From Terriglobales bacterium (GTDB lineage Bacteria > Acidobacteriota > Terriglobia > Bryobacterales > Bryobacteraceae), in assembly GCA_027485675.1 (NCBI GenBank), contig JAIXQP010000049.1, forward strand, positions 62,001 to 126,000: a stretch of 64,000 nt of DNA, read 5' to 3'. A program made the translations under genes and the position numbers. The notes under the pieces are model-generated. The model was not told where the DNA came from. It was given only the letters and a program-made list of their open reading frames with translations, and did no database searches. This document shows, in pieces, positions 1 through 64,000 of the stretch. Every line of letters starts with the position of its first letter. The stretch's first letter is position 1.

Positions 1-550
1 CGAAATCCCCCACCAGCAGCACTTCGTCCTTCTGCAGCCGCGCCGCGTAGAATCCCGCCGCCGCCACTGGCTCCATCTCGAACTCCACGCGCTCAAATCC
101 CGCCAGCGTGAACGCCTGCCGCAGCCGTTCGACGGCATAGGCATCGTCGGCCTCCGTATCGGCGCCCACGAACCGCACCGGCCGCCCCACGCGCGCCTCC
201 CGCACCGCGACGCCGAACTGCCGCTCGGCCTCGGCCCGCAGGTCCCGCAGCAGAATCGCAATCAACTCCTCAATCGTGTAATGCCGCCCCAGCACCTCGG
301 TGGAACGCAGGCTCCGGCTCGCCAGAAACGACTTCAGGGATTGGATCAGCCGCCCCTTGGCGTCCGCGTCCAGGTACTGCGTAATCGCCTCCGGCCCCGT
401 CCACCATTGGGCTCGCGCGGCCTTCCGCGCCTCGGCGTAGAGGATGGACCGGTAGGACTCCGATCCATCCGAGAACCGCGCCATCTTCACCTCGTCATGG
501 ACGCGAAGCGCGATCGAGCTATTGGTTGTTCCGAAATCGAGACCAACCAT
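1..550 (-). CDS. Hsp70-like protein, N-terminal part (3' end outside window)
   Basis: Only the first 183 codons are inside the window. The reading begins MVGLDFGTTNSSIAL, the phosphate-1 motif of the Hsp70/actin ATPase fold, and continues through a region like the YegD branch of Hsp70 relatives (a MEPVAAAGFYAA stretch, then LLVGDF where the phosphate-2 loop would begin). An ATP-binding chaperone-like role is the family expectation. Substrate domain and C-terminus cannot be judged. The ATG at 548-550 overlaps the TAA of the upstream enolase-superfamily gene by one base (TAATG), so the two are probably translationally coupled in an operon that starts with the receiver-phosphatase gene. The family is well supported; the YegD-type subgroup is a guess. 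Confidence 0.85.
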   Translation of the reverse strand, partial: MVGLDFGTTNSSIALRVHDEVKMARFSDGSESYRSILYAEARKAARAQWWTGPEAITQYLDADAKGRLIQSLKSFLASRSLRSTEVLGRHYTIEELIAILLRDLRAEAERQFGVAVREARVGRPVRFVGADTEADDAYAVERLRQAFTLAGFERVEFEMEPVAAAGFYAARLQKDEVLLVGDF

Positions 551-1683
551 TACCGGGTCAGCTTCACACCCTGCGACAGCTTCTCGATGCCGTCCGGGTT
601 CCACGCAAACCCATACCCCGGCCCGTCCGGCACCTGGATATATCCCTCGCTGTCGATCACGGGCCGCGTCAAAAACACCTCATCGAGATAGGGCTCCGGC
701 GTCAGATACTCCACCCACCGGGCATTGCCCGCCGCCGCCGTCAGATGCAGGTCCGCCGCCAGGCCCACGCCCGTGTTCCAGCCGTGCGGCACCACCAGAA
801 TGTTATGGTCGTCCGCATACTGGCCAATCCGGTGCTGCTCGGTCAGCCCGCCCACCTTCGTCACGTCCGGCTGCAGGTAGTCCACCGCCCGCCGTTCAAT
901 CCACGGCAGAAACGATTGCCGCCGGGTCAGGACTTCGCCCGCCGCAATGGGCACCTTGCCGTGGCGCGTCAGTTCAATGTAACCCTCGATGTCGTCCGGC
1001 CGCAGCGGCTCTTCGAACCAGGCGACCTCATAGTCCGCCAGCATCTCCGCCGTCCTCACGGCCCACTTGTAGCCATGCGGCCACAGCGCGTCGGAGCCTC
1101 CGGCGTCCACCATCAGTTCGCAATCCTCGCCGATCGTCTCGCGCGACTCCCGCACGATCGCTTCGTCCACCCGAGCGTTCTGCCGGCCGAACGGGCCCCA
1201 GCCGATCTTGAACGCCCGGAACCCCCGCGCGTATGCCGCTTCAAGCTTCGCCCGCATCAGCCCCGGCTCTTCCATCAGCATCGAGGCATAGGGCTTCACC
1301 CGGCTCCGCAGCTTGCCGCCCAGCAGCCGGTGAATCGGCTGCCCGGTCACCTGCCCGAGCAGGTCCCACAGCGCCATATCGATGCCCGAGATCGCATGCG
1401 TCACGCTGCCGCCGCGGCCCTGCCAGAAGGTGTTCTGGTGCAGGATTTCGGTGGTCGCCGCCGGGTCAATCGCCGAGGCGCCTTCGTAGAGGGGCCGCAG
1501 CAGATCGAGTGCGGCTTGCACCAAACCGGCCGAAGTGTAGACGCTGCCCAGCGCCGTCAATCCGGTGTCGGTAACCACCTCCACCAGGGTCCGCGTCTGC
1601 TCCAGATCCGAGAAGCGCGACGGCCAATCCACATAGGCTTTCCCGTAGAGCGGAATCGCCCGAATTTGTTGAATGCGATGCAT
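550..1683 (-). CDS. Mandelate racemase/muconate lactonizing enzyme family protein
   Basis: This 377-residue enolase-superfamily enzyme is of normal length. It should abstract a proton alpha to a carboxylate on a sugar acid or similar substrate, with Mg2+ in the barrel domain. Visible motifs in order: an N-terminal capping domain, FKIGWG with the candidate catalytic lysine, VDAGGSD (first metal ligand), WFEEPL (second), AAGE (third), QPDVTKVGG and the PHGWN histidine. Dehydratase or racemase activity is typical, but the substrate cannot be read from sequence. Its ATG overlaps the TGA of the receiver-phosphatase gene by one base (TGATG) and its stop overlaps the Hsp70-like start, so it is the middle gene of a coupled trio. 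A second, divergent family member lies at 39882-41024. Confidence 0.88.
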   Translation of the reverse strand: MHRIQQIRAIPLYGKAYVDWPSRFSDLEQTRTLVEVVTDTGLTALGSVYTSAGLVQAALDLLRPLYEGASAIDPAATTEILHQNTFWQGRGGSVTHAISGIDMALWDLLGQVTGQPIHRLLGGKLRSRVKPYASMLMEEPGLMRAKLEAAYARGFRAFKIGWGPFGRQNARVDEAIVRESRETIGEDCELMVDAGGSDALWPHGYKWAVRTAEMLADYEVAWFEEPLRPDDIEGYIELTRHGKVPIAAGEVLTRRQSFLPWIERRAVDYLQPDVTKVGGLTEQHRIGQYADDHNILVVPHGWNTGVGLAADLHLTAAAGNARWVEYLTPEPYLDEVFLTRPVIDSEGYIQVPDGPGYGFAWNPDGIEKLSQGVKLTR

Positions 1684-2630
1684 CAGTCAGTTTCCTTGAA
1701 CGTGAACGTTATCACGGTCACGTCATCCCCTTCGTCGGTGTATCCATCGGAGTACACCAGCAGTTTCCGCCGCCCTTTGGTGGAGACGGCGTCCATTTGA
1801 ATCGAAATCCGTTCGAACATGCCGATCACGGTGTTGTTGGATTCGAGCAGTTGTTCATCGAGCTCCCCGGCCGGGTGGCCGCAGTTGGCGTAGAGCAGCG
1901 TCCCCTCGCGCCGGTCCCAGAGGCCGTAGAAGAGGGTGGCATAAAACGTATCGGTGGAGGCGGCATGGAACAACCGGTTGATCTGCGCGAGCAGCGTCTG
2001 CGGCTGACTGTGGTCGCCGGCGCGAAAGAGCGCCTGCAGGTTGGCCATCATCAGCGCGGCCGGAATGCCTTTGCCCGAGACGTCGGCGACCACGAAGGCG
2101 AGCCGGCCATCGGGGAGTGGGAAAAAGTCGTAGTAGTCGCCGCCGACTTCGTGCGCCGGTTCGAACCGCACGGCGATCTCGACGCCGGCCATTTGCGGCG
2201 CGGGGGCGAGCAGGCGCTGCTGCACTTTCCGGGCGAGTTCGAGCTCGGCTTCGCGCGCCCGTTTGCGCTGCACATGGGCTTCGATCTTTTCAAGCAGATG
2301 GTGGTTGTCGAACGGCTTGGTGAGGAAGTCGACCGCGCCCCGCTGCATGGCTTGCACGGCGAGTTCGATATCGCCCCACGCGGTCATGGCGATCACCGGC
2401 GCGCCACCCCGCAGTTCGGCGATGAGCGCGAGGCCTTCTTCGCCGGAGGTGGTATCCCGCGTGAAGTTCATATCGGTGAGGATGAGGTCGTACGCTTTCG
2501 CGGCGACGGCCGCCCGCGCGGCGGCGGGGGAGTCGACGGTCTTCACCTGATGCCCGGCGCCGCGGAGCAGCAGGCTCAGCGCCACGAGGATATCGGGGTT
2601 GTCGTCGCAGGCGAGGATAGAGACTGGCAC
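1683..2630 (-). CDS. Response regulator with receiver and SpoIIE-type PP2C phosphatase domains
   Basis: A 315-residue protein. Residues 1-120 are a CheY-like receiver: acidic pocket CDDN at 8-11, phosphoacceptor D53 in LTDMNF, T83 and K105 (TKPF). A short coiled linker (about 120-140) leads to a SpoIIE/RsbU phosphatase domain with EVGGDYYDF, VVADVSGKG and a terminal GDDVTVI. Such proteins turn histidine-kinase input into dephosphorylation of an anti-sigma antagonist or similar serine phosphoprotein. The catalytic domain is compact: the YSDGYTDE motif runs almost directly into GDDVT, where relatives usually have some 40 or more residues between them, while the metal-binding aspartates are kept. 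The start is GTG at 2628-2630. It is first in a coupled trio with the enolase-like and Hsp70-like genes. Confidence 0.9.
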   Translation of the reverse strand: MPVSILACDDNPDILVALSLLLRGAGHQVKTVDSPAAARAAVAAKAYDLILTDMNFTRDTTSGEEGLALIAELRGGAPVIAMTAWGDIELAVQAMQRGAVDFLTKPFDNHHLLEKIEAHVQRKRAREAELELARKVQQRLLAPAPQMAGVEIAVRFEPAHEVGGDYYDFFPLPDGRLAFVVADVSGKGIPAALMMANLQALFRAGDHSQPQTLLAQINRLFHAASTDTFYATLFYGLWDRREGTLLYANCGHPAGELDEQLLESNNTVIGMFERISIQMDAVSTKGRRKLLVYSDGYTDEGDDVTVITFTFKETD

Positions 2631-2649
2631 AGGGGGCGGTCTTTCTAGC

Positions 2650-3939
2650 TTACCGGGATTGGCTGGGGGCCTTCACGAGGACGAGGTCGACGGAGGTGGT
2701 TTGCGGCTCGACCCGCGCTCCCGCGCCGGTCCATTTCCCGTCTACCTTTACAGAAGCGAGGATCGAATAGACATGTCCTGAGTAAACCGGCAGCTTGGCG
2801 ATGCCATCCGCCCCACTGGTCAGCCGCCCGGCAAACGACCCATGCGTCTCTCCGAAAACCTCGACTCCCGCAGCCGGCCGGCCGTCCGGCCAGCGAACGC
2901 GGACGGTGAGGATACGCTTGAATGGCGTTGGCGCCAACCGGAATACGATTCCCTTTCGCACTTCATTGAGTCCGAGTCGCACGCCCATCGTGGAGTACGG
3001 CTCGGCGCTGTTCGGTGGCCTCGCCTCCAGCATCAAGTTGCCGGAGGGTGCGTCGTCGAAAACGAATTCGCCCTTCTCATTGGTGGTGGTGCTACCAATC
3101 TCGCCCCCGACTGACGAATCCTCGTACCGATAAGATACGGTTGCGCCGGCCGCGGCCAAGCCATTGGACCCCCCGACGCGCCCCTCGATCCTCCCGGCCG
3201 CTGTGAGCGCAATCGGTCCAAAGCCGCACCCTTGGCTCTTTACTTCAAACTCGGGATTGGACCCGATGCTCGTGTATCCCCGTTTCTCGGCCTCGACCCA
3301 ATATTGTCCTGGCTCAACGTTCTCCATTGAGTAAAGGCCGTTCGCATCCGTAGTAGCCGACCAGGTCTTCGACTTACCGTGGATGCGAACTGTTGCTCCC
3401 GGAAGTTTCGGCCACCTCCCCCCTCCCGGCCAGAGCCTACCCACTGCAGAAACTCTGCCATAGATCCGGCGGCGCGCTTTCCCATCCCGCACCTCACGCG
3501 CGTAGTCCCAGTCCTCCTGCGGCACCCGAACCCCCTCCCGCAGATAATTGCAATCCCAAGACTGCAATCGCACACCCTCCGGCCAATGCCGCTCGATCTT
3601 CCACCACAACTTCAACCGGTCCCACGTCCAAGGCTTCGAGTTGTAGTTCCTCCAGGGATCCGCCGTCAACAGGTAAGACTCTCCCACCGTGAGGCCGGTC
3701 CACGAACCGGGGAATAGAATCACCTCGGTAGTTCCCGCCGGCAGCCCTCGAAAGATCTCTTTCACGGCGAGCCGCGACCAGCGACCTTGCATCGGGGGCG
3801 CATGCTCCACCACAGTTCCGAAAAACAAGATCGCATTTTCGTTCAGTTGCTGACAAAGTGGCCCAAGAATCTCCGGCCCGCAACTCGTTCCCCACCCCAA
3901 CCCCGCGGTCCCCAGCACTAACCCCACCAACAGCCGCAT
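2650..3939 (-). CDS. Secreted protein with carboxypeptidase-regulatory-like (Ig-type) domains
   Basis: A 429-residue protein with a short Sec signal (MRLLVGLVLGTAGLGWG) and a cysteine-containing N-terminal domain, followed by two or three beta-sandwich modules of the carboxypeptidase-regulatory/Cna-B type. These show the usual 'GATV..., T.ANGLYS.ENV.PG.Y.V.A' pattern at about 180-230 and again at 255-310, and a related module near 345-415. Such proteins are abundant in Solibacteraceae and lie outside the cytoplasmic membrane. No catalytic motif is visible, so binding or structure is likelier than enzymology. A -10-like TATGCT (3946-3951, minus) ends six bases before the ATG, with no clear ribosome-binding site. 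It is divergent from the M48-like gene. Confidence 0.75.
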   Translation of the reverse strand: MRLLVGLVLGTAGLGWGTSCGPEILGPLCQQLNENAILFFGTVVEHAPPMQGRWSRLAVKEIFRGLPAGTTEVILFPGSWTGLTVGESYLLTADPWRNYNSKPWTWDRLKLWWKIERHWPEGVRLQSWDCNYLREGVRVPQEDWDYAREVRDGKARRRIYGRVSAVGRLWPGGGRWPKLPGATVRIHGKSKTWSATTDANGLYSMENVEPGQYWVEAEKRGYTSIGSNPEFEVKSQGCGFGPIALTAAGRIEGRVGGSNGLAAAGATVSYRYEDSSVGGEIGSTTTNEKGEFVFDDAPSGNLMLEARPPNSAEPYSTMGVRLGLNEVRKGIVFRLAPTPFKRILTVRVRWPDGRPAAGVEVFGETHGSFAGRLTSGADGIAKLPVYSGHVYSILASVKVDGKWTGAGARVEPQTTSVDLVLVKAPSQSR

Positions 3940-3945
3940 AATCTA

Positions 3946-3951
3946 AGCATA
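3946..3951 (-). promoter_or_regulatory. -10-like box TATGCT of a possible leaderless transcript
   Basis: Read on the minus strand, TATGCT is followed by exactly six bases and then the ATG of the gene ending at 2650. A transcript from this box would start at or next to the initiator codon. No convincing -35 hexamer is seen. Confidence 0.4.
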
Positions 3952-3971
3952 CCGTCCGCCAGGAGTAACTC

Positions 3972-4526
3972 ATGAAACACCTGCTGACCGTCCTCTACGC
4001 CCTCCCCGTACTCGCCCAGTCCTCCGACAAAGCCCAACTCCTCACCCAACACCAGGCCGCCGAAATCCGCCGCCAATCCCCGCCCGTCGACGACCCCACC
4101 CTGACCACCTATGCCGCCAACCTGCTCCGCCGTCTGAAAGCCAACACCCCCGTCGAACTCGTCCATTCCGATTCCCCCCGCCCCACTGCCCTCCCCGGCG
4201 GCCCCGTCTTCCTGCCCCTGTCCCTCCTCCTCAAAGCGAAGGACGAAGCCGAACTCGCCACCGCCATCGCTCACGCCCTCGGCCACGCCGCCGCCCCCCT
4301 CTCCATCTCGAACGACCGCGGCCTCTCCATCATCGTCCCCGACCCCCACGGCATCCTTCCCAAAGCCCTGCAACCTCGCCTCGCCGAAGCCGAAGCCGCC
4401 GCCGACCGCTTCGCCGCCGACCTCGTCCGCCCGGCTACCCTCGACCCCGAAGCCTTCCGCGCCGCCCAAGACGCCGCCCGCGCCCTCTTCCCGCCCAAAC
4501 CAGCGCCCACCCTCCAGCGCCGCTAA
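3972..4526 (+). CDS. M48-like metallopeptidase homologue lacking the catalytic glutamate
   Basis: A 184-residue exported protein (signal about 1-15, ending VLAQ). It carries the outline of an M48 zinc-peptidase domain: an 'ALPGGPVFLPLSLL' strand-helix entry, the helix that should hold HExxH, and a downstream EAAAD (141-145) matching the usual ExxxD third-ligand motif. The metal helix reads H101-A-L-G-H105, so the general-base glutamate is alanine. Zinc might still bind, but hydrolysis by the standard mechanism should be lost. The protein is also shorter than normal M48 proteases. The ATG at 3972 has a good AGGAG six bases upstream. It probably acts as an inactive scaffold or is decaying; the reading frame is intact, so it is not called a pseudogene. 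Confidence 0.7.
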   Translation: MKHLLTVLYALPVLAQSSDKAQLLTQHQAAEIRRQSPPVDDPTLTTYAANLLRRLKANTPVELVHSDSPRPTALPGGPVFLPLSLLLKAKDEAELATAIAHALGHAAAPLSISNDRGLSIIVPDPHGILPKALQPRLAEAEAAADRFAADLVRPATLDPEAFRAAQDAARALFPPKPAPTLQRR

Positions 4527-4561
4527 CTTTGACAGCCCTTCCACCCCTCTGGGACACTGGA

Positions 4562-6196
4562 ATGTTGACTGCTCCCCCCGATCCCGCCCTTCGCGAAATG
4601 CGCGAAGAGATTCGACGTCGCCGCACGTTCGCCATCATCTCCCACCCGGACGCCGGCAAAACCACCCTCACGGAAAAGCTGCTGCTCTACGCCGGAGAGG
4701 TCGAAACCGCCGGCTCCGTCCGGCCGAAGAAGAATCGCGGCCACGCCACCTCCGACTGGATGGCCATGGAACAGGCCCGCGGCATCTCCATCACCTCCAC
4801 CGCCCTCCAGTTCGAACACGGCGGTTGCCTCTTCAACCTCCTCGATACCCCCGGCCACCAGGACTTCAGCGAAGATACCTACCGCACCCTCACCGCCGTC
4901 GATAGCGCCGTCATGGTCCTCGATGGCGCCAAAGGCATCGAGCCCCAAACCCGCAAGCTCTTCGACGTCTGTCGCATGCGCCGCATCCCCGTGCTGACCT
5001 TCATCAACAAGATGGACCAGCCCGGCCTCGATCCCATGGAACTCCTCGATGAGATCGAGCGCGTCCTCGGCATGGTCGCCGTCCCCTTCAATTGGCCCGT
5101 CGGCTACGGCAACCGCTTCCAGGGCGTCGTCGACCTGCAGACCCGCCAACTCCTCCGCTACCAGCGCACCCTCGGCGGCCAGGTTCGCGCCGAAACCGAG
5201 GAGATGTCCATCGACGATCCCCGCTTCCCCGAATCCGTCGGCGCCGACAACGCCGCCCAACTCGCCGATGCCTCCGCCCTGCTCGAAGTCGCCATCCCGC
5301 CCTTCGACCGCGAGCGCTTCCTCCTCGGCCTGCAGACCCCCGTCTTCTTCGGCAGCGCCCTGAACAATTTCGGCGTCGATTGTTTCCTCAACGCCCTCAC
5401 GCATCTGGCGCCCTCCCCCATGCCTCGTCTCAGCAAGGACGGCCTCATCGAAGCCGACTCGCCCGACTTCTCCGCCTTCGTCTTCAAGATCCAGGGCAAC
5501 ATGGACCCCATGCACCGCGACAGCATGGCCTTCCTCCGCATCTGCTCCGGCCGCTTTGACCGCGACATGCTCGTCAACCATCCGCGCCTCGGCAAGAAGC
5601 TCCGCATGACCCGCCCCCACCGGCTCTTCGCCCGCGACCGCCAGGGTCTCGACATGGCCTTCGCCGGCGACGTCGTCGGCTTCGTCAACCCGGGCATGTT
5701 CATCATCGGCGATACCCTCAGCACCAACCCCGACATCGAGTTCGAACGCATCCCCAGCTTCCAGCCGGAGTTCTTCGGCGTCCTGCGGAATACGGACATG
5801 AGCCGCACCAAGCAGTTCCGCAAGGGCATCACGCAAATGGCCGAAGAAGGCGTTGTTCAGGTCTATTACGATCCCGATGGCGTCCGCCGCGAACCCGTCC
5901 TCGGCGCCGTCGGCCGGCTGCAGTTTGACGTTGTCGAATCTCGCCTCGTGCAGGAGTACGGCGTCCACGCGACCCTCGACTCGCTGCCCTACGTCTGCGC
6001 CCGGTGGCCCCGCGGCACGCCCGAAGCGCTCGCGAAGGTCCGCTGGCCCAGCTCCGGCGTCGTCCGTTTCCGCGATCAGTTCGATCAGCTCGTCTGCCTC
6101 TTCACAACGAAATGGGAGCTGCAGAATATCGCGCGCGACTACCCCGACGTCCGCTTCCACGAAACCAATGAAGTGCCCCTAACGCGGACGAGCTAA
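4562..6196 (+). CDS. prfC: Peptide chain release factor 3
   Basis: RF3 is the translational GTPase that recycles RF1/RF2 from the ribosome after peptide release. G-domain motifs are all present: SHPDAGKTTL (G1), the switch region ending ARGISITSTALQF, DTPGHQDF (G3) and INKMD (G4). A long hydrophilic C-terminal part typical of RF3 rather than EF-G follows. From ATG 4562 the product is 544 residues, close to the usual 530-540. An upstream in-frame TTG at 4529 is possible, but it sits in a TTGACA that may be the -35 of a promoter (GACACT about 18 bases later, three bases before the ATG). The 3' end overlaps the convergent CHAD gene by 18 bases. Confidence 0.96.
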   Translation: MLTAPPDPALREMREEIRRRRTFAIISHPDAGKTTLTEKLLLYAGEVETAGSVRPKKNRGHATSDWMAMEQARGISITSTALQFEHGGCLFNLLDTPGHQDFSEDTYRTLTAVDSAVMVLDGAKGIEPQTRKLFDVCRMRRIPVLTFINKMDQPGLDPMELLDEIERVLGMVAVPFNWPVGYGNRFQGVVDLQTRQLLRYQRTLGGQVRAETEEMSIDDPRFPESVGADNAAQLADASALLEVAIPPFDRERFLLGLQTPVFFGSALNNFGVDCFLNALTHLAPSPMPRLSKDGLIEADSPDFSAFVFKIQGNMDPMHRDSMAFLRICSGRFDRDMLVNHPRLGKKLRMTRPHRLFARDRQGLDMAFAGDVVGFVNPGMFIIGDTLSTNPDIEFERIPSFQPEFFGVLRNTDMSRTKQFRKGITQMAEEGVVQVYYDPDGVRREPVLGAVGRLQFDVVESRLVQEYGVHATLDSLPYVCARWPRGTPEALAKVRWPSSGVVRFRDQFDQLVCLFTTKWELQNIARDYPDVRFHETNEVPLTRTS

Positions 6197-7021
6197 CATC
6201 TCCCGCACGGATTGGCGAAAGGCTTCGTCCCGGTACCGCTCCCGCACCGGCGGCCACCATGCCGCGAACGCGGCTTCTTCGTCGCGCAGCAGCTTTGCGA
6301 CGGCCGGCCCCACCTTGCCCACCGTCTCCCGCAGCACCACCCGGTCCTGCAGGCCGCCCAGTTCATCCTGAATCGTCTTCAACTCCGCAATCCACTCCCC
6401 CAGCTCCTTGCCGTAGGCCGGCGCGAAGAACTCCGCCTGGTAGCGAATCGCCTTCACCCGCTTCCGCAGATCGTGCAGAATCTCGCCGGAGGTAGCATCC
6501 CAACCCGCGTGCAGAAACAGCCGGCAGCCCATCGGCAGCAGTAAATCCGGCAACGCCGGCCGCACCGGCAACGCCGCCGCCGTCCGGTATACTGGACGTT
6601 TTGTCCATTGGCGGAGCGCCTCTTCGAGCTCCGTGTAGCGCCTGCCGTGCAGCGTCCGCCGCAAACCGGCAAACTCCTCGGCCCGCCGCTCCCGCAGCTC
6701 GCGCAACACCCGCTCGTCCAAGCCTTCGAGCGTTTCCAGTTTCGCGAGCAAAACGTCGAGATCGCGCACGCCTCCCAACCGGCGGCTGATCTTGCTGATC
6801 GCCCGGTCATTGGCCTCTTCCGGCAATCGGATCGCGAATCCGAACGTTTCGATGGCTGCCCGCAAGCGCCGCATTCCGACGCGCATCTGGTGCAGCGGCT
6901 CCGGGTCCCGGTCCCGGAGCACGGCCTCTTTCTCTTGCGAGAAGTGCCGGAGATTCCGGCGGACGACCCGTCGGGCAAACTCCCCCAAGGTTTCGTTGGG
7001 TTCGTTTCGTCGGGCCGTCAC
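6179..7021 (-). CDS. CHAD domain-containing protein
   Basis: A 280-residue, strongly helical and basic protein of the CHAD family (conserved histidine alpha-helical domain), whose members bind inorganic polyphosphate. Diagnostic features are LHQMRVGMRRLRAA near residue 43, ISKISRRLGGVRDLDVL near 75-92, and the second-half HDLRKRVKAIRYQAEFF. Each has the histidine and arginine/lysine pattern of the two four-helix bundles. No CYTH triphosphatase domain is fused or adjacent. The start is GTG at 7019-7021. It lies 14 bases downstream of the Oar-like receptor start side and overlaps prfC tail to tail. A cytoplasmic polyphosphate-associated role is the family expectation, with no specific context support. 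Confidence 0.88.
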   Translation of the reverse strand: MTARRNEPNETLGEFARRVVRRNLRHFSQEKEAVLRDRDPEPLHQMRVGMRRLRAAIETFGFAIRLPEEANDRAISKISRRLGGVRDLDVLLAKLETLEGLDERVLRELRERRAEEFAGLRRTLHGRRYTELEEALRQWTKRPVYRTAAALPVRPALPDLLLPMGCRLFLHAGWDATSGEILHDLRKRVKAIRYQAEFFAPAYGKELGEWIAELKTIQDELGGLQDRVVLRETVGKVGPAVAKLLRDEEAAFAAWWPPVRERYRDEAFRQSVREMLARPR

Positions 7022-7035
7022 GCCGGTGCCTCGCT

Positions 7036-10000
7036 TTAGAACGTCAGCCGCAGCGCAAACTGCATCTGACGCGGGGTGCCCACGATGCCGGTGATGATGC
7101 CGGCGTTCGGGTTCCCGATGCTCGCATTCGGGATATCGAACTGGGTGTGGTTGAACAGGTTGAACATCTCGGCCCGGAACTGCAGCTTGAACCGTTCGGT
7201 CAGCATGAAGTTCTTGAACAGCGAGAAGTCCACGTTCTCCCGGCCCGGTCCGCGCAGGATGTTGCGGCCACCGTTGCCGTAGGTAAAGATCGCCGGAGTG
7301 CCCCAGGCGGCGCCGCTGGCGGCGGTGCCGAAGGAGGTATCAAACCAGCGGGCGATGGTCGGGTTGTCGAGCTTACCATCCTTGTAGCGGTCCGGACGGC
7401 TGCCGCCCGCGTTCGCCACCGGTGCGGCCAGCGTCGGGGTAAACGGCAGGCCCGACTGGATCTGCACAATCAGGTTCGTATCCCAGCCACCGAGGATGTT
7501 GTCCACCACATTGTTCCCCGAACTGAACTTCCGGCCCTTGCCGAAAGGCAGTTCGTAGTTGGTGCTGTAGACAAACCGGTGCTTGATGTCGAAGCCGGAG
7601 GTGCCACGATCCACGCGGCGGAAGCGGATGTCCTGCGGGATCGGCCCGTTGTCGCCGCCACCGAACTGGTTCGGCACGTTGTCCACAGAGTTCGCCCACG
7701 TGTAGGCCGCCAGGAAGCCGAGGCCGTTGTTGAACCGGCGTTCCACGGTGGTCTGCAGCGAGTGATAGGCCGACAGGCCGTCCGACACGTTGAAGTCCAC
7801 GTTGATCACGCCCGGGGCCCGCGAGAACAGCGGACGCCGCGGCGCCGGGGCGCCCGGTCCGGGATCCGGCTGGTTGAAGTTGTACACGGTGTCCAGACGG
7901 CGGCCCAGGTTGCCAACGTAGCCGATCTTGAAGACCAAGTCCCACGGCAACTGCTGCTGCACCTGCAGGTTGTACTGCTGCGCGTAACCCGAACGCAGGT
8001 TCGGATCTACGGCCAGGAAGCTACCGGCCGGGTTCGCCACCGCCGCATCAAAGTTCAGATTCGGAATCGGCGGCAGACCGTCGGAGACGCGCCGGGGATT
8101 GGCCACGAACTGGTTGATGTCGACGACGTTGATGGGGCCGAACGGCAACTGCCGGTGACGCCGCATCACGACGCTCTCGCTACCCACCGGGTTGAAGAAG
8201 ATGCCGTAGCCGCCACGGATGACGGTGCCGTTCTTCACGCGATACGCAAAGCCGAAGCGCGGAGCAAAGTTGTTCCGGTCCGGATTCACGCCCGTGCGCT
8301 CATCGGTGTTGAAGCCGGAGATCAGCAGGCGCGCGTTCCGCACGTCGTAGTTGGTCCAGCGGTTGGTGACTTCGGTCGTCGGGGTGTCGTACTCGTACCG
8401 CACGCCGAAGTTCAGCGTTAGCCGGTCATTCACCTTCCAGTCGTCCTGCACGAAGAAGTTCGACTCCCACAGCCGGATGCCGGGGGCAAACAGCGTGAAG
8501 TCCTGTTCAATGGTGCTGGCCGTGCCGAGAATCAGCGCCGCCATGGCGTCGCCGGTGGCGCCCGCGTTGTTCGGGTTGTCGGTGAAGGTACGGCCGAAGT
8601 TGAAGCGGCCGTTGCCGCGGTTGGTCTGGTACTGCGTCAACTGCCGGCGGCGGAAGTCCACGCCGTACTTGAACGTGTGGCGGCCGCGCAGGTTCGTGAA
8701 GTTCACGCCCGGGTGGTAGGTGTTCTCAATACGGATGATCGGCAGCGACCGCGTCTGGCCGATGCCGGTGTAACCCGCGGGGCTGAAGATCGGGATGCCA
8801 TCCGAGTTCGGGCCCTGGTTCGAGCCGCGGACGCCCAGCTTCTCGCCCAACTGCGCGCCCGGCGAAGCGCCTTCCTGCACGAAGTTCAGCGCGAACCGGT
8901 TGAAGCCCACGCGCGCTTCCATCACGAAGGTCGGGGTGATGGTGCGCACCCAGCTCAACACCGAGTGGTAGGCCTTCAGCGCGGAGTCGCCGGCGAAGGT
9001 GTCTTCGTTCCCCAGGCTTACCGGGTTGCTGATCCCCGGCAAGGTGACCGGAGCGAAGGTGGACGGACGGGTGGTGGTCGTGTCCTGCCGCGAGAAGCGG
9101 CCGAAGACGGTGTTGCGGTCGTTCCAGTTCCAGTCCACGCGCAGGTCGCCCTGGTCCCAAACCTGCTTGTCGCCGGGGTTCGTGACGTGGTTGTTCACGA
9201 GGCCCGCCCGCTGCGGCAGCGGATAGGCGTTCACCAGCCTCGCCATGATGGGGTCGAAGCGGTTGAGCGGAATCTGCCGGTTGGGGAACGGGTCCCGCGT
9301 AAAGCCCGTGGCGGTTCCCGGGGCGGCGCGCAAGGTGTTCGGATCGAAAATGTCGCGGACCGCGCCGAAGTTGCCGACGCGGGTCTCTGCCGTGGGAACC
9401 GAGTTGACGAAGGTGCGCTGCAGGCTGCGGCGGAAGCCTTCGTAGTTGCCGAAGAAGAACAGCTTGTTCTTGATGATCGGGCCGCCGAGGCTGGCGCCGA
9501 ACTGGTTCTGCCGCAGCGTCGGCCGGACGGCGCTGAAGAAGTTCCGCGCGTCGAACTTCTCGTTGCGCAGGAAGTTATAGGCGCTGCCGTGCAGTTCGTT
9601 CGAACCGGACTTGGTGATGACGTTCACGGTGGCGCCGGAGTTCCGGCCCTGGTCCGCCGTGAAGAGGCTGGTCTGGATCTTGAACTCGCGCACCGCTTCC
9701 ACCGAAGGCCGCAGGACGATCGAGAGCGTCAGGCGCTCGTTGTTGTCGATGCCGTCCCACAGGAAGTTGTTCGAACCTTCGCGGTTGCCGTTAGCGAAGA
9801 TTTCGCTGCCCGGGCGGAGGTCGTCCGGACGGCTGCCGCTCATGATCGTCGAGCGGCTGCCGAAGCCGACGCCGGTCACGCCCGGTCCGAGCGTAGCGAG
9901 CTGCACGAAGTTGCGGCCGTTCAGCGGCAATTCGGCCACCTGCCGCTGCTCGACCACCTGGCCGATCGACGACGAATCGCTTTCAATCAATGGAGTCGAG

Positions 10001-10341
10001 GCCTTAACCTCAACGCTTTCGGTTACCGTACCGACTTCGAGCGCAATGTCGAAGCGGGCGGTTTGGTTCACTTCGAGGGTCACATCCTGGAAGGCTTGGC
10101 GGAAGCCGGTTTTGGTCGCTGTAATCTTGTAGCGGCCCGGCGGTAGCAGTGGAATGGTGAAGAAGCCGTTGGAATCGGATTCCACCTCGCGCGTCGCGGA
10201 GGTGTCGAGGTTCTGGGCGGCAACTTTCGCTCCGCCCACGGCCGCCGACGATTTGTCGGTAATCGTTCCGGTGACGGAGGAACTGGTTTGTGCCCATGCC
10301 GCGGCCAATAGGCCCAGGCACAATATGGCAAGACGGATCAT
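7036..10341 (-). CDS. Oar-like TonB-dependent receptor with carboxypeptidase-regulatory N-terminus
   Basis: An outer-membrane beta-barrel protein of 1101 residues. It has a signal peptide (MIRLAILCLGLLAAAWAQ) and a carboxypeptidase-regulatory domain with 'SSAAVGGAKVAAQNL' and 'SNGFFTIPLLPPGRYKI'. The plug region contains VEQRQVAELPLNGRNF, the hallmark of the large acidobacterial Oar/CarboxypepD_reg receptor family. The rest is barrel, ending MQFALRLTF with a terminal aromatic suited to BAM recognition. Family members are thought to take up large substrates or glycans with TonB energy; the ligand is unknown. The start at 10341 is chosen because the signal peptide begins there and GGGAG lies about ten bases upstream. 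The open frame continues upstream to 12198 only as an antisense shadow. Divergent from the DUF1549 gene. Confidence 0.92.
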   Translation of the reverse strand: MIRLAILCLGLLAAAWAQTSSSVTGTITDKSSAAVGGAKVAAQNLDTSATREVESDSNGFFTIPLLPPGRYKITATKTGFRQAFQDVTLEVNQTARFDIALEVGTVTESVEVKASTPLIESDSSSIGQVVEQRQVAELPLNGRNFVQLATLGPGVTGVGFGSRSTIMSGSRPDDLRPGSEIFANGNREGSNNFLWDGIDNNERLTLSIVLRPSVEAVREFKIQTSLFTADQGRNSGATVNVITKSGSNELHGSAYNFLRNEKFDARNFFSAVRPTLRQNQFGASLGGPIIKNKLFFFGNYEGFRRSLQRTFVNSVPTAETRVGNFGAVRDIFDPNTLRAAPGTATGFTRDPFPNRQIPLNRFDPIMARLVNAYPLPQRAGLVNNHVTNPGDKQVWDQGDLRVDWNWNDRNTVFGRFSRQDTTTTRPSTFAPVTLPGISNPVSLGNEDTFAGDSALKAYHSVLSWVRTITPTFVMEARVGFNRFALNFVQEGASPGAQLGEKLGVRGSNQGPNSDGIPIFSPAGYTGIGQTRSLPIIRIENTYHPGVNFTNLRGRHTFKYGVDFRRRQLTQYQTNRGNGRFNFGRTFTDNPNNAGATGDAMAALILGTASTIEQDFTLFAPGIRLWESNFFVQDDWKVNDRLTLNFGVRYEYDTPTTEVTNRWTNYDVRNARLLISGFNTDERTGVNPDRNNFAPRFGFAYRVKNGTVIRGGYGIFFNPVGSESVVMRRHRQLPFGPINVVDINQFVANPRRVSDGLPPIPNLNFDAAVANPAGSFLAVDPNLRSGYAQQYNLQVQQQLPWDLVFKIGYVGNLGRRLDTVYNFNQPDPGPGAPAPRRPLFSRAPGVINVDFNVSDGLSAYHSLQTTVERRFNNGLGFLAAYTWANSVDNVPNQFGGGDNGPIPQDIRFRRVDRGTSGFDIKHRFVYSTNYELPFGKGRKFSSGNNVVDNILGGWDTNLIVQIQSGLPFTPTLAAPVANAGGSRPDRYKDGKLDNPTIARWFDTSFGTAASGAAWGTPAIFTYGNGGRNILRGPGRENVDFSLFKNFMLTERFKLQFRAEMFNLFNHTQFDIPNASIGNPNAGIITGIVGTPRQMQFALRLTF

Positions 10342-10410
10342 GATCAAATTTCTCCCTGGCGCTTCGTAACGTGGTCTTAACGGAGCGCGGCTGGGGTTAT
10401 CATATCGCCA

Positions 10411-10416
10411 TATAAT
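10411..10416 (+). promoter_or_regulatory. Consensus -10 box TATAAT six bases before a start codon
   Basis: A perfect TATAAT, then GTCTCT, then the ATG of the DUF1549/DUF1553 gene at 10423. There is no room for a Shine-Dalgarno site, so the mRNA is likely leaderless. No good -35 is seen. Confidence 0.6.
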
Positions 10417-10422
10417 GTCTCT

Positions 10423-12564
10423 ATGTGGAAGCCGGTAGCTCTTGCCGCAGTAGCGTTGTCGCTCCTCGCCGCGTCGATTAATCCGAAGGACGACGCCTGG
10501 ATCGGCGGCCGCCGGTCGTACTGGGCGTTTCAGCCCGTCGTACGCCCGCAACCGCCCAAGCTGAGCCCGAACCCCATCGACGCCTTCCTGCTCGAACAGC
10601 TGCAGGCCAAGGGACTCACGCCCTCGCCACCCCTCGACAAGGCCCGCCTCGCCCGCCGTGTCACGCTCGACCTCACCGGCCTGCCCCCCACGGCGGAGGA
10701 GGTCCGCCGCTTCGTCGCCGACCGCTCGCCGAAGGCCTACGACAACATGGTCGACCGTCTGATCGCCTCGCCGGCCTATGGCGAACGCTGGGCGCTTCGC
10801 TGGCTCGATATCGTCCGCTACGCTGACACCAACGGCTATGAACTCGATGCCGAACGGCCCCACGCCTGGCGCTATCGCGACTATATCGTCGATAGCTTCA
10901 ATGCGAATAAACCCTACGACCGCTTCTTGAAGGAACAGATCGCCGGCGACGAACTCTACCCCGGCGACCGGCAGGCCCTCGTCGCCACCGGCTTCCATCG
11001 CGCCGGACCGATCCACCTCGTCGGTGGCAATCAGGACGAAGAGATGAACCGCCAGGAGGTCCTCACCGAGATGACCCTCGGCGTCTCGAACGTATTCCTC
11101 GGCATGACCGTCGGCTGCGCCCGCTGCCACAACCATAAGTTCGATCCGATTCTCCAGGCCGACTACTACCGGCTGCAGGCCGTCTTCGCGGCCACCGACT
11201 TGAAGGACATCGAGATCGTTTCGCCCGAAGAGAAGGCCACGCACGAGGCCGCCATGAAGGCGTGGAACGCCCGCCTCAAGCCCATCACCGATGAGATCGC
11301 GGCCATTGAAAAGCCGGTCCGCGAACGCATCCGCGAAGAGCGGAAGGCCAAACTCGAAAAGCGTTTCCTCGAAGCCATGGCGATTCCCAAAGAGAAGCGA
11401 ACCCCCGAACAGGAGATCGTCGCCAAGGAAGGCAGCCGGCAGATCAACCCGACCTGGGACGAAGTCGTCGCGCAGATCGAGCCCAAGGAAAAGGCCCGCC
11501 GCGCCGGACTCCGGCAGCAGATGCACCAGCTCGAGTTCGAAAAGCCGGAGCCGCCGCGCACCGCCTACGCCGTCGCCAACATGGACAAGGCCCCGGTGAC
11601 GCACATCTTGAAGATCGGCGACCACCGGCACAAGCTCGACCCCGTGGAGCCAGGCTTTCTGACTGTGCTCGGCGCGCTCGACGCCCCCGCCGGTCCGCAG
11701 GGCCGCCGCGCGGCGCTGGCCAACTGGCTCGCCCGGCCCGAGCACCCGCTCACCGCCCGCGTCATGGTCAACCGCATCTGGCAGTTGCGCATGGGCTCGG
11801 GTCTGGTGCCGACACCGAACGATTTCGGCATCCTCGGCGGCAAGGCCTCCAACCGCAAACTGCTCGACTGGCTGGCCGCCGAGTTCGTCTCCTCCGGTTG
11901 GGACATCAAGCACATGGACCGGTTGATCGTCACGACCGCCGCCTACCGGCAGTCCGCCGACATCGACGCGAAGAAGGCCGGCATTGACGGAGAGAACAAG
12001 TACTACTGGCGCATGAACCGCCGGCGTCTCGAAGGCGAAGCGATTCGCGACTCCCTGCTCAAAGCCACCGGCCAACTCAACGCCCGCCTGGGCGGCGTCC
12101 CCGTAAAGGTGCCGATTGAGCAGGAGATTTACGACATCATCTTCACTGAGGCCGAACCCGACAACCTTTGGCCCGTCCTGCCGGACAAACGCGAACACAA
12201 CCGTCGCAGCCTGTACCTGCTCAACAAGCGCACGGTGCGCCTGCCGATCCTGAATAACTTCGACCAGCCCGACGCCGTCAGCTCCTGCCCCGTGCGGGCG
12301 AATTCAACGCACGCCTTACAGGCGCTGACGCTGATGAACTCCGACTTCGCCTACGAGCAGGCCCAGGCCTTCGCCGAGCGGCTGAAGCCCGGCTGCTCCT
12401 CGCCCCAGTGCCAGGTGCGCCGCGCCTATGAACTCGCGCTGCAACGCGAGCCCAAGCCCGCGGAAATGCAGTTGGCTCTCGACTACCTCAACCGCCAGAA
12501 GATGCCTCTGGTCGATTTCGCCCGCGCTCTCCTGAACCGCCATGAATTCGTCTATATCCCGTAG
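10423..12564 (+). CDS. DUF1549 and DUF1553 domain-containing protein
   Basis: A 713-residue exported protein (N-terminal hydrophobic stretch ending about residue 20). DUF1549 covers about 40-250 ('[18 protein letters not shown]', '[13 protein letters not shown]', '[19 protein letters not shown]') and includes a C-A-R-C-H-N-H motif resembling a c-type heme CxxCH near residue 230. A charged helical insert covers about 265-385 and DUF1553 about 420-700. Planctomycetes and Acidobacteriota carry many such proteins, usually beside DUF1501 genes, as here. A role in periplasmic glycan catabolism is often proposed for these clusters, but no reaction is established. The gene lacks the extra N-terminal cytochrome domain seen in many homologues. 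Its last 23 bases overlap the DUF1501 gene. Confidence 0.88.
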
Positions 12565-13942
12565 GAACATCCTTCGCCATGGCGTCGGCGCCGTGGCAGC
12601 CGAGTGGCTGCTGCAGCGCGATCTGCTCGCCCAGGCCCGCACGAACCCGCTGGCCGCCAAGACCCCGCACTTTGAACCGAAGGCCAAGGCCGTCATCTTC
12701 CTGTTCATGGTCGGCGCGCCGAGTTCGATCGACATGTTCGATCCCAAGCCGGCGCTCGAGAAGTACGCCGGGCAGAAGCTGCCCGAAAGCTACGGCAAAA
12801 TCACGAGCCAGTTCACGGTGGGCGATACGCCGCTGCTGCCTTCGCCCTGGAAGTTCAGCCGGCACGGCCAAAGCGGCCTGCCGGTTTCGACGCTCTACCA
12901 GAACGTGGCCAAGCACGTGGACGATATCTGCTTCGTGCGCAGCTTCTACACCGAAAGCGTCGTGCACGCGCCGGCGATGTACCAGGTCCATACGGGCCGC
13001 ATTCTGACGGGCTACCCCTCGATGGGCTCCTGGGTCACCTACGGCCTCGGCAGCCCGGCCGATAACCTGCCGGCCTATGTCGCCATGCCGCAGCCGGAGG
13101 GCACGCCCGAAGGCGGCACGCCGTGCTGGGGCTCCGGCTTCCTGCCCGCGGTCTACCAGGGCACGCTGCTGCGCAGCGGTCCGTCGCCCATTCTGCACTT
13201 GAAGAACCCGGCCGACGTCACGGCGCAGCGGCAGCGCCGCACACTCGATCTGCTGCAGAAGATGAACGACCTCGATACGCAGCCCGAGGATTCCGAGATG
13301 GCCGCCCGCATCGCCAGCTACGAACTGGCGTTCAAGATGCAAAGCGCGGCGCCGGAAGCCGTGGACATCATGAAGGAGTCCGAGGCGACGCGAAAGCTCT
13401 ACGGCATTGATAAGCCGCAGACCCGCGACTTCGGCACCCGCCTGCTCCTCGCCCGCCGCTTAGTCGAACGCGGCGTCCGCTTCGTGCAGGTCTATTCCGG
13501 CGGCGGCCCGGTGAGCATCCAATGGGACGCGCATTCGAACCTCGTCGCCAACCACGAGAAGATGGCCGGCCTGACCGATCAGCCGATTGCCGCGCTCTTG
13601 CAGGATCTGAAATCGCGCGGCCTGCTCGACGATACGCTCGTCATCTGGGGCTCCGAGTTCGGCCGGCTGCCGATGTCGGAAAGCGGCAACGGCCGCGACC
13701 ACAATCCGCACGGCTATACGATGTGGTTCGCCGGCGGCGGCGCCAAGGGCGGTACGGTGGTCGGCGAGACCGATGAACTGGGCCTGCGTGGCGTGGGCGA
13801 GCGCTACCATATGCGCGACTTCCACGCGACGATGCTGCACATGATGGGTCTCGACCAGCACAAGCTCTTCTACCTGCACAACGGGCGCAACGAAAAGCTC
13901 ACCGACTTCGGCGGCAACCTGATTACGAAGCTCTACTCCTGA
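12542..13942 (+). CDS. DUF1501 domain-containing protein (sulfatase/alkaline-phosphatase fold), Tat-exported
   Basis: A 466-residue protein starting with a twin-arginine signal ([17 protein letters not shown]), so it is probably exported folded. The body is DUF1501: [18 protein letters not shown] near 45-65, a [13 protein letters not shown] segment and [21 protein letters not shown] near 380-400. The last is the conserved metal-binding-like end of this alkaline-phosphatase-superfamily branch. The physiological substrate is unknown. It starts inside the 3' end of the DUF1549/DUF1553 gene (23-base overlap), so the two are almost certainly co-translated and likely act together. Its stop lies within a hairpin shared with the convergent HAF/PEP-CTERM gene. 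Confidence 0.9.
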
Positions 13943-13950
13943 GGAGGAGC
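13930..13950. terminator. Hairpin spanning two facing stop codons
   Basis: GCTC, a TA bulge and CTCCT pair with AGGAG and GAGC around a single G. The stem contains both the TGA of the DUF1501 gene (13940-13942) and the TAG of the convergent HAF gene (13933-13935). There is no U-tract, so it is a weak candidate for a bidirectional terminator or 3'-end stabiliser. Confidence 0.4.
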
Positions 13951-15036
13951 TGCGTTCCGCCGCCAGCGGCCGAAAGCGAGAAACGCGATGCCGGCGGCCA
14001 GCAGGCCGATGGTGCCGGGTTCGGGAACGGCGGCGCCGGCCGCTGCCGGTTCGAAGTTTGAAGCCGGGGACGTCGCAGCCAGCGGATTCAGCAGGACGGC
14101 CATCTGTTGGCCGTTGTAGAGCCCGGTGCCGACAATCTGGCCGATGTCGTTGATCCCGTACGCCGCCAGCAGTTTCCAACCGGAGTTTGGTGAGATGAGA
14201 GCGTTCAGGTCGCGCATCTGGCCGTCGGCGTAAAGAAACGCCGCCTGGCCGCCGTCGTCGTCGTCATCATCGAGCCACGAGGAGCCAACGACGGCTCCGG
14301 ACCGGTTGATACCGTACGCATAGCTGGCGACTCCGCCGAGCGTACCGAGAGCGGTCATCGTCCCGTTGTAATAGAGAAACGCCTCCAGGTGACCATTCGC
14401 CCGCGCCGCGTGTCCGGCGACTTGCTTGGAATCATTGATGGCCATGGCATAGCTCGAGCTGCCGCCCAGCGTTCCAATCTGCTGCAACTGCCCGTTTTGC
14501 GAAACGAAGCCACGCATGGCGCCGGAAGCGGTCTCCCCATATCCAGCCACTTCGCCCGCCGCGTTGATGCCGTACGCCGCGGCCCACGACCCGCCGCCTA
14601 CGGTGCCCAGGTACTGCACCTGGCCCCCCACGGTCCGGAACGCCTGCCCGTTCTGCATACCCGCCACCTGGCCGGCATCGTTGACGGCCATCGCGTTGCC
14701 GGGGCCTTGCCCAATCGTGCTCGGAACGCCATTCTGCCACCGCACCGCCGACCCGTCCGCGGATCCGGCGATGGTGCCGGAGTTATTGATCCCGCTCGCA
14801 TAGAGCTGGAAGCTGCCGGGTATTCCCGCCAACTCGATCAACGACCCACCGTTCCAGACGAATCCGCGGAAATCCCCCTGCGCATTGGCGCTGGTGCCGA
14901 CAACAACTCCATTGTTATTAATGGCATAGGCCGTTGCTGGCCCGCCCAGATTGCCAAGCCCGAAGACCTGATACGAAGGCAACGACCAGAGAGAGGAAGC
15001 GGTCACTGCCGCAAGCATGAGGTGCAAGGTACGCAT
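13933..15036 (-). CDS. HAF-repeat extracellular protein with PEP-CTERM sorting signal
   Basis: A 367-residue secreted protein (signal peptide about 1-18). The body is at least seven HAF-type repeats about 45-50 residues apart, each with a core like [62 protein letters not shown] or [10 protein letters not shown]. This is probably a propeller-like fold. The C-terminus has the tripartite PEP-CTERM signal: VPEP, a hydrophobic helix ([15 protein letters not shown]), and the basic RWRR. That predicts processing by an exosortase/archaeosortase-type transpeptidase and delivery to the envelope or exopolysaccharide matrix. No exosortase is in this window. A run of six aspartates/glycines (about 253-258) interrupts one repeat. 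Function is unknown. Confidence 0.88.
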
Positions 15037-15134
15037 GGGAAGGATTCTCCTCTAGTCTGGCATCCAAAGATCCGGCAGAGTCGCCGGAGAAATCCTAGAA
15101 GTGTCGCATTTCCATGTACCTTGCCCGTACGGGA

Positions 15135-15140
15135 TACAAT
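15135..15140 (+). promoter_or_regulatory. -10-like box TACAAT ten bases before a GTG start
   Basis: GATACAAT ends ten bases before the GTG of the DASS transporter gene. The predicted transcript would have zero to four untranslated bases. Confidence 0.4.
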
Positions 15141-15150
15141 AGCCGAACTT

Positions 15151-16554
15151 GTGAACTCCAAGCTCCTGCGCACCTTGGCTCTGCTGGCGATCTATCTCGG
15201 AATCGCTCATCTCTGGCCCCCGCCCGCCGGCATCAAAGAGACGGACTGGCGGCTGTTCGCGGTGTTTGTCGCCACGGTCACCGGACTGATTCTGCAGCCG
15301 CTGCCGGGTGGGGCCGTGGTGCTGATCGGGGTAACGGCGTCGGCCGTCGTCGGCGGGCTCAGCATCAAAGGGGCGCTCGAAGGCTACGCCGATTCGACCG
15401 TGTGGCTGGTGATGGCCGCCTTCTTCATCTCCCGTTCGTTGCTCAATACGGGGCTGGCCCGGCGCATCGCCCTGATCTTCGTCCGGGCCTTCGGTTCCAC
15501 CTCCCTTGGGGTCACCTACGCGCTGGCGCTGAGCGATGTGACGCTGGCGACCATCATCCCGTCAAACGGGGCGCGCTCCGGCGGGGTAACCCTGCCGATC
15601 GTCCGGTCAATCGCGGAACTCTACGGCTCGCTGCCGGGCGAGACGGCCGGGAAGCTGGGCACCTACCTGATGCTGGCCGTCTACCAGTCGATCTGCGTCA
15701 GCGCCGCGATGTTCCTGACGGGCCAGGCCTCGAACCCGCTGGCGGCGCAGATGGCCGCCCAGCAGGGGTTCCCCATCACGTGGACCAGTTGGTTCATCGC
15801 CGGCGCCGTGCCGGGGGCGCTGTCGCTGGTGATCATTCCGCGCGTCGTGATGTGGATCTCGCCGCCCGAGATCCGGAAGACGCCGGAGGCGCGGGTGTTT
15901 GCTTCGTCCGAGCTCGCCAAGATGGGCCCCATGTCCACGGCCGAGCGGATTCTGGCGCTGATCTTCGTCGCCGTCTGCGGGCTGTGGGCCACGAGCGGCT
16001 GGCACAAGATGGACATCACGTTGACGGCGCTGATCGGCTGCGCCGCGCTGTTGCTGACGGGCGTCCTGAGCTGGGAGGACGTGAAGCAGGAAACGGCGGC
16101 GTGGGACATCTTCATCTGGTACGGCGGCCTCCTGCGCCTCGGCCGGGCGTTGAACGATGGCGGGGTGACCACGGCGTTCGCCAAGAGCATCGGGGTGCAG
16201 TTTGCCGATTCGGGTTGGGTGCTGCTGTTTGCCGTCGCGCTGCTGATCTACTTCTACGCGCACTACTTCCTCGCCAGCATCACGGCGCATCTGCTGGCGC
16301 TCTATCCGCCGTTTCTCGCGCTCCTGATTCTGAAAGGCGCGCCGCTCGGGCTGGTGGTGTTCGCCTTCGCCTGCTTCACCAACTTCTCGGCCGGATTGAC
16401 GAACTACGGCACCACCCCCAGCCCGATGTTTTTCGCGCACGGCTACGCCGCGTTTCCCCTCTGGTGGCGCGTCGGCTTCCTCTGCTCGCTCGTCAACATC
16501 GCCATCTGGGCGACCTTCGGCTTCGGCTGGTGGAAGCTGCTCGGGATCTGGTAA
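15151..16554 (+). CDS. DASS/SLC13-type dicarboxylate or anion transporter
   Basis: A 467-residue inner-membrane protein with about a dozen hydrophobic segments. The family's two symmetry-related substrate motifs are visible: IIPSNGARSGGVTLPI (near 140-155) and TNYGTTPSPMFF (near 420-430), plus the AAWDIFIWYGGLL re-entrant region. This matches the 2-oxoglutarate/malate translocator branch of the divalent anion:Na+ symporters, importing C4/C5 dicarboxylates or possibly sulfate. The N-terminus is set at GTG 15151 because it gives the normal length and a hydrophobic first helix after a lysine, and it is preceded by a TACAAT box. Its TAA directly abuts the stop of the convergent GT2 gene with no intervening base. 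Confidence 0.85.
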   Translation: MNSKLLRTLALLAIYLGIAHLWPPPAGIKETDWRLFAVFVATVTGLILQPLPGGAVVLIGVTASAVVGGLSIKGALEGYADSTVWLVMAAFFISRSLLNTGLARRIALIFVRAFGSTSLGVTYALALSDVTLATIIPSNGARSGGVTLPIVRSIAELYGSLPGETAGKLGTYLMLAVYQSICVSAAMFLTGQASNPLAAQMAAQQGFPITWTSWFIAGAVPGALSLVIIPRVVMWISPPEIRKTPEARVFASSELAKMGPMSTAERILALIFVAVCGLWATSGWHKMDITLTALIGCAALLLTGVLSWEDVKQETAAWDIFIWYGGLLRLGRALNDGGVTTAFAKSIGVQFADSGWVLLFAVALLIYFYAHYFLASITAHLLALYPPFLALLILKGAPLGLVVFAFACFTNFSAGLTNYGTTPSPMFFAHGYAAFPLWWRVGFLCSLVNIAIWATFGFGWWKLLGIW

Positions 16555-18153
16555 CTAGCGGGCCGCTTCGAGCTGCACCTGACGGGCGCGTTCAAAGGCC
16601 TGCTTGTTCTGATACTCGAACCAGAACTTGCTGCCGGCTGCCCAGAAATAACCGCCCGCGAACAGCGAGAGGAACGGGATGGCCAGGAAGTTGTAGGTCT
16701 CAATCGAATACCACATCATCCACACGAAGTAGCTGCCCGCCAGGGTCTCCACGTAGGGCAGCATGCCGATCTTGCTCTTGTACTTAGCCTTGGCCGGAAC
16801 CTTGCCGACGCCGTACTTCGGCGTGCGGGCAAAAGCGGTCTGATAGCCGACGAGCGCCTCCATGACGGCCTTGGCGTTCGAGAGCGTCAGCGCCACTCCG
16901 GCCATCATCAGCCAGGGCATATGCTTGATCGACTTCGTCCAGCCCTTGCCGTGCAACTGGCGCTGCGCCACCAGGTAGAACGCCGAGATGGACCAGAAGC
17001 TGGCGATCATCAGCGGCAGGTCGACGAACACCATCTGCATCCAGCCCATGTAGAAGCGGCAGATCATGACGGGCAGCATCAGCAGGCTCATCACCACCAT
17101 CAGCGGATAGGCGATGTTCGGGGTCAGGTGGCAGATCGCTTCGAGCTTGATGCGCCAGGGCTGATCGCTGCGGAGGATCATCGGCAGCAGCTTTTTGGCG
17201 CACTGCGTGAGCCCTTTGGACCAGCGGGTCTGCTGCACCTGGAAGCCGTGCATGTCGGTGGGCAGCTCGCTCGGGCACTCGACATCCGGCACATAGACGA
17301 ACTGCCAGCCCTTGAGCTGGGCGCGGTAGGAGAGGTCGGAATCCTCGGTGAGCGTATCGTGCTGCCAGCCGCCCGCGTCTTCGATCATCTCTTTGCGCAG
17401 AATGCCCGCGGTGCCGTTGAAGTTGAAGAAGAGGCCGCCGCCGGCGCGGGCGACATGTTCGAGCACGAAGTGGCCATCAAGCAGCATGGTCTGCACTTCG
17501 GTGAGTTTGTTCACGCTCTGGTTCAGGTAGGTCCACCGCGTCTGCACGACGCCTACTTTCGGATCGGCGAAGTAGTGGATGGTGCGCTGCAGGAAGTCCG
17601 TGGGGACGACGAAGTCGGCGTCGAACACCGCTACGACGATGCCGGTGGCCGTCTTCAGCCCCTCCTGCAAGGCGCCGGCTTTGTAGCCTTCGCGGTTGGT
17701 GCGGTGGTGGTACTCAATGGGGTGGCCCATGGCGCGGTACTCGGCCACCAGGCGTTCGGTGAACGGATGGGTTTCGTCGGTCGAGTCGTCGAGGACCTGA
17801 ATCTGGAGCTTGTCTTTCGGGTAGTCGATCTTGACGATGGTTTCAATCAAACGTTCAACGACGAAGCGCTCGTTATACAGCGGCAACTGGATGGTGACGG
17901 GCGGGAGTTCGGCGAAGCGTTGCGGCGGCGTCGAAGGCAGATTGCGGCGGTTCTTGAAATAGCCGCGAATCATCTCGTAGCGGTGCATCCCATAGAAGCT
18001 CAGCACGAGCAGGATGGCGAAGTAGGGAACAATCAGCAGGTAATCGAACAGCGCGAGCGAGTGGACGCCGGCGAAGGTATCGTCGAGCATTTCCCGCTTC
18101 ATCTGCTCAAAAGCCGACTGGTTGGCAACGAAAAACGCTATGGTAGTGGGCAT
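16555..18153 (-). CDS. Processive GT2 glycosyltransferase (cellulose-synthase/CslA-like)
   Basis: A 532-residue membrane glycosyltransferase. One or two transmembrane helices at about 30-55 precede a GT-A domain with the canonical D,D,D,QxxRW set: VLDDSTDE, VFDADFV, LTEDSDL and QQTRW. Four or five transmembrane helices then follow to the C-terminus. This is the architecture of inverting processive synthases (cellulose, glucomannan or ceramide-type transfer). The QQTRWSKGL ending points to the CslA/mannan-like branch, but the product is unknown and no BcsB, PilZ or export partner is adjacent. The start codon ATG (18151-18153) overlaps the start of the divergent GT-C gene, within the four bases CATG. 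A later in-frame ATG cannot be excluded. Confidence 0.9.
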   Translation of the reverse strand: MPTTIAFFVANQSAFEQMKREMLDDTFAGVHSLALFDYLLIVPYFAILLVLSFYGMHRYEMIRGYFKNRRNLPSTPPQRFAELPPVTIQLPLYNERFVVERLIETIVKIDYPKDKLQIQVLDDSTDETHPFTERLVAEYRAMGHPIEYHHRTNREGYKAGALQEGLKTATGIVVAVFDADFVVPTDFLQRTIHYFADPKVGVVQTRWTYLNQSVNKLTEVQTMLLDGHFVLEHVARAGGGLFFNFNGTAGILRKEMIEDAGGWQHDTLTEDSDLSYRAQLKGWQFVYVPDVECPSELPTDMHGFQVQQTRWSKGLTQCAKKLLPMILRSDQPWRIKLEAICHLTPNIAYPLMVVMSLLMLPVMICRFYMGWMQMVFVDLPLMIASFWSISAFYLVAQRQLHGKGWTKSIKHMPWLMMAGVALTLSNAKAVMEALVGYQTAFARTPKYGVGKVPAKAKYKSKIGMLPYVETLAGSYFVWMMWYSIETYNFLAIPFLSLFAGGYFWAAGSKFWFEYQNKQAFERARQVQLEAAR

Positions 18154-19348
18154 GCGCGCGCTAGGGGTGGGCGGAAGTGTTCTCGGAGCAGGACTGCTGG
18201 CGCTGGCCGGGCTAGCTCAGGATCGAAGCCACCCTACCTCTGCCATAGTCCTCTACCTGTTGATTTCTTTAGTATATCTGATCTTAGTAACGTACTTTTC
18301 CGGACCCCGCCACCTGGGTTCCCTGCGGTTCGTTCTGGCCTTCGCGCTGCTGTTTCGCCTGGAGGCGTTCTGGATGGCCTCCGTGTTCACCGACGACCTC
18401 TACCGCTACCGCTGGGAAGGACGGTTGCAGTTGGCCGGAGGGAACCCATATCAGGAACGCCCAGGCGACCCCCGTTGGAGTGCGTTGCGGGACGAAACGT
18501 TTCCGCTCGTGGACGGCAAAGATTTCAAGGCGGTCTACGGCCCGCTGGTCGAACATCTGCAGCGGGAGATGGCGCGGCTTTCGGGTTCTGTCTGGATCCA
18601 GAAACTGCCGGCGATTCTGGCCGACCTCGCGCTGCTGCTGCTGCTCGCCCGGTGGCACGGGCCGCGGGCGGCGCTGCTCTATGGTTGGTGCCCGCTCGCC
18701 GTCGTCGAATTCGCCGGCATGGGCCACAACGATGCGCTGCTGATCCTGGCCCTGACGCTGGCCCTGCGCTACCGCTCCGGCTTGGCGCTGGGGCTGGCGA
18801 TTGCCGTGAAGTGGTGGCCGGCGCTGCTGCTGCCCGCATTTATTCGCGCCGACCGGCGGACGGCGTGGGCCGTGCTGGTGCCGGTGGTTCTGTTCCTGCC
18901 GTATGGGAGCGACGTCCGGGAGAACGCGGACTTCGCCAGTGGCTTTCTCGGCGGATGGTCCAACAACCCGAGCCTGTTCTGGCTGATCGAACTGGTGGCG
19001 CCTTCGCGGGCGGCGGCGAAGTATATCGTTCTGGGGCTGGTGGCCGCCGTGGCGTGTTGGCCCCTCCGCGGCCTTGAACAGTCCGTGCTCGCGACCACCC
19101 TGGCGATTCTCCTGCTTTCGGCCAACGTGCATCCGTGGTACCTGACCTGGCTGCTCCCCCATTGGGCCGTGCTGGCCGCGCCGCCGCTGGCGGTGTGGAT
19201 GGCTCTGACGCCGTTACAGTATTGGGGACTGACCGAGTGGCGGCAGGCGGGACGCTGGGTGGAGCGGGGCCCATGGAACGCGGTGGTCTATGGCGCCGCG
19301 GCGGTGACGTTTATTTTATGGCTGGAGCGGCGCCGTCGCGTACAATAG
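18152..19348 (+). CDS. GT-C-type integral membrane mannosyltransferase-like protein
   Basis: A 398-residue polytopic protein with at least nine hydrophobic segments. A short extracytoplasmic motif after the second or third helix reads VFTDDLYRYRWEGRL, where the DD pair is the usual GT-C catalytic or metal acidic pair. GNPYQ and HPWYLTWLLP follow; these are typical of GT87/PimE-like polyprenyl-phosphate-sugar-dependent glycosyltransferases. It should transfer a sugar on the outer face of the inner membrane. The neighbouring divergent GT2 may act in the same glycan pathway. An ATG at 18140 and a TTG at 18122 are alternative starts, all inside the antisense 5' end of the GT2 gene. The donor and acceptor are unknown. 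Confidence 0.78.
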   Translation: MRALGVGGSVLGAGLLALAGLAQDRSHPTSAIVLYLLISLVYLILVTYFSGPRHLGSLRFVLAFALLFRLEAFWMASVFTDDLYRYRWEGRLQLAGGNPYQERPGDPRWSALRDETFPLVDGKDFKAVYGPLVEHLQREMARLSGSVWIQKLPAILADLALLLLLARWHGPRAALLYGWCPLAVVEFAGMGHNDALLILALTLALRYRSGLALGLAIAVKWWPALLLPAFIRADRRTAWAVLVPVVLFLPYGSDVRENADFASGFLGGWSNNPSLFWLIELVAPSRAAAKYIVLGLVAAVACWPLRGLEQSVLATTLAILLLSANVHPWYLTWLLPHWAVLAAPPLAVWMALTPLQYWGLTEWRQAGRWVERGPWNAVVYGAAAVTFILWLERRRRVQ

Positions 19349-19367
19349 AGAATCGGAGTTCTGATCG

Positions 19368-19781
19368 TTGCAAGACCACATCCGTGCGGTGGGTAAGATC
19401 TTTATTGCTTTTGGAGTCCTCGGCGCGGTAGCCTCGCTTGCCGTACTGGCGATCTTTGGCGGGCCTGCGGGCTTACTGGCCTTTGATTCCGAAGCTAAGC
19501 ACAACGACATCACCACCATCCCGGTGGAGCGCCTTCTGGCCGCGGTCTACATCGCCTTCAGCCTCTTCATGACCGTACCGCTTATCCTCGTGGGGCGAGC
19601 CATTCTGCACTGGCAGACGTGGGCGCATACAGCCGCCATTCTGACGGCCTCGGCCGCGATTCTCCTGTTTCCGCTCGGGAGCGCCGTGGGCGTCTATGGG
19701 GTCTGGGTCATGTTCCAGCCCGAGACCGAACCCCTGTTTCTTAACCCGCCGGAGACCAGAAAAAACGCGCCAGTAAGATAG
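19368..19781 (+). CDS. Small integral membrane protein, unknown function
   Basis: A 137-residue protein with four hydrophobic segments (about 9-33, 52-76, 80-100 and 102-117) and a polar tail rich in Pro/Glu. No family is recognised. It starts at a TTG with CGGAG about nine bases upstream, 19 bases after the GT-C gene, and a TACAAT lies at 19341-19346. It may therefore be co-transcribed with, or have its own promoter after, the GT-C gene. The last 41 bases overlap the convergent purine permease gene. Confidence 0.6.
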   Translation: MQDHIRAVGKIFIAFGVLGAVASLAVLAIFGGPAGLLAFDSEAKHNDITTIPVERLLAAVYIAFSLFMTVPLILVGRAILHWQTWAHTAAILTASAAILLFPLGSAVGVYGVWVMFQPETEPLFLNPPETRKNAPVR

Positions 19782-21039
19782 CAGTAAGTCCGTAGAGAAA
19801 CGGACTAATCTCCCGGGCGCGTCCCGCGGCCACCGTCAGCAACGTATGGGCGATCAGGCCAAAGGCAAGTCCCGTGGCGATGCTGAAAGTCAAAGGGATC
19901 GCCGCCAACGTAAGAAACGCCGGGATAGCGGCCGGGTAATCGCCCCAGTCGACCTCGCTCGCGTGCGTCATCATCAACGCGCCCACCAGGATTAACGCCG
20001 GCGCCGTGGCATACGCCGGCACCGCGCCGAGCCACGGCGCGACGAAAAACGAACCGAGAAACAGCAAGCCGGTAACGATGGCGGTGACTCCACTGCGGCC
20101 CCCCGCCGCCACGCCCGCGGCGCTCTCGATATAGCTGACCACGGTCGAAGTGCCCAGCAGCGCGCCGCCCATGGTGGCGATCGAGTCGGTCATCAGAATG
20201 CGGTCCACGCGCGGGATCCGCCCGGCGGCGTCCTGCAGCCCGGCGCGTTTCGAAACGGCCAGCAGGGTGCCCAGGTTGTCAAACAGATCCACGAAAAGGA
20301 AGGCAAAGATGATCTCGAACAGCCCCAAACGCAGGGCGCCGGCAATGTCGAGCTGGCCCGCGGTGGCCGTGATGGCGGTGAGCGAAGCGTCCGGCGCCGG
20401 ACGCCCACCCCACCCGGCGACGAACGCCGTAACCAACAGGCCGGCCAGCATGGCGCCCGGCACCCGGCGGACCAGCAGGATGGCCGTGAGGAGCAGACCC
20501 GCCAGCGCCGTCGCCGGGCCGGCCGTATTGAGTTTGCCGAGCGTGAGCGCGGTGGCCGGGTGCGCCACGACGATCCCGGCGTTCTTCAGGCCGATGAAGG
20601 CGATAAACAGGCCGATGCCGGCCGCCACCGCCGCATAGAGGGAAGGCGGCACCGCCTCAACGAGACGGCGCCGCAGGCCCGTCACCGTCAGCAGCAGGAA
20701 GGCTGCGCCCGAAAGGAACACCGCGCCCAGGGCCGTCTGCCAGGCGACGCCCATGCCCTGCACCACCGCATAGGTGAAGTAGGCGTTCAAGCCCATGCCG
20801 GGCGCCATGGCGAGCGGATAGCGGGCCACGGCGCCCATGAGAATACTGGCTAACCCGGCCGCCAGACACGTCGCGGCGGTCACCGCGGCGGCCGGCAGGC
20901 CGGCTTCGGCCAAAATCGAAGGGTTGACGAAGACGATGTAAGCCATCGTCAGGAAGGTGGTACAACCGGCGAGAAACTCGGTGCGCCAATTGGTTCCTAA
21001 CTCGGCAAAGGCAAAGTACTCCGCCAACCGTTGCTGCAT
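19741..21039 (-). CDS. NCS2 family (AzgA-like) adenine/guanine/hypoxanthine permease
   Basis: A 432-residue proton-coupled nucleobase importer of the inner membrane. It begins AEYFAFAELGTNWRTEFLAGCTTFLTMAYIVFVNPSIL, the AzgA/PbuG-type N-terminus. The APGMGLNAYF loop, an LFVDLFDNLGTL helix with the family's conserved aspartate-rich segment, and TSTVVSYIESAAGVAAGGRSG (TM10 region) follow. Length and segment order fit the AzgA branch (purines) better than the uracil/xanthine branch. The ATG directly follows the TAA of the upstream ricin/crystallin lectin gene with no spacer, so translation is likely coupled to that unrelated secreted protein. Purine preference is inferred from family only. Confidence 0.9.
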   Translation of the reverse strand: MQQRLAEYFAFAELGTNWRTEFLAGCTTFLTMAYIVFVNPSILAEAGLPAAAVTAATCLAAGLASILMGAVARYPLAMAPGMGLNAYFTYAVVQGMGVAWQTALGAVFLSGAAFLLLTVTGLRRRLVEAVPPSLYAAVAAGIGLFIAFIGLKNAGIVVAHPATALTLGKLNTAGPATALAGLLLTAILLVRRVPGAMLAGLLVTAFVAGWGGRPAPDASLTAITATAGQLDIAGALRLGLFEIIFAFLFVDLFDNLGTLLAVSKRAGLQDAAGRIPRVDRILMTDSIATMGGALLGTSTVVSYIESAAGVAAGGRSGVTAIVTGLLFLGSFFVAPWLGAVPAYATAPALILVGALMMTHASEVDWGDYPAAIPAFLTLAAIPLTFSIATGLAFGLIAHTLLTVAAGRAREISPFLYGLTAILLARFFWSPAG

Positions 21040-21978
21040 TTAGTCGACGCGCATCGAACTGATGCGGTTGTTCCAGTTGCCGCGGTTGAAGTTCCGCATG
21101 TTGGGGACGTCGCGCGTGATCGTGTCCGTGCGGCCGCGCAGGTTGGCCTGGTCGGCGATGGTGATCCGGCTCGCCCGCCCGAAGAAGCGAATGGAGCTGA
21201 AGCTGTTGTTCCAATCGTTGCTCATGCGCAGGCGCTGGTCGCCGGAGAAGACGCAGAACGCTTCGCCGTGAAAGTCCGGCTGCGTATAGAAGCAGGCGCC
21301 ATCGCCGTCGATTTTCCACATATCCGCGCTCTGATCATAGTACTTGGCGCGATTGCCCTGGCCGGCGCCCGCGCCGGGCTGGACGAAGGGCGGGTTGTCG
21401 TCATAGCGGTTGTTGCCCGGGTTGGGGTTCCGCTGCGGATCCTGCCGGTCGCGGCGCATCCGGTCGCGGCGATTGTTGACGCCCGGCCGGTTCTGATTGT
21501 CGAAGCCGGCCACGCGGCGCATGGTCCATTGCTGGTTGATCTCGCCGCTCTTGTTGTAGGTGTTGATCTTGATGCCGTTATCCTTGCGGCCGTAGGGGAT
21601 GTCGAGAGCTTTGTCCGAGGCGTTCACGATGATCACCGCGCCGTTATTGACCGACTCGAAGCGCCATCGCTGCATGTCGGAGTTGTTGAACGGTTCGCCG
21701 GCGACCGGCTCGGAGTTGTTCGGCCGGGTCTGCGTAAGGGCATACCCGTTCATGCCATTGCGGATATAAACGAAACCGCCGCCGGCGTCCTGAATGTCCC
21801 AGGTCTGGTTGTCCGTGTTCCGGTTCTCGAACTGGATCACGGTCCGCTGGTCATTCCGGTCGAGGTCGAGAACCTTCTGGGACAGGTTGCTCATAATCTC
21901 GTAACGGCCGGGGCCTTGGTATCCGTTCTGGGCAAGCGCCGCCAGGGGCAGCAGCAGAGCAATGAGGGTTTTCTTCAT
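21040..21978 (-). CDS. Secreted ricin-type lectin with C-terminal beta/gamma-crystallin-like domain
   Basis: A 312-residue protein with a signal peptide (MKKTLIALLLPLAALAQ). Residues about 22-160 are a ricin B-type beta-trefoil, recognised by its QxW-like turns: NTDNQTWDIQ, NNSDMQRWRFE and GEINQQWTMRR. A linker of about 55 residues rich in N, R, P and G follows. The domain at about 220-312 resembles a beta/gamma-crystallin or peptidase-inhibitor-I36 fold (ACFYTQPDFHGEAFCVFSGD... FSSIRFFG...). Carbohydrate binding outside the cell is the expected role. GGAGAAAG precedes the ATG. The TAA abuts the permease ATG. The two domains are confidently separate; the ligand is not known. Confidence 0.75.
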   Translation of the reverse strand: MKKTLIALLLPLAALAQNGYQGPGRYEIMSNLSQKVLDLDRNDQRTVIQFENRNTDNQTWDIQDAGGGFVYIRNGMNGYALTQTRPNNSEPVAGEPFNNSDMQRWRFESVNNGAVIIVNASDKALDIPYGRKDNGIKINTYNKSGEINQQWTMRRVAGFDNQNRPGVNNRRDRMRRDRQDPQRNPNPGNNRYDDNPPFVQPGAGAGQGNRAKYYDQSADMWKIDGDGACFYTQPDFHGEAFCVFSGDQRLRMSNDWNNSFSSIRFFGRASRITIADQANLRGRTDTITRDVPNMRNFNRGNWNNRISSMRVD

Positions 21979-22011
21979 GGAATGACTTTCTCCAGCGGTC
22001 AGATGCAGGAA

Positions 22012-24054
22012 CTAGAAGCCGAGTTCCTTGAGAACCGCATTTGCCCGATAAACTTTCCGCAACGACTCGATGATCCCTTGGCTGGCGACATGCACAGAGC
22101 GCTCGCGGCTGTCCCGGTAAAGGTACTGATTCGGGAGGCCTTCGATGTTGCCGTCAAACAGAATGCCCACGATTTCACCCTTCGTATTCACCGTGGGGCT
22201 GCCGGAGTTGCCGCCGTGCGTGTCCGCCGTGGATACGAAATTGTAAGGCGTCTTCAGCTTCAACGCCGGTTTGGCTTTGACCCAGGAAGGGGGCAGGGCG
22301 AACGGTTCCACGCCGGTCGCCCGCTTGTAGAGGCCGGTGAAGTCGGTGGCCCAGGGGACGGCCTGGCCGGCCGCATTGGTATAGCCCTTCACCGGGGCGA
22401 ACGTAAGCCGGAGCGTGAACGTGGCGTCCGGGTACTCCTTATCGCCGTAAATCGCGAAGCGGGCCTGGGCAATGCGGGAGGCGCTTGAAACCGTGACGGC
22501 CTCGACGCGATCTTCAAACCGCTTGCGCAGCTCGCGCGCCTTGGGGTCGATCGCCTTGGCGACCTTCATCATCGGGTCGTCAAAGGCGGCCGGCGACTTG
22601 CGGACGGCGACGTCGGCGAGCTTCGAGTTGGCCACGTAGTACTCAGCCGCGGCGGCCGGGGTGCGTCCGGCGAGAATCTCGACCAGGAACGGCTCGGTGG
22701 GTCCGAACGTCGCGACGAGGTTTTCGAAGTAGTTCGTCAAGGCCAGCTTTTCGAGCGAAGGATAGATCGGCGCGGTGGAATAGAGCGCCTGCTCCTGCGC
22801 CGAGAGATTGGCATCGTTCCACTCGCGGAGGCGTTCACCGTTGGGTTTGGCCTTTTCCGCCTGGTAGCGCAACAGGCTCTTGGCGATGCCAAAAAGCTCG
22901 GAACCGGTGGCCGGGGCGCGTTCGGTGTAGGTGAACTCCTTGTAGAACGCCTTGTACTCGGCATAGGCGGCGGCGATCTCGTCCCAGGTCTTGCCGAAGC
23001 GGGCTTGTTTGGCGGGGTCGTCGGCGATGGCTTTGCGCAGACGCGTCTCCTGCTCCTGCTTCACGCGCATCAGCTCGGGCTCTTTCAGGCCCGCGAGGAA
23101 GCCGGTGCGGGCCTTCACGCCGTTCTGCAGCCCGGCCAGCAGATCGCGGGCGATACGCTTGTTCTCGGCGTCCAGTTCACCAAAGGCGAGCAGCTTCTTG
23201 ATCAGGCGGCCGTTCGATTCGAGCGAGATCGGCATGACGACGTCGCGTTGAAACTCGAGCTCGGCCAGGGTGGCCAGCCGCTCGGTGCGGCCGGGATGGC
23301 CGGAGACGAAGACCAGTTCGTTGTTCCGGGCGCCGGACTTCGACCAAGGCAGGAAGTTCTTCACCTGCGCCGGCTTGCCGTTTTCGTAGGCGCGGAAGAG
23401 CGTGAAATCGAGGCAGTAGCGGGGGTAGGTGAAGTTGTCCGGGTCGCCGCCAAACGCCGCAATGCCCTCTTCCGGGGCGAAGACCAGCCGGACGTCGGTG
23501 TATTTCTTGTAGTGATAGAGGTCGTACTGGCCGCCGGAATAGAGCGTCACCACGTCGCAGCGATTGCCGCCCGCGCTGCACTCTTTTTCGAGGGCCGAGG
23601 CGTTGGCCCGGCGGATGCGGGCGGCTTCGGCCGGGGCGGTCGCCTCCGTCGTGCCGGCCTTGATCTTGTCCGTCACGGTTTCGATCTTCAGCAGGACGTT
23701 GACTTCGAGGCTGGGGCAGGGCTTCTCGTCGGCCGGGGAGTTGGCCGCGAAGCCATTCTTCATATAGTCGTTCTCTTTCGAAGAGACCTGATAGATACAG
23801 TCCGCGCCGACGTGATGATTGGTGAACAGCAGGCCGTTCGGCGAAACGAACGAGCCCGAGCCGCCGTTGTTAAACCGCACCGAAGCCAGTTGGAGCGTGC
23901 TCAGAAACTGGTCGGTAACCGTGAATCCGTACCGCTTTTTCACCTCTTCGCGGGGGAACTTATTGAAGAGCCACATGCCTTCCTCAGCGGCGCCCGGTAG
24001 GGCCGCGAGGAGCAGAACGAGCAGGGGAAGCGGGAGTCGGCGCATAAATTCCAT
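22012..24054 (-). CDS. S46 family dipeptidyl-peptidase (DPP7-like)
   Basis: A 680-residue exported serine exopeptidase that removes dipeptides from peptide N-termini in the periplasm. The signal peptide ends around GAAEE. The chymotrypsin-like double barrel keeps its triad: the TNHH histidine (H80/H81), D204 in FGGDPDNFTYP and S617 in GGNSGSP. The family's large helical insert lies between. Eighteen residues after the serine is G635 (FDGN), the same spacing as the position that is Gly in DPP7 and Arg in DPP11. This predicts hydrophobic/aliphatic P1 preference rather than Asp/Glu. Length is normal for S46. The ATG at 24054 could instead be the one three codons in. Amino-acid scavenging is the likely role. 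Confidence 0.93.
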   Translation of the reverse strand: MEFMRRLPLPLLVLLLAALPGAAEEGMWLFNKFPREEVKKRYGFTVTDQFLSTLQLASVRFNNGGSGSFVSPNGLLFTNHHVGADCIYQVSSKENDYMKNGFAANSPADEKPCPSLEVNVLLKIETVTDKIKAGTTEATAPAEAARIRRANASALEKECSAGGNRCDVVTLYSGGQYDLYHYKKYTDVRLVFAPEEGIAAFGGDPDNFTYPRYCLDFTLFRAYENGKPAQVKNFLPWSKSGARNNELVFVSGHPGRTERLATLAELEFQRDVVMPISLESNGRLIKKLLAFGELDAENKRIARDLLAGLQNGVKARTGFLAGLKEPELMRVKQEQETRLRKAIADDPAKQARFGKTWDEIAAAYAEYKAFYKEFTYTERAPATGSELFGIAKSLLRYQAEKAKPNGERLREWNDANLSAQEQALYSTAPIYPSLEKLALTNYFENLVATFGPTEPFLVEILAGRTPAAAAEYYVANSKLADVAVRKSPAAFDDPMMKVAKAIDPKARELRKRFEDRVEAVTVSSASRIAQARFAIYGDKEYPDATFTLRLTFAPVKGYTNAAGQAVPWATDFTGLYKRATGVEPFALPPSWVKAKPALKLKTPYNFVSTADTHGGNSGSPTVNTKGEIVGILFDGNIEGLPNQYLYRDSRERSVHVASQGIIESLRKVYRANAVLKELGF

Positions 24055-24179
24055 TCTTGCATACGTGGATTTCAGAAATTGTAAAGCATTGAAGAATAGA
24101 GGGTTAGATTGGATTTTGCGGGTTTCCGAGTGTACAGGTAGTGTCTGAGTGTGAGATACTCAAGGTTCGGCTGACGGCA

Positions 24180-25538
24180 ATGAATCCAGTGGACGAGGCG
24201 ATCGCCCGTTATCACAGCATCCTCGATACGGAACCTTTCCGCGATTTGAACTGGGTCGAGCGTTTCCATGGAACGCTGCGGACGCGGAAACTGGAACTGG
24301 GCAACCGCCCGGTGTCCCCGTTCCTCCGCCCCCACCTGGTTACTCGGGAGCAGTACGACGGGTTAGTGACGGGCGGCCAACTGCTGGCTTCCGCGGTGGA
24401 TCAACTGCGGAAGATGGCGATGGACAATCCCACGCTGATGGCGCGCATGGACCTGCTGCCCGCCGAGCGCATGTTAGCCTCCGTGAACCCCGGCTATAAA
24501 CATTTCGCCGTCACCGGTCTACTCGATACCGCCCTTGAAAACGGACACATGCGGTTCTCGGACTATAGCGCCGAGACCCCCGTGGGTGTTCTCTACGCCG
24601 AGGTGCTGGCCGAGGAGTTGTACGAGACCGGACCGATGAAAGAGTTCCGGAAGGTGACGAAGGTGGCCAAGCTGGGCGGCGTAAAGTATCTCCAGTCGGC
24701 CCTGTTGAAGGCGTATAAAGAGTTTGGCGGCAAAAACGCCCCGCAGGTGGCCATTCTCGAAATGCGCCACCCGTTTGAGACGCTTGAATCCCGCGAGTAT
24801 CATCTCCTCGCGGAGAATTTCTCCGCTCATGGCCTGCCGACCATCCTCGCTTCGCCCGAGCAGTTGGAATACAAAAACGGCGTCCTGCGGAAGGGCGATT
24901 TCGTCATCGACATTGTCTACCGCCGGATGAAGACCCGCGAGTTTGTCGTGCACTTCGACCCGAACAACCACCCGCTGGTGCGCGCCTATCGCGACGGTAA
25001 GGTTTGTATTGTGAACAGCTTCCGCTCCGATCTGGCGCAGAAGAAGGCCGCTTTCGACCTGCTGACCGACGAGGCCGTACTCGCGCATTTCCCGGCGGCG
25101 GACCGCACGGCGATCCGGAAGCTGATTCCCACCACGCGCGTCGTCAGCGAGCGGATGGTGGCTTGGGACGGCGCCGAAGAGGTGGACCTGGTGCCGTTTA
25201 TCGGGGCGAACCGCGAGCGTCTGGTGCTGCGCCCCAACGACGATACCGAGGAGCGGCAGACCTACGTCGGCGCGGAGATGGACCAAGCAGGTTGGGAGCG
25301 GGCGGTGCGGACGGCCCTGCGGAGCGCCTATGTGGTCCAGGAAAACGTGAAGGCGCCGACGGCGAAGTTCCCCGTGTACAACTACGGCTCGCTCGATTTC
25401 AAGGACATGCGCGTCGAAGTGCATCCGCACGTGTACCTCGGGAAAGTGCAAGGCGCATCGAGTTGGTTGACGCCCGCCGCGGGAACCTTCTCCACCGTAA
25501 CCGGCATTACCCCGACTTACTTACTCGAGACGAAGTAA
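24180..25538 (+). CDS. Circularly permuted ATP-grasp-like protein
   Basis: A 452-residue cytoplasmic protein of unknown substrate. The C-terminal half has the look of the circularly permuted ATP-grasp families: DFVIDIVYRRM, HPLVRAYRDGKVCIVNSF, then a segment like the DKAVYAY helix (AQKKAAFDLLTDEAVLAHF) and an RLVLRPNDD. The N-terminal half (about 1-200) is less recognisable. ATP-dependent carboxylate-amine ligation is the superfamily expectation. The start is put at ATG 24180; a GTG at 24141 lies upstream in frame but sits in the probable promoter (GATACT at 24153-24158). Its last 32 bases overlap the convergent DinB gene. Confidence is fair for the fold and low for function. Confidence 0.6.
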   Translation: MNPVDEAIARYHSILDTEPFRDLNWVERFHGTLRTRKLELGNRPVSPFLRPHLVTREQYDGLVTGGQLLASAVDQLRKMAMDNPTLMARMDLLPAERMLASVNPGYKHFAVTGLLDTALENGHMRFSDYSAETPVGVLYAEVLAEELYETGPMKEFRKVTKVAKLGGVKYLQSALLKAYKEFGGKNAPQVAILEMRHPFETLESREYHLLAENFSAHGLPTILASPEQLEYKNGVLRKGDFVIDIVYRRMKTREFVVHFDPNNHPLVRAYRDGKVCIVNSFRSDLAQKKAAFDLLTDEAVLAHFPAADRTAIRKLIPTTRVVSERMVAWDGAEEVDLVPFIGANRERLVLRPNDDTEERQTYVGAEMDQAGWERAVRTALRSAYVVQENVKAPTAKFPVYNYGSLDFKDMRVEVHPHVYLGKVQGASSWLTPAAGTFSTVTGITPTYLLETK

Positions 25539-26034
25539 GCCGCTCGATCTGCGCCGCGTGGCGTTCGCCGTGGCGAAGGATCAGCAGGCAGGCATCCCCG
25601 AAGTTCGGCCGGAGAAACCAGGCGTAGGGCGAGGTGAGCTTCAGCCGGCGCCAGTTCAGGTCTTCCGCCTGGCGGATGAGTTGGCGGAGTTCGGCGTGGG
25701 TGGCGAGCACGGCATCGAGGACGCCGGGCCGGGCCACGGGACCGGGGCGGGCGGCGGCGGGCGTCGAAAGCTTCGCCGGTTTGGTCAGCGCCGTCGTGAG
25801 ATAGCCGCCGAGCAGGGTCGGCCGCCAGGCGCCATCGGCAACCGGTTCCCCGCGGCCCGCCAAAGGACGGAGCCGGGCGAGATAGGCGCTGTTGAGCATC
25901 GCCACGTGTTCAAGAATCTGCGCGGCGGACCAGCCGCCGGCGGGCGCGGCGGACAGATCAGCAAGGCGGAGCCGGGCGTCGAGCGCCTCTAGGCCGCGGA
26001 GGAGTTGGGTCTGGAGTTCGGCTTGGGTGTTCAT
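25507..26034 (-). CDS. DinB-like putative metalloenzyme
   Basis: A 175-residue four-helix protein of the DinB/YfiT superfamily. The metal site expected for the fold is visible as H in AAQILEHVAML (helix 2) and H in ILRHGERHAAQIERL (last helix). The typical 'GGWSAAQILEH' opening of thiol-dependent DinB proteins is present. Substrate is unknown; family members include bacillithiol or mycothiol transferases. The ATG at 26032-26034 overlaps the TGA of the tetR gene in an ATGA, so the regulator and this enzyme form an operon. An in-frame TTG five codons upstream is unlikely. The 3' end overlaps the ATP-grasp gene by 32 bases. Confidence 0.8.
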   Translation of the reverse strand: MNTQAELQTQLLRGLEALDARLRLADLSAAPAGGWSAAQILEHVAMLNSAYLARLRPLAGRGEPVADGAWRPTLLGGYLTTALTKPAKLSTPAAARPGPVARPGVLDAVLATHAELRQLIRQAEDLNWRRLKLTSPYAWFLRPNFGDACLLILRHGERHAAQIERLTSSRVSKSG

Positions 26035-26579
26035 CGGGGAGCGGTCCAACGGGCGACGATGGCTTCCACCACGTCGTCCAGGGGGAGATCGGGTTGATAC
26101 AGGGCGAAGTGTTCACAAACGCCGTCGATCTGCGTGAAGAGGGCGTAGGCCTCGGCCTCCGACAGGCTGCTTTCGAGCGCGCCGCGAATGGACCGGGTCC
26201 AGGTGGCGAGCAGCGGGCCGAGCGCGGCCAGGGCGGCGGGTTGGGAACGAACCGAGTAGAACAGCCGCCAGAAGGGAAGGTGCTGCCGGACGAGCGCGGC
26301 GGCGCCGCGGATCAGCGTGGGCAGGTGCAGATCGGGACCGGCCTCGGCGAACGAGGTCTGGACATCCGCCAGGCTACGCTCGAAGAGGGCCAGCAGCAGG
26401 GCGTCTTTGCTCGGGAAATGGGAGTAGAGGAGGCCGGTGGCCAGGCCGGCTTCGGCGGCGATGGCCTTTACGGAGGTGTTGGCGAAGCCATCGCGGGCGA
26501 AGAGGAGCAGGGCGGCGTCGAGGAGGCGGGTGCGGGTGGCGGCGCGGAGAAGTTGATTCTGGGCGGGGCTGCGGGGCAC
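26031..26579 (-). CDS. TetR family transcriptional regulator
   Basis: A 182-residue repressor-type regulator. The N-terminal helix-turn-helix is textbook: TRTRLLDAALLLFARDGF, then TSVKAIAAEAGLATGLLYSHFPSKDALLLALF. The C-terminal ligand-binding helices are family-generic. GTG start at 26577-26579 with AGGAA just upstream. A palindrome (26592-26607) sits 13 bases before the start and is a likely self-operator. The gene is translationally coupled (ATGA) to the DinB-like enzyme, which is therefore the best candidate for co-regulation. The inducer is unknown. Confidence 0.9.
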   Translation of the reverse strand: MPRSPAQNQLLRAATRTRLLDAALLLFARDGFANTSVKAIAAEAGLATGLLYSHFPSKDALLLALFERSLADVQTSFAEAGPDLHLPTLIRGAAALVRQHLPFWRLFYSVRSQPAALAALGPLLATWTRSIRGALESSLSEAEAYALFTQIDGVCEHFALYQPDLPLDDVVEAIVARWTAPR

Positions 26580-26591
26580 TTCCTAATTGTA

Positions 26592-26607
26592 GAATGAACG
26601 ATCATTC
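26592..26607. promoter_or_regulatory. Palindromic TetR-type operator
   Basis: GAATGA-ACGA-TCATTC is an inverted repeat with six-base perfect arms. It resembles TetR/AcrR-type operators of the TGAACG...TCA kind. It lies 13 bases upstream of the tetR GTG and covers the stop codon of the upstream gene (TAA at 26602-26604). Confidence 0.6.
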
Positions 26608-27183
26608 AATAGTAAGAAGCCAAGCCGCCCAGTTGGCCTCCACCTCTTCGGGCGAAGGGTACATCTCCGGCGATTGGCGGTGGTACGCGGCGGCGGAGGG
26701 GCGGTAGGCGGGTTCGACCTCGGCGCGAAAAATCCGGGAGAGTTCGGCGCGGGGGAGGGCGAGTTCGGCCAGTTCCGAGGGCGGCGGGCAGACCCGGTCG
26801 CGGTAGAGTTTGCTGAGGAGATCCCAGAGCGCAACGCGGGGTTGGCGGTCGGCTTCCGGCAGGCGGCGGAGATGGTGGGCGAGGCCGAGGGTGGCCTGGA
26901 ACTCCAGGAGGGTTGCGGTGGCGCGCAGCTTATGGGGTTTCGGTGGGCGCCGGGTAATGGTGTCGATCAACCAGGTTTCGTTGAACCCGGCCCATTCTCC
27001 GGCGATGTCGAAGAGATTGAATTCGACGGCCGGAGCGAGTTCGTTCTGGAAGATGGCGGCGAGTTCGTCGTCGGAGTAGGGGGATGCGGCGAGGGTGCGG
27101 GCGATGTAGGGGAACGAGAGGCGGGTGTCGGTATCGAGGAAGAGGTCGGAGAGGGCGATCCAGACGGGATGACGGGGGTTCAT
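26602..27183 (-). CDS. Conserved hypothetical protein (DUF7079-like)
   Basis: A 193-residue soluble, mainly helical protein. The opening HPVWIALSDLFLDTD and the segment LAAIFQNELAPAVEFNLFDIAGEWAGF recall the DUF7079 family of unknown function. That assignment is from memory of the motif and is tentative. Nothing indicates catalysis or secretion. It lies upstream of tetR, and its stop codon falls within the putative TetR operator, so read-through transcription into tetR would cross the operator. It could be part of the same regulon. Confidence 0.6.
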   Translation of the reverse strand: MNPRHPVWIALSDLFLDTDTRLSFPYIARTLAASPYSDDELAAIFQNELAPAVEFNLFDIAGEWAGFNETWLIDTITRRPPKPHKLRATATLLEFQATLGLAHHLRRLPEADRQPRVALWDLLSKLYRDRVCPPPSELAELALPRAELSRIFRAEVEPAYRPSAAAYHRQSPEMYPSPEEVEANWAAWLLTIE

Positions 27184-27190
27184 AGAGAGG

Positions 27191-27232
27191 GCAGGTACGC
27201 TGGGGAAGCAGCGTGCCTGCCCAAGGTTGGGC
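27191..27232 (-). terminator. Two tandem hairpins after the second Oar-like receptor gene
   Basis: GCAGGTACGC (27191-27200) pairs with GCGTGCCTGC (27211-27220) with one mismatch and a ten-base loop. An adjacent GCCCAA-GG-TTGGGC palindrome occupies 27219-27232. They fill the gap between the receptor stop (27235) and the DUF7079-like start. No T-tract follows, so this is only a candidate terminator or 3'-end structure. Confidence 0.4.
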
Positions 27233-27234
27233 GC

Positions 27235-30200
27235 TTAGAAGATAATCTTCAGCGCAATTTGCATGTTACGCGGTTCGCCGAAGCCCAGTCCAGGCGCCGA
27301 GCCACCGTTGCGGGTGTTGGTGATCACGCCGAAGCCGGCCGTGCTGGCCAGCGACGTGCCCGGGTTACCCCAGTTGGTCCGGTTGGTGATGTTGAAGATC
27401 TCAAACCGCAGTTGCGTCGTGATCTTCTCGGTGATCGGGGTCGCCTTGAAGACCGAGAAGTCGACGGCGCCAAAGCCGGGGCCATAGATGGCGTTGCGAC
27501 CCAGGTTGCCGAACGTGCCCTGCGCCGGGCGGGCGAACGCCGCCGGGTTAAACCAGCGGAGCGTCCGGACGGCGGGATTCTGCACGACGCCCGAGAACGG
27601 GTCGCCGACCAGGTCGACGCGGTCGCGGCTGTCGCCGGTGCCGCTGACGTTGGTGCCGGCGAGGATGTTCAACGGGCTGCCCGTGTGGAAGGTATTGAGC
27701 GAGTTGATGGTCCAACCTTTGGTCAGGAGCGGCAGCGCCTTGCCGAAGGTGGGGATGTCATAGGAGATGAAGCTCGTGACGATGTGCCGGACGTCGAAGG
27801 ACGACGAACCGCGTTCGTTGCGAAGATCGTTTGAGTTCGTCGGCAGGTTGTTGCGAACGTCGGAGCCATTGTCGATGGCGTGGCCGTAGGTGTAGTTGAA
27901 GGTCGCCGTCATGCCTTTCCACATCGTCTGGCGCAGCGAGCCCTGGAAGGAGTGGTAGTTGCTGACGGCGATGGAGCCGAGTTCGTTGATGGCGGCCAGC
28001 TCCGGATACTGCGTGGCGTAGGGCCTGCGCAGTTGCGCTCCGGCGACGGCGCCCGGCGTCGGGGCGTTGATATTCCGCAGCAGGCTGAGCTTGCGGCCAC
28101 CGCTGGCGACGTAACCGCCCTGGAGCAGGGTGGACTTGGTCAGCTGATGCTGCAGGTTCAGGTTGTAGTTCAGCACATAGGGGGTGCGGAAGTCCTGGCT
28201 GATGGCGTAGGCGCCGAACGGCGGCCGGGGCTGTGCGGTGCCGAAGATCGGCTGGTTCAGTGCGAGGTCCACCCCGGAAAGCGCAATAGAATAAACCGGA
28301 GCCGGGCCGCCGGGGTTGGCGTGGACACCCGCCGAACCGCCATTCGGAGCACCGGTGTTGGCGACGATGAAGTTCAGCGGCGGCACATCATAGAAGAGGC
28401 CGAAGCTGCCGCGGATGACCGTCTTGCCGCCCTTGATGGGCGTGTAGGCAAAGCCGAAGCGCGGAGCGAAGTTGTTCAGGTCGCGGGGGTAGAGCGTGTC
28501 AAGGCCGGCGTTCGGGCCAACGAAACCGCGTCCGGGAACGAACGTCGAAATCGAATCCTTCTGATCGTGCAGCGGGCCGTGATAGGTGAAGCGGACCCCG
28601 AAGTTGAGGTTGAGCTGCGGGGTGACCTGAAAGTTGTCGTGCAGCCACCAGTCGAGCGAGTTCTGCCAGTAGTCGCGCTGCAACTGGCCGCGGACGATCT
28701 GGGCACCGTTGTTAGTGGAGGTGTAGCCGGCCAGGAAATCGGCGAGGGCGCGCTGGTTTCCGTTGAGCGAAGCATCCGTGGCCCAGGGGCCGCGGGCGCC
28801 GTCGAACAGGAAGCGGCCACGCTTGTTGGTGTCATAGAAAACGTCCAGACGCGCCCGCCGGTACTCGCCGCCCACCTTGATCTGATGGCGGCCGAGCGAG
28901 AGCGAAAGGTTGTCCACCAGGTGGCCGGTGGTATCAATGCGGCCGAGCGGCTGCGTGGCGCCGACCAGCGCGAAACCGCTGATGGTCGTCGTGGGGGTGC
29001 CGAGCAGGCTGGCCTCCGTCACGCCCGTGTTAAGCCCGATGGCCACCGGGTTGGCCGAGATATCGGAGTCGTTGAACACCTGGAGGAAGAAGTTCACGCC
29101 GGCGGTGAGTTGGTTGACGATCCGCGGGCCGAAAACGCTGCTCTGCACGATGGAGACGTTGTGCATGCGGCTGGGGGCCACCTGGAAGTATTCGCGGTAG
29201 GGCGAACCCGAGTCGGCGGCCTGTTTGCCGGTGCCGCCAAAGTAGCGGCCGGCGATGGTGTGGTTATCGTTGAAGCGGTGGTCGACCTTGATGATCCCGT
29301 TGTAGGAGTCATAGTCGTTTTGGTCGGTGGAGAGAAAATTGTTCAAACCGAACGCAGCCGTTCTGCCGCGAGCGGGCCAGAAGGAGAGCATGTTCAAGCC
29401 CACCTGGCTCACCGGCACCCCGTAGCGGCCGAGCGTGTTGCGGGCATCGGCCACCCAGGCGTCCGAAGGAACGGTGGCGGCCAGCGAGTTGGCGGCAATC
29501 GCCTTCTGCGCCTCGCCCGTGGCGAAGAAGAAGGTGCGGTTCTTGATGATGGGGCCGCCCACGGAGAAACCGTATTGATTGGAGCGGACCACGCGGGGTT
29601 TGGCGCCCACCGCCTGCAACGGCGACGGTTCGGCAAACGCTTCATTGCGGTTGAAGTAGTAGGCCGAGCCGTGGAGCTCATTGGTGCCCGACTTGATCAC
29701 CAGATTCACCGACGCCCCGCCGTTGCGGCCCGCTTCGGCGCTCGCGTTGGTCTGGACGGAGAACTGGTCAATGGCTTCGACCGGCAGCAGCGTGCCGGCA
29801 ATGCCGGAGACGCCGCCCTGGTTGACAGCCGAGGTATTGTGGAAGGCGTCGTTGTTGTCGGCGCCGTCGATCTGGTAGTTGTTGCCGGAGGTCCGCATGC
29901 CGTTGACGGAGCTCGAAGCCGGCGAGACGCCCGGGCTGAGCTTCAGCATCTGGCGGAAGTCGCGGCCGTTCATCGGCAGGTCCGCGACCAGTTTGGGGCC
30001 GACGACGCCGACCAGCGCCGACGATGTGGTTTCGAGCGTGACGGCTTGGGCGGATACCTCCACCGTCGACGCCTGCTGCGCCACGCCGAGAGCGATGATG
30101 ACGTTGCTGGTCTTCGAGACGGCGACTTCTACGTTTTCATAACGCTTGGTTTCAAACCCGGACTGCGCCACGATCACCGTGAACTTACCCACGGGCAGTT

Positions 30201-30396
30201 CGGCGAACAGAAACTCGCCGGTGGCGGAGGAGAGCGTCGACCGGGTGAACCCGGTGGCCGGGCTCTCCAGTTTCACAGAAGCGCCCGCAATGGAGGCGCC
30301 CGTGGCGTCCTGAACGACGCCGGCGATGTTGCCACGGAAGGTCTGCGCGGAAAGCGCGGAGAGAGAAAGCAGGAGGAGCGCAAGTGCTCGCATCAT
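27235..30396 (-). CDS. Second Oar-like TonB-dependent receptor
   Basis: A 1053-residue outer-membrane receptor paralogous to the one at 7036-10341. Signal peptide MMRALALLLLSLSALSAQ, carboxypeptidase-regulatory domain ('TGASIAGASVKLESPATG', 'TGEFLFAELPVGKFTV'), then a plug with KLVADLPMNGRDFRQML in place of the PLNGRNF motif. A long beta-barrel ends QIALKIIF. Ligand unknown. A GAGGTG ribosome-binding site precedes two consecutive ATG codons by three and six bases; the second (30393) has the better spacing. Two paralogues with different plug motifs in one window suggest different substrates. No TonB/ExbBD or SusD-like partner lies beside it. Confidence 0.92.
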   Translation of the reverse strand: MMRALALLLLSLSALSAQTFRGNIAGVVQDATGASIAGASVKLESPATGFTRSTLSSATGEFLFAELPVGKFTVIVAQSGFETKRYENVEVAVSKTSNVIIALGVAQQASTVEVSAQAVTLETTSSALVGVVGPKLVADLPMNGRDFRQMLKLSPGVSPASSSVNGMRTSGNNYQIDGADNNDAFHNTSAVNQGGVSGIAGTLLPVEAIDQFSVQTNASAEAGRNGGASVNLVIKSGTNELHGSAYYFNRNEAFAEPSPLQAVGAKPRVVRSNQYGFSVGGPIIKNRTFFFATGEAQKAIAANSLAATVPSDAWVADARNTLGRYGVPVSQVGLNMLSFWPARGRTAAFGLNNFLSTDQNDYDSYNGIIKVDHRFNDNHTIAGRYFGGTGKQAADSGSPYREYFQVAPSRMHNVSIVQSSVFGPRIVNQLTAGVNFFLQVFNDSDISANPVAIGLNTGVTEASLLGTPTTTISGFALVGATQPLGRIDTTGHLVDNLSLSLGRHQIKVGGEYRRARLDVFYDTNKRGRFLFDGARGPWATDASLNGNQRALADFLAGYTSTNNGAQIVRGQLQRDYWQNSLDWWLHDNFQVTPQLNLNFGVRFTYHGPLHDQKDSISTFVPGRGFVGPNAGLDTLYPRDLNNFAPRFGFAYTPIKGGKTVIRGSFGLFYDVPPLNFIVANTGAPNGGSAGVHANPGGPAPVYSIALSGVDLALNQPIFGTAQPRPPFGAYAISQDFRTPYVLNYNLNLQHQLTKSTLLQGGYVASGGRKLSLLRNINAPTPGAVAGAQLRRPYATQYPELAAINELGSIAVSNYHSFQGSLRQTMWKGMTATFNYTYGHAIDNGSDVRNNLPTNSNDLRNERGSSSFDVRHIVTSFISYDIPTFGKALPLLTKGWTINSLNTFHTGSPLNILAGTNVSGTGDSRDRVDLVGDPFSGVVQNPAVRTLRWFNPAAFARPAQGTFGNLGRNAIYGPGFGAVDFSVFKATPITEKITTQLRFEIFNITNRTNWGNPGTSLASTAGFGVITNTRNGGSAPGLGFGEPRNMQIALKIIF

Positions 30397-30502
30397 AAAC
30401 ACCTCAAGAGGGGATTGGGGTGCAGCGAGACTGGAGCTGCGGTACTTCCCGGTCAATGACGGGCGACGGGGAAGGGACGAGATTTATCGAAGTGTAACAC
30501 TC

Positions 30503-32053
30503 TCACGCTTTCGGCCGGGGGACCGGGTCCATCGCCAGCACCTGCCCGTCGGCTTCGAGGCGGGCGCGGAGCGGGGCGTACGGAAGATCCTGCAGCGCCG
30601 ACTTCGCCGCCAAAGCCTGCACGGCGGCCGTGCCCGCGGCCTGGCCGAGCAGGAAGAAGGTCCATTCGAGCCGGATGGCGCCGTAGGCGACGTGGCTGCT
30701 CGAAAGGCAGGTGGGCGTCAGCAGATTCGTGCACTCGCCCGGACGCGGGAGCATGGCCCGGTAGGAGATGGGGAACGCGCCCCAATCGTCGCCGCCGAAG
30801 ACAAACCCTTCGTTGTAGGCGGCGCCGTCCTTGATAATGCGGCGGACGTGGTGCGTATCCGGCGGCCAGCAGGAGATGCCGACCGGATCGGCGACGGGAG
30901 GCTGGCCGGCCCGGCGCGTGTGGTCTTCCGTGATCACGAAATCGGAGACCAGGCGGCGGGCGTCGCGGACGTAGAACTGCCGCGGCCAACCGCCGTTGTC
31001 CGGGAACTCGTCGGCGCACACGCCCCAATCCTTCCAATGGCCGCCGAAGGCCGGATCGTTCGCCAGCAGGTAGACGAGCCCTTGCGTGAAGTGAAGATGT
31101 TCGGCGTAGATGCGGCGGCGAACGGCGGGCGAGCCGGCCGGGTAGCCATAGTTCATGCCGTAGAGATTGGCCGACAGATCATGCCAGCTGCCCTGATCTG
31201 TCTTGCCGTTGGGTAGATTCGCAATGGGGCGGAAGAGTTGGCCGCCGGCCTGGACGTAGCGGTAGTAGATCTCGTACAGTTTGCGATCGAAGCCGGGGGG
31301 CTTGGCGAACGGAATCCGGTTGGCGGGATTCCGGGTCAGGCACATGCGGAAGCAGTATCCCTGCAGACGATGGTCGCCTTCGCCGGGGGTGCCAATGGGT
31401 TCGTTTCGTATAGTCGGGATGACCCCGGAGGAGGGCACGCCGGGGTGCCAATAGGGGTCCACGCGGACTTCGAAATTGCGGTAGGTGTTCTCGGCGCGGA
31501 TGCCGTTCTTCGTCTCGCCGTACTGTGCGTTCGATTCGCGGCCGATGACGGTGCGGCAGCCGGCGGCGTGGAGCAGGTCGCCTTCAATTGACGCGTCGAT
31601 GAACTGCGAGGCGCCGATCCGCTGGCCGCTGGCGAGGGTGATGTGCGTGAGGCGGGCGCCTTGTTTGGTGGCCGAGCGCAGGGACGCGTTGAGCAGGTAG
31701 GGAACGTCGTGTTCCTTGAGCCACGCGAGAATCACGCGTTCGGCGACGCTCGACTCGAACTTGTAAATGGCTTCGTTTCGTTGATAGGCCGCGCCGATGC
31801 GGCGGTAGAACTCCGCCGCCAGGCCGCCCACGGCCGGCGAGTTGCGAAACCAGTGGTTGTTAATGTCGGAGCTGCCGAGGCCTTCGACAGTGATGCCGCC
31901 CAGGTGGCGGCCCGGTTCGAGAAGCAGCACCGTGCGGCCCATTTTCCGAGCTTGGATGGCGGCCGTGACGCCGGCCGCCGAGGCGCCGTAGATGCAGATT
32001 TCCGGCTGTTGGGTTTGGGCAGCGAAAGCGAGGAGCAGTTCGCGGCGGGTCAT
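30503..32053 (-). CDS. FAD-dependent oxidoreductase (FAD_oxidored family)
   Basis: A 516-residue flavoprotein. After a short N-terminal stretch that may be a signal (RRELLLAFAAQTQQ) comes an FAD Rossmann motif, ICIYGASAAGVTAAIQARKMG, followed by the second fingerprint LLLEPGRHLGGITVEGLG. The mid-region (GCRTVIGRESNAQYGE...) and C-terminal 'LLGQAAGTAAV' fit the FAD-dependent oxidoreductase family often seen with planctomycete/acidobacterial carbohydrate-degradation genes. The electron donor and substrate are unknown. Its ATG overlaps the TGA of the Wzt-like gene (ATGA), so the two are an operon. It is not a credible QhpG: it is far from the qhp locus and of a different flavoprotein group. Confidence 0.85.
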   Translation of the reverse strand: MTRRELLLAFAAQTQQPEICIYGASAAGVTAAIQARKMGRTVLLLEPGRHLGGITVEGLGSSDINNHWFRNSPAVGGLAAEFYRRIGAAYQRNEAIYKFESSVAERVILAWLKEHDVPYLLNASLRSATKQGARLTHITLASGQRIGASQFIDASIEGDLLHAAGCRTVIGRESNAQYGETKNGIRAENTYRNFEVRVDPYWHPGVPSSGVIPTIRNEPIGTPGEGDHRLQGYCFRMCLTRNPANRIPFAKPPGFDRKLYEIYYRYVQAGGQLFRPIANLPNGKTDQGSWHDLSANLYGMNYGYPAGSPAVRRRIYAEHLHFTQGLVYLLANDPAFGGHWKDWGVCADEFPDNGGWPRQFYVRDARRLVSDFVITEDHTRRAGQPPVADPVGISCWPPDTHHVRRIIKDGAAYNEGFVFGGDDWGAFPISYRAMLPRPGECTNLLTPTCLSSSHVAYGAIRLEWTFFLLGQAAGTAAVQALAAKSALQDLPYAPLRARLEADGQVLAMDPVPRPKA

Positions 32054-32985
32054 AGCCTTTCGGCGGAGACTTGAGCGCGGAGGTTCGCGACGCCCGCCGT
32101 ATATCGGCTATCGGCGACCGAGAAGGCGAGCGCATCTTCGAGCCAGTCGTGCCACACGCCATCGGGGTCGTGCGAGGCCGCGGTGAGCGTGTACTCCTGC
32201 GGGCAGAGCAGGCAAGGGAATCGGAAGGTGAGGCGGAGCGTTTCGCCCGCGGCGACGGGGCCCAGGCTGAGGCGTTCGAGCTCGGTATTCGTGCCGTAGA
32301 CCTCAAAGCCGATGCGGGTGCGAATCATGATGCCGACAACCGGTTGGTCCACGGCGGCGTGGAACTTCACCGTGACCCGGATGGCGGCCGCTTCGCCGGA
32401 TTGCAATACGATGGTCGGTAGCCCGTTCTGGCCGAACGTTTCGAGGGCGAGGATTTCGGCGCGCCCGTCGCCGCGGCGCAGGGCGGGGAACACGCCGGGC
32501 GGAATGGATTCGCCCCAGGCCCGCTGCCGCGCGGCGATGTGATGCTGGTACTTCGGGAGAATCTCCCGGTGGTCGCCGCGGGCGTACAAGCGGCCGCCGT
32601 GGAGCCACCAGACCTCGTCGGACAGCGCGGCGATCAGCTCTGGTTCGTGCGAGGCGAATAGGACCGTGGCTCCGCTGCGGCGAAGACGTTCGAGCCCGAG
32701 GGCGGCGCGGGCGCGCACCAGCGCGTCGCAGGTGGCCAGGGTATGGTCGAGCGCGAGCACCGGCACCGGCGCGAGATTCAGCGGCTCGGCGGGGCCGAGA
32801 TAGCGGCCGGAACTGGGGAGGAGAACCTCGCCGGAGTGGGGCCGTTCGAGCCCGGCGGCGAGCCGGAGCAGTTCGCGCTGGCCGCCGCCATCTTCGCCGA
32901 TAATGGCAATGAGCGCGCCGTCGGGGGCGGTAGCGGTAAGCTGGTCGAGAGGCGCAAGGGTGGCTTCGCGGAATTGAATGGCCAT
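32050..32985 (-). CDS. Wzt-like protein with a degenerate ABC ATPase domain and intact Wzt C-terminal domain
   Basis: A 311-residue relative of the polysaccharide-export ATPase Wzt. The C-terminal half (about 170-295) is a convincing Wzt carbohydrate-binding domain: VGIMIRTRIGFEVYGTNTELE, GETLRLTFRFPCLLCPQEYTLT, DWLEDALAFSV. The N-terminal half is a shrunken nucleotide-binding domain of about 145 residues instead of about 220. The Walker A position reads GEDGGGQRE (no lysine or serine), the Walker B position reads VLALDH (Glu replaced by His), and the Q-loop and LSGGQ signature are missing. The H-switch SHEPEL remains. ATP hydrolysis is not expected. No Wzm permease is nearby. The ATG overlaps the divergent beta-helix gene start; a TATCCT ends seven bases before it. 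Confidence 0.75.
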   Translation of the reverse strand: MAIQFREATLAPLDQLTATAPDGALIAIIGEDGGGQRELLRLAAGLERPHSGEVLLPSSGRYLGPAEPLNLAPVPVLALDHTLATCDALVRARAALGLERLRRSGATVLFASHEPELIAALSDEVWWLHGGRLYARGDHREILPKYQHHIAARQRAWGESIPPGVFPALRRGDGRAEILALETFGQNGLPTIVLQSGEAAAIRVTVKFHAAVDQPVVGIMIRTRIGFEVYGTNTELERLSLGPVAAGETLRLTFRFPCLLCPQEYTLTAASHDPDGVWHDWLEDALAFSVADSRYTAGVANLRAQVSAERL

Positions 32986-34225
32986 TTGGATTAGGATAGC
33001 GTTGCTGCTGGCGTGGGGTGGGGCGCTGCCCGCCGAAACGGTGTTGCACCAGCCGCTGCGCAATCCGGTGTCGGTGAGCGGCGTCTACGTCCTGGCGGAC
33101 GACTTTCGGGGCGAAGCGGCCATTATTCTCGATGGCGTCGAGGGACTCACTTTACGGGATTTCGTCGTCAAAGGCAATCGGGCGAAACTCGCGCAGCGGC
33201 AGGAGCTGCCGCCGTATGACCGCACGTTCGCCAGTTGGTTTGGCGCGGGGGGAGTGCTGGTGCGCGGCGGCGCGCGCGTCGTCATTGAGCGGGCGCGGTT
33301 TGAACAGATGGCGGGCTTCGCCGTACTGGCTTCCCGGGTGCGCGGGGTCACGGTGCGCGAGGTGACGGTGGTGGACAGCGGCTCCTTAAAGGCCAACGGA
33401 CGGAACAATACAACGGGCGGAGTGCTGATTGAAGATGGGTCGGTCGATTGGGAGGTGAGCCAGTCCGTGTTCGAACGGGTGACCGGGAACGCGGTGTGGA
33501 CGCACTCGCGCTATACGGCGCCGCGGAACGAGCGGGGGCGGGTGGTGGAGAACCGGTTTCGCGAGATCGGCCGGGACGCCGTGCAGGTAGGCCATGCGGT
33601 GGCGGTGACGGTGGAGGCCAACGAAGGAGAACGGATCGGCTATCCGAAGGAAGTGGTGGATGTAGAGGGGGGCGGGACCCCAGTGGGAGTGGATACGGCG
33701 GGGAACGTGGAGGGTTCGCGCTATGTGCGGAACACGTTCCGGGATGTGAACGGCAAGTGCATCGACCTCGATGGGTTTCACCACGGGCTGATTGAAGGAA
33801 ACCGTTGCTACGATCTTGCGCATTTCGGCATCGTGATGAACAACACGAACCCCGATATGCAGAGCGTCGGCATTCGAATTGTGGGGAATTGGATTGAGGG
33901 CGCGCCGTGGGGCGGGATCTTTGTGCTGGGCAGCGGGCACGTGATGGAACGCAACGTGCTGCGGGGCATGCAGCGTGCGCGCTGCAGCGAGGCGGCGACG
34001 GCGGGATGTGTGTTTCTCGCCGCCGAGCCGGACATGCTGCGGACCGGCATTTACTTGGGCGAGCGTGCCGAGCGGCCGGCCGTGACGCGGGGCAACCGAA
34101 TCGTTGACAATGAGATTTCCGGTTGGCGAATGGACCGTGCCTGTGTCGGATTCGGCCCGAACGTCAAGCGGACAGAGAACACCGTGCGCGGGAACCTTTG
34201 CCGGCACGAACCTGGAACCCTATGA
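32978..34225 (+). CDS. Secreted right-handed parallel beta-helix protein
   Basis: A 415-residue exported protein (signal about 1-19, ending GGALPAE). It consists of repeating short beta-strand coils typical of the pectate-lyase/polysaccharide-modifying beta-helix superfamily: VVIERARFEQMAGFAVLAS, VTVREVTVVDSG, HGLIEGNRCYDLAHFGIVM, VGIRIVGNWIEGAPWGGIFV. No lyase or hydrolase catalytic motif can be assigned, so glycan binding or cleavage is only the family expectation. ATG 32978 and the divergent Wzt-like ATG share an eight-base palindrome. The last codon overlaps the methyltransferase start (ATGA). Neighbours with glycan themes suggest a polysaccharide-related role. Confidence 0.8.
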   Translation: MAIWIRIALLLAWGGALPAETVLHQPLRNPVSVSGVYVLADDFRGEAAIILDGVEGLTLRDFVVKGNRAKLAQRQELPPYDRTFASWFGAGGVLVRGGARVVIERARFEQMAGFAVLASRVRGVTVREVTVVDSGSLKANGRNNTTGGVLIEDGSVDWEVSQSVFERVTGNAVWTHSRYTAPRNERGRVVENRFREIGRDAVQVGHAVAVTVEANEGERIGYPKEVVDVEGGGTPVGVDTAGNVEGSRYVRNTFRDVNGKCIDLDGFHHGLIEGNRCYDLAHFGIVMNNTNPDMQSVGIRIVGNWIEGAPWGGIFVLGSGHVMERNVLRGMQRARCSEAATAGCVFLAAEPDMLRTGIYLGERAERPAVTRGNRIVDNEISGWRMDRACVGFGPNVKRTENTVRGNLCRHEPGTL

Positions 34226-35520
34226 GCGAAAACGTTGTCGAACAGATGCGCGCGGACTGGAACGCGCGGGCGGCCGAGGATGCGAACTACTATGTCGCCT
34301 TCGGGCGGCGCGATCAGGACGAAGAGGGGTTCGACGCGACCGGAGAGGAGATCGTTCACGGTCTGAAGTGGGAGATGCGGCGGCTGCCCGAGGGAAATCC
34401 GCGCGCGCGCCGCGCCCTGGAAATCGGTTGCGGGCCGGGCCGGCTGTTGAAGCCGATGAGCGCGTTTTTCGGCGAGATTCACGGCGTCGACATCTCGGAC
34501 CAGATGGTGGAACGGGCGCGGGGCCGTCTGCGGTCGATTCCGCATGCGCATGTGCACGTGGCGCTGCGGTCGAACCTCGAAATGTTCGCTGACGAGTCGT
34601 TCGACTTCGTCTACTCGTACGCCGTGTTTCAGCACATTCCGAGCCGGGAAGTCGTAATGGGCTATCTCCAGGAGGCCCGGCGCGTGTTGAAGACCGGCGG
34701 TCTGCTCCGCTGCCAGCTGAACGGATTACCGGAGACCGCCGCCCGCTATGACACCTGGAGCGGCGTGCGGATCAGCGCCAACGACCTGGAGCAGTTCTGC
34801 CGGGCGAGTGATTTCCAAATGCTGGCGCTCGAAGGGGTATCGACCCAGTACATGTGGACGACGCTGCGCAAGCAGCCCGAAGGATGGTACGAGACGGTGG
34901 GGAAGCCGGAGCGGGCTGTGAACATCCGCCGCGTGACCAACGCCGAAACCTCCGAGCCGCTCGCCCCCGCGCGCGGCCGCTACGCGGCACTGGCGCTGTG
35001 GGTGGACAACTTACCGCCCGAGTGCGATCTGTTGAACTTTGAAGTGACCGTGGGGGGCGGGCGCGGGAAGCTCACCTACATCGGGCCGCGCGAGCGGGAC
35101 GGGTTGACGCAGGTCAATCTCCGCCTGCCCTGGGACGTAGGAACGGGGTTGCAACTCGTGCAGTTGGGATGGAAGGGGGAGCCGCTGGGGGAGCCCAAAA
35201 AGGTGCGGATCATCCCGCCACCGGCGATGGTCCCGCGGCTGATCGCCTTAAGCGATGGGGTGAATCTGGTGAGCGGTCACCGGGTGGAGACGCGCAGCGT
35301 GAAGCTGACCCTCGAAGAGATCACCAAGCCGGAAGAGTTTGCAGCCACCATCGATGACCTGCCGGTCGAAGACTTGGAGTTCTTCTGTACCGACCCTCTC
35401 CCGCCCCGGTTCGAGGTAAATTTTCGACTTCCCGAAGCAATCGGGATGGGCAGCCATCTGCTGGATCTTCGGTTAGGCCGGCGCCCGATCGGTGTGGTGA
35501 ATCTGGATGTCGTGGCCTAA
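34222..35520 (+). CDS. Class I SAM methyltransferase fused to a duplicated beta domain
   Basis: A 432-residue protein. Residues about 1-190 are a Rossmann SAM methyltransferase: ALEIGCGPGRLLKPM (motif I), GVDISDQMVERAR (acidic end of strand 2), FDFVYSYAVFQHI (motif IV region) and RVLKTGGLL. After a linker come two repeats, at about 250-345 and 350-432. They share TQVNLRLPWDVGTGLQLVQL and FEVNFRLPEAIGMGSHLLDL. The repeats resemble the TIGR03437 Solibacter C-terminal domain, which is usually found on secreted proteins. There is no signal peptide here. The ATG at 34222 overlaps the upstream beta-helix gene by four bases; the in-frame extension upstream is a shadow. The acceptor is unknown. Confidence 0.8.
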   Translation: MSENVVEQMRADWNARAAEDANYYVAFGRRDQDEEGFDATGEEIVHGLKWEMRRLPEGNPRARRALEIGCGPGRLLKPMSAFFGEIHGVDISDQMVERARGRLRSIPHAHVHVALRSNLEMFADESFDFVYSYAVFQHIPSREVVMGYLQEARRVLKTGGLLRCQLNGLPETAARYDTWSGVRISANDLEQFCRASDFQMLALEGVSTQYMWTTLRKQPEGWYETVGKPERAVNIRRVTNAETSEPLAPARGRYAALALWVDNLPPECDLLNFEVTVGGGRGKLTYIGPRERDGLTQVNLRLPWDVGTGLQLVQLGWKGEPLGEPKKVRIIPPPAMVPRLIALSDGVNLVSGHRVETRSVKLTLEEITKPEEFAATIDDLPVEDLEFFCTDPLPPRFEVNFRLPEAIGMGSHLLDLRLGRRPIGVVNLDVVA

Positions 35521-35542
35521 GGGCTACTCGAAGTAGCCCTTA
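35518..35542. terminator. Perfect 11-bp hairpin containing both convergent stop codons
   Basis: TAAGGGCTACT and AGTAGCCCTTA are perfectly complementary around CGA. The left arm begins with the TAA of the methyltransferase gene, and the hairpin also encodes the last codons and TAG of the convergent TPR gene. There is no T-tract. Probably a bidirectional terminator or mRNA 3'-end protector. Confidence 0.6.
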
Positions 35543-37143
35543 GCCAATTCCGGCTTGGCGTCGATGGCCTGGCGCCAATACCCCTTAGCCTCTTCTGACC
35601 GGCCCTGCGCCTTGAGCGCGTGGCCCAGGTTGAGCAGGGCTTCGGCAAACTCGGGCTTTTCGGCAAGCGCTTCGTTGTAGAGGCGAATGGCGTCGTCCAA
35701 CTGTCCGGACTTCTGCAAGAGCAAGCCGGTGTTATAAAACAGTTCCGGCGAGCGTTCCCCGAGGTCGATCAGGCGGGCCTGGTAGTCGAGCGCTTGTTCG
35801 AAGTCCTGCTGTTCGACGGCGATGGCCGCCAACCCGCGCAGCGCATCGACCGAATCCGTCTGCAGCGCCAGGAGCCGTTGAAAGGTCTGGGTGGCCGTAT
35901 CCAGGCAGCCCGTCTTCCACTGCGCCAAACCGAGGTTGACGAGCGCCTCCGGCCAGTTGCTATTCTTCCTGAGCGCCGATTCAAACGCTTCGATGCTGGC
36001 TTTGTAGTCGGAGCGCTCAAGACGGAGGTAGCCGAGACGGAACCACGCCTCGTCCCAATCCTGGTTCTTGGCCAGGAGCTTCAAATACATCTTCTCGGCC
36101 TCGTCCTTCTGGCCGTTCAGTTCCTGCACGGTGGCCAGATTGAAGAGGACTTCCGGGATATCGGGCGTGATCCGGAGCGCCTTGTCATAGGCGTCGCGGG
36201 CGCCGGCGAGGTCGTTGAGCTCCTGCTTGACGATGCCCAGATTGACGAAGGCCTGCTTGGCATCCGGGCGAATCCGCACCGCTTCGGCGTAGCCTCGCAT
36301 GGCTTGTTCGTACTTTTTCAGTTTCTGGCAGGCGACCCCGAAATTGAACCAGCGCTCGAAATGATCGGGGGTGAGTTCAACCAGCTTCTGGCAGAGCTTG
36401 GCGGCGGCTTCATAATCGCCCCGGTTGAAGGCGACGGTGGCCAACCCTTCCATGGCGGCCTGCGAATACGGCCGGAACGAGAGAAGCTGCTCGGCAAAGC
36501 GATGGACCGCCTCGTCGTCCTTGCGCGTCAGCGCAATGGCGAGCAGATTGGTCAGCGCCTCTTCCGACTTCGGGTTCCGCCCGAGGGCGTCCTGATAGAG
36601 TGCGGCGGCTTCGTCGAAGCGCCACAGCAGCTGCAGCGCGACGGCCTTGCCGAAAAGCGCTGTCTCGTCGGTTGGCTTTACGCGCAGATACTCATCAAAG
36701 GCGGCGAGTGCCGGTTCCGGCTTCTCCAGGTGCAACTGGCAGATGCCGAGTCCAAGCTTGGCCTCCACCCGCGCCGAGTCCAACGAAAACGCCTCGGAGA
36801 AGCGTTCGGCGGCCTGTTCCCAACGGCCCAGTTTCTCGAGACAGACGGCCAGGTTATAGACCGACGCGGTATGGCCAGAGGCGATTTCCAGCAGACGGCT
36901 GTAGGTCTTAACCGCTTCTTCGTACTGTTCCAGTTCACAGAGCAGGTGGCCACGGGCGGCGAGAAGTTCGGGATGATCGGGCGTCAATCCCAAAGCAACT
37001 TCGAGTTCCCCAAGGGCCTCCCGCGTACGGCTCTCCATGTGGAGGGCGACCGCGCGAGCGAGGGAGGGTCCCGGGCCGGAACTGGGTAAACTGTCCGGTC
37101 CGGCGGGCTTTGTACTGGGCGGCTGGGTTCGGTTGGTGCTCAT
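35524..37143 (-). CDS. Tetratricopeptide-repeat protein
   Basis: A 539-residue soluble protein made of about 14 TPR units from residue 28 to the end. Each has the W/L-G-Y-A-F-A-P signature, for example YEEAVKTYSRLLEIASGHTA, YEQAMRGYAEAVRIRPDAKQ and LDDAIRLYNEALAEKPEFAE. TPR superhelices bind peptides or organise complexes; no enzymatic domain is present. No signal peptide is visible, and the N-terminus is Pro/Ser-rich. The ATG overlaps the TGA of the upstream zinc-finger/Pro-rich protein (ATGA), so the two should be produced together and may physically interact. The 3' end forms a hairpin with the convergent methyltransferase gene. Confidence 0.88.
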   Translation of the reverse strand: MSTNRTQPPSTKPAGPDSLPSSGPGPSLARAVALHMESRTREALGELEVALGLTPDHPELLAARGHLLCELEQYEEAVKTYSRLLEIASGHTASVYNLAVCLEKLGRWEQAAERFSEAFSLDSARVEAKLGLGICQLHLEKPEPALAAFDEYLRVKPTDETALFGKAVALQLLWRFDEAAALYQDALGRNPKSEEALTNLLAIALTRKDDEAVHRFAEQLLSFRPYSQAAMEGLATVAFNRGDYEAAAKLCQKLVELTPDHFERWFNFGVACQKLKKYEQAMRGYAEAVRIRPDAKQAFVNLGIVKQELNDLAGARDAYDKALRITPDIPEVLFNLATVQELNGQKDEAEKMYLKLLAKNQDWDEAWFRLGYLRLERSDYKASIEAFESALRKNSNWPEALVNLGLAQWKTGCLDTATQTFQRLLALQTDSVDALRGLAAIAVEQQDFEQALDYQARLIDLGERSPELFYNTGLLLQKSGQLDDAIRLYNEALAEKPEFAEALLNLGHALKAQGRSEEAKGYWRQAIDAKPELAKGYFE

Positions 37144-39788
37144 GGACGAATAGTTCCTGTCTTAGTGATCGGATGTGGCGCGAGAAAAGAACATAGCTTT
37201 CCGAAAAAATCGTGTTGGTGGGTCAATTCCAGCTGATAAATCCGGGGCTGATCCCCGTCGGTGCTGAACAGGCCCACCCCTCCGGAGCGGTGCGTGGTAT
37301 CGGTGAAGACATCGACCACCTGATCTTGGAGCATGGTGGTGAAGGTATCTCCGGCGACCTCCATCTGGATGTGGGCCGTCGTGGCGGTGCCCAGATTCGT
37401 GGCCAAGGGGAGAACCTGACGCCGCGTAACCCGGCCATCCTTCACCGTCCACCGCTCCAGGCTCAACCGCTGGCTCGGGCCGCTTCCGGCAATGTGGAGG
37501 CGGATGGCAATGTAGTTGCGCAGGCTCGAGGCGCGAATCATCCAGGAGATCGAGCGCCGCTCGATGGCCGCGGTCAGAACCAGGTGATAATCGCTCATTG
37601 GAATCGAGGGCTGATAGATCGCCATCCGCCCCGGCCGAACCACACCACCCCTGTCGTAGTACCACGACCGCGCCCAGTTTCCGTCGCCGTCCCAGAGGCC
37701 GAGGCCCGCGCTAAAGTCCTCTTCCAAATGAATGCTCGAACGGTTGGCGATGCGCTCCTCAAAGCCCCCCAGGTTCAGATTCGATTGCAGGACCTTCTCG
37801 AGATAGCTGTTGCCCGCGACGGGTTTGACGGCCGTCTTGACCATGGTCACCGGCGACGGTACGGATACGCTCACCGGATGTTTCGGCCAGAGCCACACAC
37901 CCAGGATGAGCGGCAGCGCCAAGGCGAGCCATTTCAAGTCGGCGGGCGCGAACTTCCAGAAATGTCTCGCCCGGTCGATGGTCTGCTTCTGCAGGGCTTG
38001 CCGCACCTCTTTGAGCGCCCGGCCACGCGTCGCGTTCCGCTCTTGCAGCGAAATGCGGGGGAGCTGGGTGGGCGGCAGAGCCGGCTTCGACCGCCAGGGA
38101 CAGGGATCGAGACGGGCTTCGCGCAAAGCCTGGTCACGCCGCGCTGGGAAAAGCTGAGTCAGCGGCAACAGCGGCTGTTGATGGGTTCTGGACCGCGCAA
38201 GCTTGGTTCCGTTGGAAACGGGCACGATGACCGCGGGCGGAGCCGGGAGGGGATGCAACTCGGCCCCCGCCTCCAAGGACAGACTCCGGGGACCGGGCAG
38301 GGCGATGGGAACCATCGCCGCCTGGGCTGGGGTGTTGCCGGCTGTGCTTCGCCAAGCGGGCCATACCGGGCCGGCGGGTTGGGCGAGTATCGCCTCGGGG
38401 GCCGCCATGTCCGTCGGCGCCGGGCGCACGACCAGCTCCGGCAGCTTCCTCAGGCGGTCGCTATACTCCAAGCCCACCGCCCCAAACGGAAGCGAGGGCC
38501 AGCAAAGTACGGTGGCGGGGATGGGATCGGGGACGCCGGGCGTCTGCCGAACCGCCGCGGTAAGCCGGGGGCCGGGCGCCGGAGCTCCCAGGGGCGCGGG
38601 GGGGAGGCACAAAGCCGGTCCGTTCGATAGTGCCGGCCAGCAGGAAACCGGCAAGTTCCGCAGCGGCGCCGCTTCGATTGTCTGGCTTGATCGGCCGAGC
38701 GTTACCGGAACCGGGCCGCGCACCGCCAATACTCCACCCCAGGCGACCATCGGCTGCGGCATGGTCCCGGACCGCTCCGGCAAACGCCGATCGATTCCGT
38801 GCGGTACCGCGGAGACCTCGGTTTGCAACGCCACCACCCGGTTTCGGCTAGCCGGCGCCGGTACCGGCAGGCGGCCCCCAAGCCCGGTCTGCTCGGCGAG
38901 CGCCACCAGCTGATGTTCCATCCTGTGCAGATAGCCCCGCCACTCTCGCGCCACGGAGTCGCCGCCAAACGAGAGCGCACCGGAGGCCACCCCCGGGCTC
39001 ACGATCGGAAACCGCACCGCGCCGGCTTCGGCCGCCTCTACGGTCGCGGGCGGAACCGGGAACTGCCGGGGAGCGAGGGCAACCAGGGAAGCTGGCGCAA
39101 GCGCCGCGGCGGGCGTCCGCTCCTCAGCCGGATGCCGGAGCGATACCGGGAACGTCTCCGCCGACAGGGCTTCTTGCCGATGCCGCGGCAGGCTCCACGT
39201 GGGAAGAACACTCAGCGGAATCAAGGCCGTAATGGCGTCCCGAACCAGGTCCAGCTTCTCCGGGAACCAAGGCAGAGGGCGAAGCGGCGAGACGGGGACA
39301 GCGAAGGCAACGTGCGTGGGCGGAACCAGTGCGGCGGCCTCCCGCCGGGAAACACGGTCGACCGGCCACATGGCCACCACCGAAGTCGCCCAGGCGGGCG
39401 CAAGGGAAGACCAGCGAGGCGGCGACTCCTTGACCATCACCCCAACCGGAGGTTCCATCGGATTGGCCGGCAAGGCAAAACACCAGTAGCTGCGCGATTG
39501 CCGCGGTGGACAGGGGATCACTCCCGCCAGCGCGGTTGCCTCTCGGGGCACCGGTCGCTCCAGCACGGCGACGGCCGTCATCGGCTCAGGGGCCGACCGG
39601 GCCCGGCTGGCGGCCTGGCGAACGACGGGCTGGATCCGCGCCACCCCCAGCGCTGCCTCCTGCTGGGCATACGCCTCCCGGTGCTTGGCGGAGCAGAATT
39701 CAGGATCGCTCAGCCGGCGGAGTAGCGAAATCGGTTGTTGGCAGAACTGACAGCGCATACCGGGAAGGGTAGGAATAGACATCCCCAT
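37140..39788 (-). CDS. Large single-pass protein: N-terminal zinc finger, Pro-rich region, TM helix, LamG-like C-terminus
   Basis: About 882 residues. The N-terminus has a compact Cys/His cluster, MRCQFCQQP...EFCSAKHREAY (C-x2-C-x15-C-x3-H), like a TRASH/zinc-ribbon-type site. Some 560 residues follow that are rich in Pro, Ala, Leu and Trp, of low complexity, with recurring short motifs such as CWPALSNGP/CWPSLPFG and ALCLPPAPL. A basic stretch and one transmembrane helix (LKWLALALPLILGVWLWP, about residue 640) lead to a C-terminal beta domain of about 200 residues like concanavalin/LamG or 3-keto-disaccharide-hydrolase folds (FSAGLGLWDGDGNWARSWYYD). Topology: zinc finger inside, lectin-like domain outside. 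The start is uncertain: ATG at 39788, 39782 or 39758. Function unknown. Coupled to the TPR gene. Confidence 0.7.
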   Translation of the reverse strand: MGMSIPTLPGMRCQFCQQPISLLRRLSDPEFCSAKHREAYAQQEAALGVARIQPVVRQAASRARSAPEPMTAVAVLERPVPREATALAGVIPCPPRQSRSYWCFALPANPMEPPVGVMVKESPPRWSSLAPAWATSVVAMWPVDRVSRREAAALVPPTHVAFAVPVSPLRPLPWFPEKLDLVRDAITALIPLSVLPTWSLPRHRQEALSAETFPVSLRHPAEERTPAAALAPASLVALAPRQFPVPPATVEAAEAGAVRFPIVSPGVASGALSFGGDSVAREWRGYLHRMEHQLVALAEQTGLGGRLPVPAPASRNRVVALQTEVSAVPHGIDRRLPERSGTMPQPMVAWGGVLAVRGPVPVTLGRSSQTIEAAPLRNLPVSCWPALSNGPALCLPPAPLGAPAPGPRLTAAVRQTPGVPDPIPATVLCWPSLPFGAVGLEYSDRLRKLPELVVRPAPTDMAAPEAILAQPAGPVWPAWRSTAGNTPAQAAMVPIALPGPRSLSLEAGAELHPLPAPPAVIVPVSNGTKLARSRTHQQPLLPLTQLFPARRDQALREARLDPCPWRSKPALPPTQLPRISLQERNATRGRALKEVRQALQKQTIDRARHFWKFAPADLKWLALALPLILGVWLWPKHPVSVSVPSPVTMVKTAVKPVAGNSYLEKVLQSNLNLGGFEERIANRSSIHLEEDFSAGLGLWDGDGNWARSWYYDRGGVVRPGRMAIYQPSIPMSDYHLVLTAAIERRSISWMIRASSLRNYIAIRLHIAGSGPSQRLSLERWTVKDGRVTRRQVLPLATNLGTATTAHIQMEVAGDTFTTMLQDQVVDVFTDTTHRSGGVGLFSTDGDQPRIYQLELTHQHDFFGKLCSFLAPHPITKTGTIRP

Positions 39789-39881
39789 GGTAGGCAAATC
39801 GCTCCCCCAATACTACGCAGCAAAACCCTGAATTTCCGCATCGATCGGTGCTTTTCCCCCTAGTTTCTTAGGGTCAATCGC

Positions 39882-41024
39882 CTAGCTGATCGTCTCCCGG
39901 CGGATGGCGTCGGGCCGATGGAAAAGCTCCGGATGGAGATCGATTCCCAGTCCCGGGCCCATCGGCAGGTCAAAGAAACCATCGCGCGGACTGGGCAGTT
40001 CCCCAACGTACTCCCGATACTCATCGGCATAGTGACGCCGCACCGACTCCAAAATTTGCAGATTGGTCAGATTGGCCGCCAGATGGAGCGAAGCGGCGTG
40101 CAGCACCGGTCCGCCGCAGTTATGGGGCGCCGCCGGGAGGTACCAGGTCTCCGCCATATTGGCGATCTTTCTCGCCTCGGAGATGCCGCCCACCCAGGAG
40201 ATATCCGGCATCACGGTGCGGGCGGCGCGGTTTTCGAGCAGTTCCCGATACTGCCAGCGGGTCATCAACCGTTCCGAGATCGTCAACGGCAGGCGCGTCG
40301 CCGAAGCCAGTTCCCGGTAGGCGGCCAGATTGTCCTGCGGCAGCATCTCTTCGAGCCACATCGGCTCGTACTCCTCGCACGCCCGGGCGATCCGAATGGC
40401 GCAGGGCAGGTTCCAGTAGCCGTGGAACTCCATGGCGACATCCATGCGGTCGCCGAACTTCTCTTTGATCAAACGCAGGGGCGTCAATCCGCGGCGAAGC
40501 TGCTCGCCGGAGATCGAATGCCCACCGGTCTCCTTGGCAATCGGATCGAGCGGCCAGATCTTCATCGCCGTGATGCCGGAGTCGAGGAGGCTCGCGGCGA
40601 GTTCCAACGGCTCGGTGAGGAAGCTCAGGTGGTCGTAACAGGTGTTGTAGGTGCGAATCCGGTCCCGCGAGGCGCCGCCGAGGAGTTGGTAGACCGGTAA
40701 GCCCGCGGCTTTGCCGGCCAAATCCCAGAGCGCCATGTCCACGGCGGAGATGGCCCGCATTTCGGCGCCGGCCCAGCCGGAGTAGGAGATGGCGTCGAAC
40801 ATCGACGCCCAGAGGCGGTCGATCCGCGAAGGGTCCTGGCCCAGCAGCCGCGGCGCGAGGCTGGAATGCAAAACGGCCTCTTCGGCGGCGGGATGAGGGT
40901 AGGTTTCCCCAAGGCCGAAGAGGCCAGTATCAGTATGTATGCGAACCCAAAGCCATTGAATAGGACCGGCATGAACGGTGATGCCACGGGTCAGGCGGAG
41001 GGTTTCAATCTTCGTGATCTGCAC
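39882..41024 (-). CDS. Mandelate racemase/muconate lactonizing enzyme family dehydratase
   Basis: A 380-residue enolase-superfamily protein different from the one at 550-1683. Visible sites: the lysine of AMKIWP, metal ligands in VAMEFHGYWN, MWLEEMLP and LTISERL, and the C-terminal AAPHNCGGPV histidine. The EFHG/HNCGGP combination recalls sugar-acid dehydratases of the galactonate/mannonate type, so Mg2+-dependent dehydration of an aldonic acid is the best guess. The gene begins nine bases after the carD stop on the same strand and is probably co-transcribed with it, an odd pairing of a global transcription factor with a catabolic enzyme. Confidence 0.88.
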   Translation of the reverse strand: MQITKIETLRLTRGITVHAGPIQWLWVRIHTDTGLFGLGETYPHPAAEEAVLHSSLAPRLLGQDPSRIDRLWASMFDAISYSGWAGAEMRAISAVDMALWDLAGKAAGLPVYQLLGGASRDRIRTYNTCYDHLSFLTEPLELAASLLDSGITAMKIWPLDPIAKETGGHSISGEQLRRGLTPLRLIKEKFGDRMDVAMEFHGYWNLPCAIRIARACEEYEPMWLEEMLPQDNLAAYRELASATRLPLTISERLMTRWQYRELLENRAARTVMPDISWVGGISEARKIANMAETWYLPAAPHNCGGPVLHAASLHLAANLTNLQILESVRRHYADEYREYVGELPSPRDGFFDLPMGPGLGIDLHPELFHRPDAIRRETIS

Positions 41025-41033
41025 GAAGACAGG

Positions 41034-41555
41034 TTACATCGCTTCGGGCATCGGCAGGTTGGCCTTAGCAAGAGTCTTCGTGAGGAGTTCGATAGCGCAC
41101 TTCTCCGACATGTTGCGGGCGATGGAGATTTCCGTGATGAGCATGCGCCGGGCACAGTCGAGCATCTTCTTCTCGCGGAAGGAGAGCGGCTTGCCGGTTT
41201 GGAGCATCACCAATTCCTTAAACACCTCCGAGACGCCCGACAGGCCGCCGACTCGCATCTTCTCGGAATTTTCTTTGAAGCGATCTTTCCAATCCTGCGT
41301 CCGTTTCCGGTCGACAGTAGAAAGGAAGGCAAGAACACGGTTGGCCTCAGTCGCTTTGGTTACCTTGCGTAGACCCACGTCCGAGACGTGGCTGAAGGGA
41401 ACCATGACGGTGAGGCTGTTGTACGTCAGCCGCAACAGATAAAACCGTTCTGACTGCGAGCCGAACGAGCGGGTGCTGATGTTTTCGATTGTTCCAACAC
41501 CGTGGTTAGGGTAAACCACTTTATCGCCGATGTGAAAGGTCGTGCAGGGACCCAT
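41034..41555 (-). CDS. carD: CarD-family transcriptional regulator
   Basis: A 173-residue RNA-polymerase-binding factor. The N-terminal Tudor-like RID domain (FHIGDKVVYPNHGVGTIENISTR..., VMVPFSHVSDVGLRKV) binds the RNAP beta subunit. The helical C-terminal half (DRKRTQDWKDRFKENSEKMR, FREKKMLDCARRMLITEISIAR) contacts DNA upstream of the -10 and stabilises open complexes, as in CarD/CdnL of Mycobacterium and Myxococcus. Length is normal. The start is well supported by GGAAGGTG four bases before the ATG and by a TTGACG/TACCAT promoter upstream. The MR/MLE-family gene follows after nine bases. Confidence 0.95.
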   Translation of the reverse strand: MGPCTTFHIGDKVVYPNHGVGTIENISTRSFGSQSERFYLLRLTYNSLTVMVPFSHVSDVGLRKVTKATEANRVLAFLSTVDRKRTQDWKDRFKENSEKMRVGGLSGVSEVFKELVMLQTGKPLSFREKKMLDCARRMLITEISIARNMSEKCAIELLTKTLAKANLPMPEAM

Positions 41556-41604
41556 ATTACACCTTCCGTGAGTTGTTAAGGCCGCTCAACCAGAGCGTAT
41601 TCCA

Positions 41605-41633
41605 ATGGTAAGCCGGGGAGGGGATACCGTCAA
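41605..41633 (-). promoter_or_regulatory. Sigma70-type promoter of carD
   Basis: On the minus strand TTGACG (41628-41633) and TACCAT (41605-41610) are separated by 17 bases. An A/T-rich stretch with TTTTTTAGC lies directly upstream and could be an UP element. The predicted start is near 41598, giving a leader of about 43 bases. Confidence 0.6.
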
Positions 41634-41775
41634 GCTAAAAAACCATAAAGTGAAGAAAAGAGAAGCACATCGAAATCGGATTCAAAAAAACTTAAGGAAA
41701 AGCGCAGGGGACAGCCGTGTGACGCAATTGTGAATGACACCCGCGCCGCGTGTTTTGTTGGGCTCAGCCCTCCAT

Positions 41776-41794
41776 AACACCTGATTCAGGTGTT
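41776..41794. promoter_or_regulatory. 19-base palindrome, possible protein-binding site
   Basis: AACACCTGA and TCAGGTGTT are perfect nine-base arms around one T. With essentially no loop it is more like a dimeric transcription-factor site than a hairpin. A second small palindrome (GGGCT-C-AGCCC, 41760-41770) is next to it. Both lie about 205-240 bases upstream of the carD start. Confidence 0.45.
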
Positions 41795-42002
41795 GTCCAT
41801 GGCAAAAGGGTCTACAGGAAAACTCGGAGCCGGCACCGATTTCCCCCACCGGTAAAGGATTAGGGGAGTGGGACCGTACCGGGTTCACCGTCGCATATAT
41901 AGTGATGGCATGCGTCCCGGGGGCGATCGCCCCGCGAAGTCGCGGGCGCCGACGAACCCATTGCGCCGGACGTCGCTCTCCCATTTGGTGACCGATCCGG
42001 GT

Positions 42003-42028
42003 GGGGCCGAAATCGCCGATTTCGCCCC
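42003..42028. repeat. Inverted repeat GGGGC-CGAAATCG / CGATTTCG-CCCC
   Basis: Eight-base perfect inner arms around a single C, extended by four G:C pairs across a one-base bulge. It is part of the palindrome cluster between the S9 peptidase gene and carD. Confidence 0.5.
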
Positions 42029-42091
42029 GATGAGTTTCCGCCCGTCTCCGGTTCCGCAAGGGACACTGTTTCCCTGGTGGAATACGGCCTT

Positions 42092-42110
42092 GCCCTGGAT
42101 TAGCCAGGGC
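42092..42110 (-). terminator. Hairpin downstream of the S9 peptidase gene
   Basis: GCCCTGG and CCAGGGC form a seven-base perfect stem around ATTAG, some 60 bases beyond the peptidase stop. No T-run follows on the minus strand, so intrinsic termination is uncertain. Confidence 0.4.
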
Positions 42111-42171
42111 GTCCCGTCGCCGGCGCCCCCTTTCGCGCCTGCGCGTCTAGATCCCTCCTCTCCTCTACGCT

Positions 42172-44169
42172 CTAGTCGCTGCTCTTGGACTGGGGGCCCA
42201 GGTGCTTGGCGTACCAGTCGAGATACCGCTGCATCCGGTCCCGCTGAAAGCTGGGGCGGGCGATGCCGTGGTTCTCGCCGGGGTAGATGATCAGTTGCGA
42301 GGGCGTGCCCACATTGCGGAGCGCCTGGTACATCTGTTCGCTGCCCAATAACGGAACGTTGAAATCCTTGTCCCCGCACAGGAACAGCGTCGGCGTCTTG
42401 ATGCGGTCGGCGTTGAGGAACGGATAGGAGATCCGGATCCAGGGTTCGAGGCCCTTCTTCCACGGCGGTCCGATCTCGTTGTCGTACTGGTGAATGTACT
42501 GGTCGTGCCCGTAGAAGGCGAGCGGGAAGGCGACCCCGGCCCCACTGGTAGCGGCCTTGAAACGGCTATCGCTGGCGATCAGGTAGTTGGTCAAGATGCC
42601 GCCATAGCTCCAGCCCCCAACGCCCAGTTTCTCCGGATCGGCGACCCCCATCTGGATGACGTGCTCGACGCCGGCATGGAGGTCAAGCACCTCCTTCCGG
42701 CCCCAGTCGCCGGCAATCGTCACCGTGTACTGCTGGCCGCGGCCGCTGCTGCCCCGGTAGTTGACGTTCAACACCGCGTAACCGGCGGCGGCGAACATCT
42801 GCCGTTCGATATTCCACGAGTGCTGATCCTGCGCGTTCGGGCCGCCGTGGATGCGGAGCAGCAGGGGGACCTTCGTGCCCGCCACATAGTTCACCGGCTT
42901 GAACAGCAGACCGTGCGCCTCATTGCCGTCCTTAGCCCGGAAGGAAACCTCCTCGGCGGGCGCCAGTTTGAACTGCGCCAGCAACTCGTCATTGTGCTTG
43001 GTGAGCTTGCGGAGCGAGCCCCCTTCAAGAACATGAACTTCGGCCGGGGTGACGCTCGTCGAAACCAACGCCGCCACGCAGTTTCCCGCCCGGTCCAGGC
43101 TTCCGAGGGCGAGTTTGCCGCCCACCATCCGCTCGACGGCGCCGCCGCCCACCGGCACTCGCGCCGGGTAAACGCTCATATCGTCGACCGCCAGAAACTC
43201 AATCTGTTTGCCATCCGGTGTGAACTGGTGCCCGGTCACGCCCCGGTCGAACGTGCCCGTGATCAGCTTCGAGGCGCCGCCGGCTAAGGGCACAATGGCG
43301 AGCCGGTTCATCGTGTACTCGCCCATGTTGTGGTCGCTGCCCTGCAGGTAGGCGACCGCCTGGCTGTCTGGCGACCAGACCGGCTGCGAGTCGGAACCGG
43401 TAAACGTGGTCAGCCGGCGCGGCACGCTGTTGGCCTTGGCGGCCACCACCCAGATGTCGGTGTTCCGGTTGCGGTCCGCGTCCGGGGTCCGGTTGCTGAC
43501 GAAGGCGATCCACTTGCCGTCGGGCGACCACGTTGGGTTCGTTTCGTCAAAGTTCTCGGTGGTGACCGTTTCCGCCTTCCGGGTGGCGAGGTCATACAGG
43601 ACGACGCGGGTCTTCTTGGTCCCCGACAGGTAGCCGGCGCCGTCGCGTTTGTAGGCGTAGCGGTCGATGACGATGGGCTTCGGCTTGTCGTCCTTCTTCT
43701 CCCCCTCTTTCGCGGCCGGCTCTTCGTCCTCTTTCACGATCAAAACCAGACGTTTGCCGTCGGGCGACCATTCATAGGCCGAGAGTCTCCCCTTCACGTC
43801 CGTCAACTGCTGCGCTTCGCCGCCGCGCCGGTCGATGCCCCAAACCTGGGCGCCTTTGGCTTTGCCGGGGCGGCTGGATAGAAACGAAAGATACTTGCCG
43901 TCCGGGCTCCATTGCGGCGCGGTTTCGGACTCGGCCGAGGAGGTGGCGCGGATGCTCTCTTTGCCGTCGTAGCTGACCATCCAGACGTCGGTATCGCGTT
44001 TGTCGGCCGCGGTGTCGGTGGTCGTCACCGTGTAGGCGATCCACTTGCCATCGGGCGCGCAACGCGGGGCTCCGACGTCCTGAAACTTGGCGAGATCGTC
44101 CAGGGAGAGCGGACGGGGCTGGGCGGCAACGATTCCCGACAGCAGGACTAAGGCAAAGCAGCTTCTCAT
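42172..44169 (-). CDS. S9 family prolyl-oligopeptidase-type serine peptidase
   Basis: A 665-residue exported peptidase (signal peptide ending IVAAQ). Residues about 20-390 form a WD40/TolB-like beta-propeller with repeated 'WSPDGK..AF' blades. Residues about 410-660 are the alpha/beta-hydrolase domain with S521 in GGWSYGG, D602 in GDKDF and H634 in ENHGI, a complete catalytic triad. This matches the acylaminoacyl-peptidase/DPP-IV-like S9C branch that degrades short peptides in the periplasm. A charged insert (KEDEEPAAKEGEKKDDKPKP) lies in one propeller loop. It is divergent from the cupredoxin lipoprotein gene, with 32 bases between starts. Confidence 0.93.
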   Translation of the reverse strand: MRSCFALVLLSGIVAAQPRPLSLDDLAKFQDVGAPRCAPDGKWIAYTVTTTDTAADKRDTDVWMVSYDGKESIRATSSAESETAPQWSPDGKYLSFLSSRPGKAKGAQVWGIDRRGGEAQQLTDVKGRLSAYEWSPDGKRLVLIVKEDEEPAAKEGEKKDDKPKPIVIDRYAYKRDGAGYLSGTKKTRVVLYDLATRKAETVTTENFDETNPTWSPDGKWIAFVSNRTPDADRNRNTDIWVVAAKANSVPRRLTTFTGSDSQPVWSPDSQAVAYLQGSDHNMGEYTMNRLAIVPLAGGASKLITGTFDRGVTGHQFTPDGKQIEFLAVDDMSVYPARVPVGGGAVERMVGGKLALGSLDRAGNCVAALVSTSVTPAEVHVLEGGSLRKLTKHNDELLAQFKLAPAEEVSFRAKDGNEAHGLLFKPVNYVAGTKVPLLLRIHGGPNAQDQHSWNIERQMFAAAGYAVLNVNYRGSSGRGQQYTVTIAGDWGRKEVLDLHAGVEHVIQMGVADPEKLGVGGWSYGGILTNYLIASDSRFKAATSGAGVAFPLAFYGHDQYIHQYDNEIGPPWKKGLEPWIRISYPFLNADRIKTPTLFLCGDKDFNVPLLGSEQMYQALRNVGTPSQLIIYPGENHGIARPSFQRDRMQRYLDWYAKHLGPQSKSSD

Positions 44170-44186
44170 TTTCGGAGTGTAACAGC

Positions 44187-44192
44187 TACAAT
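44187..44192 (+). promoter_or_regulatory. -10-like box TACAAT nine bases before a start codon
   Basis: AGCTACAAT ends nine bases before ATG 44202, with a weak TTCTCA 18 bases upstream. The leader would be zero to three bases, so the cytochrome-oxidase assembly cluster may start with a leaderless mRNA. Confidence 0.4.
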
Positions 44193-44201
44193 GGGCTCCG
44201 T

Positions 44202-44975
44202 ATGCGCAATTGTTGCTGGTTCGGATTGGCCGCGATGTTCTGGTTGACCGGATGCTCCAGCGCCCCCGCGCCAGAGCCTGCCAAGGCCGTCACGGCCCCG
44301 GCTCCGGCCCCCAAGCCGGCACCGGCAGTACTGCCCGCCGGGACGATTTCCGGCCAGGTTACCTTCAGCGGCGAAAAGCCCGTACTGAAGCCGATCTCCA
44401 TGGACGCCGTACCGGCCTGCGCCAAGCAGCATCCGATGGTGATTGAGTCTGACGAGGTGGTCATCAACTCGAACGGTACCCTGCGGAATGTGTTCGTTCA
44501 TCTGAAAACCGGCGTTCCCGTGAAGGATTGGCCCATGCCGGCCGCCTCCGTCGTGCTCGATCAGAAGGGCTGCCTCTTCTCGCCCCGCGTGGTGGCCCTG
44601 CGCGCCGGCCAAACTCTCGAAATCGGCAACGCCGATACGATGATGCACAACGTCCATCCGCTCACCCGGCGTAACGAAGAATGGAACGTCGCCCAGCCGC
44701 CGCAGGGCGACCGCATGCGAAAGCAGTTCGCGCAGCCTGAGGTAATGATTCCCTTCGTCTGTAACATGCATCCATGGATGAAGGCGTTCGTGAGCGTGGT
44801 AGAGCATCCCTTTTTTGCCGTGACCGGTCCGGATGGCAGCTTCACGTTCCCGGGTGTGCCGCCGGGTGAATACGAGATTGAAGCGGTTCATGAGCGTTTT
44901 GGCGCCAAAACGCTGACGGTCAGCGTCGGCGACCGAGAGCAACGTTCCGTGCAGTTCTCCTTCCGGCCAAACTAA
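44202..44975 (+). CDS. Cupredoxin-like lipoprotein
   Basis: A 257-residue lipoprotein: the lipobox LTGC places the acylated cysteine at residue 18, followed by a Pro/Ala-rich tether (about 20-46). The core is a cupredoxin-like beta-sandwich with a type-1 copper ligand set: H149 (MMHNVH), C187, H190 and M193 in VCNMHPWMKA, the classic Cys-x2-His-x2-Met loop. A carboxypeptidase-regulatory-type tail (TGPDGSFTFPGVPPGEYEI) follows. It should carry electrons or copper at the membrane surface. It heads a same-strand run with ctaA, ctaB, an ABC pair, sco and a DUF420 gene, so copper handling for the terminal oxidase is a reasonable role. Confidence 0.82.
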   Translation: MRNCCWFGLAAMFWLTGCSSAPAPEPAKAVTAPAPAPKPAPAVLPAGTISGQVTFSGEKPVLKPISMDAVPACAKQHPMVIESDEVVINSNGTLRNVFVHLKTGVPVKDWPMPAASVVLDQKGCLFSPRVVALRAGQTLEIGNADTMMHNVHPLTRRNEEWNVAQPPQGDRMRKQFAQPEVMIPFVCNMHPWMKAFVSVVEHPFFAVTGPDGSFTFPGVPPGEYEIEAVHERFGAKTLTVSVGDREQRSVQFSFRPN

Positions 44976-45030
44976 ATTCTCGTGACACTGGAATGATTCC
45001 GGTTTCGCGATAACATGAAGGAAGGAGTTT

Positions 45031-45777
45031 ATGGCGAACCAAACCGCATTCCGCCTGTGCGTCCTGGCGGTCGCTGCCTCGGTGGGCGTGATCGCGACCG
45101 GCCCTTTCGGTGGCAAGCCGCATCTGCTGGCGAGCGGTTTGTTGGCGGTTCTCCTGCTGGCGGTGGCCGTGTTGACCCGGCATCGGGTGGCCTACTTTGC
45201 CATCCTCCTGTTCCTCGTCAGCGGCGGGACCGGGCGACTGGTTAAGGTGAACCCGGCGGTGGCGGCGATGCACGAAGTGATTGGCCCGGTGCTGCTTTCT
45301 CTGCTCTGTTTCCTCGCCGTAATGTCCTGGAGCGGGACGGATGTCGAGGTGGAAGACTCCGGCCGTCCGCCGCTGCGCGACCTGGCGCGGTGGGCGCCGC
45401 CGGTGATTCTGGTGCAGGTTTTCCTGGGGGCGCTCTATCGCCATGCGTTTCTCGGCATTTCGCCGCATGTGTTCGGCGCCATGATCGCCGGCGCGCTCCT
45501 GATGTTCGCCGGGATCTCCGTGATGATTCTGCCGGGCGTCGGCAAGACTTTGCAACGCGTTTCGTGGGCTCTGCTCGGGGTGACGTTTTTGCAGTTCTTC
45601 TTTGGCATCTACGCCTATTTGAGCCGGATTGCGGCCGAAGAGGCGGGCACAGTGGCGGGGGTTTCTCACGTTGCCGTGTCGCACATTGTGACGGGTGGGC
45701 TTACAATGGGATTGAGCGTGGTGTTAGCCCTATTGGTGAATCGATACGTCCGGCCTGCTGAGGCGGTAGCGGCTTGA
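45031..45777 (+). CDS. CtaA/COX15-like heme A synthase family protein
   Basis: A 248-residue inner-membrane protein with about seven or eight hydrophobic helices. Conserved histidines sit at helix ends: MHEVIGPVLLS, YRHAFLGISPHVFGAM and SHVAVSHIVTGG. This is the paired-His pattern of the CtaA/COX15 family, which oxidises the heme O C8 methyl to make heme A. At 248 residues it is shorter than typical CtaA (about 300), so it may be a divergent member, and the activity is inferred. GAAGGAG lies seven bases before the ATG. The stop overlaps the TTG start of ctaB, supporting a shared heme A pathway. Confidence 0.78.
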   Translation: MANQTAFRLCVLAVAASVGVIATGPFGGKPHLLASGLLAVLLLAVAVLTRHRVAYFAILLFLVSGGTGRLVKVNPAVAAMHEVIGPVLLSLLCFLAVMSWSGTDVEVEDSGRPPLRDLARWAPPVILVQVFLGALYRHAFLGISPHVFGAMIAGALLMFAGISVMILPGVGKTLQRVSWALLGVTFLQFFFGIYAYLSRIAAEEAGTVAGVSHVAVSHIVTGGLTMGLSVVLALLVNRYVRPAEAVAA

Positions 45778-46622
45778 AAAATTATTACGAGCTGACAAAG
45801 CCGCGGATCACGTGGTTGATCCTGGTGACGACCGGTGTGGGCTACTACTTCGGCCACAAGGGTGTGCTCGACTGGTTGACCCTGTTCCATTGCATGATCG
45901 GCACGGCGCTCATCGCCTCGGGCACGTCGGCGTTGAATCAGTGGTACGAGCACCAGAGCGACGCCCTGATGCGGCGCACGGAAAAACGGCCGATCCCCGC
46001 CGGGGTGATCACCCCGCGCAACGCGCTGATCTTTGGCTTCGTTCTGTCCTGCGCCGGCTACCTGCAGCTCTCTCTCGGCTGCAACTGGTTGACGGCGGCC
46101 TTGGGGCTGATCACCGAGTGCATCTACCTGTTCGTCTACACGCCGCTCAAACAGCGGACTCCCATTTCAACAACGATTGGCGCGGTGCCGGGCGCCATGC
46201 CCCCGCTCATCGGCTTTGCCGCGGCGAGCGGCGGGTTGACCCTCGAAGCCTGGGCGCTCTTTGCCATTATGTTCCTCTGGCAGTTCCCGCACTTCTATGC
46301 GATCGCCTGGATGTACCGCGAGGATTATCAGCGCGGCGGCATTCGGATGCTGCCCGTCGTGGAGCCGGACGGCGAGTCGACGGTCCGCCAGATGATGCTC
46401 TTCTCGCTGGCTCTCATCCCGGTGACCCTGCTGCCGCGAGTACTTTCGATGACCGGCAACTGGTACGTCGCCGGAGCCCTCATCGGCGGGTTCGTCTTCT
46501 TCTGGTACTGCACCCGGATGGTGAAGGACCGTAGCCTGCTGCGGGCGCGCAGTGTGTTGTTGGCGTCGGTCATCTATCTGCCGGTACTGTTTGGCCTGTT
46601 GATTCTCGATCGGCCGCACTAA
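45774..46622 (+). CDS. ctaB: Protoheme IX farnesyltransferase (heme O synthase)
   Basis: A 282-residue UbiA-superfamily prenyltransferase with about eight transmembrane helices that adds a farnesyl group to heme B. Motif 1 reads ALNQWYEHQSDALMRRT-EKRP with the Asp/Asn prenyl-diphosphate site. YTPLKQRTPISTTIGAVPGA contains the loop typical of heme O synthases, and QFPHFYAIAWMYREDY is diagnostic. The TTG start (45774) overlaps the TGA of the ctaA-like gene. The stop overlaps the ATG of the ABC ATPase gene (TAATG). The family call is secure. Confidence 0.95.
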   Translation: MKNYYELTKPRITWLILVTTGVGYYFGHKGVLDWLTLFHCMIGTALIASGTSALNQWYEHQSDALMRRTEKRPIPAGVITPRNALIFGFVLSCAGYLQLSLGCNWLTAALGLITECIYLFVYTPLKQRTPISTTIGAVPGAMPPLIGFAAASGGLTLEAWALFAIMFLWQFPHFYAIAWMYREDYQRGGIRMLPVVEPDGESTVRQMMLFSLALIPVTLLPRVLSMTGNWYVAGALIGGFVFFWYCTRMVKDRSLLRARSVLLASVIYLPVLFGLLILDRPH

Positions 46623-47509
46623 TGGTTTCCGTCGAGTCGATCACGGTGAACTATGGCGAACGGCGGGCGCTCGATGCCGTCTCGCTGGTAGTGGGCGCGG
46701 GCGAGTGGCATGGCATTCTGGGCCCCAACGGCGGCGGCAAGTCGACGTTGTTCCGCGTGCTGGCGACCCTGCTCGCTCCAAACTCCGGGCGGTTCACGAT
46801 TGCCGGCGAAACGGTTCCGGCCAAGATCCGGCCGAAGCTGGGCGTCGTCTTCCAGAGCCAGAGCCTGGACCGGAAGCTGACCGTCGCGCAGAACATGGAG
46901 GCGCAGGGGAACCTCTACGGGCTCTCCGGCACCGTCCTGGCGGAGCGCACGAAAAAGCTGCTGTGGCAGTTTCATTTGAATGGCCGGGAGCAGGAGCCGG
47001 TGCACCAGCTATCGGGCGGATTGGCGCGGCGCGTCGAAATCGCCAAGGCGCTGCTGCACGAACCGGCCGTTCTGCTGCTCGATGAGCCCACCACGGGCCT
47101 CGACCCCACGGCGCGGCGCGAGTGGCTCGACCTGCTAACCGACCTGCGGCGGGAACGCGAACTCACCGTGCTGATGACCACCCATCTGCTCGACGAGGCC
47201 GAACGGTGCGAGCGGTTGACGCTGCTGCACGAAGGCCGCGTAGTGACGGGCGGGTCACCGGCGGAGTTGAAGGCGCAGGTGGGCGGCGACGTGGTGGAGT
47301 TTGGCACGAAAGAGCCGGAGCGCGTGGCGGCGCAGTATCCGCAGTTGAACCCGCGCGTGGGCTCCGATTGGGTTCGTTTCGAAACGCCCGCGGGGGCGCG
47401 CTTCGCCGCGCAGGCAGCGGATGCGCTGCCGGGGGCGATTGAAACCATTACGATCCAGAAGCCGACGCTCGAAGACGTCTTTTTCCGGAATACGGGAGCC
47501 CGGCTATGA
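46622..47509 (+). CDS. ABC-2-type transporter ATP-binding protein
   Basis: A 295-residue ATPase with all motifs: GPNGGGKST (Walker A), VVFQSQSLDRKLT (Q-loop), LSGGLARRVEIAKAL (signature, with L in place of Q), VLLLDEPTTGLD (Walker B/D-loop) and MTTHLLDEAERC (H-switch). The C-terminal 80 residues are an accessory segment as in DrrA/NatA-like ATPases. It works with the permease encoded immediately downstream (ATGA overlap). Placement between ctaB and sco suggests export or maturation linked to cytochrome oxidase, like NosFY or CcmAB roles, though the transported molecule is unknown. Confidence 0.92.
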   Translation: MVSVESITVNYGERRALDAVSLVVGAGEWHGILGPNGGGKSTLFRVLATLLAPNSGRFTIAGETVPAKIRPKLGVVFQSQSLDRKLTVAQNMEAQGNLYGLSGTVLAERTKKLLWQFHLNGREQEPVHQLSGGLARRVEIAKALLHEPAVLLLDEPTTGLDPTARREWLDLLTDLRRERELTVLMTTHLLDEAERCERLTLLHEGRVVTGGSPAELKAQVGGDVVEFGTKEPERVAAQYPQLNPRVGSDWVRFETPAGARFAAQAADALPGAIETITIQKPTLEDVFFRNTGARL

Positions 47510-48213
47510 ACTTCGGCCTGGCCGTTTGGGCGCTCACGCGCCGCGAGTTTCAACGCTTCTGGGGCGAACGCGCCCGCGTGGCCGGGTTTGTGGCTTCGCC
47601 GTTGCTGTTCTGGGTGGTGGTGGGCTCCGGCTTTGGCGACTTGGAGTTTTTCTTCCCTGGCGCGCTGACGATGACGGTGATGTTCTCGGCGATGTTCTCG
47701 ATGATGTCGCTGATCGAAGACCGCCGCGAGGGTTTCCTGCTTTCGGTGCTGGTCTCGCCGGCGCCGCGCCCGGCGATCGTGCTCGGTAAGGTGTGCGGGG
47801 CGGCGGCGCTGGCCTGGCTGCAGGGGCTGATTGTCCTGGCGGGGGTCTTCTTCACCTCCCTCCGGCACGATGTGGTGGCGCTGGCTGGAACGGCCGGTGC
47901 CCTTTTGTTAACCGCTCTGCTGTTGACCGTTGTGAGCTACGTGGTCGCCTGGCGGCTCAGTTCGACCCAGGCGTTTCATGCCGTGATCAACCTGCTGCTG
48001 GTGCCGGCCTGGATGCTTTCCGGGGCGATCTTCAGCCCCGTGCTTTCGTTTGCCTGGGTCCGGTGGTTGATGCAGGCCAATCCGCTGTACTACGCGCAGA
48101 GCCTGGTGCGATCTTTCCTCGTGGCGGATGCGCCCTCGGGCGGCCTGGCCGCCGTGGTGCTGTTGGGGTGCACCGGGCTGGCGCTGGTGCTCGCGGTCCG
48201 GGGTACGAAGTGA
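47506..48213 (+). CDS. ABC-2-type transporter permease
   Basis: A 235-residue permease with six hydrophobic helices in the ABC2_membrane arrangement. The signature segment MFSMMSLIEDRREGFLLSVLVSPAPR corresponds to the conserved cytoplasmic coupling region of DrrB/NodJ-like proteins. It overlaps both neighbours (ATGA with the ATPase, GTGA with sco), implying tight co-translation. The substrate is unknown; see the ATPase entry for the context argument. Confidence 0.9.
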   Translation: MNFGLAVWALTRREFQRFWGERARVAGFVASPLLFWVVVGSGFGDLEFFFPGALTMTVMFSAMFSMMSLIEDRREGFLLSVLVSPAPRPAIVLGKVCGAAALAWLQGLIVLAGVFFTSLRHDVVALAGTAGALLLTALLLTVVSYVVAWRLSSTQAFHAVINLLLVPAWMLSGAIFSPVLSFAWVRWLMQANPLYYAQSLVRSFLVADAPSGGLAAVVLLGCTGLALVLAVRGTK

Positions 48214-48746
48214 CACGCCGGGGGTGGCTCGGGGCAGTGGCGTTGGCTAGCTGCGCCAGGAAGCCGGCGCTGCCGGTGTTGGGCACGGTGCCCGATTTCT
48301 CGTTGATCGATCAAAACGGCCAGCCCTTTGCGGGGACGCGGCTGACGGGAAGCGTGTGGGTGGCGAACTTCATGTTCACCTCCTGCACGGCCACTTGTCC
48401 GCGGCAAAGCACGTTGCTGCAGCGGTTGCAGCGGGAAACGGCAGTGGATCTGGTTTCATTCACGGTGGACGTGAAGCGGGATACGCCCGAGGTGTTGGCG
48501 GCCTATGCCAAGCGCTTCGGCGCCGACCCGGCGCGCTGGCATTTCCTCACCGGACCCGAGCCCGCCTTGCACCAACTCGCTTATTCCGTCTTCCAGGTGG
48601 GGATGGTGGACGGCAAACTGGAGCATAGCGCGCGCCTGTTACTGGTGGACGCCCGGCGTGGCTACCGGGGTAGCTACCCGAGCGCGGGCGAGGAAAGCAT
48701 CAACCGGCTTCTGGCCGACATCGAACAGATATCGAAGGAAACTTAG
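48210..48746 (+). CDS. SCO1/SenC family copper chaperone
   Basis: A 178-residue thioredoxin-fold protein that delivers copper to the CuA site of cytochrome c oxidase. The copper motif is C59-TAT-C63 in FTSCTATCP, with the conserved ligand H139 in EHSARLLLVD. The N-terminus VTRRGWLGAVALASC looks like a lipoprotein signal with C15 as the anchor. GTG start at 48210 overlapping the permease TGA; the longer in-frame extension upstream is a shadow. Followed four bases later by a DUF420 gene. The family call is secure. Confidence 0.93.
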   Translation: MTRRGWLGAVALASCARKPALPVLGTVPDFSLIDQNGQPFAGTRLTGSVWVANFMFTSCTATCPRQSTLLQRLQRETAVDLVSFTVDVKRDTPEVLAAYAKRFGADPARWHFLTGPEPALHQLAYSVFQVGMVDGKLEHSARLLLVDARRGYRGSYPSAGEESINRLLADIEQISKET

Positions 48747-48750
48747 GCAA

Positions 48751-49164
48751 ATGGACGTACGGGATCTTCCAGCATTAAACGCGACTTTGAACGGGACCGC
48801 CGCGGTCCTGCTGGCCACCGGCTGGTGGCTGATTGTGAACGGCAAGCGGGAGGCGCACAAGAAGGTGATGCTCGCGGCGTTCACCATCTCGGCCATCTTC
48901 CTCGTCTCCTACCTGATCTATCACTACAACGTCGGGTCGGTGAAGTTCCAGAAGGAAGGGCCTATCCGGACGGTCTATTTCACGATTCTCCTGTCGCACA
49001 CGATCCTCGCCGTTTTCGTCGCGATTGCGGCTCCCTTGACCCTGTTCCGGGGCCTCGCGAACCGCATTCCGCAACATAAGAAGCTGGCGCGTTGGACCAT
49101 GCCGATCTGGTTATACGTCTCCGTCACCGGCGTGGTCGTCTATTACATGCTCTATCAGATGTAA
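48751..49164 (+). CDS. DUF420 family membrane protein, probable oxidase assembly factor
   Basis: A 137-residue protein with four transmembrane helices. Conserved histidines and charged residues lie at loops: NGKREAHKKVML, YLIYHYNVG, LLSHTILA and IPQHKKLARWTMPIW. This pattern is that of DUF420 (YozB/CtaM-like), found beside sco and cytochrome oxidase genes in many bacteria and needed for oxidase maturation in some. It is last in the cluster that begins with the cupredoxin lipoprotein. Oxidase structural subunits are not in the window. The stop is one base from the convergent alcohol dehydrogenase stop. Confidence 0.88.
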   Translation: MDVRDLPALNATLNGTAAVLLATGWWLIVNGKREAHKKVMLAAFTISAIFLVSYLIYHYNVGSVKFQKEGPIRTVYFTILLSHTILAVFVAIAAPLTLFRGLANRIPQHKKLARWTMPIWLYVSVTGVVVYYMLYQM

Positions 49165-49165
49165 G

Positions 49166-50176
49166 TTAGTCCACCGTTACCAGGATCTTACTGGTGGCAG
49201 CCGGGTTTGCCGCCCAGTCGGCGAAGGCCTGCGGGGCTTCGCCGATGCCGATGACGCGCGAGATGAGCGAACTCAGCGGAAACGTGCGCTTGCCGAGCAT
49301 CGTGATGACGGCGGCGAAGTCTTCCACCAGAGCGTTGCGCGAGCCGAGAATATCGAGCTCCTTCTGCACGAACAGGCGCGTTTCGTAAGCCACCGGCTCC
49401 TTGGCGTATCCGATGTAGACGACCCGGCCGGTGAAGGCCACCTCCTCAACGGCCGCGCGAAAGGTCTGCGGCAGGCCGATGGCTTCAATGATGACGTCGG
49501 GGCCGAGGCCGTTCGTAAGCTCTTTCAACGCGGCCGAATCGAGACCCTTGAGCGTGTGCGTGGCGCCGGCCTGCCGGGCGAGCGCCAGCTTGGCGTCGTC
49601 GAGGTCGATGGCAATCACTCGGGCGCCGCGCTCGGCCGCGCCCGCCACCGCACCCAGACCCACGGCGCCGCAGCCGAGGACGGCCACCGTATCCGCAGGG
49701 GTGACGCGGCCACGGGCGGCGGCATGGAAGCCGACCGTCAACGGTTCCACCAGGCAGAGTTCCTGGGCCGAGAGCCCGGGCGCGAGCAGCAGCTTCTGCC
49801 AAGGCACCGCGAGGAGTTCGGTGAGCGCGCCATCCCGCTGGACTCCCAGGGTTTCATTGAACTGGCAGGCGTTGGGCCGGTTCCGCAGGCAGGAGGCGCA
49901 GCGGCCGCAGGCCGTGTACGGCGAGAGCGTAACGGGCAGGCCCGGCGTGAACTGCGCGGGAACGTCGCCGCCGGCGTCGACAATCTCGGCCGAGATCTCG
50001 TGGCCGGGGATGCGCGGATAGGAGACCAGCGGATTCTTGCCGCGGTAGCTGTTCAGGTCGGTGCCGCACAGGCCGACCATCTTCACGCGGAGCAGCACAT
50101 CGCCGGCCCCCGGCTGCGGCGCGGCGGTTTCGCCGAGGCCAATCCGGCCCGGCTCTTCGAGAATTAGCGCTTTCAT
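49166..50176 (-). CDS. Zinc-dependent alcohol dehydrogenase (MDR, sorbitol/threonine-dehydrogenase-like)
   Basis: A 336-residue NAD(P)-dependent medium-chain dehydrogenase. Catalytic zinc ligands are in GLCGTD and PGHE. The structural-zinc lobe has all four cysteines in CGRCASCLRNRPNAC. The nucleotide-binding motif is AVLGCGAVGLGAV, with ID at the end of strand 2 (VIAIDLDD) suggesting NAD+. The best relatives by motif are sugar-alcohol or threonine dehydrogenases; the substrate is open. It stands alone, convergent with DUF420 and divergent from purS. Confidence 0.9.
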   Translation of the reverse strand: MKALILEEPGRIGLGETAAPQPGAGDVLLRVKMVGLCGTDLNSYRGKNPLVSYPRIPGHEISAEIVDAGGDVPAQFTPGLPVTLSPYTACGRCASCLRNRPNACQFNETLGVQRDGALTELLAVPWQKLLLAPGLSAQELCLVEPLTVGFHAAARGRVTPADTVAVLGCGAVGLGAVAGAAERGARVIAIDLDDAKLALARQAGATHTLKGLDSAALKELTNGLGPDVIIEAIGLPQTFRAAVEEVAFTGRVVYIGYAKEPVAYETRLFVQKELDILGSRNALVEDFAAVITMLGKRTFPLSSLISRVIGIGEAPQAFADWAANPAATSKILVTVD

Positions 50177-50233
50177 AGAAACTGACCCATTATTTCACTT
50201 TGCGCATCGCCGCTTCCGCGCGCCGCCTACCGA

Positions 50234-50239
50234 TACAAT
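50234..50239 (+). promoter_or_regulatory. -10-like box TACAAT upstream of purS
   Basis: CGATACAAT ends ten bases before the purS ATG, but an AGAAGGA Shine-Dalgarno-like sequence occupies that gap. Whether the mRNA is leaderless or a transcript from further upstream uses that site is undecided. Confidence 0.35.
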
Positions 50240-50249
50240 AGAAGGACCT

Positions 50250-50495
50250 ATGAAGGCTTTTGTTTACGTCACCTTGAAGAAAACCGTCCTCGATGCGCAG
50301 GGAAAGACCGTCACCCAGGCGCTGCGCGGCATGGGCCACACGGCCATTGCCGACGTCCGGCAGGGCAAGTACTTCGAGTTGACCCTGGCGGAGGGAACCG
50401 ACGCCGAAGCGGCCCGGAAAGAAGTGGACCAGATCGCGGCCGAAGTGCTCTCGAACCCCGTCATCGAAGACTATCGCATCGAATTTGGAGAGTAA
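50250..50495 (+). CDS. purS: Phosphoribosylformylglycinamidine synthase subunit PurS
   Basis: An 81-residue protein of exactly the size of PurS, the small subunit that lets PurQ (glutaminase) and small PurL (synthetase) form the FGAM synthase complex of purine synthesis. Diagnostic features: MKAFVYVTLKKTVLDAQGK, the TVTQALRGMGH helix, VRQGKYFELTL and a C-terminal PVIEDYRIEF. Normally purQ and purL follow; here the next gene is glmS, six bases downstream. The start is the ATG after AGAAGGA. The family is certain; the isolation from purQL is unusual within this window. Confidence 0.94.
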   Translation: MKAFVYVTLKKTVLDAQGKTVTQALRGMGHTAIADVRQGKYFELTLAEGTDAEAARKEVDQIAAEVLSNPVIEDYRIEFGE

Positions 50496-50501
50496 GCGCC
50501 C

Positions 50502-52354
<1,853 letters not shown>

Positions 52355-52355
<1 letters not shown>

Positions 52356-52774
52356 TGCAGCAGGCGGTCACCTCGCTGCGGGTCACCACGCGGGGCAAGG
52401 GGCTTTTCGAGATCACGAGCGAAGTCGAGAACTGGCTCGAAAAACAAGGCATTGGGACCGGCCTTCTGACGCTCTTCATCCGCCACACCTCCGCCTCGCT
52501 GACCGTGCAGGAGAACGCGGATCCCGACGTGATTGCCGATCTCAACGATTGGTTCGGCCGGTTGGTCAAAGAAAATGATCCGCATTTCCGCCACACGCTC
52601 GAAGGACCGGACGATATGCCGGCGCATATCCGCAGCGCCTTGACCGCGGTCCAACTGGCCGTGCCGGTGTTGAACGGGCGCATGGTGTTAGGAACCTGGC
52701 AGGGGATCTATGTTTTCGAACACCGCCGGGCGCCGCATCGCCGCGAGGTGGTTCTCCATCTGCTGGGGGAGTGA
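52355..52774 (+). CDS. YjbQ/UPF0047 family protein
   Basis: A 139-residue protein of the YjbQ family, some members of which show weak thiamine-phosphate synthase activity. The family signature is clear: FIRHTSASLTVQENADPDV, then a histidine-rich end (MVLGTWQGIYVFEHRRAPHRR). The true physiological role is not settled in the literature. ATG 52355 shares one base with the glmS stop, so it is co-translated with glmS. The upstream in-frame extension lies inside glmS and is a shadow. Confidence 0.92.
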
Positions 52775-52778
52775 CGCG

Positions 52779-52784
52779 TACACT
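52779..52784 (+). promoter_or_regulatory. -10-like box TACACT six bases before a start codon
   Basis: GCGTACACT, then GTGGGA, then ATG 52791. The spacing suits a leaderless mRNA, although GTGGGA could also act as a short Shine-Dalgarno site. Confidence 0.35.
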
Positions 52785-52790
52785 GTGGGA

Positions 52791-53828
52791 ATGCGTGTTC
52801 TGCTCAGCCTCTCTCTCCTGGCTCTGGTAGCCGCCGCCGAGGAGCGGCCCCGCGCGCGAGAGGTGGGCCTCGTGGTGGGGATGCTGCCCCCCGGGCCCTT
52901 GAACGCCATCACGGACGTGCCCGGCGTGCGCGTGGGCCACACGACGGTGATTCGCGGCGAGACGGTGCGCACCGGCGTCACGGCGATTCTTCCGCACGCC
53001 GGCAACCTGTTTCAAGAGAAGGTCCCGGCGGCCGTCTACGTCGGCAACGGCTTCGGCAAACTGATGGGTTCGACGCAGGTGAATGAACTCGGCGAAATCG
53101 AGTCGCCGATTCTGTTGACCGCCACGCTGAACGTGCCGCGGGTGGCGGACGCCGTGCTCGACTATCTGCTCGGCCTGCCGGGCAACGAGCGGGTGCGGAG
53201 CATCAACGTGGTCGTGGGCGAAACCAACGACGGCGGGCTGAACGACATCCGCGGACGGCACGTAGGCAAGGCGGAGGTCCTGGCGGCCATCCAGGGAGCA
53301 AAGGGCGGAGCGGTGGAGGAAGGAGCCGTGGGGGCCGGCACGGGTACGATAGCCTTCGGCTGGAAGGGCGGCATCGGCACGGCCTCGCGCGTGGCTGGAG
53401 GATACACGGTGGGCGTATTGGTGCAGAGTAACTTCGGCGGCGAGTTGCGGCTCGGCGGGCGGGTCGTCCGGCGGCAGGAGGGAGGCGCGGATGGTTCCTG
53501 CATGTTAGTCGTGGCGACCGATGCGCCCGTCGACGCGCGGAATCTGCGCCGTATGGCCGAGCGGGCGATTTGGGGCATGGCGCGCACCGGCAGCGCCGGC
53601 AGCAATGGCAGCGGCGACTACGCCATCGCCTTCTCCACCGTGCGGGGCGCAGCCGCGCTGGTGGCGAACGATGCCATGTCGCCCCTGTTTCTCGCCACCA
53701 TCGAAGCCGCCGAGGAGGCGATCTATAACTCACTGCTCCGCGCTGTTACCATGACCGGCAACGGCCGTACGGTCCCAGCGATTCCACTCGACTTAGTCCG
53801 CGCCACTTTGAGAACGATTCCGCAATAA
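52791..53828 (+). CDS. P1 family aminopeptidase (DmpA/BapA-like)
   Basis: A 345-residue Ntn-type peptidase with a signal peptide (MRVLLSLSLLALVAAAE), so likely periplasmic. Opening NAITDVPGVRVGHTTV and GNGFGKLMGSTQVNELG are typical of the P1/S58 family. The enzyme is expected to self-cleave between G235 and S236 in GADGSCMLVVATDAP, making S236 the N-terminal nucleophile of the small subunit. Family activities are D-aminopeptidase, beta-aminopeptidase or L-aminopeptidase/esterase; specificity cannot be read. It lies 16 bases after yjbQ, possibly with its own -10 box (TACACT). Confidence 0.9.
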   Translation: MRVLLSLSLLALVAAAEERPRAREVGLVVGMLPPGPLNAITDVPGVRVGHTTVIRGETVRTGVTAILPHAGNLFQEKVPAAVYVGNGFGKLMGSTQVNELGEIESPILLTATLNVPRVADAVLDYLLGLPGNERVRSINVVVGETNDGGLNDIRGRHVGKAEVLAAIQGAKGGAVEEGAVGAGTGTIAFGWKGGIGTASRVAGGYTVGVLVQSNFGGELRLGGRVVRRQEGGADGSCMLVVATDAPVDARNLRRMAERAIWGMARTGSAGSNGSGDYAIAFSTVRGAAALVANDAMSPLFLATIEAAEEAIYNSLLRAVTMTGNGRTVPAIPLDLVRATLRTIPQ

Positions 53829-53833
53829 ACCGT

Positions 53834-53862
53834 TTGACCGCCTCTGGCTTTCCCCGTATACT
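53834..53862 (+). promoter_or_regulatory. Sigma70-type promoter of the qhp operon
   Basis: TTGACC (53834-53839) and TATACT (53857-53862) are separated by exactly 17 bases; each differs from consensus at one position. The predicted start near 53869 gives a leader of about 90 bases before qhpA. No QhpR-like activator gene or obvious operator is visible upstream, so the operon may be expressed without the AraC-type control known in Paracoccus. Confidence 0.75.
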
Positions 53863-53958
53863 CAAGTTCAATCGGCCACGGCGCCGTCCTTCCTGTCCCC
53901 CGCATTTTTCCTCGTCCGATCTTCCGATATCCTGGTGGGATTGCCAAAGTGAGGATTC

Positions 53959-55686
53959 ATGCGTCCATTGGTTTTTCTTCTTCTTGCGGTGATCGGGTAT
54001 GCGCAACCGCCGGCGGGAGGAACTCGACAGGCCGAAACGAAAGAGCCGTCTGAGCCGGGCATTCCAGTGCGGAGCCAACTTGTGAAAGACAAGTGCTCCG
54101 GTTGCCATCGCGCCGATGCGAATGGGAACCTGACGCGAATCTCCTGGGAACGAACGACGCCGGAAGGCTGGCAGCAGATCATCAAGCGGATGGTGCGGCT
54201 GAACGGTCTCCAGTTGAAGCCGGAAGAAGCGCGGGAAATAGTCAAGACTTTAAGCGAGACCCATGGCCTGGCGCCGGAAGAAGCCAAACCGGTGGCCTGG
54301 TATTGGGAGAAGCGGTATATCGACGGCGAGACGCATCCTTCCGTGGCGATCGGCGATGCGTGCGCGTCCTGCCACCCGATGGCCCAGGCCTTATCCTGGC
54401 GCCGGTCGCGGGAGGAGTGGGACCTGCTCGTCGATATGCATCGCGGATACTTCCCTGTGGTGGAAAACACCTCGTTCCGGCGGCCTTCCTACCCGGCACA
54501 GGGAGGGGGCGGCGGCGGGGCTGGAGCCGGGTCAACCCCAGGCCAATCGGCCAACCCCGCCGCCACCGGAGCGCGTCGCGGATTAGACCAGATGGTGGGA
54601 GCCGTCGAGTATCTTGCCAAGGGCAATCCGCTGCACACGCCGGAGTGGGCCGCCTGGCAGGGCTCCCGCGGCGAACCCCGGCTCGCCGGCCGTTGGCTCG
54701 TAGCGGCCGACTTGGCCGGCAAAGGCCGCTTCCTCGGCGAGATGGTGATTGCGGGTGGCGCCGGCGGCGAGTTCACGACTAAGACCACGCTCACCTCGCT
54801 CAAGACCGGCGAGAAGATCGCCCGCGAAGGCAAGGCCGTCGTCTATACCGGCTACGCCTGGCGCGGCCGCTCGACGGTGGCGGGCAAAGAAGAACGCGAA
54901 GTGATGTCCTTTTCCGCCGACCAGCTCTCCGCCGAGGGCCGCTGGTTCTGGGGCGGCTATAGCGAGTTCGGCTACGATGTCAAACTCGTCCGCGCCGGCG
55001 ATGGACCGGTGCTGCTGACGACCGGGCCGGGTGGCCTGCCGATCGGCGCGAAGGGCGCGGAGCTGAAGATCTATGGGGATAGTCTTCCGGCTGGCCTGCA
55101 ACCGGCCGAGATCAATTTAGGCCGGGGCATCACGGTGACGCAGATCGTGGCGCAGACGCCTTCGCTGTTGACCGTGAAGGTGGACGTGGCGGCCGATGCG
55201 CTGCCCGGCAAACGGCCGCTGGCGATTCGCCGGGCCACCCTGCCGGCGGCGGTTCCCGTCTATGGGGCCGTCGACTACATCAGGATCCCCCGGACCTCCC
55301 ACGCCCGGCTCGGCGGCACGACGCATCCCAAGGGTTTCTTCCAGTTTGAGGCCATCGCCTGCTCAAACGGCCTCGATGGGAAGCCGAATACGGCGGACGA
55401 TATCGCCATCGGCCCGGTGGCGGCGAAGTGGTCGATGGAGGAGTTCGCGGCCCGCATGGGGGATGACGACAAAGAGTTTGTCGGCTCCCTTTCGGCGGAT
55501 GGACTGTTCACTCCGAACGTGGAGGGGCCCAATGAGAGCCGCAAGTTCGGGACGAATAACTTCGGCGATGTCTGGGTTGTGGCGACTTACGAGGGCGGTC
55601 CGAAGCCGCTGATCGCCAAGAGTTATCTGGTGGTTTCGATTCCGCTCTATGTGCGGTGGGATCACCAGCCGGAGGTGGGACGATGA
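53959..55686 (+). CDS. qhpA: Quinohemoprotein amine dehydrogenase alpha subunit
   Basis: A 575-residue periplasmic diheme subunit of QHNDH, which passes electrons from amine oxidation at CTQ to external carriers. Signal peptide MRPLVFLLLAVIGYAQ. The N-terminal cytochrome domain has two heme sites, C46-SGC-H50 and C135-ASC-H139. The rest is three beta-rich domains, one of them Ig-like (ELKIYGDSLPAGLQPAEI...). A glycine/alanine/serine-rich insert (about 176-205) before GARRGLDQMVG makes it longer than the Paracoccus protein. GTGAGGA precedes the ATG. Its stop overlaps qhpD (ATGA). Heme sites and neighbours make the call firm. Confidence 0.95.
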   Translation: MRPLVFLLLAVIGYAQPPAGGTRQAETKEPSEPGIPVRSQLVKDKCSGCHRADANGNLTRISWERTTPEGWQQIIKRMVRLNGLQLKPEEAREIVKTLSETHGLAPEEAKPVAWYWEKRYIDGETHPSVAIGDACASCHPMAQALSWRRSREEWDLLVDMHRGYFPVVENTSFRRPSYPAQGGGGGGAGAGSTPGQSANPAATGARRGLDQMVGAVEYLAKGNPLHTPEWAAWQGSRGEPRLAGRWLVAADLAGKGRFLGEMVIAGGAGGEFTTKTTLTSLKTGEKIAREGKAVVYTGYAWRGRSTVAGKEEREVMSFSADQLSAEGRWFWGGYSEFGYDVKLVRAGDGPVLLTTGPGGLPIGAKGAELKIYGDSLPAGLQPAEINLGRGITVTQIVAQTPSLLTVKVDVAADALPGKRPLAIRRATLPAAVPVYGAVDYIRIPRTSHARLGGTTHPKGFFQFEAIACSNGLDGKPNTADDIAIGPVAAKWSMEEFAARMGDDDKEFVGSLSADGLFTPNVEGPNESRKFGTNNFGDVWVVATYEGGPKPLIAKSYLVVSIPLYVRWDHQPEVGR

Positions 55687-57134
55687 GCACGGTAGCAGAG
55701 GTGCTGTATTCGCCGGCGGAGTTCCGCCGGTTCACGGCTTCGGGAGAGGAGTTCCTTTACCTGGTGCCGAGCGGGGGGATTTTCGGCGTCAGCGCCGCCG
55801 TGCGCGATGCGCTCGACCTCCTCGCCGCGGAACCCTTGGCCGCCGGGGAGTTGCTGGCCGGGTTGGTCGCGAAGGGCTACTCGCCGGCCGACGCGGACGG
55901 CATTATCACCGAGTTATACCAGGCGCGGGTAATCCGGGATCAGACCGGCTACGCGGACCCGCCGCAGGAGGCCATCGAGGACTTCCCGCTGCAGTCGCTC
56001 GTCCTGAACCTGACCAACCAATGTAACTTGTCCTGCCAGTACTGTTATGAGTACGGCGCGGACAAAGTCGCTACCCCCGAGGGCAAGCCGAAGTTCATGG
56101 ACCAGGAGGTGGCGCGGGCCTCCGTCGACCATCTGTTCGCCTCGGCGCAGGGCCGGCGGGCCGTGCACATTACCTTCTTCGGCGGCGAAACGCTGATGAA
56201 CTTCCCGCTGCTTCAGTGGGTGGTCGAGTACGGGAAGTCCAAGGCGCGGGAGACCGGGCAGTATCTCGACTTCTCTCTCACCACCAACGGAACGCTGCTG
56301 TCGGAAGCGGTCATCGAGTTCCTCGCCGCGAACGACATCGGCGTCACCGTCTCAATGGACGGCGCCAAGGAGTCCCACGACGCCCTCCGCGTTTTTGCCA
56401 ACGGCAAAGGCAGCTATGACATCGTGGCGCCCAAAGTGAAGGCGCTCATTGCACGGCACAAAAGCCGGCCCATTGCGGCGCGCGTCACCATGACGCAGCA
56501 GGTGACCGACGTGAAGGCCATCTTCCAGCATCTCCGGCACGAACTGGGTTTCGCCGAGGTCGGCTTCGCGCCGGTCACCGCCGCGCCGGACCGGCTCTAC
56601 ACCATTCAGACCAAGAAGATGGATTCCGTGCTCGACCAGTTCCGCGAACTGGCCTACGAGTATCGCGACTATGCCGTGCAAGGCAAAGCGCACGGCTTCT
56701 CGAACGTCTCCGACACTCTGGCCGAGTTACATGCGGGAATTAATAAGTCGCATCCGTGCGGGGCGGGGTTGGGGTTAGTGGGCGTAGGCCCGAGCGGCGA
56801 CATTGCGCCCTGCCATCGCTTTGTTGACTCCGATGCGCATGCCCTCGGCAACGTGCTCGACGGCGGCCTCGACAAAGGCAAGCAGAAGGAGTTCCTGGCC
56901 AAGGGGCACATCGGTGCGAAGTACGATTGCCACTCCTGCTGGGCGCGTCCGCTGTGCGCGGGCGGCTGCCACCATGAAGCCTTCGTGCGCTACGGCGACA
57001 CGGGCCATCCGAATCTCCATTTCTGCGATTGGATTCGCGACTGGACCGCGATTTGTTTAGAGATTTACGGAGATATCGCCGTGCAGAACCCGGCGTTTCT
57101 CGACGCGTTTGAAAAACGGAAGGCACTCCAATGA
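55683..57134 (+). CDS. qhpD: Radical SAM maturase of the QHNDH gamma subunit
   Basis: A 483-residue radical-SAM/SPASM enzyme that forms the Cys-to-Asp/Glu thioether bridges within QhpC in the cytoplasm. The SAM [4Fe-4S] motif is C114-NLS-C118-QY-C121. FFGGETLMNF and LTTNGTLL follow. Auxiliary-cluster cysteines are in HPCGAGLGLVGVGPSGDIAPCH, DCHSCWARPLCAGGCHHE and FCDW. The N-terminal about 90 residues could bind the QhpC leader as a PqqD-like recognition element. It overlaps qhpA by four bases at its start and qhpC by four bases at its end, fixing it as part of the operon. Confidence 0.95.
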   Translation: MSTVAEVLYSPAEFRRFTASGEEFLYLVPSGGIFGVSAAVRDALDLLAAEPLAAGELLAGLVAKGYSPADADGIITELYQARVIRDQTGYADPPQEAIEDFPLQSLVLNLTNQCNLSCQYCYEYGADKVATPEGKPKFMDQEVARASVDHLFASAQGRRAVHITFFGGETLMNFPLLQWVVEYGKSKARETGQYLDFSLTTNGTLLSEAVIEFLAANDIGVTVSMDGAKESHDALRVFANGKGSYDIVAPKVKALIARHKSRPIAARVTMTQQVTDVKAIFQHLRHELGFAEVGFAPVTAAPDRLYTIQTKKMDSVLDQFRELAYEYRDYAVQGKAHGFSNVSDTLAELHAGINKSHPCGAGLGLVGVGPSGDIAPCHRFVDSDAHALGNVLDGGLDKGKQKEFLAKGHIGAKYDCHSCWARPLCAGGCHHEAFVRYGDTGHPNLHFCDWIRDWTAICLEIYGDIAVQNPAFLDAFEKRKALQ

Positions 57135-57478
57135 AACACCTGAAAGCGGTGAATAAGAAGGCGCGGCGGATTGAAGAGTATGTCGCCTCGGCCTATGGCG
57201 ATATCTATGGCCAGCAGGAGCGGGGCGGCGCCAAGCCGGCGCCCCGGCCGCACTACCCCATCGGCTGCTCCGTCGTGTTCTCGCCCGGCTGGGAGGTGGA
57301 CTCCGCCGGCGGCACGGCCGGCCTTTGCCAACCGGCCGAGCGCGACCTCTACGACTGTTACATCACCTGTTACTGGCCCGCCCAGGTGCCGGACCACTAC
57401 AATAACTATCCGGACTGGACTTCCAAGTGCGCCAGCGCGACGAAGGACTGGCGGGACATCGATCTGGTTTTCCCATAG
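57131..57478 (+). CDS. qhpC: Quinohemoprotein amine dehydrogenase gamma subunit (CTQ-bearing)
   Basis: A 115-residue precursor of the catalytic subunit. The modified residues keep the spacing known from the Paracoccus enzyme. Taking P40 as mature residue 1: C46(7)-E55(16), C66(27)-D72(33) and C80(41)-D88(49) are the thioether pairs, and C76(37) with W82(43) would form cysteine tryptophylquinone. The basic, helical N-terminal stretch (MKHLKAVNKKARRIEEYVAS...) is the leader read by QhpD and cut by QhpE. At up to 39 residues it is longer than the 28 known from Paracoccus, unless the mature protein starts earlier. One extra cysteine (C100) has no known role. ATG overlaps the qhpD stop. Confidence 0.96.
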   Translation: MKHLKAVNKKARRIEEYVASAYGDIYGQQERGGAKPAPRPHYPIGCSVVFSPGWEVDSAGGTAGLCQPAERDLYDCYITCYWPAQVPDHYNNYPDWTSKCASATKDWRDIDLVFP

Positions 57479-57493
57479 GACGGAGCAGGGACA

Positions 57494-58588
57494 ATGAGAG
57501 CATTCTACTGGGCGTTGGTCCTGGCCACGGCTGCCCAAGCCGCCGACCCGACGCTCGTCTACGTGGGCACCTGGCCGAAGACCCTCGCCGTTATGGAGGA
57601 AGCCTCGGGCAAGGTGATCGACCGCATCACCCTGCAAACCGACGTGGCGCGCACCCTGCTGCCGACGGCGGACCAGAAAAAGCTCGTCGTGATCACGGTG
57701 AAGGATGCCGGGATTGAGACGATCGATCTGGTCACCCGCAAAGTCGTCGACTCCTTCACGCTCGGCTCGGCGTCCAAGCGCGTCCGGATTCAGGGCGCCG
57801 TGCTGGACCCTGCCGGCAAGCTGCTCTATCTGACGATGAGCGCGGCCAACCGGCTGGTCGATCGCTTCGAGATCGAGATGCCGAAGTTTGCCGTCGTGGA
57901 CCTCGCCGCGAAGAAGATCGTCAAGACCGTGGAACTGCCCAAAGAGGTGTCGCCGAACGGGGATGGCGGACGCCGAGGCGGCGGCCTGCGCATCTCGCCC
58001 GACGGCAAGTTCCTCTGGTTCTTTCGCGAAAACATCTACATTGTCGACACGACCGACTTCAAGGTCGTCGAGACCATTCCGCTTGAAAAGCCCGACTCCT
58101 TCGACATGACCGGCATTTCGCTCAACGGCCAGGACGACCCCAACGAAGCGCCCGGCAAGATGACGGCGCTGTTCTCTTCCGAGGACCCGGTGGTGCATCG
58201 CCGCATCTTTGGCGTGGCCGAAATCGACCTGACCACCCGGAAGATTCAGTTCAGCCCCATCGGCCCCGGCGTGCCCGGCGGCGACGGGAGCCTGCGGCTT
58301 TCGCCGGACCGGAAGTTCGCCTACGGCTTCACCGTCGAAGGCGCGCAGGGAGACCGCCATTGCGAGTTCTTCGTCATCGACATGGTCTCGAAGAAGGTCG
58401 TCAATCGGGGTGAGTTTCCGGGGCGGACCCGCTTCAGCACCGGCCTGACGAGCGACGGCAAATACATCATCGTCTATGGCGCCGGCCACACGATGGAGCT
58501 CTACGACGTGAAGACGCTGAAGCTTGTGAAAGACATCGACATTGACGCGGACATGACGACGCCGCTGCTGGCGATTGTCCCGCGGTAA
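57494..58588 (+). CDS. qhpB: Quinohemoprotein amine dehydrogenase beta subunit
   Basis: A 364-residue periplasmic protein with a signal peptide (MRAFYWALVLATAAQAA) and a seven-bladed YVTN-type beta-propeller: ADPTLVYVGTWPKTLAVMEEASGKVIDRI, RISPDGKFLWFF, RLSPDRKFAYGF, LTSDGKYIIVYGAGH. In QHNDH this subunit packs against alpha and gamma and helps shape the active site. It is preceded by GGAGCAGGGAC and lies 15 bases after qhpC. Alone the fold would be nondescript; the operon position makes the assignment secure. Confidence 0.93.
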   Translation: MRAFYWALVLATAAQAADPTLVYVGTWPKTLAVMEEASGKVIDRITLQTDVARTLLPTADQKKLVVITVKDAGIETIDLVTRKVVDSFTLGSASKRVRIQGAVLDPAGKLLYLTMSAANRLVDRFEIEMPKFAVVDLAAKKIVKTVELPKEVSPNGDGGRRGGGLRISPDGKFLWFFRENIYIVDTTDFKVVETIPLEKPDSFDMTGISLNGQDDPNEAPGKMTALFSSEDPVVHRRIFGVAEIDLTTRKIQFSPIGPGVPGGDGSLRLSPDRKFAYGFTVEGAQGDRHCEFFVIDMVSKKVVNRGEFPGRTRFSTGLTSDGKYIIVYGAGHTMELYDVKTLKLVKDIDIDADMTTPLLAIVPR

Positions 58589-58591
58589 GCC

Positions 58592-59494
58592 ATGGAGGTG
58601 ACGCTGCAGGTGGGCTGCGCGGCCGAGGCCAACGCTTCGCTGGCCGAGGCGCTGGGTTGGGAACTGAGCGCGAAACTGCGGCCTCTCCTCGATTCGCTGG
58701 CTCCCTTGTTCGACGGATTGGAGGTGACCCGGACGAGCTACGGGGCCGAGTTCTGCGAACATTTGCTACCCACGCCGGAGGCGCTCCAGGCCGTCCGGGC
58801 GGCGTGCCTGCGCCCCTTCACGTTCCTGACGCCGTACGTGGGCGATGCGGGCTTGGCGAAGCTGCGGGCGCTACTGCCGGAGCTCCGGCCTGGCGACGAG
58901 GTGATCTTCAGTGACTGGGGCGTGCTGAACGTCTTGCATCGGGAGTTCCCGCACCTGGTGCCCGTACAGGGCCGGCTGCTCAATAAGAGCCTGCGCGATC
59001 CGCGCGTGATGGGCTTGTACGCCGAGGCGGGTCCGGGGCCGACGCTGACCGTGCTGCAAGGGTCGAACCTCGACAACCGGGCCTATACCGCCATGCTGCA
59101 GCGCTTCGGCGTGCAGCGGGCGGAGATCGACGGGCTGCCGCAGGGCAACGACCTGGCGGCGGCATCGATGGAGCTGACGGCATGCCTCCCCTACGGCTTC
59201 ATCAGCACCGCGCGCGTCTGCCAGGCGGCCGGACTCGGCTATCGCAAGGCGGAGAAGTTTCAACCCGCGGCGCCGTGCAAACAGGAGTGCCAAACGTTTC
59301 TGCTGGAGCACGCCTATACGAACTCGCCGTTTGAAAACCGGGACCAGCGCTTCTGGCTAAAGGGCAACTCCTACTTCTATCTCCACACCCCGGCGATGGT
59401 GAAGGCGCTTGTGCGTTCGGCGCGGGACGGAGCGCTCAAACGGCTGCACCTGCAGACGCGCCTGCCGATGCTGGCCAACGGGGTGGCCGCATGA
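58592..59494 (+). CDS. U32 peptidase-family protein, UbiV-like; proposed CTQ tryptophan hydroxylase subunit
   Basis: A 300-residue cytoplasmic TIM-barrel protein of the U32 family, close in size to E. coli UbiV (about 292). Cysteines C210, C229 and C233 (ARVC ... PCKQEC) match the UbiV pattern ending C-x3-C after an ARxC-like motif, and C55 could be the fourth ligand of a [4Fe-4S] cluster. UbiV with UbiU hydroxylates ubiquinone precursors without O2, and other U32 members hydroxylate RNA bases; none is a proven peptidase of this type. The gene starts three bases after qhpB and overlaps its U32 partner by four, inside the qhp operon where the flavin hydroxylase QhpG would be expected. Role inferred from context. 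Confidence 0.7.
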   Translation: MEVTLQVGCAAEANASLAEALGWELSAKLRPLLDSLAPLFDGLEVTRTSYGAEFCEHLLPTPEALQAVRAACLRPFTFLTPYVGDAGLAKLRALLPELRPGDEVIFSDWGVLNVLHREFPHLVPVQGRLLNKSLRDPRVMGLYAEAGPGPTLTVLQGSNLDNRAYTAMLQRFGVQRAEIDGLPQGNDLAAASMELTACLPYGFISTARVCQAAGLGYRKAEKFQPAAPCKQECQTFLLEHAYTNSPFENRDQRFWLKGNSYFYLHTPAMVKALVRSARDGALKRLHLQTRLPMLANGVAA

Positions 59495-60501
59495 AGATTC
59501 TGGCGCCGATTCGGGAGCTCGATGAGTTGGAGATGCTCCACGCCGCCGGGGCGGAGGAGTTGTTCTGTGGGTTCGTTCCGCAGGATTGGCTCGAGCGCTA
59601 CCAGGGCGCGGTGTGGCTGAACCGCCGGTCGACCAAGGGCTCTTCGCTCGAAACGCTCGGCGACATGCGGGCGTTGACGGACGCCGCGCACGCCAAGGGT
59701 CTGCCGGTGTTTGTCACCTTCAACGCGCCCTACTATACGGCCGAGCAGACGGAACTCGTCATGGATCTCGCGCAGCGGCTGAGCGAAGAGTGCGGCGTGG
59801 ACGCCTTCATCGTCAGCGATGTGAACCTGATGCTGCGGCTCAGCGAGGCGCGGCTGCACGCCGGCACGCATGTGAGTTCGGTGGCCGCGACGCTGAATTT
59901 GGAGGCGATTCGTTTCCTGCTCAACTTCGGCCCCAGCCGCGTGATTCTGCCGCGGTCGGTGACACTCGCCGAGATTGCGTGCATCAAGCAGGGCGTGGGC
60001 GACGAGTGCGAGATCGAGGTCTTCATGCTCAACGATGGCTGTGCCTTTGAAGAAGGGTTCTGCGCCACGACGCATCACCATTCCGTGGGCGCGTTCTGCA
60101 CGAGCCTCTCCGGGATGCAGACCGATTTCGAGTGGCACGGCCGGCACTTCTCCGTGCGGCGGCGGGCGTGGCTGCGGAAGAATTTGGAAGACTACCGCGA
60201 ATGGGTCTGGTATCTGAACGGCAACGGCTGCGGCTCGACGGCGAAGGGCTTGCCGTATGGCCCTTGCGGGTTGTGCGCCGTGCCGGATCTGCAGAAGATC
60301 GGCGTCGATTCGCTGAAGATCGTCGGCCGGGAGGCTTCGCCGCTCAAGAAGCTGGCCAGCGTGAAGATGGTGGCCGACATCGTGCACCGGGCGCGGCATG
60401 GGGTGCCGAAGCCGGTGGTGATCGAACGGGCGATCAGCCTGCGGCAGGCGCCCGAGCACTGCCACTCCGGCTACATGTGCTACTACAAGGTCGATGCCTG
60501 A
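59491..60501 (+). CDS. U32 peptidase-family protein, UbiU-like; proposed CTQ tryptophan hydroxylase subunit
   Basis: A 336-residue cytoplasmic U32 protein, close in size to E. coli UbiU (about 331). It opens MKILAPIRELDELEMLHAAGAEELFCGF, the usual U32 barrel start, and carries LHAGTHVSSVAATLN and SRVILPRSVTLAEI. The cluster region has C184-x6-C191, the same spacing as UbiU C169/C176, then C203 and C259/C262. Further cysteines at 247, 324 and 330 exceed what one [4Fe-4S] needs. ATG overlaps the UbiV-like gene (ATGA), and the stop overlaps qhpF by eight bases, so both U32 genes are embedded in the qhp operon. A heterodimeric O2-independent hydroxylase of the QhpC tryptophan is proposed. Confidence 0.72.
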   Translation: MKILAPIRELDELEMLHAAGAEELFCGFVPQDWLERYQGAVWLNRRSTKGSSLETLGDMRALTDAAHAKGLPVFVTFNAPYYTAEQTELVMDLAQRLSEECGVDAFIVSDVNLMLRLSEARLHAGTHVSSVAATLNLEAIRFLLNFGPSRVILPRSVTLAEIACIKQGVGDECEIEVFMLNDGCAFEEGFCATTHHHSVGAFCTSLSGMQTDFEWHGRHFSVRRRAWLRKNLEDYREWVWYLNGNGCGSTAKGLPYGPCGLCAVPDLQKIGVDSLKIVGREASPLKKLASVKMVADIVHRARHGVPKPVVIERAISLRQAPEHCHSGYMCYYKVDA

Positions 60502-62152
60502 ACCCGCTCCGGTGAACCTGCGAGAGTACCGGCGAACGCTGCCGTATCTCCGGCCCTACGCGCTGCCGCTGGCGGGGATCATTGCGCTGAGCGTCATCTC
60601 CACGGCCGCCGGTCTGCTGGGGCCGCTCGTGAATCAGCGGTTGATTGACCAGGGGCTGCTGGGCCGGGACCCCGCGGTGTTGCTCTGGATGGCGGCGGCG
60701 ATGGCGGGGTTGGCCGTGTTCGGATTTCTGACGAACGCGTGGTCGAGCTACACCTACGCCAAGGTCTCCGCGCGGGTGCTGTTCGCGATGCGGCTGACCC
60801 TCTATCAACACCTGCAACAGATCTCGCCGCGTCACCATGCGCGGGCCCGGATGGGCGATTTCATCTCGCGCTTGAACAACGACGTGGCCGAGGTGCAGCG
60901 CGTCAGCGCGGATACCCTGCTGGCTTTGCTCGCGAACGTCGTGTTCCTCGTTGGCGCTGTGGTGCTGATGGTGGGCATCAGTCCGCAGCTGTTTCTGCTG
61001 AGCATTGTGCTGCTGCCGGTGGCGCTGTGGGCCTCGCGGCGGGCGCAATACAAGCTGGCGGCGCACGTGAAGCGCATGCGGGAGCGGAGTTCGACGATCG
61101 GCAGCTTCCTGATTGAGTCGTTGACGGGATTAAGGCTAACGGTGTTAGCCAACGCGCAGCAGCGGGAGGTGGAGCGGTTCGGCAAACATAACCAGAGCTT
61201 CGTGGACGCGATGCTGGCGATGCAGATGACGAGTCTTCTGGCCGGAGCGATTCCGACCACCGCCGTGACGCTTTCGACGGCGGCCGTGTTTCTGGCCGGT
61301 GGTTGGGAGGTGCTCGAAGGGACGATGACGCTGGGCACGCTGGTGGCGTTCCTGGCCTATCACGGGCGGCTGCTCTCGCCCGTGCAGAACCTGATGTCGC
61401 TCTACGGTTCGCTTGTCACCGGCGCGGTGTCGCTACGGCGGATGTTCGAGCTACTGGAGATTCCCATCGAGGTGCAGGAGCCGGCGGAGCCCGTATCGGT
61501 GGCCGCGTGGCGAGGCGAGTTGGAGGTGGACGCGGTGACCTTCGGCTACAACGCTCCGGTGTTGCGCGGCGCTTCGCTGCGTCTCGAGGCCGGCAAGACC
61601 TACGTGCTGACGGGAGTGAGCGGAGCGGGGAAGTCGACCCTCGTCGATCTTCTCGTCCGCCTGTACGATCCCGCGGAGGGCGTCGTCCGGCTCGACGGCC
61701 ACGACCTGCGCCGGATCCCGCTCGGCGTGTTGCGGGAGCAGGTCGCCGTAATTGAGCAGACGCCGATTCTCTTTCACGGTACGGTCGGTGAGAACATCGC
61801 CTACTCGCGCCCGGGGGCTTCGCTGGCGGAGTTGGCGGCGGCCGCGCGGGCCGCAGCGTTGGAGTTGCCGCTTGAGACGGAGGTAGGCGAACGCGGCTCG
61901 GCATTGTCGGCGGGGGAGCGGCAGCGGGTGGCCATCGCGCGGGCGCTGCTGCGGGATCCTCGGGTTCTTGTGTTGGATGAACCCGTGGCGGCGCTCGATA
62001 GCGCGGCGCGGTCGGCGATTCGCGAGACGCTCGGCCGCGTGTTGGCCGGGCGCACGGGATTGATCATCTCGCACGAAGCGTTCTGGGAGGGCGGGGAGGC
62101 GCTCGAACTGGTGGACGGACGGATTCGGAAGGTGGCATGTCCATTGGGATAG
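60494..62152 (+). CDS. qhpF: ABC transporter for QhpC export
   Basis: A 552-residue half-transporter with its own ATPase. Residues about 1-310 hold six transmembrane helices of the type IV exporter fold (YAKVSARVLFAMRLTLYQHL, MGDFISRLNNDVAEVQR). The nucleotide-binding domain has GVSGAGKST, VIEQTPILFHGT (Q-loop), LSAGERQRVAIARAL (signature) and VLVLDEPVAALD. In the Paracoccus system QhpF moves the cross-linked gamma subunit to the periplasm, and the same role is expected here. No N-terminal peptidase domain is fused; the protease is encoded separately next (16-base overlap). Confidence 0.9.
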   Translation: MPEPAPVNLREYRRTLPYLRPYALPLAGIIALSVISTAAGLLGPLVNQRLIDQGLLGRDPAVLLWMAAAMAGLAVFGFLTNAWSSYTYAKVSARVLFAMRLTLYQHLQQISPRHHARARMGDFISRLNNDVAEVQRVSADTLLALLANVVFLVGAVVLMVGISPQLFLLSIVLLPVALWASRRAQYKLAAHVKRMRERSSTIGSFLIESLTGLRLTVLANAQQREVERFGKHNQSFVDAMLAMQMTSLLAGAIPTTAVTLSTAAVFLAGGWEVLEGTMTLGTLVAFLAYHGRLLSPVQNLMSLYGSLVTGAVSLRRMFELLEIPIEVQEPAEPVSVAAWRGELEVDAVTFGYNAPVLRGASLRLEAGKTYVLTGVSGAGKSTLVDLLVRLYDPAEGVVRLDGHDLRRIPLGVLREQVAVIEQTPILFHGTVGENIAYSRPGASLAELAAAARAAALELPLETEVGERGSALSAGERQRVAIARALLRDPRVLVLDEPVAALDSAARSAIRETLGRVLAGRTGLIISHEAFWEGGEALELVDGRIRKVACPLG

Positions 62153-62712
62153 CGATTGTGGATAGCGGGGTGCATCCGGGGCATCCGCATGTGCGGGATG
62201 TGGTGGCGGGGCGGAGCTTTGTTCCAGGCGAAGATCCGGAACAATACCTGGACTATCTCGGCCACGGGACGGCCGTAGCCGGGGCGATCTGCGAGAAGGG
62301 TGCCCCGTTGCGGCTCTACGTCGCGAAGGTGTTTCAACGCCGGCTGGTGACGTCGATCGAGGTGTTGCTGGCCGCGCTGGACTGGAGCCTGGAGCAGCCG
62401 GTGGCCTTCGTGAACTTGAGCCTGGCGACGCAGAACGAGGCGCATCGCGAGGCGTTTGCGCGGCGCGTGGCGGTGGCGGCGGAGCGGGGGATTCGGATCG
62501 TCTCGCCGAAGGAAGGCTTGCCGGGGAGCCTTCCGGGAGTCGTGGGGGTGACGATCGACGATACGCTGCCGCGAGACCGCTACAGCGCCGAGTTCGCCGC
62601 CTGTGGCTGGCCGCGCCCGATTCCGGGCCAGCCGCAGGAGCGGAATCTGTACGGGATCAGCTTCGCGGTCGCCAATGTCACCGGATGTCTGGCTCGCGAT
62701 CTGGCGGGGTAG
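62137..62712 (+). CDS. qhpE: Subtilisin-like protease that removes the QhpC leader
   Basis: A 191-residue minimal subtilase without signal peptide or prodomain. Catalytic residues are D9 (IVDSGV), H43 (LGHGTAVAGA) and S175 (YGISFAVANVTG). The region that normally reads AAGN, supplying the oxyanion-hole asparagine, reads IVSPKEGLPG instead, so the oxyanion hole must be built differently or the turnover is slow. Position after qhpF and absence of export signals fit the known cytoplasmic, one-substrate leader peptidase QhpE. The stop (TAG) abuts the stop of the convergent methyltransferase gene. Gene order F-E is swapped relative to Paracoccus (E-F-G). Confidence 0.88.
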   Translation: MSIGIAIVDSGVHPGHPHVRDVVAGRSFVPGEDPEQYLDYLGHGTAVAGAICEKGAPLRLYVAKVFQRRLVTSIEVLLAALDWSLEQPVAFVNLSLATQNEAHREAFARRVAVAAERGIRIVSPKEGLPGSLPGVVGVTIDDTLPRDRYSAEFAACGWPRPIPGQPQERNLYGISFAVANVTGCLARDLAG

Positions 62713-63414
62713 CTAGGAGGCGCCGAAGGCGGCGAAGGCCGCGTTCTTGTGGAGGACATCGACCGTCGCGAAACCGGTGCGGCGGAGGAGTTCGAGCTGG
62801 TAGGTGAGGGGCCGCGGGGTGTCCTCCTTCTCCACGTAAGCGGTGACCTTGGCAGCGTATTCGGCGCCGCCGTGGTTGGTGAGGTATTCGGTCCAACGCC
62901 GTTGCTGGAGGGCTTCGATGGAGGGGTGTTCGTGGGCGACCATGTCGAAGATCCAGAGCGAGCCGCCGGGGCGGAGCCAGGAGTGGAGCTTGGCGAAGGT
63001 CTGCTCCCATTCAGCGTCCGTGCGGAGATGGTGCAGGACCGCTCCGGCCACGATCACGTCGAAGGAGTGTGGCTTGAAAACCGCTTCGCGGATGTCGGCT
63101 TGGAGGGTCGTAGGTGTTAGGCCAGCGGCGGTGGCGCGTGCGGCGGCGCGGGTGAGCATCGGCTGGCTGAGATCAAGGAGTGTGACCTGGGAGAAGGCCA
63201 GCTCCTGACGGAGGCGAAGCGTGAAGTTGCCGGCGCCGCAGCCGATGTCGAGGACGTGTTGGGCGTGCGGGGTGACTGCCGCCGCGGCCTTGGCGACGAG
63301 TTCGAGGCAGAGCGCGGCGTCGATGGTGGCGGTCTGGCCGGTTTCAAGGTTCGAGAAGCGTTCGACGTCGGCGTCGAAGCGGGCGCGGATTTCGTCGACA
63401 GTGGATTTGGGCAT
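62713..63414 (-). CDS. Class I SAM-dependent methyltransferase
   Basis: A 233-residue cytoplasmic enzyme: HVLDIGCGAGNFTLRLRQ (motif I), VTLLDLSQPML (acidic strand 2), LQADIREAVF (motif II/III) and DVIVAGAVLHHLR (motif IV), then WLRPGGSLWIFDMV. The fold is secure; the substrate is not, and similar proteins are annotated as small-molecule or tRNA methyltransferases. It is convergent with the qhp operon and divergent from the PhoD-like gene, so a role in CTQ formation is not supported. ATG start at 63412-63414. Confidence 0.88.
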   Translation of the reverse strand: MPKSTVDEIRARFDADVERFSNLETGQTATIDAALCLELVAKAAAAVTPHAQHVLDIGCGAGNFTLRLRQELAFSQVTLLDLSQPMLTRAAARATAAGLTPTTLQADIREAVFKPHSFDVIVAGAVLHHLRTDAEWEQTFAKLHSWLRPGGSLWIFDMVAHEHPSIEALQQRRWTEYLTNHGGAEYAAKVTAYVEKEDTPRPLTYQLELLRRTGFATVDVLHKNAAFAAFGAS

Positions 63415-63493
63415 GTTCCTCGCTCAGGGTAACTCATCAAAGCGAAACCAGTCTGTCATCCTCCCGCAGTGGTTCTCTGGCAGAGTCGAGGGT

Positions 63494-64000
63494 ATGCCCA
63501 TCTCTCGCCGTAGTTTTGCCACCGGACTTTCCGCCGCCACCTTGGCGGCGCAGACGACTCCCCCCGCAGGGGTCTTTGCCCACGGGGTGGCCAGTGGAGA
63601 TCCTCTGCTCAACCGGGTGATCCTGTGGACCCGGGTGACGCCGGGAGCGGCGGCGCAGGTGACGGTGCAATGGACCATGGCCTTGGACGCCGGGTTCCGC
63701 CAGGTGGTGCAGACGGGAGTCACCTCGACCAACGTCGGCTATGACTACACGGTGAAAGTTGACGTGGCGCGGCTCGAGCCCGGGACGACCTACTACTATA
63801 AGTTCGCGGCGCTGGGAGCGGAGAGCCCGGTGGGACGGACGCGGACGCTGCCGATCGGCGACGTGGCGCAGGTTCGCATGGCCGTGACGTCATGCTCGAA
63901 CTATCCCTACGGATTCTTCAACTCCTACCGGATGATCGCGCGGCGGGCCGACCTTGATTGCGTCATTCACTTGGGCGACTACATCTACGAGTACGCAGAA
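63494..64000 (+). CDS. PhoD-family alkaline phosphatase, N-terminal part (3' end outside window)
   Basis: The first 169 codons of a Tat-exported phosphodiesterase/phosphatase. The signal PISRRSFATGLSAATLAAQ has the twin-arginine motif. The N-terminal PhoD domain follows: FAHGVASGDPLLNRVILWTRVTP, then VDVARLEPGTTYYYKFAA. The metallophosphatase core begins with CSNYPYGFFNSYRMIA and IHLGDYIYEYAE, whose Asp is a metal ligand. Family enzymes hydrolyse phosphodiesters and monoesters with Fe/Ca in the periplasm. GAGGG precedes the ATG. No Pho box is recognisable in the 79-base gap to the divergent methyltransferase gene. Confidence 0.93.
   Translation, partial: MPISRRSFATGLSAATLAAQTTPPAGVFAHGVASGDPLLNRVILWTRVTPGAAAQVTVQWTMALDAGFRQVVQTGVTSTNVGYDYTVKVDVARLEPGTTYYYKFAALGAESPVGRTRTLPIGDVAQVRMAVTSCSNYPYGFFNSYRMIARRADLDCVIHLGDYIYEYAE

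Follow-up and report, generated by a model that had tools for sequence, protein, structure and literature searches.

A qhp operon for a CTQ amine dehydrogenase occupies positions 53959–62712 of the window (the whole stretch of 64 000 nucleotides that was analysed), with all its genes on the forward strand in the order A-D-C-B-U32a-U32b-F-E, which a preliminary description had proposed and family profiles bear out. The first gene, qhpA (53959–55686), encodes the alpha subunit with its haem-binding domain and domains II–IV (TIGR03908, 512 bits against a cut-off of 274; PF09098, PF14930, PF09099, PF09100), and is followed by qhpD (55656–57134; TIGR03906, 598 bits, cut-off 453), for the thioether-forming radical SAM/SPASM maturase, and qhpC (57131–57478; NF037958, 134 bits, cut-off 50), for a gamma subunit precursor with a leader, the four cross-link/CTQ cysteines and the CTQ tryptophan, W82. 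These three all exceed their family cut-offs. The qhpB-like gene for the beta-propeller subunit (57494–58588) and qhpE (62137–62712), for a subtilisin-like leader protease, fall below theirs (58 bits against 223 for TIGR03907, and 125 against 165 for NF049966), each assignment being the best among the families listed and in keeping with the conserved gene order; the former also gave 422 bits with a B-family HMM. Between qhpB and qhpF (60494–62152; PF00664, PF00005), which specifies an ABC transporter presumed to export matured QhpC, lie U32a (58592–59494) and U32b (59491–60501), of 300 and 336 residues as first reported. U32a overlaps U32b by 4 nt, and U32b runs 8 nt into the transporter gene, an overlap that had also been noticed. 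Were qhpD to start instead at an internal ATG near 55683, it would overlap qhpA by 4 nt.

Only very distantly related to other U32 proteins, U32a is tied to the family at the level of sequence by profile–profile comparison and by its cysteines. No Pfam or NCBIfam model matched it at E values up to 0.01 (and so neither PF01136 nor the UbiV model NF047965, cut-off 275 bits), and the U32a proteins of three further loci (L095, L097 and L098) gave no match to the UbiV model up to E 1. By hhalign, it gave 87% with the TrhP profile (E 3.6e-6), 61% or 88.5% with U32b, varying with the choice of query, 23.5% with UbiV and 17% with UbiU, set against 0–0.6% for five unrelated control profiles; the QhpG profile, at 0.2%, showed no similarity. 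Its cysteines C55, C210, C229 and C233 (spaced C210-x18-C229-x3-C233, plus C55) align with C39, C180, C193 and C197 of EcUbiV, and are conserved in 50/50, 51/51, 51/51 and 51/51 sequences, respectively. Foldseek searches with the AF2 model (mean pLDDT 86.8) returned general TIM-barrel matches alone, with TM about 0.3.

U32b, which matches PF01136 above its cut-off (101 bits), gave 99.8% with the UbiU profile by hhalign, and only 72 bits with the UbiU model NF047963, for which the cut-off is 440; in a tree, it forms a branch of its own, separate from UbiU (support 98–99). The best PDB match of its AF2 model was 5d88, a U32 protein, and a phmmer search of PDB sequences gave no real match. It is a remote relative of UbiU and TrhP, and neither U32a nor U32b is orthologous to any named family. 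Thus, the likeness to UbiV and UbiU originally put forward stands as a remote relationship and in the cysteines, but not as orthology. The motif E176-x7-C184-x6-C191 is present in 50 of 52 U32b sequences (it is absent from L104 and from the partial L105), the C184-x6-C191 spacing and the cysteine pattern of U32a having both been read correctly at the outset. E176, C184 and C191 are equivalent, by alignment, to E162, C170 and C177 of TrhP, reported to be essential, and the E-x7-C-x6-C motif is reported as a requirement for hydroxylation in both TrhP and RlhA (sections of PMC6599085 on these proteins). When U32b is compared with UbiU, with its cluster cysteines C169, C176, C193 and C232, the counterparts C184 and C191 are each found in 51/51 sequences, C203 in 49/51 and C247 in 44/48; C247 lies two columns off C232, yet the spacing C184–C247 is the same as that of C169–C232. 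The Fe–S ligands known from UbiV and UbiU are therefore matched four out of four in U32a, but three out of four in U32b. Four extra cysteines (C259, C262, C324 and C330) are conserved in U32b. In two genomes (G259 and G404) U32b was the sole PF01136 match, and another (G418) has a separate UbiU–UbiV frame besides the qhp pair.

There is no QhpG in the window's operon, nor, as had been claimed, any other flavin monooxygenase. A QhpG elsewhere in the same genome was rejected, as the best QhpG-profile match in the assembly (54 contigs, all 102 candidates scored) was a fragment of 30.5 bits covering 36 profile positions; at 97% completeness, a gap could still hide such a gene. Control genomes with QhpG, eight in number, gave 277–598 bits with this profile, to which five of them had contributed (G285, G956 and G970 had not). 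Nor is QhpG always kept elsewhere by organisms with the pair: among 49 pair-bearing genomes, 43 had no match above 45 bits, three had matches of 146–211 bits and three of 325–502 bits. The intermediate matches (G402, G259 and G397) are LodB/halogenase-like, and were rejected as QhpG because they fall outside the qhp-linked tree groups, bar one that pairs with a flavoprotein of G407, and the gene for that one lies beside a LodA gene. In the genomes with matches above 300 bits (G424, G1161 and G407), the pair and the match were never in one operon where the context was read (G424 and G407). G424 (G116 of the survey) has a complete QhpG-type operon and a U32 pair elsewhere in the genome. In G407 the QhpG-like flavoprotein is encoded on the same contig as the pair, and groups with a LodA-linked flavoprotein (support 98); since the tree of QhpG-like proteins has no clean split between qhp and non-qhp members, G407 stays a possible exception.

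Four surveys based on QhpD yielded 52 loci with qhpC, among which 25 had QhpG, 24 had the U32 pair, three had neither and none had both. The replacement of QhpG by the pair, as suggested from the window, is well supported. Three of the four groups surveyed had been picked for an already known U32-type locus, and the counts apply after the removal of four loci without qhpC (L067, with D and G only in its stretch; L155, with none in its stretch or its genome; L156, with none in its stretch; and L165/G1150) and of two duplicates (L077 and L078, on what are, judging by length, the contigs of L057 and L044), and to QhpD matches other than four of 273–275 bits in Bacillales (G439, G575, G608 and G548) and those below 326 bits in the phylum. 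Within the class to which a Desulfuromonadales MAG belongs, each of the 11 qhp loci found has the pair, as does each of the eight found in the order that includes Bacillus badius. Bacillales hosts such as B. badius are aerobes, so lack of O2 alone is insufficient to explain this distribution.

In a tree of QhpD proteins (omitting L050, L059, L067, L155, L156 and L165), the QhpG and U32 states interchange, at least five to seven changes being needed, and the QhpD of the window falls within a group of nine (support 100), of which five are QhpG-type and four U32-type. A sign test on independent pairs gave p 0.25 for four pairs, a number at which 0.05 is out of reach. Some of these changes may represent the transfer of entire operons rather than the exchange of single genes: G187 (QhpG) and G289 (U32) are from the same genus, but their QhpD proteins are not sisters, so a plain one-gene swap was rejected and a whole-operon transfer is possible.

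The presumed substrate is conserved in both kinds of locus. The CTQ cysteine, the CTQ tryptophan and the cross-link partners of QhpC are kept in 41/41 U32-type sequences (with one gap, at the first cysteine) and in 29/29 of QhpG type, so that the same product is to be expected. QhpG is described as an FAD monooxygenase, a peptidyl tryptophan dihydroxylase (PDB 7CTQ) that takes both oxygens from O2, and the CTQ route uses O2 through it in the account given there (PMC7876137, in part). The pair occupies the same operon slot and presumably meets the same substrate, cross-linked QhpC, but QhpG is an FAD/O2 enzyme, and its profile shows no similarity to that of U32a. It seems likely to us that U32a and U32b make up a heterodimeric Fe–S hydroxylase that stands in for the flavoprotein in CTQ biogenesis, and the tryptophan of QhpC is probably hydroxylated by the pair instead of by QhpG, and without O2, a chemistry that we infer. 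QhpD would cross-link QhpC in the cytoplasm, and the pair would then provide its CTQ-precursor tryptophan with the hydroxyl(s), at C6/C7, with prephenate as a possible oxygen donor; QhpE would remove the leader and QhpF export the subunit.

Such a system would have partial parallels. UbiU–UbiV are likewise paired U32 proteins of similar size from adjacent genes, but belong to another U32 branch, without counterparts of the extra U32b cysteines, and the substrate of the qhp pair is presumed to be a protein. The prephenate-dependent TrhP and RlhA share the E-x7-C-x6-C motif, and the U32a profile resembles that of TrhP more closely than those of UbiU and UbiV; they act on RNA, whereas the pair is encoded by two adjacent genes of a protein-maturation operon. 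MauG, LodB and GoxB also serve to make protein-derived tryptophylquinone cofactors, but are haem or flavin enzymes acting on mono-hydroxytryptophan, as portions of PMC7876137 have it.

That last comparison suggests an unlikely but not negligible alternative, in which the pair performs the first hydroxylation only, and the c-haems of QhpA supply the other oxygen, as well as the last oxidation step, in the periplasm, as with the 7-hydroxytryptophan targets of MauG and LodB-type enzymes. The alpha-subunit haems have been suggested for the last oxidation (PMC7876137, in part), and TrhP and RlhA are each linked to a single hydroxyl on a base (PMC6599085, likewise in part). Against this, the same account of QhpG has it supplying both oxygens; no other gene of the operon in the window, from qhpA through to qhpE, could add a second oxygen; and the extra four-cysteine set of U32b could permit more than one hydroxyl. 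It is rather improbable that the pair is an Fe–S electron-transfer or scaffold partner that aids cross-linking by QhpD, the tryptophan being hydroxylated by another or a self-processing O2-dependent route. Fe–S ligands are present in the pair, and QhpG too is reported to promote cross-linking by QhpD (PMC7876137, in part), so whatever replaces it may have to associate with the complex; but this would leave unexplained the specific alternation with QhpG and the presence of the pair in every qhp locus found in the Desulfuromonadales class, and the E-x7-C-x6-C motif is, as noted, a reported necessity for hydroxylation. The Pfam name Peptidase_U32 might suggest trimming of QhpC or QhpA/B, which we think very improbable, as most U32-type loci, that of the window included, encode the leader protease QhpE besides the pair, and the characterized four-cysteine U32 relatives are tied to hydroxylation (portions of PMC6599085, among other sources). 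The idea that the pair is simply a UbiU/UbiV of quinone-lipid synthesis that happens to lie in the operon, for which the remote relationship of U32b to UbiU might speak, was rejected as barely credible on the model scores, the separate branch and the coexistence of both systems in G418.

Returning to the hydroxylase reading, the wider proposition, which we favour by a narrow margin, is that CTQ can be built without any O2 by a new two-protein branch of U32 Fe–S enzymes, one member having an additional four-cysteine cluster site, that dihydroxylates a protein tryptophan, perhaps with prephenate as donor. The U32 hydroxylases described in the available parts of the literature (PMC6599085 among others) have ubiquinone precursors and RNA as substrates, and no protein. 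Searches of open-licence PMC articles for U32 together with tryptophylquinone, quinohemoprotein amine dehydrogenase or RiPP radical SAM hydroxylation, or for peptidase U32 with 'oxygen-independent hydroxyl', found no article making the link; the genome paper on Arcobacter butzleri mentions a QHAmDH locus that includes a radical SAM gene, and has a main text without U32. If the proposal is right, the pair would be a U32 enzyme that modifies a protein, and its substrate would be small, well defined and genetically linked, so that questions about the donor and the roles of the clusters could be addressed on a soluble peptide rather than on a membrane lipid or the ribosome. It would also explain QHNDH maturation in Desulfuromonadales and Bacillales, and would make quinoprotein amine dehydrogenases accessible to strict anaerobes and Gram-positives, QhpG being one of two interchangeable solutions.

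Finally, we draw attention to three genomes in which the operon is split: in G401, A-D-C-B-U32a and U32b-F are far apart and the pair is kept, and in G402 and G377 the pair remains with D, F and E.

The qhp operon of the window (53959-62712, + strand) runs qhpA, qhpD, qhpC, qhpB, U32a, U32b, qhpF, qhpE, and its spacing is tight: U32a (58592-59494, 300 aa) starts 3 nt after qhpB, and there are overlaps of 4 nt between U32a and U32b (59491-60501, 336 aa), 8 nt between U32b and qhpF and 16 nt between qhpF and qhpE. In profile searches, QhpA, QhpD and QhpC passed the curated family cut-offs, and QhpB and QhpE were recognised with scores under theirs. The preliminary description had seen no QhpG flavoprotein in the operon, and this is borne out by the absence of any QhpG match among open reading frames over the final 20 kb of the window. 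The profile used (alignment A4) comprised 20 sequences, including one from Pseudomonas nitroreducens with a 515-bit match to PDB 7CTQ. It gave 280-598 bits in six control genomes with qhpG (five had supplied profile sequences; G285 had not), and its best match in the whole genome of the window was a 30.5-bit fragment (102 of 102 candidates scored).

What, then, oxidises QhpC? QhpG is described in sections of PMC7876137 as a cytoplasmic enzyme that binds the QhpC-QhpD complex and inserts both tryptophan oxygens from O2. The CTQ tryptophan, the cysteine and the thioether partners of QhpC, at positions that we take from the QHNDH literature to be the cross-link partners, are kept in 41 of 41 rows from pair-bearing (U32-type) and 29 of 29 rows from QhpG-type loci, bar a single gap in the alignment, at the first cysteine, so the same tryptophan oxidation should be needed in U32-type operons. 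Most likely, it is the U32 pair that performs the QhpG step, and it would do so by taking over the insertion of oxygen into the tryptophan.

If so, do QhpG and the pair exclude each other among qhpD/qhpC neighbourhoods, as the preliminary description proposed? In a census of four groups, the query was qhpD rather than U32, and genomes were sampled evenly from larger groups. A known occurrence of the pair had guided the choice of every group but the first (the window's phylum), which alone was chosen without it. In this phylum 28 of 396 genomes were over the QhpD cut-off, and open reading frames were scored around 30 further qhpD genes: those of the 27 remaining genomes over the cut-off, an additional copy in genome G377, and the sub-cut-off hits in G077 and G172. 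With the window added and G172 left out (no qhpC was found in its QhpD neighbourhood), the 30 qhpC-bearing loci comprised 23 with QhpG, four with the pair (the window, G259, G377 and G289), three with neither and none with both. Of the 'neither' loci, two lie at contig ends and one is the additional G377 copy, the pair being present at the other G377 locus. In the Bacillus badius order, 249 genomes gave 14 QhpD matches: all eight at 411 bits or more have the pair and none has QhpG in the stretch, and the other six reach 272-283 bits, qhpC being absent nearby in the two checked. The class of a Desulfuromonadales MAG gave 12 matches in 194 genomes, with the pair at 11 of the 11 with qhpC (QhpC was not found at the twelfth), and the order of a Rhodocyclaceae MAG gave three in 300, one with the pair and two with QhpG. 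Over the four groups, 52 loci thus divide into 25 QhpG, 24 pair, three neither and none both: the mutual exclusion was seen.

A non-exhaustive scan of genome_contigs (84,980 species), based on the U32b alignment and two short peptide patterns, found at least 37 loci. Other qhp genes share the stretch at 30 of the 37, and the QhpG profile matched in none of the 37 stretches (E up to 1e-3). The hosts were Acidobacteriota, Bacillus/Brevibacillus/Aneurinibacillus, Desulfuromonadales/Geobacter and one Rhodocyclaceae, and a Chloroflexota MAG hosts one orphan pair. At six loci (L080, L083, L084, L103, L104, L105) the pair is without qhp genes in the stretch, and L075 has U32b and qhpF only, the remaining half of its operon being far off: in this genome (G401, Bryobacterales F-183; L229 and L075) the operon is split, U32a on one piece and U32b on the other, and neither half has been lost, although contig coordinates place them some 4 Mb apart. 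The pairs of G402 and G377 lie with qhpD, qhpF and qhpE, the structural genes being elsewhere; G377 has two clusters (L044/L065), one qhpD, qhpC, U32a, U32b, qhpF, qhpE (qhpA and qhpB not found) and the other qhpA, qhpD, qhpC, qhpB only. One operon (L074:150-2440) has two tandem qhpB-like genes.

A strong QhpG-like match elsewhere in the genome, which the preliminary description would have set against replacement if always retained, was exceptional. The profile was run on 49 pair-bearing genomes (34 + 15), incompletely scored genomes being rerun except five with strong matches. No match exceeded 45 bits in 43 of the 49, and three had a strong one (325-502 bits). G424 (502 bits; the survey genome G116, with which it shares a 51,697-base contig) has a QhpG-type operon (L060), its pair being elsewhere (L084); G1161 has a 378-bit match; and in G407 a 325-bit flavoprotein (L119) shares a contig with a pair, outside the stretch of that pair (L086). 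The G407 flavoprotein clusters with a LodA-linked flavoprotein in the tree of QhpG-like proteins (branch support 98), and halogenases head its PDB matches, with 7CTQ in fourth place; because that tree does not cleanly split qhp and non-qhp members, we count G407 as a possible exception. Matches of 146-211 bits occur in G402, G259 and G397; one in G259 adjoins a LodA gene and is thus LodB-like; together, the LodA-like gene and the flavoprotein that follows it (L113:6753-9759) give this U32-type qhp genome an additional system of the tryptophylquinone type. The orphan pairs L083 and L084, without nearby qhp genes, are sisters in the U32 tree (support 100), both genomes carry a QhpG-like protein elsewhere, and another substrate is possible for these pairs.

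A tree of 74 QhpD proteins requires seven changes of the U32 label and six of the QhpG label; a second tree (L119 scored as both, L157 as QhpG, six rows dropped) requires five and six. The window's QhpD falls in a group of nine rows (support 100), five of them QhpG-type. As the QhpD proteins of G187 (QhpG) and G289 (U32) are not sisters despite a shared genus code, this contrast may reflect transfer of the whole operon. An independent-pairs test (200 pairings of four pairs) averaged 3.0 pairs in the opposite (expected) direction, 0.2 in the same direction and 0.8 showing no difference (p 0.25, four pairs being too few to reach 0.05). An unannotated qhp operon (L035) lies on the Novosphingobium sp. 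RL4 megaplasmid NZ_CP141945; its QhpD clusters with that of L038, from the window's family (support 98), suggesting inter-phylum transfer. Each of L038-L041 has, adjoining qhpE, a short QhpG-like flavoprotein of 334-351 aa, encoded on the opposite strand at L039-L041; these proteins form, with L035, their own branch of the QhpG tree.

The preliminary description also asked for the cluster ligands of UbiU-UbiV, a heterodimer with one [4Fe-4S] cluster in each subunit according to parts of PMC6747719. U32a is far more divergent than U32b and matched no family model (hhalign: TrhP 87%, UbiV 23.5%, UbiU 17%; controls 0-0.6%), but its C55, C210, C229 and C233 align with the four UbiV ligands listed there, and are invariant (50/50, 51/51, 51/51 and 51/51). 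AF2 models U32a confidently (mean pLDDT 86.8) as alternating strands and helices, but the model found only generic barrels in the PDB. U32b (hhalign: UbiU 99.8%, TrhP 99.9%) has E176-x7-C184-x6-C191, spaced as in E. coli UbiU (E161), TrhP (E162) and RlhA (E161); E162, C170 and C177 of TrhP are reported, in the relevant part of PMC6599085, to be essential for hydroxylation. For U32b the ligand alignment held at C184, C191 and C203 (at UbiU C193); C247 stands two columns off UbiU C232. Four further cysteines, C259, C262, C324 and C330, kept in 49-50 of 50 rows, have no counterparts in E. coli UbiU; non-qhp relatives show, by eye, a similar CGLC and C-x5-C pattern, so this extra site may predate the link to qhp. 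Among PDB entries, the AF2 model of U32b (mean pLDDT 84.4) most resembles 5d88, the solved structure of a U32 protein. The U32 tree places the 21 U32b rows in a single branch with two relatives from outside qhp (support 98-99), apart from UbiU, TrhP and RlhA. Two U32b-like proteins outside qhp and near the qhp U32b branch (L232:7249-8208 in G990; L233:7511-8491 in G417) are encoded next to FtsJ/S4 and tetrapyrrole-methylase genes; neither stretch yielded a U32a match.

Independence from O2 would be expected of the pair by analogy with UbiU-UbiV, in keeping with its presence at all 11 qhpC-bearing loci found in the Desulfuromonadales class. Most Desulfuromonadales are strict anaerobes, whereas Bacillus badius is an aerobe; use of the pair in Bacillales shows that it is not restricted to anaerobes. 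As to the oxygen source, the pertinent part of a review (PMC11574389) derives the ubiquinone hydroxyl from prephenate and allows that U32 enzymes may share it, while noting that direct evidence is missing. In the open-licence PMC literature we found no paper joining U32 with tryptophylquinone, or quinohemoprotein amine dehydrogenase with peptidase U32. What is new is a hydroxylase-type U32 pair, of a branch of its own and within a known maturation pathway, presumably with a protein as substrate. A ubiquinone or RNA role for the pair was rejected: U32b is the sole PF01136 match in G259 and G404, and the Rhodocyclaceae genome G418 has, besides its qhp pair, a separate long frame matching both UbiU and UbiV. 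This frame (L177; G418:C5:10070-11815; 667-679 aa), with the UbiU match at its start and the UbiV match at its end, is apparently a UbiU-UbiV fusion.
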